A stretch of 34,787 nt of DNA from Candidatus Rokubacteria bacterium 13_2_20CM_69_15_1. GTDB taxonomy: Bacteria; Methylomirabilota; Methylomirabilia; Rokubacteriales; CSP1-6. This document shows positions 1 to 34,787 of the stretch, in pieces. Both the position numbers and the translations under genes were made by a program. The stretch is from contig MNCR01000046.1 in assembly GCA_001914535.1 (NCBI GenBank), positions 1 to 34,787 of the forward strand, written 5' to 3'. Positions within the stretch are counted from its first letter, which is position 1. Each line of letters starts with the position of its first letter. Below the pieces are notes generated by a model. That model saw only the letters and a list, made by a program, of their open reading frames with translations. It was not told where the DNA came from and did no database searches.

Positions 1-1281
1 CTGGGGATGGTCGGGTACGGGCTCGTCGCCACAGCGCTCAATCTGCTCCCCGAGGCCCCTTACGAGCCTCATCCGCCGGGTCTCGAGGGCCTCGGACTCT
101 TTCTCCTGTTGAGAAGCTACGCCGCTGGCTGCACCGCGCTGACGGGCGTCGAGGCGGTCTCCAACGGCGTCCAGGCGCTCAAGCCACCCGAGGGACGCAA
201 CGCGCAGAACGTCATGACGTGGCTCGGAGTGCTCTCGATCACGATGTTCCTCGGGATCACCTACCTCGCCTACGACTTCGGGATCGTCCCGGGTGGCGAC
301 GAGACGGTCGTGTCGAAGATCGCCCATCGGGTCTTCGGCACCGGCGTGCCGTACTACTGCGTCCAGGCCTCCACCCTCCTGATCCTGGTTCTCGCGGCCA
401 ACACGTCGTACGCCGACTTCCCGCGCCTCTCGTCGATCCTGGCGCGCGACCGCTTCGTGCCAAGGCAGTTCGCAAACCAGGGCGACCGGCTGGTGTTCTC
501 GAACGGGATCCTGATCCTGAGCGGGTTCGCCATCCTCCTGATCGTGGTCTTCGCGGGCGATACTCACGCGCTCCTGCCCCTCTACGCCATCGGCGTGTTC
601 ATCTCATTCACGCTCTCGCAGAGCGGCATGGTGCGCCGATGGCTCAGGCTCCGGGAGCAGGGCTGGCGCTGGCGGGTGTGGATCAACGGGGTCGGCGCGA
701 TCGTGACCGGCATCGTCCTCCTGACCCTCGCGATCACGAAGTTCAGCGAGGGGGCCTGGATCGTCGTCCTCGTGATTCCGCTCCTGGTCGGCGTGTTTCG
801 GGTCCTGCACCATCACTACGAGGAGGTCGCCGTCGAGCTCTCGCTCGAAGGCTTCGAGGGGCCGCCCGAATTCCGGCACACCGTGCTCGTCCTCATCGGC
901 GACGTCCACCGGGGGGTCGTGCGCGCCGTGCAGTACGCGAAGACGCTCGCGCCGACGGCCACGGTGCGCGCCGTCTACGTGGAGACGGACCCCGCACGGA
1001 CCGCCAAGCTCGAGGAGAAGTGGGCCAAGTGGGGGCTCGGCGTCCCCCTGGTCGTCTTGACGTCGCCGTACCGGTCGCTCTTGCGACCGTTCCTCGACTA
1101 CGTCGACCAGATCCAGTCGCGCGGCGATGAGCAGATGGTCACCATCGTCCTTCCCGAATTCCTCCCGCGGCGATGGTGGCAACACATCCTGCACAACCAG
1201 ACCGCGCTCCTCATCAAGGGTGCGCTCCTGTTCCGACGAAACACCGTCGTCGCCGACGTGCCATACCTCCTTAAGCGCTAG
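1..1281 (+). CDS. APC-superfamily amino acid permease, 5' end missing
   Basis: The reading frame is open from base 1, so the gene starts upstream of the window; about 426 residues are visible. They hold several hydrophobic segments typical of APC-family secondary transporters, including a stretch rich in small residues around 'LTGVEAVSNGV', which resembles the conserved GxE helix region of these permeases. After the last membrane segment (about residue 265) comes a soluble C-terminal domain of roughly 150 residues. Large APC permeases of about 600 residues usually have such a cytoplasmic tail. The likely role is proton-coupled uptake of an amino acid or similar solute across the inner membrane. 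The substrate cannot be read from the sequence. The stop codon lies inside a 15-bp tandem duplication. The fold class is clear; specificity is unknown. Confidence 0.85.
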   Translation: MGMVGYGLVATALNLLPEAPYEPHPPGLEGLGLFLLLRSYAAGCTALTGVEAVSNGVQALKPPEGRNAQNVMTWLGVLSITMFLGITYLAYDFGIVPGGDETVVSKIAHRVFGTGVPYYCVQASTLLILVLAANTSYADFPRLSSILARDRFVPRQFANQGDRLVFSNGILILSGFAILLIVVFAGDTHALLPLYAIGVFISFTLSQSGMVRRWLRLREQGWRWRVWINGVGAIVTGIVLLTLAITKFSEGAWIVVLVIPLLVGVFRVLHHHYEEVAVELSLEGFEGPPEFRHTVLVLIGDVHRGVVRAVQYAKTLAPTATVRAVYVETDPARTAKLEEKWAKWGLGVPLVVLTSPYRSLLRPFLDYVDQIQSRGDEQMVTIVLPEFLPRRWWQHILHNQTALLIKGALLFRRNTVVADVPYLLKR

Positions 1282-1302
1282 GCCGACAAGCGCTAGGCCG
1301 AC
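1273..1302. repeat. 15-bp tandem duplication over the permease stop codon
   Basis: The unit aagcgctaggccgac occurs twice head to tail (1273-1287 and 1288-1302) with no mismatch. The first copy carries the last codons and the TAG stop of the permease, and the second copy repeats that stop just downstream. It looks like a recent slippage duplication. Confidence 0.9.
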
Positions 1303-1459
1303 CCCCCCGGGGAAAGGTGGCACTGTTAGCAAGCCCTCGTGTCAGCAGGCGGACACCGGAAGGTCCTGGCCCGTCTACGTCCCTCGTTCTCTAAGTGCCT
1401 GCCGAAATGGACATTTCTCGGTGATGAGGGCTCGCACCGCACTCTGGTACAACGCCTGC

Positions 1460-1506
1460 TAAATCAGGGGCATAGGTGGGAGTATGCTAGGTAAAGGCCT
1501 GATTTA
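1460..1506. promoter_or_regulatory. 9-bp inverted repeat upstream of a small exported-protein gene
   Basis: taaatcagg at 1460-1468 is matched exactly by cctgattta at 1498-1506, with 29 bases between. The pair sits 24 bases before the start codon at 1530, in the relatively AT-rich gap 1282-1529. It could be an operator or a long-loop RNA hairpin. A TATGCT hexamer at 1483-1488, inside the loop, could be a -10 element, but no matching -35 is evident. A shorter repeat (gaaatg / catttc, 1404-1417) lies upstream. Confidence 0.4.
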
Positions 1507-1529
1507 AGTGAGGAGAGTGGAGGACCAGT

Positions 1530-1931
1530 ATGAAAGCAGTGGTCATCGGCGCCGTCGTTGCCCTGGCCTTGGCGCCGGTCGGCGCGTGGGCGCAAACGAC
1601 CGGTACGGGCGTGTTCGCCCAGCTCCCCCCGGCTGAGCAGAAAATCGCCCGCGCGCTGTTCGAGGCGCAATCGACCGGTGCGTCGACGCCGCTGACGCTC
1701 GACGAGATCGCGGCGAAGAAGCAGAGCCGGCAAGGGTGGGGGGAGATCTTCAGGCAGATGAAGACGCAGGGCCTGCTCACGCAGAAGAACCTGGGGCAGG
1801 TGGTCAATACCTTCGAGCGTCAGCACAACGAGGGGCCCGGCGCCACTGTGCGCCGCGGGAGCGCGGCGGGCGGCACGAAGAGTGGCGCCGCGAGCAGCGG
1901 TCACGGCGCTGGCCCTGGCGGTGGGCGGTAG
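1530..1931 (+). CDS. Small exported protein, unknown function
   Basis: 133 residues. The first 22 form a good Sec signal peptide: Lys near the N-terminus, an Ala/Val-rich core, then a cleavage-like 'AWAQ'. The mature part has a helical, charged middle ('PPAEQKIARALFEAQ...', 'QMKTQGLLTQKNLGQVV') and a C-terminal tail of about 30 residues made mostly of Gly, Ala and Ser. The tail looks disordered. No cysteine or known motif is seen. The ATG is preceded by an AGGAGAG element at 1511-1517 and a GAGGA nearer the start. A second small exported protein follows 42 bases later on the same strand, and the two may be co-transcribed. I do not recognise the family; a periplasmic or surface location is inferred from the signal peptide. 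Confidence 0.7.
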   Translation: MKAVVIGAVVALALAPVGAWAQTTGTGVFAQLPPAEQKIARALFEAQSTGASTPLTLDEIAAKKQSRQGWGEIFRQMKTQGLLTQKNLGQVVNTFERQHNEGPGATVRRGSAAGGTKSGAASSGHGAGPGGGR

Positions 1932-1973
1932 TCACCGCATGAAGCTTCAAGACTGAGACTGGAGGACGGCCAG

Positions 1974-2315
1974 ATGAAACGGGTTGTCACGGTACTGCTC
2001 GCGCTGGTGCTCCTTGGACAGAGTCGTGTGGCTGTCGCAGCGTATGACCCGAACGAGAGTACGCCGCGGCAGGTCGGCTACGGCGCGGGGAGCGTGCTGG
2101 GGACAGTCGTGTACGCTCCGTTCAAGGCGATCTTCTGCGTCCTCGGTGGAGTCGGAAGCGCGTTCACCGCGATCGTTTCCCCGCCGACCGCGGGCAAGAT
2201 CGTGGGAGCCAGCTGCCGGGGAACGTGGTCGATTACGCCCGACGTGCTGAAGGGAAAGGAGAAGCTGCAGTTCGTGGGCGAAGTCAGGCCCGGGACTGTC
2301 GCCAAGAAGAAGTAG
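1974..2315 (+). CDS. Small exported protein with glycine-rich hydrophobic segment
   Basis: 113 residues. An N-terminal signal peptide (about 1-22, ending 'AVAAYD') is followed by a hydrophobic segment with spaced glycines (about 33-65, 'GYGAGSVLGTVVYAPFKAIFCVLGGVGSAF'-like). This resembles glycine-zipper segments of small envelope proteins. Two cysteines are present, and the C-terminus is basic (ends KKK). GGAGGA at 1961-1966 serves as ribosome binding site. It lies between another small exported protein and a membrane sensor kinase-like gene on the same strand. Function unknown; envelope or outer-membrane association is inferred. Confidence 0.7.
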   Translation: MKRVVTVLLALVLLGQSRVAVAAYDPNESTPRQVGYGAGSVLGTVVYAPFKAIFCVLGGVGSAFTAIVSPPTAGKIVGASCRGTWSITPDVLKGKEKLQFVGEVRPGTVAKKK

Positions 2316-2424
2316 CCCAGCGTCGTCTCTCGTCGGTACGGGGCGGAAGGGGGGAATAACCTCTCCCGCCCGTCCCCGGGTCGCCAGGGCCCGGCATAGC
2401 GCCTCCTCTTGGGAGAATTGCAAG

Positions 2425-4005
2425 GTGGGTGCGCTCCGCCTCTCCTTCGTGCCGTGGGGTCTCCCCGTGCTCGCCGGCGTCTACTTCGTCGCCGGAAAGC
2501 TGGGGCTGACGCTCGCCTTCGTCCACGCGAGCGCGACGGCGGTGTGGCCGCCCACCGGGATCGCCCTGGCGGCGGCACTCCTGCTCGGCTACCGTGTCTG
2601 GCCGGCGCTCTTCCTGGGGGCGTTCCTGGTGAACGTGACGACGGAGGGATCCGTCTGGACGTCGCTCGGCATCGCCAGCGGCAACACCCTCGAAGGGCTC
2701 CTCGGCGCCTTCCTCGTGACACGGTTCGCCGGCGGCCGCAATGTCTTCGGTCGGGCGAGGGACATCCTGCTGTTTGCCGCCCTCGCCGGACTCCTCGGCA
2801 CAGCCGTCAGCGCGACGATCGGCGTGACGAGCCTGGCGCTCGGGGGTTACGCGAGCTGGGGCCGCTTTGGGGCGATCTGGCTCACGTGGTGGCTCGGCGA
2901 TGTGGCCGGCGCGCTGGTGGTGGCCCCGGCCCTGATCCTCTGGTCCACGGACCGCACGGTGCGTCTCAGCGGGGCGAGGGCCATGGAGCTGGCGCTGCTG
3001 CTCGGCTCTGTGGCGGTGGTCGGTTTGGCGGTGTTCGGCGGCCTGGGGTCGGCGTGGGTGAGGGATTATCCGCTCGAGTTCCTCTGTATCCCGGTGCTCA
3101 TTCTGGCCGCGTTCCGGTTCGGGCCGCGGGAAGCGGCGACGTGCGTCGTCCTCCTTTCGGTGATCGCGACCTGGGGCACGTTGCGGGGAGCCGGGCCCTT
3201 CGTCTGGGACACGCAGAACGAGTCGCTCCTGTTGCTACAGGCCTTCATGGGCACGATCGCGATGATGACGCTGCTCCTGGCGGCGGTGGTCGCGGAGCGG
3301 GGCCGGGCCGAAGAGGCCCTGGCCCGGGCCGCGTCGATCGTGGAGTTCTCGGACGACGCGATCATCGCCAAGACGCTCGACGGCATGATCGTGAGCTGGA
3401 ACGCGGGCGCCGAGCGGCTCTACGGATACTCGGCCCGGGAGGTCGTTGGGCGGTGGCCGATCGCGCTCATCATCCCGCACGAGCACTGGGACGAGCTTTC
3501 GATGATCCTCGAACGGCTCAAACGGGGTGAACGGGTCGACCATTACGAGACCGGATACGAGACCGTGCAGATGACGAGGGACGGGCGGCGGATCGACGTG
3601 TCGGTCACGCTGTCGCCGATCCGGGACCCGGGCGGGCAGATCGTCGGCGTGTCGTCGATCGCCCGCGACATCACGCACCGCAAGCGGGCCGAAGCGGCCG
3701 TCCGGGAACGGGACGCCCTCCGATTCGTCGCCAGCCTCGCCGCCGCCGCCGCGCACGAGATCAACAACCCGCTGGCGGTCGTCGTGGGTCAGGCGCAGCT
3801 GCTGGCCGAGGAGGTCGACGCCGCACGGCGCCGGCGGATCGAAGAGATCCTCGAGGCCACGCGGCGGATCCAGGCGGCCGTCGATCAGCTCAAGCGCATC
3901 AACCGGCTCGAGCTGATGGACGCGCCACAGCCGGTACCGGAGATGCTCGACCTCGAGAAGTCGAGCTCGGAAAGCTACCGGCCCAGCGGCTCGACGCCCA
4001 CGTGA
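2425..4005 (+). CDS. MASE1-PAS sensor with histidine-kinase phosphoacceptor domain but no ATPase domain
   Basis: 526 residues from a GTG start with GGGAG nine bases upstream. Residues about 8-285 are a MASE1-type integral membrane sensory domain with about eight hydrophobic helices and the conserved 'ATAVWPPTGIALAAALLLG' region. A PAS domain follows at about 305-425 ('SDDAIIAKTLDGMIVSWNAGAERLYGYSAREVVG'). Next is a HisKA/DHp helix pair with the phosphoacceptor His444 in 'AAHEINNPLAVVVGQAQLL'. The protein ends 83 residues from that histidine, so the HATPase_c domain with N, G1 and G2 boxes is absent. Only 28 bases separate the stop from the oppositely oriented next gene, so the domain has not been shifted to another frame. 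It could be a phosphotransfer partner, a dimerisation partner of another kinase, or a family that ends here naturally. Confidence 0.85.
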   Translation: MGALRLSFVPWGLPVLAGVYFVAGKLGLTLAFVHASATAVWPPTGIALAAALLLGYRVWPALFLGAFLVNVTTEGSVWTSLGIASGNTLEGLLGAFLVTRFAGGRNVFGRARDILLFAALAGLLGTAVSATIGVTSLALGGYASWGRFGAIWLTWWLGDVAGALVVAPALILWSTDRTVRLSGARAMELALLLGSVAVVGLAVFGGLGSAWVRDYPLEFLCIPVLILAAFRFGPREAATCVVLLSVIATWGTLRGAGPFVWDTQNESLLLLQAFMGTIAMMTLLLAAVVAERGRAEEALARAASIVEFSDDAIIAKTLDGMIVSWNAGAERLYGYSAREVVGRWPIALIIPHEHWDELSMILERLKRGERVDHYETGYETVQMTRDGRRIDVSVTLSPIRDPGGQIVGVSSIARDITHRKRAEAAVRERDALRFVASLAAAAAHEINNPLAVVVGQAQLLAEEVDAARRRRIEEILEATRRIQAAVDQLKRINRLELMDAPQPVPEMLDLEKSSSESYRPSGSTPT

Positions 4006-4033
4006 GCCAGCCGAACACCGTCGCGCTTCCGCG

Positions 4034-5338
4034 TCACCCTTCGTAGATCTTCCTGAGCTCCCCCTCCGCCCACTTCACCGCGTCCTCGGGTGACAAGCCC
4101 TGCACGGCCTTGGCGTACATGTCCGTGATGATGTACTTGGTCAGCGCCTCGCTCGCCTTGGCCGTCGGCGGCCCCGCGTAGCCGATCATGCGGGCGCCGC
4201 GCGGCGCAGTCCGGAAGGGCCTCAGCGCCTCATCGACCTTCTCCCACATCGGGTGGTTCTCCCAGAGGGTCGTGGCTCCGACGCTGTAGCCCTCCTCGAT
4301 CTCGAACCACTTGCCGAACTGCTCCTTCGAGTGGAGCCACTTGAGGAACTCCCGCGCGGCCTTCTGGTTCTTCGAGTACTTCATGACGGCGTGCGAGAAG
4401 GCGACCTTGTAGGGTGACGTCCGGCCCAGCGGACCGTCCGGGATCGAGAAATGCGAGATGTCCTGCCACATCGGCTGGCCCGCGTCGTCCCGGATCTTCT
4501 CCGGGTTGCGCTTGGCGAAGATATAGATCGAGGCGCCGTTGAGCGTGGCGCTGATCTCGCCGGCGTGGAAGGCGCGGTTGTTGTTCGTGTCGTCCCACGC
4601 CAGCGCGCCCTCGTCGCAGGCGTCCTTCCACAAGCCGACCATCCACTTCACCGCTTCGATCGTCCCCTTGGAGTTCAGGACGACCCGCTTCCCGCTCGGC
4701 TCGGTCTCGGCGCCGCCGAATGTCCAGGTGAGCGGATACGTCCAGGCCGGCGCGTCGCCGAACGTGTGGCCGAGGGTCTGACCGAACGGCTTGCCCTTTT
4801 TCTTCAGCGCGATGCCGAGCTTCCGGTACTCCTCGAGCGTCCGGGGCGGTTGTGAGGCGCCGGCGTCGGCGAACCACGATCGACGGTAGGCGATGAGGAT
4901 ACCGCCGGTGCCCCACGGCAGGGCGAGCCACCGCTTGCCAGACCGCGCCGCGGCCTCGTTGTGGGGGTAGTAGCCGCCCTGCTCCCGCCCCTTCCATTCG
5001 CACAGATCCGAAACGTCGGCGAGGGCGTTTGCATAGAGGTGAGGCCAGTTGTGGAGCATCAGGATGATGTCCGCGCCGCTCCCCGACTGGATCGCCGCGG
5101 TGATGCGCGCCTGGAGATCGTTGGCGTTGATCGTCTCGAGGGTGACCTGCACCTTCATCTGCTGGCTGTACTCGGCGATCTGTCGCCGGAGCTCGGCGTC
5201 GCCTTCCGGGATGAAGTCGACCCACTGGAGGAGGTGGAGCTTCGTGGTCTGGGCGAAGGCGGGGGCGACCCCTCCCAGGCCCGCCAACCCGAGCGCGCTC
5301 GATCCTTTGAGAAAGGTCCGACGGGAGATCGTGTTCAC
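4034..5338 (-). CDS. Family 1 ABC solute-binding protein, Tat-exported
   Basis: 434 residues. The N-terminus carries a twin-arginine signal ('SRRTFLKGSSALGLAG', cleaved near 'AFAQ'). The rest matches the sugar-type extracellular solute-binding family 1: an N-lobe with 'GSGADIILMLHNWPHLYANALADVSDLCEW' and a later 'AFSHAVMKYSKNQKAAREFLKWLHSKEQFGKW' helix region typical of maltose- and glycerol-phosphate-type binding proteins. The start is GTG at 5338, with GGAGGGAG about six bases upstream. No permease or ATPase gene is adjacent, so the transporter partners must be elsewhere. The ligand is not predictable, though carbohydrate or polyol is usual for the family. The gene is divergent from the ThDP enzyme gene, with 126 bases between them. 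Confidence 0.85.
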   Translation of the reverse strand: MNTISRRTFLKGSSALGLAGLGGVAPAFAQTTKLHLLQWVDFIPEGDAELRRQIAEYSQQMKVQVTLETINANDLQARITAAIQSGSGADIILMLHNWPHLYANALADVSDLCEWKGREQGGYYPHNEAAARSGKRWLALPWGTGGILIAYRRSWFADAGASQPPRTLEEYRKLGIALKKKGKPFGQTLGHTFGDAPAWTYPLTWTFGGAETEPSGKRVVLNSKGTIEAVKWMVGLWKDACDEGALAWDDTNNNRAFHAGEISATLNGASIYIFAKRNPEKIRDDAGQPMWQDISHFSIPDGPLGRTSPYKVAFSHAVMKYSKNQKAAREFLKWLHSKEQFGKWFEIEEGYSVGATTLWENHPMWEKVDEALRPFRTAPRGARMIGYAGPPTAKASEALTKYIITDMYAKAVQGLSPEDAVKWAEGELRKIYEG

Positions 5339-5386
5339 GGGCTCCCTCCTCGCTCCCGCGTCGATGGACGGACGAGAGGTGCAGAG

Positions 5387-5415
5387 AATCTCTTCCGTTG
5401 GCCGCGCATTGTCAA
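5387..5415 (-). promoter_or_regulatory. Candidate sigma-70 promoter for the solute-binding protein gene
   Basis: On the minus strand a perfect TTGACA (-35, plus 5410-5415) is followed after exactly 17 bases by GAGATT (-10, plus 5387-5392; 3 of 6 matches). Transcription would start about 40 bases before the GTG at 5338. The -10 match is weak. Confidence 0.4.
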
Positions 5416-5464
5416 GCCGATTTCGGGTATCTTCGACGCACGGGCCTGGCCCAAGGAGGGGCGC

Positions 5465-7099
5465 ATGGGATCACTGACCGGATCGGAGCTCCTCGCGCGA
5501 TCGCTTGCCTCGCAGGGGATGGACACGCTCTTCTTCCTCATGGGCGGGCCGATGCTCGAGACCGAGAGCGCCTGCATCAAGCTCGGGGTGCGGGCCGTCG
5601 ACACACGCCACGAGCAGGCGGCGGCGATGATGGCGCACGCCTACGGCCGCGTCACACGGCGCCCCGGCGTCTGTATGGGCTGCTCGGGACCTGGGACGAC
5701 GAATCTCGTCACCGGCGTCGCCAATGCCTTCGTCGACGCCGCCCCGCTGATCGCGGTGGGTGGGTCGAGCCCCCGGGTCTATCTCGGGATGGAGGCGTTC
5801 CAGGAGATCGACCAGGTCGCGATCATGCGCCCGATCACGAAATGGGCCGAGCGCGTGCTGGATGCCCGCCGCATCCCCGAGTTCGTGGCCACGGCCTTCC
5901 GTCAGGCAACGACGGGCCGACCCGGCCCCGTCTATCTCGATCTCCCCGGCGACGTCCTGGGTGAGGCCGTGGACGAGGCCAGCGTTCCCTTCCCGGGTCG
6001 CGCGCAGGCTGTGCCCCGACCGCAGGGCGATCCCACCGCGGTCGCGGACGCCGTCGGCCTGCTCGCGCGGGCCGAGCGGCCGCTGATCGTGGGCGGAAGT
6101 GGCGTCTGGTGGTCGGACGCCGCGTCCGCGTTCCAGGCCTTCGTGGAGGCGACCGGCATCCCCTTCTACACGACCCCGATCTCGCGCGGCGTGATCCCGG
6201 AGGACCACGAGCTCGCGTTCCTCAACGCGCGCGCCAAGGCCTTCGCGGAGGCCGACGTCCTCCTCGCGGTCGGCACGCGCTTCAACTACGTCCTCCAGTT
6301 CGGTCGCCCGCCCCGGTTCGCGGCGGATCTGAAGGTCATCCAGGTCGACGTGAACCCGAGCCAGCTCGGCTGGAACCGCCGGGTCGACGTCCCGATCGTC
6401 GGCGACGCGCGCGCGGTCCTCCAGCAGCTCGTCGCCGCGGCGCGCCCGCGGATCGAGGCGAGCCGCTACGCCGCGTGGGTGTCGAAGCTCGGGGCGCTCG
6501 ACGCGGAGAAGGCGGCCGAGATGACGAGGCTCATGGCGACCGACCAGGTCCCGATCCATCCCCTCCGGCTGTGCAAGGAGGTGCGCGATTTCCTCCGGCG
6601 CGACGCGATCCTCGTCGTCGACGGTCAGGAGATCCTGAACTACGGGCGCCAGTCGATCCCGACGTTCGCGCCGGGCCACCGGCTGAACTCCGGCGCCTTC
6701 GGATGCATGGGGGTGGGGCTGCCGTTCGGCATCGGCGCGAAGGTCGCGCGCCCGGAGGCGCAGGTCGTCGTCCTCCACGGCGACGGCTCCTACGGGCTCA
6801 ACGCGATGGAGATCGACACGGCGGTCCGCCACCGGATCCCCGTCCTCGTCGTGATCAGCAACAACGGCGGCTGGACGGCGGACCCCCAGGGGAGCAAGCC
6901 CGGACGCAACCTCGGGTTCACGCGCTACGACAAGGTCGCCCAGGATCTCGGCGCTCACGGCGAGTACGTCGAGAAGCCGCACGAGATCCGGCCCGCGCTC
7001 GAGCGGGCGGGCGCCTCGGGGAAGCCCGCGGTCGTGAACGTCGTGACCGACTTCAAGGCGCGCGCGCAGACGATCCGGTTCTCCGCCTACACCACGTAG
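5465..7099 (+). CDS. ThDP-dependent enzyme, acetolactate synthase / oxalyl-CoA decarboxylase / 2-hydroxyacyl-CoA lyase type
   Basis: 544 residues, the usual length for this family. The ATG at 5465 is chosen because AAGGAGG (5453-5459) lies five bases upstream and the N-terminus 'LTGSELLARSLASQGMDTLFFLMGG' starts the Pyr domain cleanly. Domain order is Pyr (1-170) with the catalytic glutamate Glu50 in 'DTRHEQAAAMMAHAYGR', a central nucleotide-binding-like domain (190-330), and the PP domain (370-544) with the diphosphate/Mg motif 'GDGSYG' at 439-444 and 'NNGGW' at 466-470. No small regulatory subunit gene is nearby, which argues against biosynthetic acetolactate synthase. The next gene, 15 bases on, is a family III CoA-transferase. 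By analogy with the frc-oxc pairing, this favours an acyl-CoA substrate such as oxalyl-CoA or a 2-hydroxyacyl-CoA. The exact reaction remains open. Confidence 0.85.
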   Translation: MGSLTGSELLARSLASQGMDTLFFLMGGPMLETESACIKLGVRAVDTRHEQAAAMMAHAYGRVTRRPGVCMGCSGPGTTNLVTGVANAFVDAAPLIAVGGSSPRVYLGMEAFQEIDQVAIMRPITKWAERVLDARRIPEFVATAFRQATTGRPGPVYLDLPGDVLGEAVDEASVPFPGRAQAVPRPQGDPTAVADAVGLLARAERPLIVGGSGVWWSDAASAFQAFVEATGIPFYTTPISRGVIPEDHELAFLNARAKAFAEADVLLAVGTRFNYVLQFGRPPRFAADLKVIQVDVNPSQLGWNRRVDVPIVGDARAVLQQLVAAARPRIEASRYAAWVSKLGALDAEKAAEMTRLMATDQVPIHPLRLCKEVRDFLRRDAILVVDGQEILNYGRQSIPTFAPGHRLNSGAFGCMGVGLPFGIGAKVARPEAQVVVLHGDGSYGLNAMEIDTAVRHRIPVLVVISNNGGWTADPQGSKPGRNLGFTRYDKVAQDLGAHGEYVEKPHEIRPALERAGASGKPAVVNVVTDFKARAQTIRFSAYTT

Positions 7100-7114
7100 C
7101 CGGCCGGAGGGGAC

Positions 7115-8311
7115 ATGGGAAAGGCGCTCGAGGGCATCGTCGTTCTGGACCTGACCCAGTACGAGGCGGGGCCGAGCTGCACCGAGATGCTCGCGTGGCT
7201 CGGCGCTGATGTGATCAAGATCGAGCCGCCCGGAGGCGAGCCGGGGCGGCGTGCGCTCTCGGAGCGGCCGGACACGGACGCATGGTTCTTCCTCATGCTC
7301 AACGCCAACAAGAAGAGCGTCACGCTTGATCTGAAGGCCGAGCGCGGACGCGCCGTCTTCGAGCGGATGGTGCGGCGCGCCGACGTCGTCGTCGAGAACT
7401 TCGGGCCGGGCGCGATCGAGCGGTTGGGCTTCGGATACGACACGCTCCGCCGAATCAATCCGCGGATCATCGCCGCGTCGGTCAAGGGCTTCGGGACCCC
7501 CGGGCCCTACGCGGACTACAAGAGCTTCGAGTGGATCGCGCAGGCGATGGGCGGCGTGATGAGCCTCACCGGCACGCCCGACAGTCCGCCGCTGCGGACG
7601 GAAGCCGGGCTCGGGGACACGGGCGCGGGGCTCCACTGCGCCATCGGCATCCTGGCCGCACTCGTCCAGCGTCAGAACACTGGCGAGGGCCAGCGGGTTG
7701 AGGTCGCTCAGCAGGATGCCGTCCTGAACCTCGTCCGCATCCACCTGCGCGAGCACTACGTGACGGGGAAGCCCGTGCCGCGGCGCGGGAACCGTTCGGT
7801 CGCCGCGGGCCCGTCCAACCTCTACCGCTGTCGCCCCTTCGGAGCAAACGACTACGTCTTCATCCACTGCGCGACGCTCGACATGTGGCGCACGCTCACG
7901 CGGATCCTCGGACGCCCCGAGCTCGGGGACGACCCGCGGCTCGCCGACCGGCAGACGCGCGCCGAGCACGCCGCGGAGATCGATCCGCTCATCGAGGCGT
8001 GGACGGAGAAGCGGACCAAGCACGAGGCGATGGAGATCCTGGGGGGCGCCGGCATTCCCTGCGGCGCGGTCCTCGACTCCGGGGAGGTCCTCTCGGACCC
8101 CGGGCTGGTCGGGCGCGGCATGGTGGTGAATCTCGAGCACCCGATGCGGGGCCGGTTCGCCATGCCCGGCAACCCCGTGCAGCTCTCCGCCTCGCCCACG
8201 GCCGTGACGCGCGCGCCGCTCTTGGGCGAGCACAATGCCGAGGTCTACGGCGGCTGGCTCGGCCTCCCCGCGGACGAGCTCAGGGCGCTCGAGACGGACC
8301 GCGTGATCTGA
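7115..8311 (+). CDS. CaiB/BaiF (family III) CoA-transferase
   Basis: 398 residues, normal family length. N-terminal 'GIVVLDLTQYEAGPSCTEMLAWLGADVIKIEPPGGEPGR' and 'NANKKSVTLDLKAERGR' are hallmark CaiB/BaiF segments. The expected active-site aspartate is Asp168 in 'GLGDTGAGLH', about the position of the catalytic Asp of formyl-CoA transferase. Family III enzymes move CoA between carboxylic acids through an aspartyl-CoA thioester. The start ATG is preceded by GGAGGGG at 7106-7112. With the upstream ThDP enzyme it forms a likely two-gene operon in which this enzyme activates an acid to its CoA ester for cleavage, as in oxalate catabolism. The substrate is not determined by the sequence, and the family is greatly expanded in soil bacteria. 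Confidence 0.88.
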   Translation: MGKALEGIVVLDLTQYEAGPSCTEMLAWLGADVIKIEPPGGEPGRRALSERPDTDAWFFLMLNANKKSVTLDLKAERGRAVFERMVRRADVVVENFGPGAIERLGFGYDTLRRINPRIIAASVKGFGTPGPYADYKSFEWIAQAMGGVMSLTGTPDSPPLRTEAGLGDTGAGLHCAIGILAALVQRQNTGEGQRVEVAQQDAVLNLVRIHLREHYVTGKPVPRRGNRSVAAGPSNLYRCRPFGANDYVFIHCATLDMWRTLTRILGRPELGDDPRLADRQTRAEHAAEIDPLIEAWTEKRTKHEAMEILGGAGIPCGAVLDSGEVLSDPGLVGRGMVVNLEHPMRGRFAMPGNPVQLSASPTAVTRAPLLGEHNAEVYGGWLGLPADELRALETDRVI

Positions 8312-8348
8312 GCCGACGAGGCGACAGGCACGGGACCCGTGCCCGCTG

Positions 8349-8825
8349 ATGGTCGCCGGACTCGGAGCTATGCGGATCGCCGCCGCCGCGGCGTCGCTTG
8401 TCGTGATGACTCATGACGCGGTCGCGCAGTCCGTCTGTGCCGGCCTCGACCGCTTGGTACCACTCGCGCGTTCGAGATTCTGGTCCATCCGCGACGAAGC
8501 CAATCGCAGCGATCTCAAGACGCGGGTGACTCAGAATCTGCCCGGAGCCTCGGAATGCTGGTATCACGACTCGTCGCGCTCCTACTGGTGCACGTGGCGG
8601 ATCACCCCCTCCGAGCGCAAAGACGCGGTCCGGCGGCTTGCGAGCACCATCGGCCAATGCTACGGCGTACGGCCCGCGTATAGCGACGACGACGTCGACG
8701 AAACGAGTGCCTTCGTCGACTTACCCGGCTCCGTCTTGATCTATGTGAACGGCGCTGGCGAAACGCTGACGATATCGATCGGATCAACCTTCTCGATTCC
8801 TGAGCCGTACCCGCAAGCGCCCTGA
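8349..8825 (+). CDS. Small cysteine-containing exported protein, unknown
   Basis: 158 residues if the ATG at 8349 is used; an in-frame ATG at 8370 ('MRIAAAAASLVVMTHDAVAQS') gives a more compact signal peptide. Neither has a convincing ribosome binding site. After cleavage near 'AVAQ' the mature domain of about 130 residues has four cysteines ('SVCAGL', 'SECWYH', 'YWCTWR', 'GQCYGV'), enough for two disulfides, and ends with beta-strand-like 'GSVLIYVNGAGETLTISIGSTF'. I do not recognise it. Its last 42 bases overlap the end of the convergent dehydrogenase gene. It lies 37 bases after the CoA-transferase and could be read through from that operon. Confidence 0.6.
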   Translation: MVAGLGAMRIAAAAASLVVMTHDAVAQSVCAGLDRLVPLARSRFWSIRDEANRSDLKTRVTQNLPGASECWYHDSSRSYWCTWRITPSERKDAVRRLASTIGQCYGVRPAYSDDDVDETSAFVDLPGSVLIYVNGAGETLTISIGSTFSIPEPYPQAP

Positions 8826-9689
8826 AGAGGGGTTCGCCGGCCCGAGGAGCTTCGCGGTGGCCTCCTCCACCGTGGGCGGCTGCGTCGTGTCCTTGTAGTC
8901 GGCGAGCCGCGCGTAGATCTCCCGGGCGGCCTCGTGGAACGCGGAGGGAAGCCCCACCGCGGCGAGCGACCGCGCGATCTCCTCCATCTCGCCCACGAAG
9001 CGCCAGGCCTTCTTCGCGTTGTCGTAGACCGCGCGCTCGGAGCGTGCGGGGAGGTCGGGATGGGAGATCTTCCACTCGGCGAGGAGCGCCGCGTCCACGC
9101 CTTCGGCAAGGGCGAACGCGCGGATCGCGGCGAGCAGCGCCTGGCCGCCCTTGTTCCAGCCGGCGTACGCCATCTTCACGGCCGACGCCGCTCCGGGAGG
9201 CGCGTCGAGGACGACGGCCTCCAGCGGGCCCGCGCCGAACACGGCAGCGATCTCCGTCGCGCCCGGCCCGGAGAGGTAGACGCGCGTGACGCCGCGCGTG
9301 CCGCGCGTCGCGGGGCCGATGATGCCTCCGTCGACGAAGCGGGCGCCCGCCGCCTCGACGACACGGCCGATCTCCCGGGCTGTCGCGGGTGCCACGGCGT
9401 TCGCGTCCACGTAGACCCCCCGGAAGCCGAGCTGGGCGACCGCGCGCGCGAGGTCGGCCGCGCCGTGCGGCGGCACGACCGACACGATCACGCGGCTCGC
9501 CTGGACGACCGACTCGAGCGTCCCGGCGTCCTCGAGCCCGGCTTCACGCGCGCGGGCCCGGGTCGCCGCGCTGCGCCCCGCCGAAGCCCAGAGCACGCGC
9601 GCCCCTCCCGCCACGACCGTGGCGCCCACGGCCGATCCCATGTCGCCCGGGTGAAGGAGCCCCACCGTGGTCCTGGATTCCGTGGTCAT
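8784..9689 (-). CDS. NAD(P)-binding dehydrogenase, 6-phosphogluconate/3-hydroxyisobutyrate dehydrogenase type
   Basis: 301 residues. An N-terminal Rossmann fold begins 'TVGLLHPGDMGSAVGATVVAGG', a GxGxMG-like dinucleotide motif with Pro-Gly in place of the first glycines. 'IVSVVPPHGAADLARAV' and 'VYVDANAVAPATAREIGRVVEAAGARFVDGGIIGP' are typical of beta-hydroxyacid dehydrogenases. The all-helical C-terminal domain contains 'KMAYAGWNKGGQALLAAIRAFALAEGVD', where the lysine aligns with the catalytic Lys region of the family; this domain resembles DUF1932. The ATG at 9689 is preferred over an in-frame GTG at 9707, because GGAGG sits eight bases before it. The gene lies 21 bases after the deaminase-like amidohydrolase, so they form an operon. 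The substrate is unknown. Confidence 0.82.
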   Translation of the reverse strand: MTTESRTTVGLLHPGDMGSAVGATVVAGGARVLWASAGRSAATRARAREAGLEDAGTLESVVQASRVIVSVVPPHGAADLARAVAQLGFRGVYVDANAVAPATAREIGRVVEAAGARFVDGGIIGPATRGTRGVTRVYLSGPGATEIAAVFGAGPLEAVVLDAPPGAASAVKMAYAGWNKGGQALLAAIRAFALAEGVDAALLAEWKISHPDLPARSERAVYDNAKKAWRFVGEMEEIARSLAAVGLPSAFHEAAREIYARLADYKDTTQPPTVEEATAKLLGPANPSSGRLRVRLRNREG

Positions 9690-9710
9690 CGTGTTCGCCT
9701 CCGTCACCCG

Positions 9711-10937
9711 TCACCGCGGCGTCGTCATCGTGCTGGTGCGCGTGTTCTGTGCGACGATCCTCCCGCCCTTGATCACGTAGAGCTTTTCCGCCTGCTCGGT
9801 GATCGCCTGCGCGGGGTCGCGCGCGTCGAGCACGACGAGGTCGGCGCGACACCCCTCGGCCAGGCCGTGGCCCTCGAGTCCGATCGCGCGGGCCGGGTTC
9901 GTGGTGATCAGGTCCAGCAGCCAGGCCATCTGATCGAGGTTCCCGAGGTGTGCGGCCATCGCGGCCACGAGCGCCTGGCGCAGGAGGTCGGGGTGGCCGT
10001 AGGGGGTGAAGGGGTTGACGATGTTGTTCGTGGAGAGCGAGACGTTGACCCCGGCCGCGCGAAGCGCGCCAATGCGCGTGACGCCGCGCCAGGTCCGCCG
10101 GGCGTCGCCGCGCGCCTTCACGTGGAGCTCTGTGGCGGGCAGGCTGATGACGTGGAGGCCGGCCTCACGCAGCTTGTCGATGACGCGCGCCCGGTGGTCG
10201 GGCTCGAGCACGTCGAGCGTCGAGAGGTGCCCGACGGTCACGCGCCCCTGCATGCGGCGGGCGATCGTCTGCTCGGCGATGTAGTCGCTCGTCAGCATGC
10301 TCGGGTCGTCCGAGGAGTCGGCATGGAAGTCCAGCCGGACGCCGAAGCCCTCGGCGGTGTCGAAAAACCAGTCGATGTGGCGACGCTGCTCGCGGTCCAT
10401 GTAGGGGCAGCCCCCCAGGACGTCGAGCCCCGTCTTGAGCGCCTCGCGCAGCAGGCCCTGCGTCACGCCGTCGTGGAAGATGCCCTCCTGGGCGAAGGCG
10501 ATGAGCCGGAGGTCGAGCACGCCGGCCCACTCGGCCTGCAAACGGCGCAGCGCCTCGACGCCCCGGAGCTCGACGTAGGCGTCCACCTCGACGTGCGCGC
10601 GCATCGTCGTGCAGCCGTGCCGGACGGCCAGCTCCATCACGCGCCGCGCGCGCCGGTAGATGTCGTCGACCGTGAACGCTTTCTTCAGCTCGGCGACCAG
10701 CGTCTGGGCGGTCGGGCCTCCCGCGGAGAGCCCGTCGGTGCGGTCGGCGATGAAGGCCTTGTCCGGGTGGATGTGGCTCTCGACGAAGCCCGGGACGACG
10801 AGCTTGTCCGCCACATCCAGCGTTTCGTACCCGGTTGGGTCGAGCTCGGCGCCGAGCCGATGGATCCGTCCGTCACGGATGGCCACATCCCGCCGGCGGC
10901 CGTCGGTCAACCCGCCTCGCAGCAAGAGATCGCCCAT
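9711..10937 (-). CDS. Cytosine deaminase-like amidohydrolase with altered catalytic residues
   Basis: 408 residues. The fold and most landmarks follow cytosine deaminase (CodA): metal ligands H55 and H57 in 'ESHIHPDKAF', the substrate-binding 'AFAQEGI' (Q150), H205 in 'DFHADSSDD' and H237 in 'GHLSTLD'. Compared with CodA as I recall it, the catalytic glutamate of 'HCDE' is Ser208 here, and the aspartate of 'GHDDVFDP' is replaced by Asn in 'STNNIVNPFTPYG' (304-305). A classical deaminase mechanism is therefore doubtful; a different hydrolysis or a single-metal reaction is possible. There is no ribosome binding site before the ATG at 10937, but a TATACT hexamer lies eight bases upstream. The gene is divergent from the ABC uptake operon, which suggests that the imported compound is a substrate. 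Confidence 0.8.
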   Translation of the reverse strand: MGDLLLRGGLTDGRRRDVAIRDGRIHRLGAELDPTGYETLDVADKLVVPGFVESHIHPDKAFIADRTDGLSAGGPTAQTLVAELKKAFTVDDIYRRARRVMELAVRHGCTTMRAHVEVDAYVELRGVEALRRLQAEWAGVLDLRLIAFAQEGIFHDGVTQGLLREALKTGLDVLGGCPYMDREQRRHIDWFFDTAEGFGVRLDFHADSSDDPSMLTSDYIAEQTIARRMQGRVTVGHLSTLDVLEPDHRARVIDKLREAGLHVISLPATELHVKARGDARRTWRGVTRIGALRAAGVNVSLSTNNIVNPFTPYGHPDLLRQALVAAMAAHLGNLDQMAWLLDLITTNPARAIGLEGHGLAEGCRADLVVLDARDPAQAITEQAEKLYVIKGGRIVAQNTRTSTMTTPR

Positions 10938-10945
10938 CGCCGCGG

Positions 10946-10951
10946 AGTATA
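10946..10951 (-). promoter_or_regulatory. -10 element giving a probable leaderless amidohydrolase mRNA
   Basis: TATACT on the minus strand (5 of 6 to TATAAT) ends eight bases before the ATG at 10937. Transcription would start at about the start codon. No Shine-Dalgarno sequence is present. The -35 at 17-base spacing, AGGTCA, is weak. Confidence 0.45.
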
Positions 10952-10967
10952 ACGCCTTCGCGCCGCC

Positions 10968-10996
10968 TTGACCTGACGCCCTGCACGTGAGATACG
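10968..10996 (+). promoter_or_regulatory. Candidate promoter of the ABC uptake operon
   Basis: TTGACC at 10968-10973 (5 of 6) is followed after exactly 17 bases by GATACG at 10991-10996 (3 of 6), 31 bases before the GTG at 11028. It lies back to back with the amidohydrolase promoter in a 90-base divergent gap. The -10 match is poor. Confidence 0.35.
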
Positions 10997-11027
10997 TCCA
11001 CAACGCCGCCGTCGAGGAGGTCGTGGG

Positions 11028-11852
11028 GTGAGCACGGTGACGGACCTGGTGCAGTGGGGGCTCCGCGGGGCGCCGCTCCCGCGCCGGCGCGCGCTCGCGC
11101 TGCGCCTCGGCGCCGTCCTCGCGTTTCTCGGGCTGTGGAGCCTCGCGTCCGGGCTCGTCGTGCTCCTCGGGCTCTTCAATCCGATCTTCCTCGCGGGCCC
11201 GTGGCGCGTGCTGGGGAAGGTGGCGGCGCTCGCGGTGAACGGGCAGCTCTGGGGCCACGTGGCCGCCACGCTCGAGCGCGTGGCCGTCGGGTTCGCGACG
11301 GGCGCGGCCCTGGCGCTCGGCCTCGGGCTGCCGGCCGGACATTTCCGCCTGGTGCGGAACCTGCTCGAGCCGATCGTCGAGATCCTGCGGCCGGTCCCGC
11401 CGCTGGCGATGCTGCCGCTCTTCATCGTGTGGGTGGGGATCGGCGAGACGTCCAAGATCGCGTTCATCACCTACGCCACGTTCTTCCCGATGTTCCTCAC
11501 GACGGTCCACGCCGTCCAGCACGTCGACCCGCTGCTGCTCCGGGCCGCCACCAGTCTGGGCGCCCGCCGCGCCCGGCTCTTCTTCCGGGTCGTGCTGCCG
11601 GCCGCGCTCCCGGAGATCCTGATCGGGATCCGCCTCGGCGTGGCGCTCTCGTTCTTCGTCATCGTCATCTCCGAGTTCATCGGCGCCGAGGAAGGGCTCG
11701 GCTACCTCATCAACGACGGGCGAAACTTCTTCCTCGTGGAGCAGATGCTCGGCGCCGCGATCGTGCTGGGATTCCTGGGGTATGGCGGCAACGGACTCGT
11801 CGTGCTCCTCGAGCGTCGCTGGCTTCGGTGGGAGCGTCCACCCACGTCATGA
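11028..11852 (+). CDS. ABC transporter permease, SsuC/TauC type (first of two)
   Basis: 274 residues with about six membrane helices. The binding-protein-dependent permease signature is present: an EAA-like loop 'DPLLLRAATSLGARRARLFFRVVLPAALPEILIGIRLGV' that docks onto the ATPase. 'PPLAMLPLFIVWVGIGETSKIAFITYATFFPMF' is characteristic of the nitrate/sulfonate/taurine permease subfamily. It starts at GTG 11028, with GAGGAGG (11014-11020) seven bases upstream, and overlaps the ATPase gene by four bases (ATGA). It is the first gene of a five-gene operon and pairs with a second, diverged permease at 12640, implying a heterodimeric channel. Confidence 0.88.
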   Translation: MSTVTDLVQWGLRGAPLPRRRALALRLGAVLAFLGLWSLASGLVVLLGLFNPIFLAGPWRVLGKVAALAVNGQLWGHVAATLERVAVGFATGAALALGLGLPAGHFRLVRNLLEPIVEILRPVPPLAMLPLFIVWVGIGETSKIAFITYATFFPMFLTTVHAVQHVDPLLLRAATSLGARRARLFFRVVLPAALPEILIGIRLGVALSFFVIVISEFIGAEEGLGYLINDGRNFFLVEQMLGAAIVLGFLGYGGNGLVVLLERRWLRWERPPTS

Positions 11853-12643
11853 CCATGGCGGGCCCCGGAGGGGCCGGCGGCGCGCGCGTCCAGATCGAGG
11901 GCGTTCACAAGGCGTTCGGTCTCGACGGCCGCTCGACGCCGGCGCTGATCGACGTGAGCCTCGAGGTCCAGGCGGCCGAGTTGTTGTGCCTGCTGGGCCC
12001 GTCCGGCTGCGGCAAGTCCACGCTGCTCAACATCGTCGCCGGCTTCATCCCGCCGACGCGCGGGCGAGTGCGCGTGGACGGCGCGCCGATCGCAGGCCCC
12101 GGGCCCGAGCGCGGCGTGGTCTTTCAGGAGTACGCGCTGTTCCCCTGGCTCACCGTCGCGCAGAACGTCGAGTTCGGGCCACGGCTCATGGGCGTCCCGG
12201 CCGCGAGGCGCCGCGAGGTCGTGGCGCGGTACCTCGACATGGTCGGGCTCAGCGAGCACGCGACGAAGTTCCCCGTGCAGCTCTCCGGCGGGATGAAGCA
12301 GCGCGTGGCGATCGCGCGGGCCCTCGCCAACAATCCGTCCATCGTGCTCATGGACGAGCCGTTCGGCGCCCTCGACGCGCAGACGCGTGAGGTGATGCAG
12401 GAGGAGCTCTCGCGCATCCAGCGGGTCGAGCACAAGACGATCGTCTTCGTCACTCACTCGATCCGGGAAGCGGTCTATCTTGCCGATCGCATCGTGGTCA
12501 TGACCTCGTCGCCCGGGCGGGTCAAGGACGTGTTCACCATCAAGCTCCCCGAGGCCCGCGACCGGTTCGCGGCCGAGTTCACCCGCTACGAGAGCGAGAT
12601 CACGCGGGTCGTCAAGGAAGAAGTCGCGAAGGTGCGCGAATGA
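11849..12643 (+). CDS. ABC transporter ATPase, SsuB/TauB type
   Basis: 264 residues. Walker A is 'GPSGCGKST', the Q-loop 'VFQEYALFPWLTV', the signature 'LSGGMKQRVAIARAL', Walker B 'IVLMDEPFGALD', and the switch histidine lies in 'FVTHSIREAV'. All are intact. The subfamily is that of nitrate, sulfonate and taurine importers. The ATG at 11849 overlaps the preceding stop (ATGA), and the stop overlaps the next gene's ATG in the same way, so translation is coupled on both sides. An in-frame ATG at 11855 is an alternative start. The position between two permease genes suggests that its dimer energises a permease heterodimer. Confidence 0.92.
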   Translation: MTMAGPGGAGGARVQIEGVHKAFGLDGRSTPALIDVSLEVQAAELLCLLGPSGCGKSTLLNIVAGFIPPTRGRVRVDGAPIAGPGPERGVVFQEYALFPWLTVAQNVEFGPRLMGVPAARRREVVARYLDMVGLSEHATKFPVQLSGGMKQRVAIARALANNPSIVLMDEPFGALDAQTREVMQEELSRIQRVEHKTIVFVTHSIREAVYLADRIVVMTSSPGRVKDVFTIKLPEARDRFAAEFTRYESEITRVVKEEVAKVRE

Positions 12644-13389
12644 TCCGCGCGGCGGCGCTCGCCGGAGCCCTCACCGCGTGGGCGCTCGTCGCCTACGGCG
12701 GCCGGGCGCTCGGCCTCGTGAATCCGGTGCTGATGCCGACGCCCGGCGAGGTCGTCGAGGTCGCCGGCACGCTCGCCCGGGACGGCTCGCTCGCCCAGCA
12801 TCTCGCCGTGTCGTCCCTCCGGATCGCCGAGGGCTTCGGGCTCGCCGCGGCCGCCGCGCTGGGACTCGGCCTGCTGGTCGCCGTCTACACGCCCGCGCGG
12901 CTCATGCTCGAGCCGGTGATCGAGTTCGTCCGGCCGATTCCGCCGCTGGCGTTCCTGCCGATGTTCCTCGTGTGGTTCGGCCTGGGCGAGACGTCGAAGG
13001 TGGCCTTCATCGCGTACACGACCTTCTTTCCGATGTTCATCGGGATCGCCGCGGGCCTCGGGCGCGTGGACGTCATGCTGCTGCGCGCGGCCGCGAGCCT
13101 CGGCGCCTCGCGTCGGGAGCTCCTGCGGCGTGTCGCCCTGCCCGCGGCGCTCCCGTCCATCGTGGTCGCGCTGCGCCTGGGCTTCGGGCTCGCGATCTTC
13201 GTGATCGTGGGGGCCGAGTTCATGGGCGCGGACGCCGGGCTCGGCAACCTGATCATGGAGGGGCGCGTCTTCTTCAATCCGGCCCAGATCGTCATGGGGG
13301 CCCTGCTGCTCGGGCTCCTCGGATCGCTCGTCAACGGACTGTTGCAGGCAGCCGAACGGCGCGTGCTGCGGTGGCGCGCGCTCGGGTGA
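12640..13389 (+). CDS. ABC transporter permease, SsuC/TauC type (second of two)
   Basis: 249 residues, a diverged paralogue of the permease at 11028: 'RPIPPLAFLPMFLVWFGLGETSKVAFIAYTTFFPMF' matches its counterpart almost residue for residue. The EAA-like loop is 'DVMLLRAAASLGASRRELLRRVALPAALPSIVVALRLGFG'. About six membrane helices. ATGA overlap with the ATPase gene. Importers of this subfamily usually use one permease gene as a homodimer, so two linked, different permeases suggest a heterodimer or a recent duplication with specialisation. Confidence 0.88.
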   Translation: MIRAAALAGALTAWALVAYGGRALGLVNPVLMPTPGEVVEVAGTLARDGSLAQHLAVSSLRIAEGFGLAAAAALGLGLLVAVYTPARLMLEPVIEFVRPIPPLAFLPMFLVWFGLGETSKVAFIAYTTFFPMFIGIAAGLGRVDVMLLRAAASLGASRRELLRRVALPAALPSIVVALRLGFGLAIFVIVGAEFMGADAGLGNLIMEGRVFFNPAQIVMGALLLGLLGSLVNGLLQAAERRVLRWRALG

Positions 13390-13424
13390 CGCGGCGGGCG
13401 TCTCATGGGGAAAGGAGCCGAGGG

Positions 13425-14459
13425 ATGCGATACCTGACCGTGGCGCTGGCGGTGCTGCTCGTCTGGGGCGGCGCGGGCGACGCGCGTGCCCAAGGGAGGC
13501 TGGAGCTCGGCGAGGTGGACGCGTGGCTCGTGCGCGACGCGCAGATGTCGGCGCAGTTCGCCGTGGCCGACGCGATGGGCTACTTCAGGGAGCAGGGGAT
13601 CAAGGTCAACCCGCGCTGGTACATCGCGGGGACCGACCTGCCATCGATGTGGGGCGCCGGCAACATCCACCTCGGCACGGCGACCGCGACCATGGTCGTG
13701 CCGATCGCGGCGGCCGGGCAGGCGATCTACAACATCGCGCCCCAGAGCGACATCGCCGGCACGCAGCAAATCGTGCTCGGCAAGCGGGCCCAGGAGCTCG
13801 TGCGCTCGCCCAAGGACCTCGAGAAGCTGAAGATCGGCATGCCGAAGGGCGCGTCGGTGACGATGGCCATCCAGAGTATGGCGAAGGACACCGGCGTCGA
13901 CTTCACCAAGATCCAGTTCGTGAACCTCGCGCTGCCCGACGCCATCACCGCGCTCGCCAAGGGGGACATCGACGCGATGGCGGGCTGGGCGCCGTGGGTC
14001 TTCAACGCGGTCAAGAGCGCGGGGGGCAAGGTGTACTTCACCGGGAACCGGAGCTACATCCCGGGCAAGGAGGGCCAGGTCGACTGGCTGCTCGTGCACG
14101 CGGGCGTGGTCGCGAGCGGGAAGATGCTGAAGGAGAACCCGAACACCCTGAAGGCGATTCTCAGGGCGCTGGTGAAGGCGACGAATGCGATCAACACCGA
14201 CCGCGAGGCCGCCGTGAAGATCGTGGCGCGTGAGATGAAGACGGACGAAGGGCTCGCGCGCGACATCATGGCGCTCAACATCTACTCGATGGAGATGACG
14301 GACAAGATCTACCGGGGCATGGGCGAGTTCGTCGACTTCCTCTACTCGCTCAACCGGATCCCCCAGAAGATCGCCCCCGAAGGCATGTTCTACACGAGGC
14401 TGCTCAAGGAGGTCGACCCGAAGCTCGTCAGGTGGGAGTCGAAGACCGAGGTGAAGTGA
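13425..14459 (+). CDS. ABC transporter solute-binding protein, NMT1/SsuA-like
   Basis: 344 residues. A Sec signal peptide covers about residues 1-24 ('MRYLTVALAVLLVW...DARAQ'). The mature protein follows the NMT1/THI5 and aliphatic sulfonate-binding layout: 'FAVADAMGYFREQGIKVNPRWY' in lobe I, 'GAGNIHLGTATATMVVPIAAAGQ', 'DLEKLKIGMPKGASVTMAIQSMAKDTGVD' in lobe II, and 'ALAKGDIDAMAGWAPWVFNAV'. AAAGGAG (13411-13417) lies seven bases before the ATG at 13425. It captures the ligand in the periplasm for the preceding transporter. The linked hydantoinase suggests a cyclic amide or pyrimidine-like ligand, but this is only inference. Confidence 0.88.
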   Translation: MRYLTVALAVLLVWGGAGDARAQGRLELGEVDAWLVRDAQMSAQFAVADAMGYFREQGIKVNPRWYIAGTDLPSMWGAGNIHLGTATATMVVPIAAAGQAIYNIAPQSDIAGTQQIVLGKRAQELVRSPKDLEKLKIGMPKGASVTMAIQSMAKDTGVDFTKIQFVNLALPDAITALAKGDIDAMAGWAPWVFNAVKSAGGKVYFTGNRSYIPGKEGQVDWLLVHAGVVASGKMLKENPNTLKAILRALVKATNAINTDREAAVKIVAREMKTDEGLARDIMALNIYSMEMTDKIYRGMGEFVDFLYSLNRIPQKIAPEGMFYTRLLKEVDPKLVRWESKTEVK

Positions 14460-14472
14460 AGGAGGACGGGCC

Positions 14473-15900
14473 ATGCTGGATCTCGTGATTCGCGGAGGCG
14501 ACGTGGTGACGCCGCAGGGCGTCGGCCGGTGGGACGTGGCCGTCCAGGGTGAGCGCATCGTCGCCGTTGGCCTCCCCGACCCGGGGACCTCCGCCGGACG
14601 GGTGATCGACGCGACGGGGAAGATCGTCGTCCCGGGCGGGATCGAGCCCCACACGCACCTCGCCCACTTCATCTCGATGCATCCGGAGGACAACCTCTAC
14701 ACGCTCGGTCCCGAGGACGACACCCGCGGGATGGTCTACGGCGGCACGACCACCCACGTGGACTTCTGCTTCGTCCGGCCGGGGACCGATCTCCCGCAGG
14801 CGATCGAGAGCCGGACGGCACGCTGGAAGGGGAACTCGTACACGGATTACTCCTTCCACGTGGCCCTTCAGGGCGCGCTGCCGATCAAGCTCTTCGACGC
14901 GATCCCGGAGGCGATCCAGGAGGGCTTCCCGAGCTTCAAGGTGTTCACGGTCGAGGTGCTCCCGCCCCATCCCAGACGTCACCCCTACCGGCTCGACTTC
15001 GGACGCATCCAGCTCGCGATGGAGAAGGTCGCGGCCCACGACGGCATCATGGCCGTCCACGCCGAGGACCACGACATCGTGCAGTTCATGTACGAGAAGT
15101 TCCGCGAGGAGAAGCAGACCGACGGCCGGCTGCTCCCGCTGGTCCATAACAAGCTGTCAGAGCTGCTCGCGTTCCGGCGGACGATCCAGCTCGCGGCGGC
15201 GACCGGCGCGGGCGTCTACTTCGTGCACACCTCGGCGAAGGAGGGCGTCGAGGCGGTCGCCGAGGCGCGTGCCGAAGGGCTCCCGATCTACGCCGAGACG
15301 CTCCACCACTACGCCTGTTTCACCGCCGAGGACTACAAGACCCCGCGGGGCTTCTGCTACCACACGTATCCCTCCCTCAAGTACCCCGAGGACCAGGCGG
15401 CGCTCTGGGACGGGCTCGTGCGCGACGGCGTCTCGACGACGGCGACCGACGAGTTCCCGACGTCGCTCGAGCTGAAGCTCCGCGGGCAGGATCTCGAGAA
15501 CGTGACCGGCGGGAACCTCGGCGCCGAAGCGCGCATGGGGATCGTCTTCTCCGAAGGCGTGGCGAAGCGCCGGATGACGCTCCAGCGGTTCGCCGAGGTC
15601 ACCTCCACCAACGCCGCGCGGATCCTGGGGCTCTACCCCCAGAAGGGCGTCATCGCGCCGGGCAGCGACGCCGACCTGGTCCTCATCGACCCGGCGATCC
15701 GAAAAACGCTCGCGCGCGAGGACTTTCACGTGAGCGACTACAGCCCCTGGGAAGGCTGGCCGATCCAGGGCTGGCCCGTGACGACGATTCTCCGCGGCCG
15801 GGTCATTGTCGAGAACGGCCGTCTCGCCAGTGACGCGCGCGACGGAAAGTTGGTCCGGCGCCGGATCGCTCCCGAAGTTCTGCGGCGGCCGGCGTGCTAG
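14473..15900 (+). CDS. Dihydropyrimidinase/D-hydantoinase family cyclic amidohydrolase
   Basis: 475 residues, normal length. Binuclear metal centre residues are visible: H60 and H62 ('EPHTHLAHF'), the lysine expected to be carbamylated, K156 ('PSFKVFTVEV'), H196 ('AVHAEDHD'), H252 ('YFVHTSAKEG') and D326 ('TATDEFPTS'). The family opens cyclic amide rings (dihydropyrimidines, hydantoins, related imides) in the cytoplasm. AAGGAGG (14459-14465) precedes the ATG, and the gene is 13 bases after the binding-protein gene, so it ends the ABC operon. 'HTHLAH' rather than 'HTHLD/E' and the unusual 'TDEFP' (often TDHCP) suggest a specialised substrate. A terminator-like hairpin follows. Confidence 0.85.
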   Translation: MLDLVIRGGDVVTPQGVGRWDVAVQGERIVAVGLPDPGTSAGRVIDATGKIVVPGGIEPHTHLAHFISMHPEDNLYTLGPEDDTRGMVYGGTTTHVDFCFVRPGTDLPQAIESRTARWKGNSYTDYSFHVALQGALPIKLFDAIPEAIQEGFPSFKVFTVEVLPPHPRRHPYRLDFGRIQLAMEKVAAHDGIMAVHAEDHDIVQFMYEKFREEKQTDGRLLPLVHNKLSELLAFRRTIQLAAATGAGVYFVHTSAKEGVEAVAEARAEGLPIYAETLHHYACFTAEDYKTPRGFCYHTYPSLKYPEDQAALWDGLVRDGVSTTATDEFPTSLELKLRGQDLENVTGGNLGAEARMGIVFSEGVAKRRMTLQRFAEVTSTNAARILGLYPQKGVIAPGSDADLVLIDPAIRKTLAREDFHVSDYSPWEGWPIQGWPVTTILRGRVIVENGRLASDARDGKLVRRRIAPEVLRRPAC

Positions 15901-15904
15901 AAGC

Positions 15905-15930
15905 TCGGAGGGGGGCTCGCCTCCCTCCGA
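15905..15930. terminator. 11-bp GC-rich hairpin after the ABC/hydantoinase operon
   Basis: tcggaggg (15905-15912) pairs with ccctccga (15923-15930). Three further pairs (one G-T) close a CTCG tetraloop. It starts five bases after the hydantoinase stop. There is no T-run, so intrinsic termination is plausible but not certain. It lies between convergent genes and could serve both strands. Confidence 0.5.
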
Positions 15931-15951
15931 AACGTCCCCCCAGAAATCGTT

Positions 15952-15970
15952 GCGCCGGCAAAGCCGGCGC
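15952..15970. terminator. 8-bp perfect hairpin between convergent genes
   Basis: gcgccggc (15952-15959), loop aaa, gccggcgc (15963-15970). It lies 11 bases beyond the stop of the minus-strand gene and may end that transcript. No T-run. Confidence 0.4.
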
Positions 15971-15980
15971 TCGAGCGCGA

Positions 15981-16589
15981 TCAGTCTCGGGCGACGATCG
16001 CGAAGCCAAAGACGCGTAGCTCGTCGTGGAGCGCGGGACGAACCCGCCGGTCTTGGCGTCGGCGGTCGAGCTCCACCGTGGCCGCGCGTTCGCGCCGGTC
16101 GGTCGTACGCCGCTCGGGGACGACCTCGATCGCGGCGGTGCGGCCGAACTTGCGCGTGAAGTACTCGTAGAGTTTCTCCCGGCCCGCCGCGGCGACGACC
16201 AGATACCGCTCGACCACGGGGACGCGAGGGGCGAGGCGGCGGGTCACTGCCGCCTCACTGCGAATCGCCCTGAGGGCCCCGGCTCGGAAGATCGGCGGAG
16301 GCGGGCCCGCGGAAGGCACGCTCAATCCACAGTGCCGGCAGACCTCGGCGATGTCCCGGAGTAGAGCACGGCACTGCGGGCAGCGTCTAAACCCGAATCC
16401 GCGAACCCGCAGCCGACTCACAAACTTGTAGAGTGCGCTCTTGCCGCCGAGATAGCCGGCGAGCCTCAGGCGCCGCAGAATTTCTGCGCTCGAGAGGTGG
16501 GGATCCTCGCGCAGCCACTGCGCGACCTGAGGAAGGTAGGTCACTATCTTCGACGGACGGCCGACGTCGCGGCGCGCGAAACCCTCCAT
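15981..16589 (-). CDS. Predicted DNA-binding protein: IS21-like helix-turn-helix plus zinc ribbon
   Basis: 202 residues from the ATG at 16589. The frame stays open further upstream to 16865, but that part is AT-rich and low-complexity, so it is probably leader. Residues 10-60 ('GRPSKIVTYLPQVAQWLREDPHLSSAEILRRLRLAGYLGGKSALYKFVSRLR' region) resemble the N-terminal helix-turn-helix part of IS21-type transposases. A four-cysteine zinc ribbon follows (C70, C73, C84, C87). The C-terminal domain (about 120-202) has 'VERYLVVAAAGREKLYEYFTRKFG', an Arg/Asp-rich stretch and 'LHDELRVFGFAIVARD'. No DDE catalytic domain is present, so this is not a working transposase. A regulator or a domesticated transposase fragment is possible. 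It is isolated, with large flanking gaps. Confidence 0.6.
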   Translation of the reverse strand: MEGFARRDVGRPSKIVTYLPQVAQWLREDPHLSSAEILRRLRLAGYLGGKSALYKFVSRLRVRGFGFRRCPQCRALLRDIAEVCRHCGLSVPSAGPPPPIFRAGALRAIRSEAAVTRRLAPRVPVVERYLVVAAAGREKLYEYFTRKFGRTAAIEVVPERRTTDRRERAATVELDRRRQDRRVRPALHDELRVFGFAIVARD

Positions 16590-16969
16590 GGCCGGGTTTC
16601 CCCAGGCAAATCTGATGCCCAAACCGAGTTTCCAGAAATATCGGGAGCTTCGACCGCTTCGCTGTGAAAACATCTGGTAAATTTCTAACCGAGCGATCAT
16701 TTCTGAGCCACCAACTTCTATCCAGCAACGCGTCCAGGGCGACTTCGCTAGGGCCTCACGATCGCCGACCGTCGCCTCCGCGGCCGGGCGGTCTCGTGCA
16801 GTCCGTCCGCTCCATACGGATCTAAGCCTCGGCCGGATTGAGGGAGAGGCCCAGCCGTTCCACAATGTTCCGGAAATTAGCCAAGCTCTTTAGAACAGAA
16901 TGGAGAAAGCCCGCCGACGGTGGGTGGTTACGGGCGCCAGCGGCTCACCGGCCGGGCTCTTGGCGGCGC
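16590..16969. other. Non-coding gap with an AT-rich patch
   Basis: About 380 bases upstream of two divergent genes. The part 16600-16720 is distinctly AT-richer than its surroundings and presumably holds the promoter of the minus-strand DNA-binding protein; I could not fix its -35/-10. No RNA gene, convincing reading frame or repeat was found. Confidence 0.5.
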
Positions 16970-16975
16970 TATGAT
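16970..16975 (+). promoter_or_regulatory. -10 element giving a probable leaderless EthD-gene mRNA
   Basis: TATGAT (5 of 6 to TATAAT) ends seven bases before the GTG at 16983, and no Shine-Dalgarno sequence is present. Transcription would begin at the start codon. No good -35 at 16-18 bases. Confidence 0.4.
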
Positions 16976-16982
16976 CTGAAAC

Positions 16983-17651
16983 GTGGTCAAGGCGGTGTCG
17001 TTCTTCAAGCGCAAGTCCGGGATGTCCGTCGAGGCCTTCCAGACGTACTGGCGGACACGCCACCCCGCCGTCGTCATCAAGCTGCCGGGGATCCGCCGAT
17101 ACGTCCAGTCGCACACGCTGCGCTCCGCGTACCGCGAGGGTGAGCCGGTGTACGACGGGATCGCGGAGGTCTGGTTCGACGACACTCGCGTGATGCGCGC
17201 CCTGGCCTCCACCGCGGAGTACGCGGCCGTGCAAGCCGACGAGGCGCAGTTCATCGCGCGCTCGACCATGGGTCTGATCGTCACCGAGGAGCACGTCGTC
17301 AAGGACGGGCAGGTCCCGGCCGATGGCGTGAAGAAGGTCGAGTTCGTGACCCGGAAGGCAGGCATGCCAGTCGACCGCTTCCAGCCGTACTGGTCCCGGA
17401 TCCACGGTCCCCTCGCGGCGCTGATTCCCGGGGTCCGCCGCTACGTGCAGAGCCACACTCGACGCTCGGCCTACGAGGCCGGGCGGGCGCCGCTCTACGA
17501 CGGCGTCGCCGTCACGTGGTTCGACGACGCCGAGGCGATGCGCGCGTCGGCGGCGACTCCTGAGTGCGCGCGCGTCCGGGCGGACGAGGGCCACGTCATC
17601 ACGCGCGATCCGCCGTTCATCCTCACGACGGAGCACCCGATCATCGCCTGA
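16983..17651 (+). CDS. Tandem EthD-domain protein
   Basis: 222 residues made of two copies of an EthD/dimeric alpha-beta barrel domain, about 3-104 and 115-222. The copies align directly: 'SVEAFQTYWRTRHPAVVIKLPGIRRYVQSHTLRSAY' with 'PVDRFQPYWSRIHGPLAALIPGVRRYVQSHTRRSAY', then 'VYDGIAEVWFDD' with 'LYDGVAVTWFDD'. Both keep the W-x-x-x-H-x-P/G core. EthD domains normally dimerise to form a barrel; here one chain can form the dimer internally. Known relatives act with ring-degrading monooxygenases or as small cyclases and isomerases. Start GTG 16983, apparently leaderless. It precedes the cyclase/molybdenum-hydroxylase operon by 210 bases and may share its pathway. Confidence 0.85.
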   Translation: MVKAVSFFKRKSGMSVEAFQTYWRTRHPAVVIKLPGIRRYVQSHTLRSAYREGEPVYDGIAEVWFDDTRVMRALASTAEYAAVQADEAQFIARSTMGLIVTEEHVVKDGQVPADGVKKVEFVTRKAGMPVDRFQPYWSRIHGPLAALIPGVRRYVQSHTRRSAYEAGRAPLYDGVAVTWFDDAEAMRASAATPECARVRADEGHVITRDPPFILTTEHPIIA

Positions 17652-17861
17652 GCCTCGTGCCGGTCCAGTCAACGTCGCCGGCCGCGTTGAGCATCGCCGG
17701 AACTGGTTGGAGACGCCCTCGGAGGTACCGGACGTGGCTGGCGCGACAGTAGGCGAGGGCGGCCGAGTCTGTCAGGACCGGCCCAGGCGATGCCGGGGCC
17801 TGTTACTATGCCCGGTCAGTACGATCGATGCGGCGGCCCGTCCCGCCGGCTCGGAGGAGAC

Positions 17862-18794
17862 ATGCTCGAACGGCCATTGCCCACGGAAGAGGACGTCCGC
17901 TCGTACATCCGCGACCGTCGGAATTGGGGACGCTGGGGCCGGAACGACCAGGTCGGCGCGCTCAATCTCGTCACGCCGGCGAAGCGCGTGGCGGCGGCGC
18001 GGCTCGTGCGGAACGGCCGCGCGGTCTCGCTGAGCCGGCCGTTCCCGAAAGAGCCCGGTCCCAACAACGCGATTCCCGCGCAGCACTACATGCGGACGCT
18101 CCCCCGCGGGAAGGGGGGATTCGCCGCCGACTACTACGGCATCTTCTACCACGGCGTCGCCTCGACGCACATCGATGCGCTCTGCCACACCTGGGACGAC
18201 GAGGCCATGTGGAATGGGCGCGACCCCAAGCAGGAGATCACGTTCGACGGGGCGACGTTCGGCTCGATCGAGCACTGGGCCGACGGCATCATCACGCGCG
18301 GCGTGATGCTCGACGTGCCACGCCATCGCTCCGTTCCGTGCGTGACGCAGGAGACGCCGGTGCACGGGTGGGAGCTCGAGGCCATCCTGAGGGCGCGGGG
18401 GATCACCCTCGAGCCGGGTGATGCCGTGTCGGTGTACTGCGGCCGGGAGGCGTGGCAAGGGGCGAATCCCGAGCGGCCCTATAGCCGCCCATTCGGGCCC
18501 GGACCACTCGAACGCCCGGGGTTGCACGTCTCGTGTCTCCCGTTCCTCCGCGACCACGACGTGAGCGTGCTCGTCTGGGACATGCTGGACCACCTGCCGA
18601 TCGGCTACGACATCCCGTGGGCCGTGCACGCGGCGCTCTTCGCCTACGGGGTGGCCCTGCTCGACAACGCGCTCCTCGAGCCCCTCGCGCGGGCGTGCGT
18701 CGAAGAGGGGCGCGACGAGTTCATGCTGGTGATCGCGCCGCTCAAGGTCGTGGGCGGCACGGGCTCGCCGGCCAACCCGATCGCGGTGTTCTGA
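17862..18794 (+). CDS. Cyclase family (kynurenine formamidase-like) metal hydrolase
   Basis: 310 residues. The ATG at 17862 is preceded by GGAGGAG (17853-17859). The family metal-binding motif HxGTHxDxPxH appears as 'YHGVASTHIDALCHTW', with all His/Asp ligands kept but Ser for Gly and Leu-Cys for the usual Pro region. 'NDQVGALNLVTPAKRVAAARLVRNGRAVSLSRPF' and 'LEPGDAVSVYCGREAWQ' are typical of the longer cyclase-family proteins in soil bacteria. Known members hydrolyse N-formylkynurenine or cyclic imides and lactones using Zn or Mn. The stop codon overlaps the start of the molybdenum hydroxylase gene (TGATG), so the two are translationally coupled. The substrate is unknown. Confidence 0.85.
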   Translation: MLERPLPTEEDVRSYIRDRRNWGRWGRNDQVGALNLVTPAKRVAAARLVRNGRAVSLSRPFPKEPGPNNAIPAQHYMRTLPRGKGGFAADYYGIFYHGVASTHIDALCHTWDDEAMWNGRDPKQEITFDGATFGSIEHWADGIITRGVMLDVPRHRSVPCVTQETPVHGWELEAILRARGITLEPGDAVSVYCGREAWQGANPERPYSRPFGPGPLERPGLHVSCLPFLRDHDVSVLVWDMLDHLPIGYDIPWAVHAALFAYGVALLDNALLEPLARACVEEGRDEFMLVIAPLKVVGGTGSPANPIAVF

Positions 18795-21085
18795 TGGACG
18801 GCTGGATTGGTCGGCCGCTCAAGCGACGCGAAGACCACCGGCTGCTCGTGGGCGGGGGGCGCTTCGTGGACGACCTGAGGCCGCCGGGGTGCGCGCACCT
18901 GGTCCTGCTCCGCGCGCCCCATGCCCATGCGCGCATCACGCGGATCGGCGTCGAGCGCGCGCGGCGCGCCCCGGGCGTGCTGGCGGTCGTCACCGGCGCC
19001 GAGGTGAGCCACCTGGGGCCGATGCCGGTGAACCGGCTCGTGCCGGACATGCGGGTGCCGCCCCATCCGATCATCGCCGACACGCTCGTCAGCGCCGCGG
19101 GAACGCCCGTGGCCGCGGTCGTGGCCGAGAGCCCGTACGTCGCGCGCGATGCCGTCGAGCAGATCGACGTGGAGTACGAACCCCTCGCGGCGCTGCCGGA
19201 GCCCGAGGCGGCGGTGGGCGACGGCGCTCCGGCCCTGTTCCCCGACATCGAGCGGAACCGGTCCTTCACGCGCACGCTGTCCGCGGGCGATGCGGCGGGT
19301 GCGTTCAGGACGGCCGGGCGCGTGGTCTCGCTCCGCGTGGCCCAGCCACGCCTGGCCGGCGTGCCGCTCGAGCCTCGCGCCGCGCTGGCCGTGTTCGAGC
19401 CCTCCACCGAGGAGCTGACGCTCTGGGTGTCGTGCCAGGCGCCCTTCCGCATCCGGGCCGAGATCGCGCGCCTCCTCGGGCTCCCCGAGTCGCGTGTGCG
19501 CGTGATCGCGCCCGACGTGGGCGGCGGCTTCGGCGTGAAGAGTGGCCCGTACCGCGAGGAGATCCTGCTGGCCTGGCTCGTGCGGCGGCTCGGACGGCCG
19601 ATCAAGTGGGTGGCGACGCGGAGCGAGGACCAGATCACCACGAATCACGCGCGCGGCTCGGTCTGCGAGGGCGAGCTGGCCGTGGACGCCGAGGGACGCA
19701 TCGCGGCGCTCCGCGCCCGCGTGGTCGCGCCGCTCGGCGCCTGCCTGATGAACGCGGCCGCTGGACCGCCGTGGAACCACGCGCGCCTCCTGCCCGGGGC
19801 CTACGTCGTCCCGGCGTGCGACATCACCGTCACGGGAGCCCTGACGACGACCACCCCGGTCGCCGCCTATCGCGGCGCCGGCCGGCCAGAGGCGTGTTTC
19901 TTCATCGAGCGGTTGATGGACACGGCGGCCCGGGCGATCGGCCTCGATCCGGCGGAGATCCGCCGGCGCAACTTCATCCCCCCCGCCCGCTTTCCATTCC
20001 GCACGGTGACGGGCCAGGTCTACGACTCGGGCGACTACGAGAAGGCGCTCGAGCTGGCGCTCGCCGCGGCCGACTACACGCGCCTGCGCCGCGAGCAGGC
20101 GGAGCGTCGCGCGCGCGGCGAGATCGTCGGCGTCGGCATCGCGTCGTACATCGAGCCGGCCGCGCTCGGCTGGGAGAGCGGCAGCCTCAAGGTCGAGCGC
20201 TCCGGGCGCGTGACCGCGATCACGGGGTCGAGCGCCCACGGCCAGGGCCACGAGACGACCTTCGCCCAGATCGTGGCCGACCACCTCGGCGTCACCCCGG
20301 AGGACGTGGTCGTGGTCCACGGCGACACGCGCTCGGGGCCCGAGGGGTTCGGCACCTTCGGCAGCCGGAGCGTCGCCCTCGGCGGCGGCGCCCTGGCACG
20401 GGTGGCCGGCGACGTGCGCGAGAAGGGGCGGAGGATCGCTGCGAAACTCTTGGAGGCCGCCGACCCCGACGTGGTCAACGTGCCGGGGGGCTTCCAGGTG
20501 ATCGGCGTGCCGCAGCGGCGCGTGACGTGGCATCAGGTGGCCGCGGCGGCCTACGCGGGCGGTGCGGCCCTGCCCGCGGGAGAAACGCCTGGCCTCGAGG
20601 CCAGCACATACTTCCAGCCGGAGGGTGAAGTGTGGAGCTTCGGCGCCGTCGTGTGCGCGGTGACGATCGAGGGCGAGACCGGGCGGCTCGCCATCGAACG
20701 ACTGGTCTGGGTGGACGACGCCGGGACGGTGATCAACCCTCTCCTCGCCGAGGGCCAGCTCCACGGCGCGCTCGCGCAGGGCCTCGGCCAGACGCTCTAC
20801 GAGGCGATCGCGTACGACCGCGACGGACAGCTCCTGACCGGCACGCTGATGGACTACGCGATCCCGCGCGCGGACGACGTGCCGCCCGTGGAGCTGGAGA
20901 AGATGCACACGCCGTCGCCCCGCAATCCGCTCGGCGCAAAAGGCCTGGGCGAGGCCGGCTGCATCGCCATCCCGCCCGCCGTCGTCAACGCCGCCGTGGA
21001 CGCGCTCGCACCCTTCGGTGTCGCGCACCTGGACATGCCGCTCACGCCCGCACGACTCTGGGCGGAGCTGAGGAGCCAGCGATGA
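18794..21085 (+). CDS. Molybdenum hydroxylase large subunit (xanthine dehydrogenase / CO dehydrogenase family)
   Basis: 763 residues, full length for the Mo-binding subunit. 'IGRPLKRREDHRLLVGGGRFVDDL' begins the a/b-hammerhead domain. 'PDVGGGFGVKSGPYREEILLAWLVRRLGRPIKWVATRSED' and 'AYRGAGRPEACFFIERLMD' belong to the molybdopterin-binding domain. The catalytic glutamate is Glu720 in 'AKGLGEAGC'. The active-site loop reads AYRGAGRP, not the AYRCSFR of true aerobic CO dehydrogenase, so CO oxidation is unlikely and hydroxylation of a heterocycle or aldehyde is favoured. The [2Fe-2S] and FAD subunits are not in the window, although the flanking genes overlap by 1 and 4 bases. They must be supplied from elsewhere, or the electron path is unusual. 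Confidence 0.9.
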   Translation: MDGWIGRPLKRREDHRLLVGGGRFVDDLRPPGCAHLVLLRAPHAHARITRIGVERARRAPGVLAVVTGAEVSHLGPMPVNRLVPDMRVPPHPIIADTLVSAAGTPVAAVVAESPYVARDAVEQIDVEYEPLAALPEPEAAVGDGAPALFPDIERNRSFTRTLSAGDAAGAFRTAGRVVSLRVAQPRLAGVPLEPRAALAVFEPSTEELTLWVSCQAPFRIRAEIARLLGLPESRVRVIAPDVGGGFGVKSGPYREEILLAWLVRRLGRPIKWVATRSEDQITTNHARGSVCEGELAVDAEGRIAALRARVVAPLGACLMNAAAGPPWNHARLLPGAYVVPACDITVTGALTTTTPVAAYRGAGRPEACFFIERLMDTAARAIGLDPAEIRRRNFIPPARFPFRTVTGQVYDSGDYEKALELALAAADYTRLRREQAERRARGEIVGVGIASYIEPAALGWESGSLKVERSGRVTAITGSSAHGQGHETTFAQIVADHLGVTPEDVVVVHGDTRSGPEGFGTFGSRSVALGGGALARVAGDVREKGRRIAAKLLEAADPDVVNVPGGFQVIGVPQRRVTWHQVAAAAYAGGAALPAGETPGLEASTYFQPEGEVWSFGAVVCAVTIEGETGRLAIERLVWVDDAGTVINPLLAEGQLHGALAQGLGQTLYEAIAYDRDGQLLTGTLMDYAIPRADDVPPVELEKMHTPSPRNPLGAKGLGEAGCIAIPPAVVNAAVDALAPFGVAHLDMPLTPARLWAELRSQR

Positions 21086-22215
21086 ACTATCGGATCATTT
21101 CGGCCGACGATCACATCGACCTCCAGTGGCTGCCGAAGGACCTCTGGCAGAAGCGGGTCCCCGCGTCCTGGCGCGATCGCGCCCCGAAGGTCGTCGACAC
21201 TCCCGACGGACCGCACTGGGTCTGCGGCAACGACCGCTGGGACCCGTGGGGCGGTCGCAAGGGTGCAGCCGGCGCGCAGGGCGGCCGGCGCACGGCGCTC
21301 GAGAGGGGCGGAGTGCTCGAGCCGGGCGTCCTGCGCCCCACGACGACCGCGCTCCGGCTCCAGGACATGGATCGTGACGGGATCGACGCGACGGTCATGT
21401 ACGGGCCGATCGTGCCGTTGCTGATCCAGGATCCGGAGCTGCGGCGGGTCTGCTACCAGGCGTACAACGAGTGGCTCGCCGAGTTCTGCGCGAGCGCGCC
21501 CGATCGGCTGGTCGGCGCGGGGCTGATCCCGATCGACGACCCGAAGACCGCGGCGGACGAGGTGCGCCACTTGCGAACGATCGGTCTCCGGACGGGGATG
21601 TTCCTGGCCGCCCGGGTCGAGCTCCCCTTGTGGGACGAGGCGTGGGAACCGCTGTGGGAAGCCGCCGCCGAGGCGGCGCTGCCCATCGGATTCCATCTAG
21701 GCGGGGGGCTGCGTACGGTGGCCTTCAGCGGTCCCAAGGCAACCCATGCCGGGAACATGGGCGTCCGCGTCGCCTGCTCGACGCTCCAGATGGACGAGCC
21801 GCTCGCGGCCGTGATCTTCTCGGGCGCCCTCGAGCGTCACCCCCGGCTCAGGATCGTGCTCGCCGAGACCGGGATCGGCTGGCTGCCCTACATGCTCGAG
21901 CGGATGGACGACACCTACCGGAAGTTCCTCGACGCCGAGGAGTTCTGGCGCGGGCACGGCGGGCTGCAGTTGACGCGTCCCCCGAGCGCCTATTTCCGTC
22001 GGCAAGTGTGGGCGACCTTCCAGACGGACCACCTCGGGCTGCGGGTCGTGGACCTTCTCGGGGACGACCGGGTGATGTGGGCGTCCGACTACCCGCATGC
22101 CGACAGCACGTGGCCCGAGTCGCAAGGGGCGATCGCGGAGAACTTCGAGGGCGTCGCGGCCGGCTCGCGCCACCGCATCCTGTGCGAGAACGCGCGAGAC
22201 TTGTACGGGCTCTGA
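21082..22215 (+). CDS. Amidohydrolase_2 (ACMSD-like) metal-dependent hydrolase/decarboxylase
   Basis: 377 residues. The N-terminal 'IISADDHIDL' replaces the usual DxHxH pair, so the second histidine is an Asp, a common variant in this subgroup. A metal-ligand histidine lies in 'PIGFHLGGG', the helix 'SGALERHPRLRIVLAETGIGWLPYMLERMDD' is diagnostic of the ACMSD-like family, and the catalytic aspartate is in 'MWASDYPHADSTWPES'. Relatives decarboxylate aromatic acids or hydrolyse C-C/C-N bonds. The ATG overlaps the stop of the molybdenum hydroxylase (ATGA). The cyclase, Mo-hydroxylase and amidohydrolase thus form a coupled three-gene catabolic unit, probably for a hydroxylated aromatic or N-heterocycle. 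Confidence 0.87.
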   Translation: MNYRIISADDHIDLQWLPKDLWQKRVPASWRDRAPKVVDTPDGPHWVCGNDRWDPWGGRKGAAGAQGGRRTALERGGVLEPGVLRPTTTALRLQDMDRDGIDATVMYGPIVPLLIQDPELRRVCYQAYNEWLAEFCASAPDRLVGAGLIPIDDPKTAADEVRHLRTIGLRTGMFLAARVELPLWDEAWEPLWEAAAEAALPIGFHLGGGLRTVAFSGPKATHAGNMGVRVACSTLQMDEPLAAVIFSGALERHPRLRIVLAETGIGWLPYMLERMDDTYRKFLDAEEFWRGHGGLQLTRPPSAYFRRQVWATFQTDHLGLRVVDLLGDDRVMWASDYPHADSTWPESQGAIAENFEGVAAGSRHRILCENARDLYGL

Positions 22216-22348
22216 GCCCCTGCAGGGATCCAAATTCGCACGTCTACGACGTCCTCATCGAGCAAGAAGATGAGGGAGAAGCAGGAAGAGTTCTACGCGG
22301 ACGACAAGCCGAGGACCTGGCAGCGCTCAGCGCCTCCGGCGGCCGGGG
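22216..22348. other. Short convergent gap
   Basis: 133 bases between converging genes. gggctc/gagccc (22207-22219) straddles the stop of the amidohydrolase, and a cccctgcagggg-like palindrome (22218-22227 core) follows directly. These could contribute to termination. No gene is supported here. Confidence 0.35.
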
Positions 22349-23059
22349 CTATTCCGTTCCGACGCGCCGTGGGTCGCCGTCGCGGCGCGCGCCGGCAGAG
22401 AGTTCGGCGACCCACGGATATCGTTTCGCCTCGATCGCCGTGTAGCCAAGGTTGAACACGGTCGCGCTGGGCGGGACACCGGTTGTCCTCTCGTAGAGCG
22501 TGCCGAACACGCGGTCCCAGACGACGCTGGTAATCCCGTAATTCCCCCTTTCGTTGTGGAAGTGATGGGCCAGATGGTGTCGCTTGATCCGCTGGAGAAA
22601 CCGCGATTTCGGCGCGTAGCGCAAATGCTGGACGCAGTGGCAGAACTCATAGAGGGAGATGATGAGCGAGCCCGCGGCGAATGCGGCCGAGGCGCCCGCC
22701 CGGCCACCGACGGCCCAGCCCACCGGCACGGTGATCAGCGCGATGGTCGGCACCGTCGTGTAGAGCGCGCCAAACAGGACCCTGAGGTCGTACGGGTCCC
22801 GATGGTGATCGAAGTGGATCCGCTTCCAGAGAGAGGCGGTGAGGCGAGCCTTGTAGAGGAACCGGCCGTGCAGCACGCAGCGGTGTAGCCCGTACTCCGC
22901 GAGCGGATAGAGGAGCGCGGTCAGCGCCACGGCGACGAGGGGAGGCCAGACGGTTCCTGCCCAACGGACGGCCAGCCCGCCGCCGACCGCCGCCATCACC
23001 ACGTAGGTGAGCACGGTGGAATCGAGGAAGAACGCCTTCAGCAGATCCGCCCGCGACAT
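22349..23059 (-). CDS. Membrane di-iron fatty acid hydroxylase / sterol desaturase family protein
   Basis: 236 residues from the ATG at 23059. The frame is open to a GTG at 23212 that overlaps the upstream stop (GTGA), giving 51 more poorly structured residues, so the true start is uncertain. The histidine clusters that bind the di-iron centre are present: H59/H64 in 'EYGLHRCVLH', 'HFDHH' at 82-86, and 'RHHLAHHFHN' near the C-terminus. About four membrane helices surround them. Family members hydroxylate or desaturate lipid chains, including sphinganine C4 and the ceramide acyl chain. It follows the SRPBCC gene on the same strand, at the end of the putative ceramide locus. This context favours a sphingolipid hydroxylase, but the sequence alone does not fix the substrate. 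Confidence 0.8.
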   Translation of the reverse strand: MSRADLLKAFFLDSTVLTYVVMAAVGGGLAVRWAGTVWPPLVAVALTALLYPLAEYGLHRCVLHGRFLYKARLTASLWKRIHFDHHRDPYDLRVLFGALYTTVPTIALITVPVGWAVGGRAGASAAFAAGSLIISLYEFCHCVQHLRYAPKSRFLQRIKRHHLAHHFHNERGNYGITSVVWDRVFGTLYERTTGVPPSATVFNLGYTAIEAKRYPWVAELSAGARRDGDPRRVGTE

Positions 23060-23208
23060 CCTCGACAGATCGTGCGTCCGGCCTCTCCGGAAGCTTCTGT
23101 CAACGATCACGGGCGGTCCCCGAAGGCCGCACCCGGCCGATGCCGAACTCTCGCCCGAGGCCGCCGGCATGAGATCTCGACGCAGCGCCTGACCGCCGCG
23201 CCATACCC

Positions 23209-23904
23209 TCACGGCGCGCTCAGGGCCTTATCGGGCGCGCCCGATACCTCGGCCGCCGGTGATTGCTCCTTGGTCCACGTCCCATCGGATTCCGTGCGCC
23301 GCTTTATGCTCGAGAGGACTCCCGGCAGGTCGTAGCTGATGAGTTGCTCCTCGAGAAACTTCGGCACGATCATGCCACTGTCCACTGTGCTGGTGTACCG
23401 GACGACCGTCCCGCCCCGGCGGTAGGGGAGGAACTCCCAGGTTCCGGACGTATCCGCAATGTCGTGTTTCCTGGATTTGTCCAGCGTCCAGGCGACTCTC
23501 CCCTGGGTAGGGTAGAACTTCAAGTCGAGCGTGTGGGTGAGCGTGCCGACCGGCATGCTGACGGTCTCGGTGACCTTCATGGTGTCCTTCGTCTTTTCCA
23601 GCACCTTCACCTTCGAGAGACGCGGCATGAACTCATGAAACTTTTCATAGTCCAGCATCACCGCCCAGGCGGCGTCCGGCGGCTTGTTGATGACGCAATA
23701 GCCCTTGATCGTCACGGCGCGCTTTCCGTCCGCGATGGAATAGACGCGCGTTTTTACGACGACCTCGCCCCGGTTGATCTTGTCCACTTCATCCGGCGTC
23801 AGTCCGGCCGTGGCCGGCTCCCGAGCGTGCACGGGCGTCAGCGCGACGAGCAGCAACGCCGCGCTCAGCACGACGGTCCTCACGGCTGTCATACGAGAAC
23901 CCAC
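23209..23904 (-). CDS. Exported START/SRPBCC-fold lipid-binding-type protein
   Basis: 231 residues from the GTG at 23904, chosen because GGAGGAAA (plus 23911-23918) lies nine bases upstream; an ATG four codons later has no such site. Residues 1-27 are a Sec signal peptide ('MTAVRTVVLSAALLLVALTPVHA' with a basic start). The mature domain follows the polyketide-cyclase/START layout: 'VTIKGYCVINKPPDAAWAVMLDYEKFHEFMPRLSKVKVLEKTKD' (first strand and the helix after 'PPDAAWAV'), a curved beta sheet, and the C-terminal helix 'PKFLEEQLISYDLPGVLSSIKRR' that closes the hydrophobic cavity. START-fold proteins bind lipids or hydrophobic ligands. A secreted copy between ceramide-type enzymes and a lipid hydroxylase suggests a periplasmic lipid carrier. 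Its stop overlaps a possible start of the hydroxylase gene. Confidence 0.82.
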   Translation of the reverse strand: MGSRMTAVRTVVLSAALLLVALTPVHAREPATAGLTPDEVDKINRGEVVVKTRVYSIADGKRAVTIKGYCVINKPPDAAWAVMLDYEKFHEFMPRLSKVKVLEKTKDTMKVTETVSMPVGTLTHTLDLKFYPTQGRVAWTLDKSRKHDIADTSGTWEFLPYRRGGTVVRYTSTVDSGMIVPKFLEEQLISYDLPGVLSSIKRRTESDGTWTKEQSPAAEVSGAPDKALSAP

Positions 23905-23969
23905 ATCGACTTTCCTCCGAACCCACGAGCGTGACGGCGCGGGATGAGGTTTCGAAAACGGCTCAATAT

Positions 23970-23998
23970 ATTGTAAGCCGAGCGGGCATTGCCGGCCA
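23970..23998 (-). promoter_or_regulatory. Candidate promoter for the SRPBCC-hydroxylase pair
   Basis: On the minus strand TGGCCG (-35, plus 23993-23998; 3 of 6) and TACAAT (-10, plus 23970-23975; 5 of 6) are 17 bases apart, in the only AT-rich island of the 180-base gap. A perfect 10-bp palindrome caatatattg (23964-23973) overlaps the -10 and could be an operator. Confidence 0.4.
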
Positions 23999-24084
23999 CG
24001 CATTTTCCCCGCGAACACGGCCTCGAGTGCCGCGACCGGCACACGGGGAACCGCGTAGGGGAACCGACGCGGAAAAGATCGTGC

Positions 24085-25221
24085 TCACAGGAGCCGGTCG
24101 AATAACCGGTACGTCTTGTAGCGGTGGCCTTGCCCGAGATCGATTTCGCGGATCGCCGAAGCATTGTCCTCGAGGAGCCAGGACGCTTCGACGCCCGTGA
24201 AGCCACGCCGAAGGGCCGCGCGGAGGCCTTCGTTGAACATGACGGCGTTGATGCCGCGCATCCGCCACTCTCGCTTGATCCCGAGTGCGACGACCCGAAG
24301 CGTCCTGATCCGTCGCGCGGCGAGCATGAACTTGAGCCACCCCCATGGGAGCAGGCGGCCTCTCGTCGGCGCGATGGCCCGATTGAAGTCGGGGAAGGCC
24401 ATGAAGAACCCGATCGGCTCGAGCGCGCCGCCCGGGCGGCGGATTTCGGCCAAGTAGACGAAGTCCTTGTCCAGGAGCGGCCTCAAGCGCTGGGCCATGA
24501 AGGCGATCTCGTCGCCCGTCATGGGCACGAAGCCCCAGTTCCTCTCCCACGCCGCGTTGTACACCTCGCGGACCTTCGGCAGATCCGCCCCGAGGCTTCT
24601 CCGGGTGATCGGCCGGATGAGGACGTCCGTCTCTCGCCGGCGAATCTGGTCCGCCACGCGCTCGAGGCGGTCGAGCGGTATTCCGGAGAGATCGACCCAG
24701 TACGCGAAGAGATCCTTGGCCTTCCGAAAGCCTGCCCCCTCGAGGAGCTCGCGGTAGTAGGACGGGTTGTACGTCATCATAAAGACCGGAGGCGCGTCGA
24801 ATCCGTCGACGAGGAGCCCCGCCTCGTCGTTGAGCGAGGGGTTGGCGGGCCCGCGCAAGACTTTCATCCCGCGTTCGCTCACCCAGGCCGCCGCCGCATC
24901 GAAGAGGCCATGAGCCACCTGCTGATCGTGTTCCGACTCGAAATAGCCGAAGAAGCCCGTCTGCTCACCGTGAAACTCATTGTGCGTGCGGTCCAGGATG
25001 GCGGCGATCCTGCCGACGTCCGTCCCGCGCCGGTGCGCGACGAAGAGTTGCATCTCGGCGTGGCGGAAGAAGGGGTTCTCCGGGGACAACACTCTCACGA
25101 GATCGTTCCGGAGCGGGGCGACCCAATGCGGGTCAGCGGCGTAGATCGTCTCTGCGACGTCGAAGAAGCGGCGAAGCTCGCGCTTTCCCCTCCCGATCCG
25201 CTCGATCCGGACGCCGCTCAT
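24085..25221 (-). CDS. GNAT-fold acyltransferase, candidate bacterial ceramide synthase
   Basis: 378 residues. The N-terminal half reads 'FFDVAETIYAADPHWVAPLRNDLVRVLSPENPFFRHAEMQLFVAHRRG', then 'VGRIAAILDRTHNEFHGEQTGFFGYFE' and 'RGPANPSLNDEAGLLVDGFDAPPVFMMTYNPSYYRELLEGAGF'. This is a widespread GNAT-like family. The second half repeats the GNAT-like fold ('EPIGFFMAFPDFNRAI', 'LGIKREWRMRGINAVMFNEGLRAALRRGFTGVEASWLLEDN'). Bacterial ceramide synthases (bCerS) are known to belong to the GNAT superfamily and to be encoded near Spt and CerR. Here the gene lies 36 bases after the Spt gene. Acylation of the amine of 3-ketosphinganine is therefore the preferred guess. The family also occurs outside sphingolipid loci, so the assignment rests on context. 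It appears cytoplasmic, with no signal peptide. Confidence 0.7.
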   Translation of the reverse strand: MSGVRIERIGRGKRELRRFFDVAETIYAADPHWVAPLRNDLVRVLSPENPFFRHAEMQLFVAHRRGTDVGRIAAILDRTHNEFHGEQTGFFGYFESEHDQQVAHGLFDAAAAWVSERGMKVLRGPANPSLNDEAGLLVDGFDAPPVFMMTYNPSYYRELLEGAGFRKAKDLFAYWVDLSGIPLDRLERVADQIRRRETDVLIRPITRRSLGADLPKVREVYNAAWERNWGFVPMTGDEIAFMAQRLRPLLDKDFVYLAEIRRPGGALEPIGFFMAFPDFNRAIAPTRGRLLPWGWLKFMLAARRIRTLRVVALGIKREWRMRGINAVMFNEGLRAALRRGFTGVEASWLLEDNASAIREIDLGQGHRYKTYRLFDRLL

Positions 25222-25257
25222 AGGACCGCTCGCGTGATCACGGCGAGAACGGCAAGG

Positions 25258-26499
25258 TCAGACGCTCGCGGCGCGGACGAGGCCCACTTCGCGCCCGGCG
25301 AGCTCGATCGCGTCCAGGGCGCGCGAGAGATGCTCGCGCGTGTGGGTGGCCATCAATGAGGTGCGGATCAGCGCCCGGCCCGGAGGCGTGGCGGGCGGGA
25401 GGACGCAGTTGACGAACACACCCGCCGCGTGAAGGCGTTGGACCATCTTGAGCGCGACGAGGTCGTCTCCGACGATGATGGGCACGACCGGTGTCTGCGA
25501 CTGCCCCGTGTCGAGCCCGAGGAGCTTCAGCCCGTCCGAAAAGAAGCGCCGATTCTCCCAGAGCCGTGCCCGACGCTCCGGCTCGCTCTCCATGATCGCG
25601 AGCGCGGCCAGAGCGGCTCCGATGGAGGCCGGGGGAGGGCTGGCGGAGAAGATCAGCGTCCGGGCACGGTGCTTGATGTAATCGATCACGGTCGCGTCTC
25701 CGGCGACGAATCCACCGATCGAGGCCATCGACTTCGAGAAGGTGCCCATGATGAGGTCCACGTCCGCCTCGAGGCCGAAATGCTCCGCGGTGCCCCGGCC
25801 GGTGTCGCCGAGAACCCCGATGCCGTGCGCGTCGTCCACCATCACGCCCGCGGCGAATTCCCTCGCCACGGCCACGATCTCGGGCAGCGGCGTGATGTCT
25901 CCCTCCATCGAGAAGACGCCGTCCACCACGACCAGGCGCCCGCTCACCTCATCGTCGGTCATCATCTGGCGCCTGAGGTCTGCGGAGTCGTTATGCTTGA
26001 ACTTGTGCACGTGCCCGAAGGCGAGCCGCGCCCCGTCGAGGATGCAGGCATGGTCGAGCTTGTCGAGATAGACCGTGTCCCCCTTGCTGACGAGGCAGGC
26101 GATGGTCCCGAGATTGACCTGGTACCCGGTCGTGAAGGTCACGACCGCGTCCTGGCGCATGAACTCCGCCAGCCGCTCTTCCAGCCGCGTGTGGAGGTCG
26201 AGCGTGCCGTTCAAGAAGCGGCTGCCGGCGCAGCCCGACCCGTACTGGCGGATGGCGCCGATCGCGGCCTCTTTGACTCGAGGATCGTTGGTCAAGCCGA
26301 GGTAGTTGTTCGAGCCGAGCATGATCATCCGGCGACCGCCGACGACGACCTCGGGATCCTGCGGGGACTCGACCACCCGGAAGAAGGAGTAGAGCTGCGC
26401 TTGACGCGCCCGCTCGGCGTCCTGGTACCGGTAGCACTTGTCGAACACGGGGGACGTGCGGACCGCTTCTGCCTTTGCCGCCGAAGCGACTTTGCTCAT
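25258..26499 (-). CDS. spt: Serine palmitoyltransferase-type alpha-oxoamine synthase
   Basis: 413 residues from the ATG at 26499, with GGAGA six bases upstream; a TTG at 26520 is a poorer alternative. PLP-dependent fold type I. Visible residues: H150 ('DKLDHACILDGARLA', stacks on the PLP ring), D222 and H225 ('VMVDDAHGIGVLGDTGRG'), and the PLP lysine K256 in 'GTFSKSMASIGGFVAG'. 'GSNNYLGLTNDPRV' and 'YGSGCAGSRFLNGT' are family hallmarks. 'GTFSKS...GGFV' and 'VFVNCVLPPATPPGRALIRTSLMATHT' agree better with bacterial serine palmitoyltransferases than with 8-amino-7-oxononanoate synthase or glycine C-acetyltransferase, which remain alternatives. It would condense serine with palmitoyl-CoA or acyl-ACP to 3-ketosphinganine in the cytoplasm. 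Flanked by CerR-like and GNAT genes in one direction. Confidence 0.8.
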   Translation of the reverse strand: MSKVASAAKAEAVRTSPVFDKCYRYQDAERARQAQLYSFFRVVESPQDPEVVVGGRRMIMLGSNNYLGLTNDPRVKEAAIGAIRQYGSGCAGSRFLNGTLDLHTRLEERLAEFMRQDAVVTFTTGYQVNLGTIACLVSKGDTVYLDKLDHACILDGARLAFGHVHKFKHNDSADLRRQMMTDDEVSGRLVVVDGVFSMEGDITPLPEIVAVAREFAAGVMVDDAHGIGVLGDTGRGTAEHFGLEADVDLIMGTFSKSMASIGGFVAGDATVIDYIKHRARTLIFSASPPPASIGAALAALAIMESEPERRARLWENRRFFSDGLKLLGLDTGQSQTPVVPIIVGDDLVALKMVQRLHAAGVFVNCVLPPATPPGRALIRTSLMATHTREHLSRALDAIELAGREVGLVRAASV

Positions 26500-26549
26500 C
26501 GCGTCTCCATTGGCCGGCAATCGGCCGCAACGATCTTAGCAGACCTTCC

Positions 26550-27539
26550 TTACGAAGGCAGCCATCCCTCGCGCACATACCAGTCCCACGTGGCGCGCAG
26601 GCCGTCTTCCAGCGCCGTCGGCACGGGCAAGCCCAGATCGCGGCGCAGGGGCGCCGGATCGCAGAGCCAGTCACCCGCGAGAAGGTCGCGCGCCTTGTCG
26701 GCGTTGAACCCGTGTGGCCGACGCGTCACGAGCTCGCGGAGGCTCTGGGTCAGCCCTGCGACCCGGACGAGAAGATCGGGAATCGCGACGAGGCGCGCGG
26801 GTCGCGCCGGCAGTCGCGCGAGCGCGCCCGCGAAGTCCCGAATCGCCACCGGCGCCGGATCGCAGAGGAAGCCGGTCCTCCCGGCGAGATCCGGACGACC
26901 GGCGGCGCGGGCGATCGCGAGCGCGAGATGCTCGGCGTGGACGACGTGGATTCGGGAACGTCCGGCGGGCACCGGTACGACACCGCGCGCCGCCGCTTTG
27001 AACAGCGGGAGCAAGCCGCGATCACGGGGCCCATAGACGACCGCCGGGCGGAGAACGATCCAGGGCCCCTTCCACTCCCGCTCGACCGCCTCCTCTCCTT
27101 CTCTCTTGGAGATGCCGTACCCGGACACCGGCCGAGCGACGTCCCCTTCGCATACCTGTCTCCCGTCGCGTGCGGGCCCGGCCGCCGCCTGGCTCGACAC
27201 GAGGACGACGAGGGCGTCGGGCGCCCGCTGGTGCGCGGCTCGGAGCAGGCGTACGGTCGCAAGGACGTTCCCCTCCCGGTAGTCGTCAAGCGTCCGCGCC
27301 CTGACGAGGCCAGCGACGTGCACGATGGCGTCGGAGCCGCTCACGGCGTCGGCCAGGTCGGTGTGCGCCGACAGATCGCCGGGCACGATCTCGACGGAGA
27401 GATCGCCGATCCCGAGCTGACGAGGGTTCCCGCTTCGTCGGACGAGCGCCTTGACTCTCCACCCGGCGTTGCACAGGGCGCGGGCGACATGGCTCCCCAC
27501 GAAGCCGGTGGCCCCGGTGAGAAAGGCGCGACCCGTCAC
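26550..27539 (-). CDS. cerR: NAD-dependent epimerase/dehydratase-type reductase, CerR-like
   Basis: 329 residues. Extended SDR: 'AFLTGATGFVGSHVARAL' (TGxxGxxG), 'VEIVPGDLSAHTDLADAVSGSDAIVHVAG', and a catalytic Y141/K145 in 'SGYGISKREGEE', with serines in 'VLVSSQAAAG'. The family includes the bacterial ceramide reductase CerR, which reduces the 3-keto group of the sphingoid moiety; eukaryotes use a classical SDR instead. Being first in a run with the Spt-type and GNAT genes (50 and 36 base gaps) supports this role. Other epimerase-family functions are possible from sequence alone. Start is GTG 27539 with no Shine-Dalgarno, and a TACAAT lies seven bases upstream, so the mRNA is probably leaderless. 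Confidence 0.72.
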   Translation of the reverse strand: MTGRAFLTGATGFVGSHVARALCNAGWRVKALVRRSGNPRQLGIGDLSVEIVPGDLSAHTDLADAVSGSDAIVHVAGLVRARTLDDYREGNVLATVRLLRAAHQRAPDALVVLVSSQAAAGPARDGRQVCEGDVARPVSGYGISKREGEEAVEREWKGPWIVLRPAVVYGPRDRGLLPLFKAAARGVVPVPAGRSRIHVVHAEHLALAIARAAGRPDLAGRTGFLCDPAPVAIRDFAGALARLPARPARLVAIPDLLVRVAGLTQSLRELVTRRPHGFNADKARDLLAGDWLCDPAPLRRDLGLPVPTALEDGLRATWDWYVREGWLPS

Positions 27540-27546
27540 GACCCGA

Positions 27547-27552
27547 ATTGTA
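27547..27552 (-). promoter_or_regulatory. -10 element of the putative ceramide operon, probably leaderless
   Basis: TACAAT on the minus strand (5 of 6) ends seven bases before the GTG at 27539. The same hexamer occurs in the candidate promoter of the SRPBCC-hydroxylase pair. The -35 position is not conserved. Confidence 0.42.
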
Positions 27553-27656
27553 CAGACTGCGCTGTGCCGTGCGGCCTCGATGGAGCGACGGAGCCGATCT
27601 CGTTGGTTGTGGGGGCGTGCGCCTGGGCCTGGGGGGGCCGCGTGAGTTGTGAAGTC

Positions 27657-28556
27657 TCACAGCGAGTTCGTCTTCGGCGGCCAGGGAATCCCGAGCGTAT
27701 CCAGTCGCCGCAGCCGGTCCTGACCGAGCGCCGCGTCCCAGACCTGGGCCAGCGTCTCGGGCGTCCAACCCTCGCGGCTCGTGATCGCGCGCAAGGGCGC
27801 CGGATGCGACCAGAGCGTCACCTGCGTAGAGCGCACATGGATGACCTGACCGGTGATGTGTGCAGCGCGGTCGCTCGCGAGAAACGTCACGACCGGCGCC
27901 ACCGCCTCGGGCGGCGCGGCCGCCTGCGCCCGGCGGTCGTCGGGGAGTCGCTCGGTCATCCGCGTTTCGGCGGACGGCGAGATGCAGTTCACGGTGACGC
28001 CGTACCGCGCCATCGCGAGCGCCGTCGAGCGCGTGAGCCCGACGATGCCTTCCTTCGCCGCCGAGTAATTCGGCTGGCCCGCGCTTCCCTCTAACCCGGC
28101 CGTTGAGGTGAACGTGATGATCCGTCCGCGGCGCGTCTCGCGCATGTGGCGCGTTGCCGGCCGCATGACGGTGAAGTGGCCCTTGAGATGCACGGCGACG
28201 ACCGCGTCCCATTCCTCTTCGGTCATGTTGAAGATCATCCGCTCGCGCAGGATGCCGGCGCAGCAGACGACGATCTGGAGGTCGCCGAACCGCGCGAGCG
28301 CCGTGTCGACGATCGACTGGCCGCCGGCGAGCGTCGCGACGCTCTCGGCGTTGGCCACCGCCTCACCGCCGATGGCCTCGATCTCCTTGACCACGGCCTG
28401 CGCGGCGGCGCTCGACGGGTCGCGCCCGTCGACGGTCACGCCGTAATCGTTGACGACGACCTTGGCGCCCGCGCGGGCGAGCCCGAGGGCGACACCGCGC
28501 CCGATTCCGTTGCCGGCGCCGGTCACGACCGCCACCTTTCCGTCGAGCAGTCCCAT
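27657..28556 (-). CDS. Classical SDR oxidoreductase, FabG/multifunctional-enzyme-like
   Basis: 299 residues from the ATG at 28556, which has GAGGAGA about six bases upstream. The Rossmann motif is 'VTGAGNGIGRGVALGLARAGA' (TGxxxGIG), and the catalytic residues S151, Y164 and K168 sit in 'TFTSTAGLEGSAGQPNYSAAKEG'. The N-terminal 'VVVNDYGVTVDGRDPSSAAAQAVVKEIEAIGGEAVAN' loop, longer than in FabG, is typical of SDRs related to the hydroxyacyl-CoA dehydrogenase part of peroxisomal multifunctional enzyme. A tail of about 45 residues after the SDR core ('SREGWTPETLAQVWDAALGQDRLRRLDTLGIPWPPK') fits the same group. Probable 3-hydroxyacyl-CoA or similar NAD(P)-dependent dehydrogenase. It lies 16 bases after the RluA gene and 117 bases before the CerR-like gene. 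Confidence 0.85.
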   Translation of the reverse strand: MGLLDGKVAVVTGAGNGIGRGVALGLARAGAKVVVNDYGVTVDGRDPSSAAAQAVVKEIEAIGGEAVANAESVATLAGGQSIVDTALARFGDLQIVVCCAGILRERMIFNMTEEEWDAVVAVHLKGHFTVMRPATRHMRETRRGRIITFTSTAGLEGSAGQPNYSAAKEGIVGLTRSTALAMARYGVTVNCISPSAETRMTERLPDDRRAQAAAPPEAVAPVVTFLASDRAAHITGQVIHVRSTQVTLWSHPAPLRAITSREGWTPETLAQVWDAALGQDRLRRLDTLGIPWPPKTNSL

Positions 28557-28572
28557 GCGTCTCTCCTCAGGG

Positions 28573-29403
28573 CTACGCGCGGCGGAAGCCCGACGGCGGT
28601 GGGCTCTCGAAGACGACCCGCCGTCCAGTCGGGTGGATGAAGCCCAGCCGCGTGGCGTGCAGACAGACACGCCCCAAGGGGTCGCGGCGGCTCCCGTACG
28701 CGCGGTCGCCGACGATCGGGTGCCCGCGCGCCGCGAGCTGAGCCCGGATCTGGCCCCGCCGTCCCGTCACGAGCGCGAGCTCGAGCAGCGTCGCCCCCCG
28801 CGAGCGCTCCAGCACGCGGTAACGGGTGATCGCCTCCTTGCCGTGGCGTCCATCGCGCGCGGTCCGGACGCGCAGCGCCCGATCCTCCACGAGCGACGAG
28901 GTCAGCGTCCCCTGCGGCTCACGGACGACGCCCTCCACGCGGGCCACGTACACCCGCTCCGGCGTGCGCGCGTTGAATTGCGCCTGGAGCGCCCGCTTCA
29001 CCTCGAGCGACTTGGCGAAGACGAGGAGGCCGGACGTCTCGCGATCGAGGCGGTGGACGACGAAGATCCGCGGGCCTCCCCGCGCTCGCACCCAGTCCCC
29101 GAGCAGGCGATAGACGGTCCGCTCGCGCTCGGCCTCGGTCGCGATCGTCAGGAGCCCCGGAGGTTTGTCGACAACGACGAGGTGCTCGTCCTCGTGAACG
29201 AGTCGGAGCGGCGCCGGCACGGCGGCCGGTGCCGCCGCGTCCAGGTCGACACGGTCCGCCGGGCCCACCGGAGCGTCGCCGCGGGAGACGACGACGCCGT
29301 TGACGCGAACGCGCGCGCCGTCGAGCCACTGTTTGAGCCGGCGGCCCGACGTCTTCGGGTAGAGGGCGCGCAGCCGCTCTCGGAGCCTCAGGTCCTGTCT
29401 CAC
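28573..29403 (-). CDS. RluA-family RNA pseudouridine synthase
   Basis: 276 residues. An N-terminal S4 RNA-binding domain (about 8-60, 'RLRALYPKTSGRRLKQWLDGARVRVNGVVV') is followed by the synthase domain with the catalytic Asp120 in 'FVVHRLDRETSGLLVFAKS', and 'ALVTGRRGQIRAQLAARGHPIVGDRAYG' of the RluA family. It isomerises uridines in rRNA or tRNA; the target position cannot be told. Start is GTG 29403. It is 15 bases after the GspB gene, so it may be in the same transcript, though functionally unrelated. Confidence 0.9.
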   Translation of the reverse strand: MRQDLRLRERLRALYPKTSGRRLKQWLDGARVRVNGVVVSRGDAPVGPADRVDLDAAAPAAVPAPLRLVHEDEHLVVVDKPPGLLTIATEAERERTVYRLLGDWVRARGGPRIFVVHRLDRETSGLLVFAKSLEVKRALQAQFNARTPERVYVARVEGVVREPQGTLTSSLVEDRALRVRTARDGRHGKEAITRYRVLERSRGATLLELALVTGRRGQIRAQLAARGHPIVGDRAYGSRRDPLGRVCLHATRLGFIHPTGRRVVFESPPPSGFRRA

Positions 29404-29418
29404 GGCACGGACTGACCC

Positions 29419-30084
29419 TTACCGCACGATCCGCAGCGTGAAGCGGCGCCCCTCGGCGCTCAGCGCGACGCCGTCTTCATGAATCTCCTCGACGCGTACC
29501 CGGTCCTCGATCATGTCGCCCTCGACGTACTTGCGTCCCTTGACGAAGATCATCCGCTCCGCCGGCAGGTCTGAGTAGATCAACGCCTCGAGCGTCAGCC
29601 CGGCGGGCCCCGGAGCAGCCGCCGGCTGGGCAGGTGTCACGGGCCGGCCGACGGCTGGCGGCTGCGGGGGCGTCATCGTCGGCGCGCGGTCTGGCGTTGC
29701 GGGCGGGGGCTCGGCTCCGACCCGGGTCGGCCGCGCGGGGCCCGTCGCCGCGACCCCATCGGGCTCCCGTTGTGGCGCCTTGCCCCGGCGCATCTCTCGC
29801 GTCGGCCGAGGCTCGGGTGCCAAAGACGGCTCAGGCGGCGAGGTGGAAGAAACAGCGCTGCTGACCGACTCGGGCGGTGGCGCGATGGCGACGGGCGAGA
29901 GCCAGACCACCAGCAGCACGGCCAGCAGACCCGCGTTGAGCACCAGCAGCGCGACGAGGCCGCCGCGCGTGCGAGTCCATACCGATCTCGGCGACGACGC
30001 GGGGGCGAGCAGCCGTTGCAACACCGGCGCCTGCCGGTCGCGCTGCTTGGCGGCCTTCGTGAGCGCGTCGAGGATATACGACAT
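29419..30084 (-). CDS. gspB: GspB-like general secretion pathway protein
   Basis: 221 residues. The N-terminal 'MSYILDALTKAAKQRDR' is the characteristic start of GspB-type proteins. One membrane helix (about 41-63, 'GGLVALLVLNAGLLAVLLVVWLS') is followed by a Pro/Ala-rich periplasmic linker and a C-terminal GspB domain (about 160-221, 'LTLEALIYSDLPAERMIFVKGRKYVEGDMIEDRVRVEEIHEDGVALSAEGRRFTLRI'). GspB works with the ATPase GspA to help the type II secretin through the peptidoglycan. It starts two bases after the GspA-like gene. No other type II secretion gene is in the window. Confidence 0.85.
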   Translation of the reverse strand: MSYILDALTKAAKQRDRQAPVLQRLLAPASSPRSVWTRTRGGLVALLVLNAGLLAVLLVVWLSPVAIAPPPESVSSAVSSTSPPEPSLAPEPRPTREMRRGKAPQREPDGVAATGPARPTRVGAEPPPATPDRAPTMTPPQPPAVGRPVTPAQPAAAPGPAGLTLEALIYSDLPAERMIFVKGRKYVEGDMIEDRVRVEEIHEDGVALSAEGRRFTLRIVR

Positions 30085-30086
30085 GG

Positions 30087-31688
30087 CTATGGCCGAACCT
30101 GCGACAGCGACGGTGCGCCCGGGCTCGGCGTCGCGGCGGCGAGACGGACGAGGGTCTCCTCGCCCACGATTCCATCAGGGGTCAACGACTCGATCCGCTG
30201 GAAGGCCACGACCCGCCGCTGGAGCTCATCGTCGTACACCTCGTCGCCATTCGGCGACGCCGCATGACCGTCGACCACGCCGAGTCGCTGGCGGAGCCAA
30301 CGAACGTCCTTGCCACGCGTTCCGGGCTTGAGCGGTACGGGGCCGACGACCGGCGGCTTCCACATCAGCACGAACGGGCCGTCCCAGAACCGCTCGATCT
30401 CGACGGTCGAGAACGTCGCGCGACGCGCGCCGATCTGGAGCGTCGCACGCTCGTCGTCCAAGCCGGTCAGGACCACGTAATGTTTCTGGCCCCCGGGCGC
30501 GACGAGCGGGAGGATCGCGGGGAGATCGAAGCGACGCAGCACCGTCCATGTCCCCGTTCGAAACAGGCAGCGAAGGCCGGCCTGGTACCCGTACTCGCAC
30601 CCGAGATCCGGTGCCTTGGGATCGGCGTCGAGGTGCCAGAGCGCGTAGAGCTTCACGAAGGCGGTCGTCTTGTCGGTGGTCGCCGAAGAGTCTCCCAAGA
30701 CCTCGGTGAGCGTGGGCGCCCCGAGCGCCGACGCCGGCGTCGAATTGGCTCCACCGCCTCGGGGTGCGCGGAGTCCGATGTACGGGAGTCCCGCGGAGCC
30801 GAGCAGGGTGATCGTGCCGCCCACGGCGACAAGCATGGCCGCAATCACCGTGGCGGCGACCCACCGCCGGCGTCGCGCCGGTCGGCCGAGCACTTCCTTC
30901 GCTGCTTTCCGGACGATCGCCGCCACGACCCGCGTCCGCCCGGTCGCGTACGCACCGAGCAAGGCACGGTCGCAGATGGTGTTGAGGAGCCGCGGGACGC
31001 CGCGTGAGCGGCGATGGGCGACGCGGATCGCGCGCGTGGCAAAGATCGGCTGCCGCTGACCCGCGACCTCCATCCGGTGCTGGACGTATGCGCGCGTTTC
31101 CTCCGCCGTGAACGGCCGAAGGTGGTAACGCGCGGTGATCCGCTGGGCCAGCTGACGGAGGTCCGGCCGCGCCAGGATCGCCGACAGCTCGGGTTGGCCG
31201 ATCAGGACGACCTGGAGAAGCTTGTCCCGCGTCGTCTCCAGATTCGTCAGCAGCCGGATCTCCTCCAGCACCGCTCCACTCAGGCTTTGAGCTTCGTCGA
31301 TGATCAGAACGGTCCGGCGGCCGCGTCCGTGAGCCTCGAGCAGCGCGTGGGACAGCGTGTCGACCAGGACCTTGAGGCTCGTGGTCCCGACCGGGTATGC
31401 GACCCTGAGCTCGTCGCACGCGGCGGCGAGAAGCTCCACCGATGTGAGGCGCGGATTGAAGATCATGGCGACATCGACGTCGGGTGGCAGCTGCTCGAGC
31501 AGGGCGCGACACACGGTGGTCTTCCCTGTGCCGACCTCGCCCGTGAGCAGCACGAAGCTTCCGCCCCCGCCGATCCCGTAGAGCAGATGGGCGAGTGCCT
31601 CGCGGTGCGGATCGCTCAGATAGAGGTAGCGTGGATCAGGCGCGAGGGAGAACGGCCGTTCTGCGAGCCCGAAGTATGACGCATACAC
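30087..31688 (-). CDS. gspA: GspA/ExeA-like AAA ATPase with periplasmic peptidase-like and peptidoglycan-binding domains
   Basis: 533 residues from the GTG at 31688, with GGGGGA nine bases upstream. The order is: N-terminal 'MYASYFGLAERPFSLAPDPRYLYLS' (ExeA signature); AAA ATPase with Walker A 'GEVGTGKTT' (50-58) and Walker B 'VLIIDEAQ' (127-134); 'RGVPRLLNTICDRALLGAYATG'; one membrane helix near 275-297; a C39-peptidase-like domain (about 320-440, 'ALWHLDADPKAP...GGQKHYVVLTGLDD') apparently without the catalytic cysteine; and a C-terminal PG_binding_1 domain (about 450-520, 'PGTRGKDVRWLRQRLGV'). The family uses ATP to remodel or anchor in peptidoglycan for secretin assembly. Followed by gspB. 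Confidence 0.88.
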   Translation of the reverse strand: MYASYFGLAERPFSLAPDPRYLYLSDPHREALAHLLYGIGGGGSFVLLTGEVGTGKTTVCRALLEQLPPDVDVAMIFNPRLTSVELLAAACDELRVAYPVGTTSLKVLVDTLSHALLEAHGRGRRTVLIIDEAQSLSGAVLEEIRLLTNLETTRDKLLQVVLIGQPELSAILARPDLRQLAQRITARYHLRPFTAEETRAYVQHRMEVAGQRQPIFATRAIRVAHRRSRGVPRLLNTICDRALLGAYATGRTRVVAAIVRKAAKEVLGRPARRRRWVAATVIAAMLVAVGGTITLLGSAGLPYIGLRAPRGGGANSTPASALGAPTLTEVLGDSSATTDKTTAFVKLYALWHLDADPKAPDLGCEYGYQAGLRCLFRTGTWTVLRRFDLPAILPLVAPGGQKHYVVLTGLDDERATLQIGARRATFSTVEIERFWDGPFVLMWKPPVVGPVPLKPGTRGKDVRWLRQRLGVVDGHAASPNGDEVYDDELQRRVVAFQRIESLTPDGIVGEETLVRLAAATPSPGAPSLSQVRP

Positions 31689-31705
31689 AGGTAGGTCCCC
31701 CGTCG

Positions 31706-31734
31706 AACCTAGAGAAAGCCGACGCCCCAGTCAA
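31706..31734 (-). promoter_or_regulatory. Candidate sigma-70 promoter of the gspA operon
   Basis: On the minus strand TTGACT (-35, plus 31729-31734) and TAGGTT (-10, plus 31706-31711) are exactly 17 bases apart. T1, A2 and T6 of the -10 are kept. It would start transcription about 10 bases before the GTG at 31688. Confidence 0.5.
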
Positions 31735-31794
31735 GGGCCCGGCGCGACCCTTGGTCGTTGTCGTGAAGGATGGCGCAAGGAGAGGATGGCGCCC

Positions 31795-31823
31795 TTGACA
31801 ACACGTTGAGGGAGGGGTAGGGT
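31795..31823 (+). promoter_or_regulatory. Candidate sigma-70 promoter of the PQQ dehydrogenase operon
   Basis: A perfect TTGACA at 31795-31800, a 17-base spacer, then TAGGGT at 31818-31823 (T1, A2 and T6 kept). The layout and -10 type match the divergent gspA promoter 60 bases away. The predicted leader to the ATG at 32010 is about 180 bases. Confidence 0.55.
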
Positions 31824-32009
31824 CCTGCCTGCTACGTTTTCCTGCGTCTGGTCGTTCGGGAGGGAGTGAAGCCCGTGGATCGGGTTGGCGAACAACCTTT
31901 CGGGGCTCCCGCGAGCGACGCGGACGGCTGTCTTCGCGGTCCTCCCTCGGTGTCCGGGAGTGAGGGTCGAGAGCGAGGCCTGTCGTTAACCACCGGGTGG
32001 AGGACTCCC
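31824..32009 (+). other. Long 5' leader of the PQQ dehydrogenase gene
   Basis: About 180 bases between the predicted transcription start and the ATG at 32010. The dehydrogenase frame stays open here from 31866 but encodes nothing signal-like, and a real signal peptide begins at 32010. No known riboswitch fold was recognised. Confidence 0.35.
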
Positions 32010-33794
32010 ATGAAACACTGGACCGAGCAAGGCCTACGGAAGCTGACGCGGATCGCTCTTTTGCTTCTCGTAGCTCTCATGTTTCCCACCCCCGCTGCGT
32101 TGGCCGGTTCCTCGGCGGACGAGATCAAGAACTGCGCCGACGGGAACTGGTGCGCCTACCATCGCACGGTGGACACGTCATGGCGGCACAGCCCGCTGAC
32201 CCAGGTCAACACGACGAATGTGAAGCGGCTGCGCCCTGCCTGGATCTTCCAGCCCGGTGACCCGCGGATGGGTCTGCACAGCACGCCGCTCGTGGTCGAC
32301 GGCTACATGTACGTGGCGACGAACCCGTCGACGGTCTGGAAGCTCAACGCCACCACCGGTGAGCGGATCTGGGCCTACGTGCCGAAGATGGACGAAGCCA
32401 TCGTGTCGCGCTCGTTCTTCGCCCACACTCGCGGCCTTTCGATCGGCGACGGGCGCGTGTACATGGGCCTGGTCGACGGCCGCATCGTCGCGCTCGACGA
32501 GGCGACCGGCAAGGTCCTGTGGGAGCGGCAGATCGTGAACTCCAAGAAGGACACCGCGGGCTTCAGCGGCGCGGCGACCTTCGTGAACGCGAGCCTGCTC
32601 GTGATCGGGCAGAACGGCGGCGAGTATCCGGTTGAGGGAAAGATCTTCGGGCTCAATCCCAGGAACGGCGACATCAAGTGGATCTTCTACACGACGGGCC
32701 GGGATGATCAGAAAGCCCTGGCAACCTGGAAGGGCGACTCCTGGAAGTACGGTGGCGGCGGCTCCTGGCAACCCGGGTCCGTCGACTACGCGAACAACCA
32801 GATCTTCATCGGGGTCGGGAACCCCAACCCGGACTACGACTATTGTGGCGACAAGTGCCTGGACCCGAACGCCGAGGGCTGGCGCCCCGGCGGAAATCTC
32901 TACACCTCGTCGACGATCGCCCTCGACCTCAACACCGGTAAGCTGAACTGGTACTTCCAGGAAGCTCCGGCCGACCCCTACGACTACGACGCCGCCCCGG
33001 GCGAGTACGTCCTGTTCGACGATTCGCAGGGCCGGAAGCTCGTGCTGCATCCGGGCAAGAACGGGTTCAATCACGTGCACGACCGGAAGACCGGCAAGCC
33101 CATCAACGTCTATCCGGACATGAAGTCGTTCAACTGGACGTCCGGGTTCAACCTGGAAACGAACAAGTGGGAGAAGATGCTCTGGCCGAAGGCCGGGGAG
33201 AAGACGCTGGTCTGCCCCGCGATCGACGGGGGGCATAGCTGGAATGCCGGCGCCTACAACCCCCAGACGAAGCTCTTCTACCGCATCGCCAACGAATGGT
33301 GCATGGAGTTGACGAACGCTCCGAAGGCCGGCGGAACGACGATCACCGCGGGCTCCGAGACCCGTGTCATCGAGCCCTTCGCGCAGGCGTTCATGAACGC
33401 CGAATGGGTCGGTGCGAACCCGCCGGGCGACAAAGCGCACGGCCGACTCACGGCGCGTGATCCCGTGACCGGGAAGCTCGCGTGGGAGAAGCGGTACGAG
33501 CTCATCCCGCACTCCGCGCTCCTGTCCACCGCGGGCGGGCTCGTCTTTGTGGGAACGACCGACGGCTTCGTCGAGGCCCTCGACGCGAAGACGGGCGACG
33601 TGCTGTGGCGGTTCAACAATGGTTCCGCCCACAACGGGGGGATCGTCTCGTACGCGGTCGGCGGAAAGCAGTACATCGCCGTGGCGACCGGCCACGGCTC
33701 CTACGTTGGCCGGGCACTCGCCGACCATTACCACAAGGACAAGATCATCAACATGAAGGAGAGCGCGGCCGTCGTGGTCTTCTCGCTCGACTGA
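32010..33794 (+). CDS. PQQ-dependent alcohol dehydrogenase with lanthanide-type D-x-D motif
   Basis: 594 residues, the usual length. GGAGG (31999-32003) lies six bases before the ATG. The signal peptide spans about 1-32 ('KLTRIALLLLVALMFPTPAALAG'). Beta-propeller repeats such as 'LVDGRIVALDEATGKVLWE' and 'GTTDGFVEALDAKTGDVLWRF' are clear. Cofactor and metal ligands align as E205 ('GQNGGEYPVEG'), N271 ('GVGNPNPD') and the catalytic D325 with a second Asp two residues on (D327, 'DPYDYD'). That second aspartate marks lanthanide-dependent XoxF/ExaF-type enzymes. The vicinal Cys-Cys disulfide common in methanol and ethanol dehydrogenases is absent (no CC in the protein). It oxidises a periplasmic alcohol and passes electrons to a cytochrome c, encoded next. 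Methanol as substrate is not assured. Confidence 0.87.
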   Translation: MKHWTEQGLRKLTRIALLLLVALMFPTPAALAGSSADEIKNCADGNWCAYHRTVDTSWRHSPLTQVNTTNVKRLRPAWIFQPGDPRMGLHSTPLVVDGYMYVATNPSTVWKLNATTGERIWAYVPKMDEAIVSRSFFAHTRGLSIGDGRVYMGLVDGRIVALDEATGKVLWERQIVNSKKDTAGFSGAATFVNASLLVIGQNGGEYPVEGKIFGLNPRNGDIKWIFYTTGRDDQKALATWKGDSWKYGGGGSWQPGSVDYANNQIFIGVGNPNPDYDYCGDKCLDPNAEGWRPGGNLYTSSTIALDLNTGKLNWYFQEAPADPYDYDAAPGEYVLFDDSQGRKLVLHPGKNGFNHVHDRKTGKPINVYPDMKSFNWTSGFNLETNKWEKMLWPKAGEKTLVCPAIDGGHSWNAGAYNPQTKLFYRIANEWCMELTNAPKAGGTTITAGSETRVIEPFAQAFMNAEWVGANPPGDKAHGRLTARDPVTGKLAWEKRYELIPHSALLSTAGGLVFVGTTDGFVEALDAKTGDVLWRFNNGSAHNGGIVSYAVGGKQYIAVATGHGSYVGRALADHYHKDKIINMKESAAVVVFSLD

Positions 33795-33795
33795 C

Positions 33796-34269
33796 ATGCC
33801 CGCGCGCGGTGGGACAAGAGTGCGCACTCTTGTCCCACCTTATGTTTCCCGCGCGGTCGTCCTCGCGATTCTGTGCGTGGTCGTCTCCGCCGGAGCCCTT
33901 GACGTCGTGGCCGCGGACGCGCAGATGAGCAGCCCGCCCTCGGAGGACAAGCAGCCCCCCAAGCCTCGCACGTCGGCTGCCAACCCGGTCTCAGGCAACC
34001 CGGAGGCGATCGCCGCCGGCCGTAAGCTCTACTCGATGTGGTGCATACAGTGCCACGGTCCCAAGGCAGATGGCGTGTCGCGATTCGGCAAATACGCGGC
34101 CGACCTGCGCGAGTTCTGGCGTGGCTACCGCGAATTCGTCACGATCGTGAAGAACGGACGGCCCGACCGCCAGATGCCGCCGTGGAAGGAGGTTCTCGAC
34201 GACGCGAAGATCGCGGAGGTCGGCGCGTTCCTGGAGACGCTCGCGATCGAAGGGGCGAACTGGAAATAG
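33796..34269 (+). CDS. Class I cytochrome c, likely electron acceptor of the PQQ dehydrogenase
   Basis: 157 residues from the ATG at 33796, one base after the dehydrogenase stop. The haem site is 'WCIQCHG' (C83, C86, H87), and the probable sixth ligand is M127 in 'DRQMPPWKEVLDD'. The N-terminus 'RTLVPPYVSRAVVLAILCVVVSAGALDVVA' gives a signal peptide or membrane anchor. A perfect 32-bp palindrome occupies codons 5-15, so the true start could be later; no in-frame ATG follows before the hydrophobic core. No ribosome binding site is seen, so translation may be coupled to the preceding gene. The adjacent position matches XoxG-type cytochromes functionally, but the protein is a short single-haem type. 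Confidence 0.85.
   Translation: MPARGGTRVRTLVPPYVSRAVVLAILCVVVSAGALDVVAADAQMSSPPSEDKQPPKPRTSAANPVSGNPEAIAAGRKLYSMWCIQCHGPKADGVSRFGKYAADLREFWRGYREFVTIVKNGRPDRQMPPWKEVLDDAKIAEVGAFLETLAIEGANWK
33808..33839. repeat. Perfect 32-bp palindrome at the dehydrogenase-cytochrome junction
   Basis: ggtgggacaagagtgc (33808-33823) is followed immediately by its exact reverse complement (33824-33839), with no spacer and no mismatch. It lies 14-45 bases after the dehydrogenase stop, inside the annotated cytochrome frame. In RNA it would form a very stable hairpin. It may be an mRNA-stability or attenuation element, a protein-binding site or a mobile repeat. Confidence 0.9.
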
Positions 34270-34270
34270 C

Positions 34271-34681
34271 ATGAAGACCGCTGTCGCGATCCTCGCGCTC
34301 GGCGTCGTCGCGCTCGGCATGGTCGCGGGGTTCGCGGACGCCACCGACTATCTGCAGACGCTGAAGGAGGGCTCCTGGGTGTGTACCACGCCGGAGGCCT
34401 ACGACCTCGCGATTGCGGAGCAGCGAAAGCCCAATAGCGATCTGGGGGACATGAAAAAGCGCTTCCTCGCGGAGAAGCTGTGCATCTACGCCGACGCCGA
34501 GTTCGTCGAGAAGATGATGGTCCCGTTCGCCAAGGTCCTCGAGCGTCAAGGCAACAAGGTGAAGGTGACGTTCATCGTGCAGTACCGCAAGAGCATCGAG
34601 TTCCTGCACCGCCAGATCTCGCGGGTCACGTTCGTCGGGTGGACGGACGCGGGAAACTTACTGGACAAGGAGATCCTCTGA
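34271..34681 (+). CDS. Small exported protein in the PQQ dehydrogenase operon, unknown
   Basis: 136 residues, starting one base after the cytochrome stop, so in the same transcript. A signal peptide covers about 1-24 ('KTAVAILALGVVALGMVAGFADA'). The mature protein of about 110 residues has two cysteines (in 'WVCTTPEAY' and 'KLCIYAD'), enough for one disulfide, and a beta-rich end ('VKVTFIVQYRKSIEFLHRQISRVTFVGWTD'). It is far too short to be the XoxJ/MxaJ binding protein that normally accompanies these dehydrogenases. A role in dehydrogenase maturation, electron transfer or metal handling is possible from context only. Confidence 0.75.
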   Translation: MKTAVAILALGVVALGMVAGFADATDYLQTLKEGSWVCTTPEAYDLAIAEQRKPNSDLGDMKKRFLAEKLCIYADAEFVEKMMVPFAKVLERQGNKVKVTFIVQYRKSIEFLHRQISRVTFVGWTDAGNLLDKEIL

Positions 34682-34787
34682 AGTAGAAAGGTCCGCGAAG
34701 TCACCCTCCTTGCTAATCCGGACGGTTATCGTCAGTGTTTTCTGCGCTTTTCCTGACGCAGCCCTTTGGTCATCATGATGAAAGCTC

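Follow-up and report, generated by a model that had tools for sequence, protein, structure and literature searches.

A predicted ceramide synthesis and hydroxylation gene block in a Rokubacteria genome

Introduction

The ceramide genes of Caulobacter crescentus comprise spt, bcerS, cerR, acpR and aasR (PMC11087976, PMC11324152), and loci with the first three of these genes, encoding serine palmitoyltransferase (SPT), the N-acyltransferase bCerS and the reductase CerR, are described for other phyla in the Black Sea survey of PMC11334938 and, according to that paper, by Stankeviciute et al. 2022. SPT-like genes or proteins are already on record from about 40 phyla (PMC11334938), and thus the trio as such represents an already familiar type of locus. 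Some SPTs use alanine and possibly further amino acids (PMC11334938). Functional FA2H homologues have been reported in myxobacteria (reviewed in PMC10002949), such that bacterial FA2H enzymes are not new as such.

Here we analyse a window, by which we mean the whole stretch of 34,787 nucleotides examined (contig MNCR01000046.1), from a soil-type bacterium, Candidatus Rokubacteria bacterium 13_2_20CM_69_15_1, in which five neighbouring genes very probably build ceramide, the sphingolipid core, and then hydroxylate it. As in Caulobacter crescentus, an SPT, an N-acyltransferase and an epimerase-type reductase lie in one genomic region, so that the three enzyme types of that pathway recognized in the sequence-only reading are indeed present together. 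Unlike Caulobacter, the block has no dedicated acyl carrier protein (ACP) or acyl-ACP synthetase that we could find, its hydroxylase is FA2H-type where Caulobacter CC_0202 is DesA-type, and no lptFG2 or phosphoglycerate head-group genes were noticed in the window. The adjacency of SPT, bCerS and CerR is likewise shared with trio loci of other phyla (Rubrobacter L040, Streptomyces L041; PMC11334938). The trio joined to a yeast-like FA2H-type hydroxylase and a START-fold protein, and conserved as a block, is an unusual combination that appears to be new.

Our literature search found no paper linking Rokubacteria or Methylomirabilota with sphingolipid synthesis, a prior listing in supplementary tables being possible, and the locus would extend predicted ceramide synthesis to this group. 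The earlier expectation that sphingolipid synthesis reaches a scarcely described lineage here holds to that extent, and is narrowed in that the phylum is one of about 40 and the locus looks like an acquisition at the level of a genus.

Organization of the gene block

All five open frames lie consecutively on the minus strand at positions 22349-27539, as first read from the sequence, and their family calls were upheld. They encode a CerR-like epimerase-type (extended SDR) reductase (P0005, 26550..27539; Pfam Epimerase, 2e-28), an SPT of the PLP-dependent alpha-oxoamine synthase type (P0004, 25258..26499), a bCerS tandem-GNAT N-acyltransferase of the ceramide synthase type (P0003, 24085..25221; called from its fold, with no match in Pfam), an exported START/SRPBCC lipid-binding protein (23209..23892; Pfam Polyketide_cyc2, 6e-11) and an FA2H/Scs7-type di-metal lipid hydroxylase (P0001, 22349..23110; Pfam FA_hydroxylase, 1.5e-20). 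Judged by their gaps, the first three genes are tightly packed (about 50 bp between CerR and SPT, 36 bp between SPT and bCerS) and the START and hydroxylase genes more loosely attached (192 bp between bCerS and START, 100 bp between START and hydroxylase); the limits of the operon are drawn from these gaps because scans for consensus promoters and terminators returned no match.

The most probable start codons are ATG 26499 for the SPT, whose TTG frame opens seven codons earlier at 26520, and GTG 23110 or ATG 23059 for the hydroxylase, whose longest frame reaches to 23212. A longer GTG frame for the START protein reaches 24042; the start at ATG 23892 gives this protein an N-terminal signal peptide, and a hydrophobic signal sequence can be read there (MTAVRTVVLSAALLLVALTPVHA). 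We also considered the upstream SDR gene (27657-28670) as a member of the block and rejected it, as it belongs to a generic FabG-like family and has no counterpart adjoining the block in G001, another genome of the same genus.

The serine palmitoyltransferase

Several lines of evidence bear on the synthase. The best NCBIfam model for P0004 is the Bacteroidota-type SPT (CFB) model (NF047600; 523 bits, under its cut-off of 640), and its best relatives in the PDB are Sphingobacterium SPTs (2e-125). In a 33-row tree that set the SPTs of Sphingobacterium, Parabacteroides and Sphingomonas (S. wittichii) against E. coli KBL, Thermus KBL/BioF and the KBL/BioF-like paralogues of the phylum, P0004 falls inside the SPT clade, separated from KBL and BioF with 100/100 support, and a larger tree of 94 rows agrees on this placement. 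The clustering with glycine C-acetyltransferase or BioF that would have spoken against the original assignment is thus absent, and the PLP and active-site residues then listed as H150, D222, H225 and K256 are intact (H157, D229, H232 and K263 when counted from the TTG). We conclude that P0004 is a predicted SPT, expected to use L-serine and a long-chain acyl thioester, of a branch whose nearer neighbours are SPTs of the Sphingobacterium/Bacteroidota type, with the Caulobacter/Sphingomonas type more distant.

The acyltransferase and the reductase

P0003 is 34-45% identical to the proteins that hold the bCerS position, both in relatives and in clusters from Rubrobacter, Streptomyces, Roseomonas, Klebsiella and Sphingomonas, with 34-37% over the full length to the bCerS of alphaproteobacterial clusters. 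When Sphingomonas bCerS is used as the query, P0003 is the sole match in the genome carrying the window (G000; 5e-60), and no match is found in G002, a genome of the same genus in which SPT is also lacking. An AlphaFold2 model that drew on 44 sequences of the window and the loci reaches a mean pLDDT of 94. In Foldseek it matches tandem-GNAT N-acetyltransferases (E 5e-15), FemX and N-myristoyltransferase coming lower in the list. Homology and model together indicate that P0003 is a bCerS homologue with a confidently predicted tandem-GNAT fold, which bears out the GNAT-fold acyltransferase proposed at the outset.

Other bCerS homologues occur in varied settings. E. coli YghO is one of them, and those nearest to P0003 after that of the Acidobacteriota MAG L072 come, without SPT or CerR in the flanks examined, mostly from Verrucomicrobiota (L073-L075, L077-L082). 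In three Myxococcota loci (L117, L125, L133) CerR is flanked by two bCerS genes and adjoins SPT, which suggests two N-acyltransferases that may differ in acyl or base preference.

The reductase carries the expected motifs, namely TGATGFVG (TGxxGxxG) at residue 8, S115 and Y141-xxx-K145 (YxxxK), and its gene lies beside SPT in every SPT-bearing relative. It is about 62-63% identical to its counterpart in L072, 28-41% identical to the CerR-position proteins of other phyla and 28% identical to Sphingomonas CerR. With the latter as the query, P0005 is the best match in G000 (2e-15), but in G001 and in G011 a different epimerase is closer than the CerR of the locus, and G002, a genome without the locus, has a homologue closer to Sphingomonas CerR. 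Since homologous epimerases are common, the assignment leans mainly on synteny, and P0005 would be CerR by position and motifs and less clearly by orthology: the CerR-like reductase first proposed has the motifs and the place beside SPT, and a reciprocal-best relationship with alphaproteobacterial CerR is not seen in G001 and G011. Caulobacter CerR is periplasmic, whereas P0005 has no obvious signal peptide.

Co-conservation of the trio

Across the 95 genomes of our phylum survey, an SPT of this kind occurs in 11, and in all 11 CerR and bCerS are adjacent to it, whereas the KBL/BioF-like paralogues, with the G014 gene set aside, have neither CerR nor bCerS within the 1.5 kb flanks examined (Fisher 1e-8). 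Beyond the phylum, a scan of named genomes with the bCerS alignment returned 80 loci, 51 of them with SPT and 40 with both SPT and CerR within 3 kb; the trio loci among the 80 span more than a dozen phyla, and SPT and CerR are associated near bCerS (Fisher 1.5e-11). Both Fisher p-values overstate the case, as related sequences are not independent, and the spread over phyla does not rest on them. G002 lacks both SPT and bCerS. The survey proposed earlier, of whether the GNAT and epimerase genes accompany spt in other genomes, therefore came out positive within the phylum and outside it, and because the trio is co-conserved, chance adjacency of the three enzyme types, already thought unlikely, is excluded.

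Further genes were seen at some of these loci. A PAP2_3 gene lies next to bCerS in other Methylomirabilota trio loci, those of f8 and of G011 (L033 6961-7836, L036 4831-5718, L039 3110-3964); it matches a phosphoinositol dihydroceramide synthase model weakly (28 bits, cut-off 480) and is a candidate ceramide head-group transferase or phosphatase. A conjugative plasmid of Klebsiella michiganensis (L043) carries a full set of SPT, ACP, CerR, acyl-AMP ligase and bCerS.

The hydroxylase and the START protein

As its first description had it, P0001 is a predicted lipid hydroxylase. All four of its histidine motifs (HX4H at 110, HX2HH at 133, HX3H at 192 and HX2HH at 213) are intact, and yeast Scs7 is its only credible PDB match (3e-11). 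It shares family and histidine motifs with the ceramide 2-hydroxylases yeast Scs7 and animal FA2H and with the myxobacterial FA2H homologues (PMC10002949), and unlike Scs7 and FA2H it has no cytochrome b5 domain and is encoded beside bacterial ceramide genes. Close orthologues within the phylum are confined to G000 and G001, none of the remaining Methylomirabilota trio genomes having one, and the block differs from the trio loci of other phyla in that no P0001-related hydroxylase was seen in the examined flanks of any of the 80 bCerS loci.

Related hydroxylases do lie beside bCerS in two other settings. The nearest plasmid homologues of P0001 (52-55% identity) sit between lptG and bCerS in ceramide clusters of Roseomonas, and in R. 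mucosa (L180, L181) the hydroxylase overlaps the start of bCerS by 4 bp, although these clusters are of alphaproteobacterial type, with ACP, LptFG2 and head-group genes and no annotated START protein. In the same family as our genome, G014 holds a second ceramide-type cluster (L175, G014:C66, 242-6158) of an acyl-AMP ligase, an ACP-fused alpha-oxoamine synthase, a TSC10-like reductase, an Scs7-like hydroxylase (1e-24) adjoining bCerS, and bCerS itself. It resembles the window in its bCerS, alpha-oxoamine synthase and Scs7-like hydroxylase, and differs in the fusion of the synthase to ACP, in the acyl-AMP ligase and in having the TSC10-like gene in place of CerR. That such genes turn up next to bCerS in separate settings is the strongest argument for a ceramide role of the hydroxylase family, and the predicted link of P0001 to the ceramide locus is well supported. 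With members of the family adjoining ceramide synthase genes in unrelated bacterial lineages, the enzyme responsible for hydroxylated ceramides in such bacteria, Roseomonas included, can be tested directly by gene deletion.

Two side observations concern the same clusters. On the R. mucosa plasmids (L180 11041-12974, L181 12989-14910) the hydroxylase is annotated as sterol desaturase family and bCerS as dATP pyrophosphohydrolase, annotations that are probably uninformative or wrong. In the G014 cluster the best solved relative of the reductase is the 3-ketodihydrosphingosine reductase TSC10, so that a eukaryote-like reductase occurs there together with a bacterial bCerS.

The call of an exported START-fold protein was upheld by its Pfam match and by the signal peptide that follows ATG 23892. 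An orthologue occupies the same place in G001, and outside this genus START and ceramide genes do not co-occur. No homologue was found in the plasmid collection. Because the other orthologues (52-58% identity) sit in f5 genomes that lack this SPT, a ceramide role, suggested by adjacency, is a guess. The gene is conserved in many of these f5 genomes (L069 9821-10459 and L051-L059), and no lipid-gene context was seen in L069.

A predicted pathway and its alternatives

Taken together, gene identities, intact catalytic motifs, the SPT phylogeny, the co-conservation of the trio and the recurrence of the five-gene unit in two genomes make it likely that the five genes serve to build ceramide de novo and then to hydroxylate it. 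In this scheme SPT would form 3-ketosphinganine from L-serine and a long-chain acyl thioester, and bCerS would attach a second acyl chain to the nitrogen of this product. Reduction of the 3-keto group by the CerR-like enzyme would give dihydroceramide, to which the Scs7/FA2H-type membrane hydroxylase would add a hydroxyl group, the most probable site being C-2 of the N-acyl chain; transport of the lipid through the periplasm is a possible task of the exported START protein. As remarked in the sequence-only reading, the dedicated ACP and acyl-ACP synthetase of Caulobacter are not seen here: no ACP was noticed beside the block, and no AasR-type ligase matched at 1e-20 in G000, which is 76% complete, and for want of such a ligase the acyl donor is probably acyl-CoA or housekeeping acyl-ACP. 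A bolder version holds that a laterally acquired five-gene unit makes alpha-hydroxylated ceramide, which the secreted START protein ferries across the periplasm, and that FA2H-type hydroxylases joined bCerS several times; we regard it as doubtful, though if true it would be a bacterial counterpart of eukaryotic ceramide hydroxylation and START-type ceramide transfer.

The synthase step admits two other interpretations. Shared fold and family, and P0004 scores of 389 bits with the BioF model and 383 bits with the KBL model, are what speaks for a glycine C-acetyltransferase or BioF with unrelated neighbours, an identity that is scarcely credible given that tree, models, structures and synteny all put P0004 with SPT, and that we set aside on the tree, models and synteny. 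It is also improbable that the enzyme takes alanine, glycine, lysine or cysteate, yielding a 1-deoxyceramide, an amino-headgroup ceramide or a sulfonolipid instead of canonical ceramide. Alpha-oxoamine synthases do differ in the amino acid used, SPT-like proteins have been hypothesised to use others (PMC11334938) and P0004 scores well with TIGR01825, but it is nested in the SPT clade, CerR and bCerS adjoin it as in ceramide loci, and its 422 bits with Sphingobacterium SPT against 256 with cysteate-C-fatty acyltransferase make a sulfonolipid-type synthase less likely.

The two downstream genes raise comparable questions. The trio alone might be the ceramide unit, with START and hydroxylase an independent pair that lies beside it by accident and acts on another lipid, for example a free fatty acid, a carotenoid or a hopanoid, as the wider gaps ahead of both genes, the absence of the pair beside the trio in L072 or any other Methylomirabilota locus and the START orthologues in f5 genomes without SPT might suggest. 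Yet the unit conserved between G000 and G001 comprises five genes, hydroxylase homologues overlap bCerS in Roseomonas, an Scs7-like gene adjoins it in G014, and the sole credible solved relative is a ceramide hydroxylase, so we consider such an accident quite improbable. Sur2 shares its Pfam family with Scs7, to which P0001 shows modest identity, and hence the enzyme might be Sur2-like, hydroxylating C-4 of the long-chain base to give phytoceramide and not C-2 of the acyl chain; with Scs7 as its single credible solved relative and a histidine pattern that aligns with it throughout, this is unlikely.

Origin of the block

The ceramide block predicted here has a history distinct from that of its host phylum. 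In all three trees the window and G001 group with the Acidobacteriota MAG L072 (identities to L072 of 77% for SPT and 65% for bCerS), the remaining SPTs of Methylomirabilota make up a clade of their own, and a single clade of all Methylomirabilota SPTs is rejected in the 33-row tree (p-AU 4e-9). At the DNA level the window resembles G001 over 22373-27480, up to the outer genes, beyond which the flanks differ; this comparison relies on blastn blocks, tblastx of the flanks giving mostly noise. The G001 block is split over two contigs that overlap inside bCerS. A search for viral contigs gave one match, which was uninformative. The bin contains no 16S rRNA, and we considered mis-binning of the contig and judged it unlikely, as the flanking PQQ dehydrogenase is 85-93% identical to its orthologues in each of the three remaining genus members and the same five-gene block occurs in G001. 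Of the four genus members two have no such SPT, and one of these two genomes is 100% complete. The simplest reading is that the block was probably acquired laterally by this genus, separately from the rest of the phylum; the locus is a putative genus-level acquisition and not a trait of the whole lineage, and the phylogeny shows that the predicted ceramide cassette entered the phylum at least twice.
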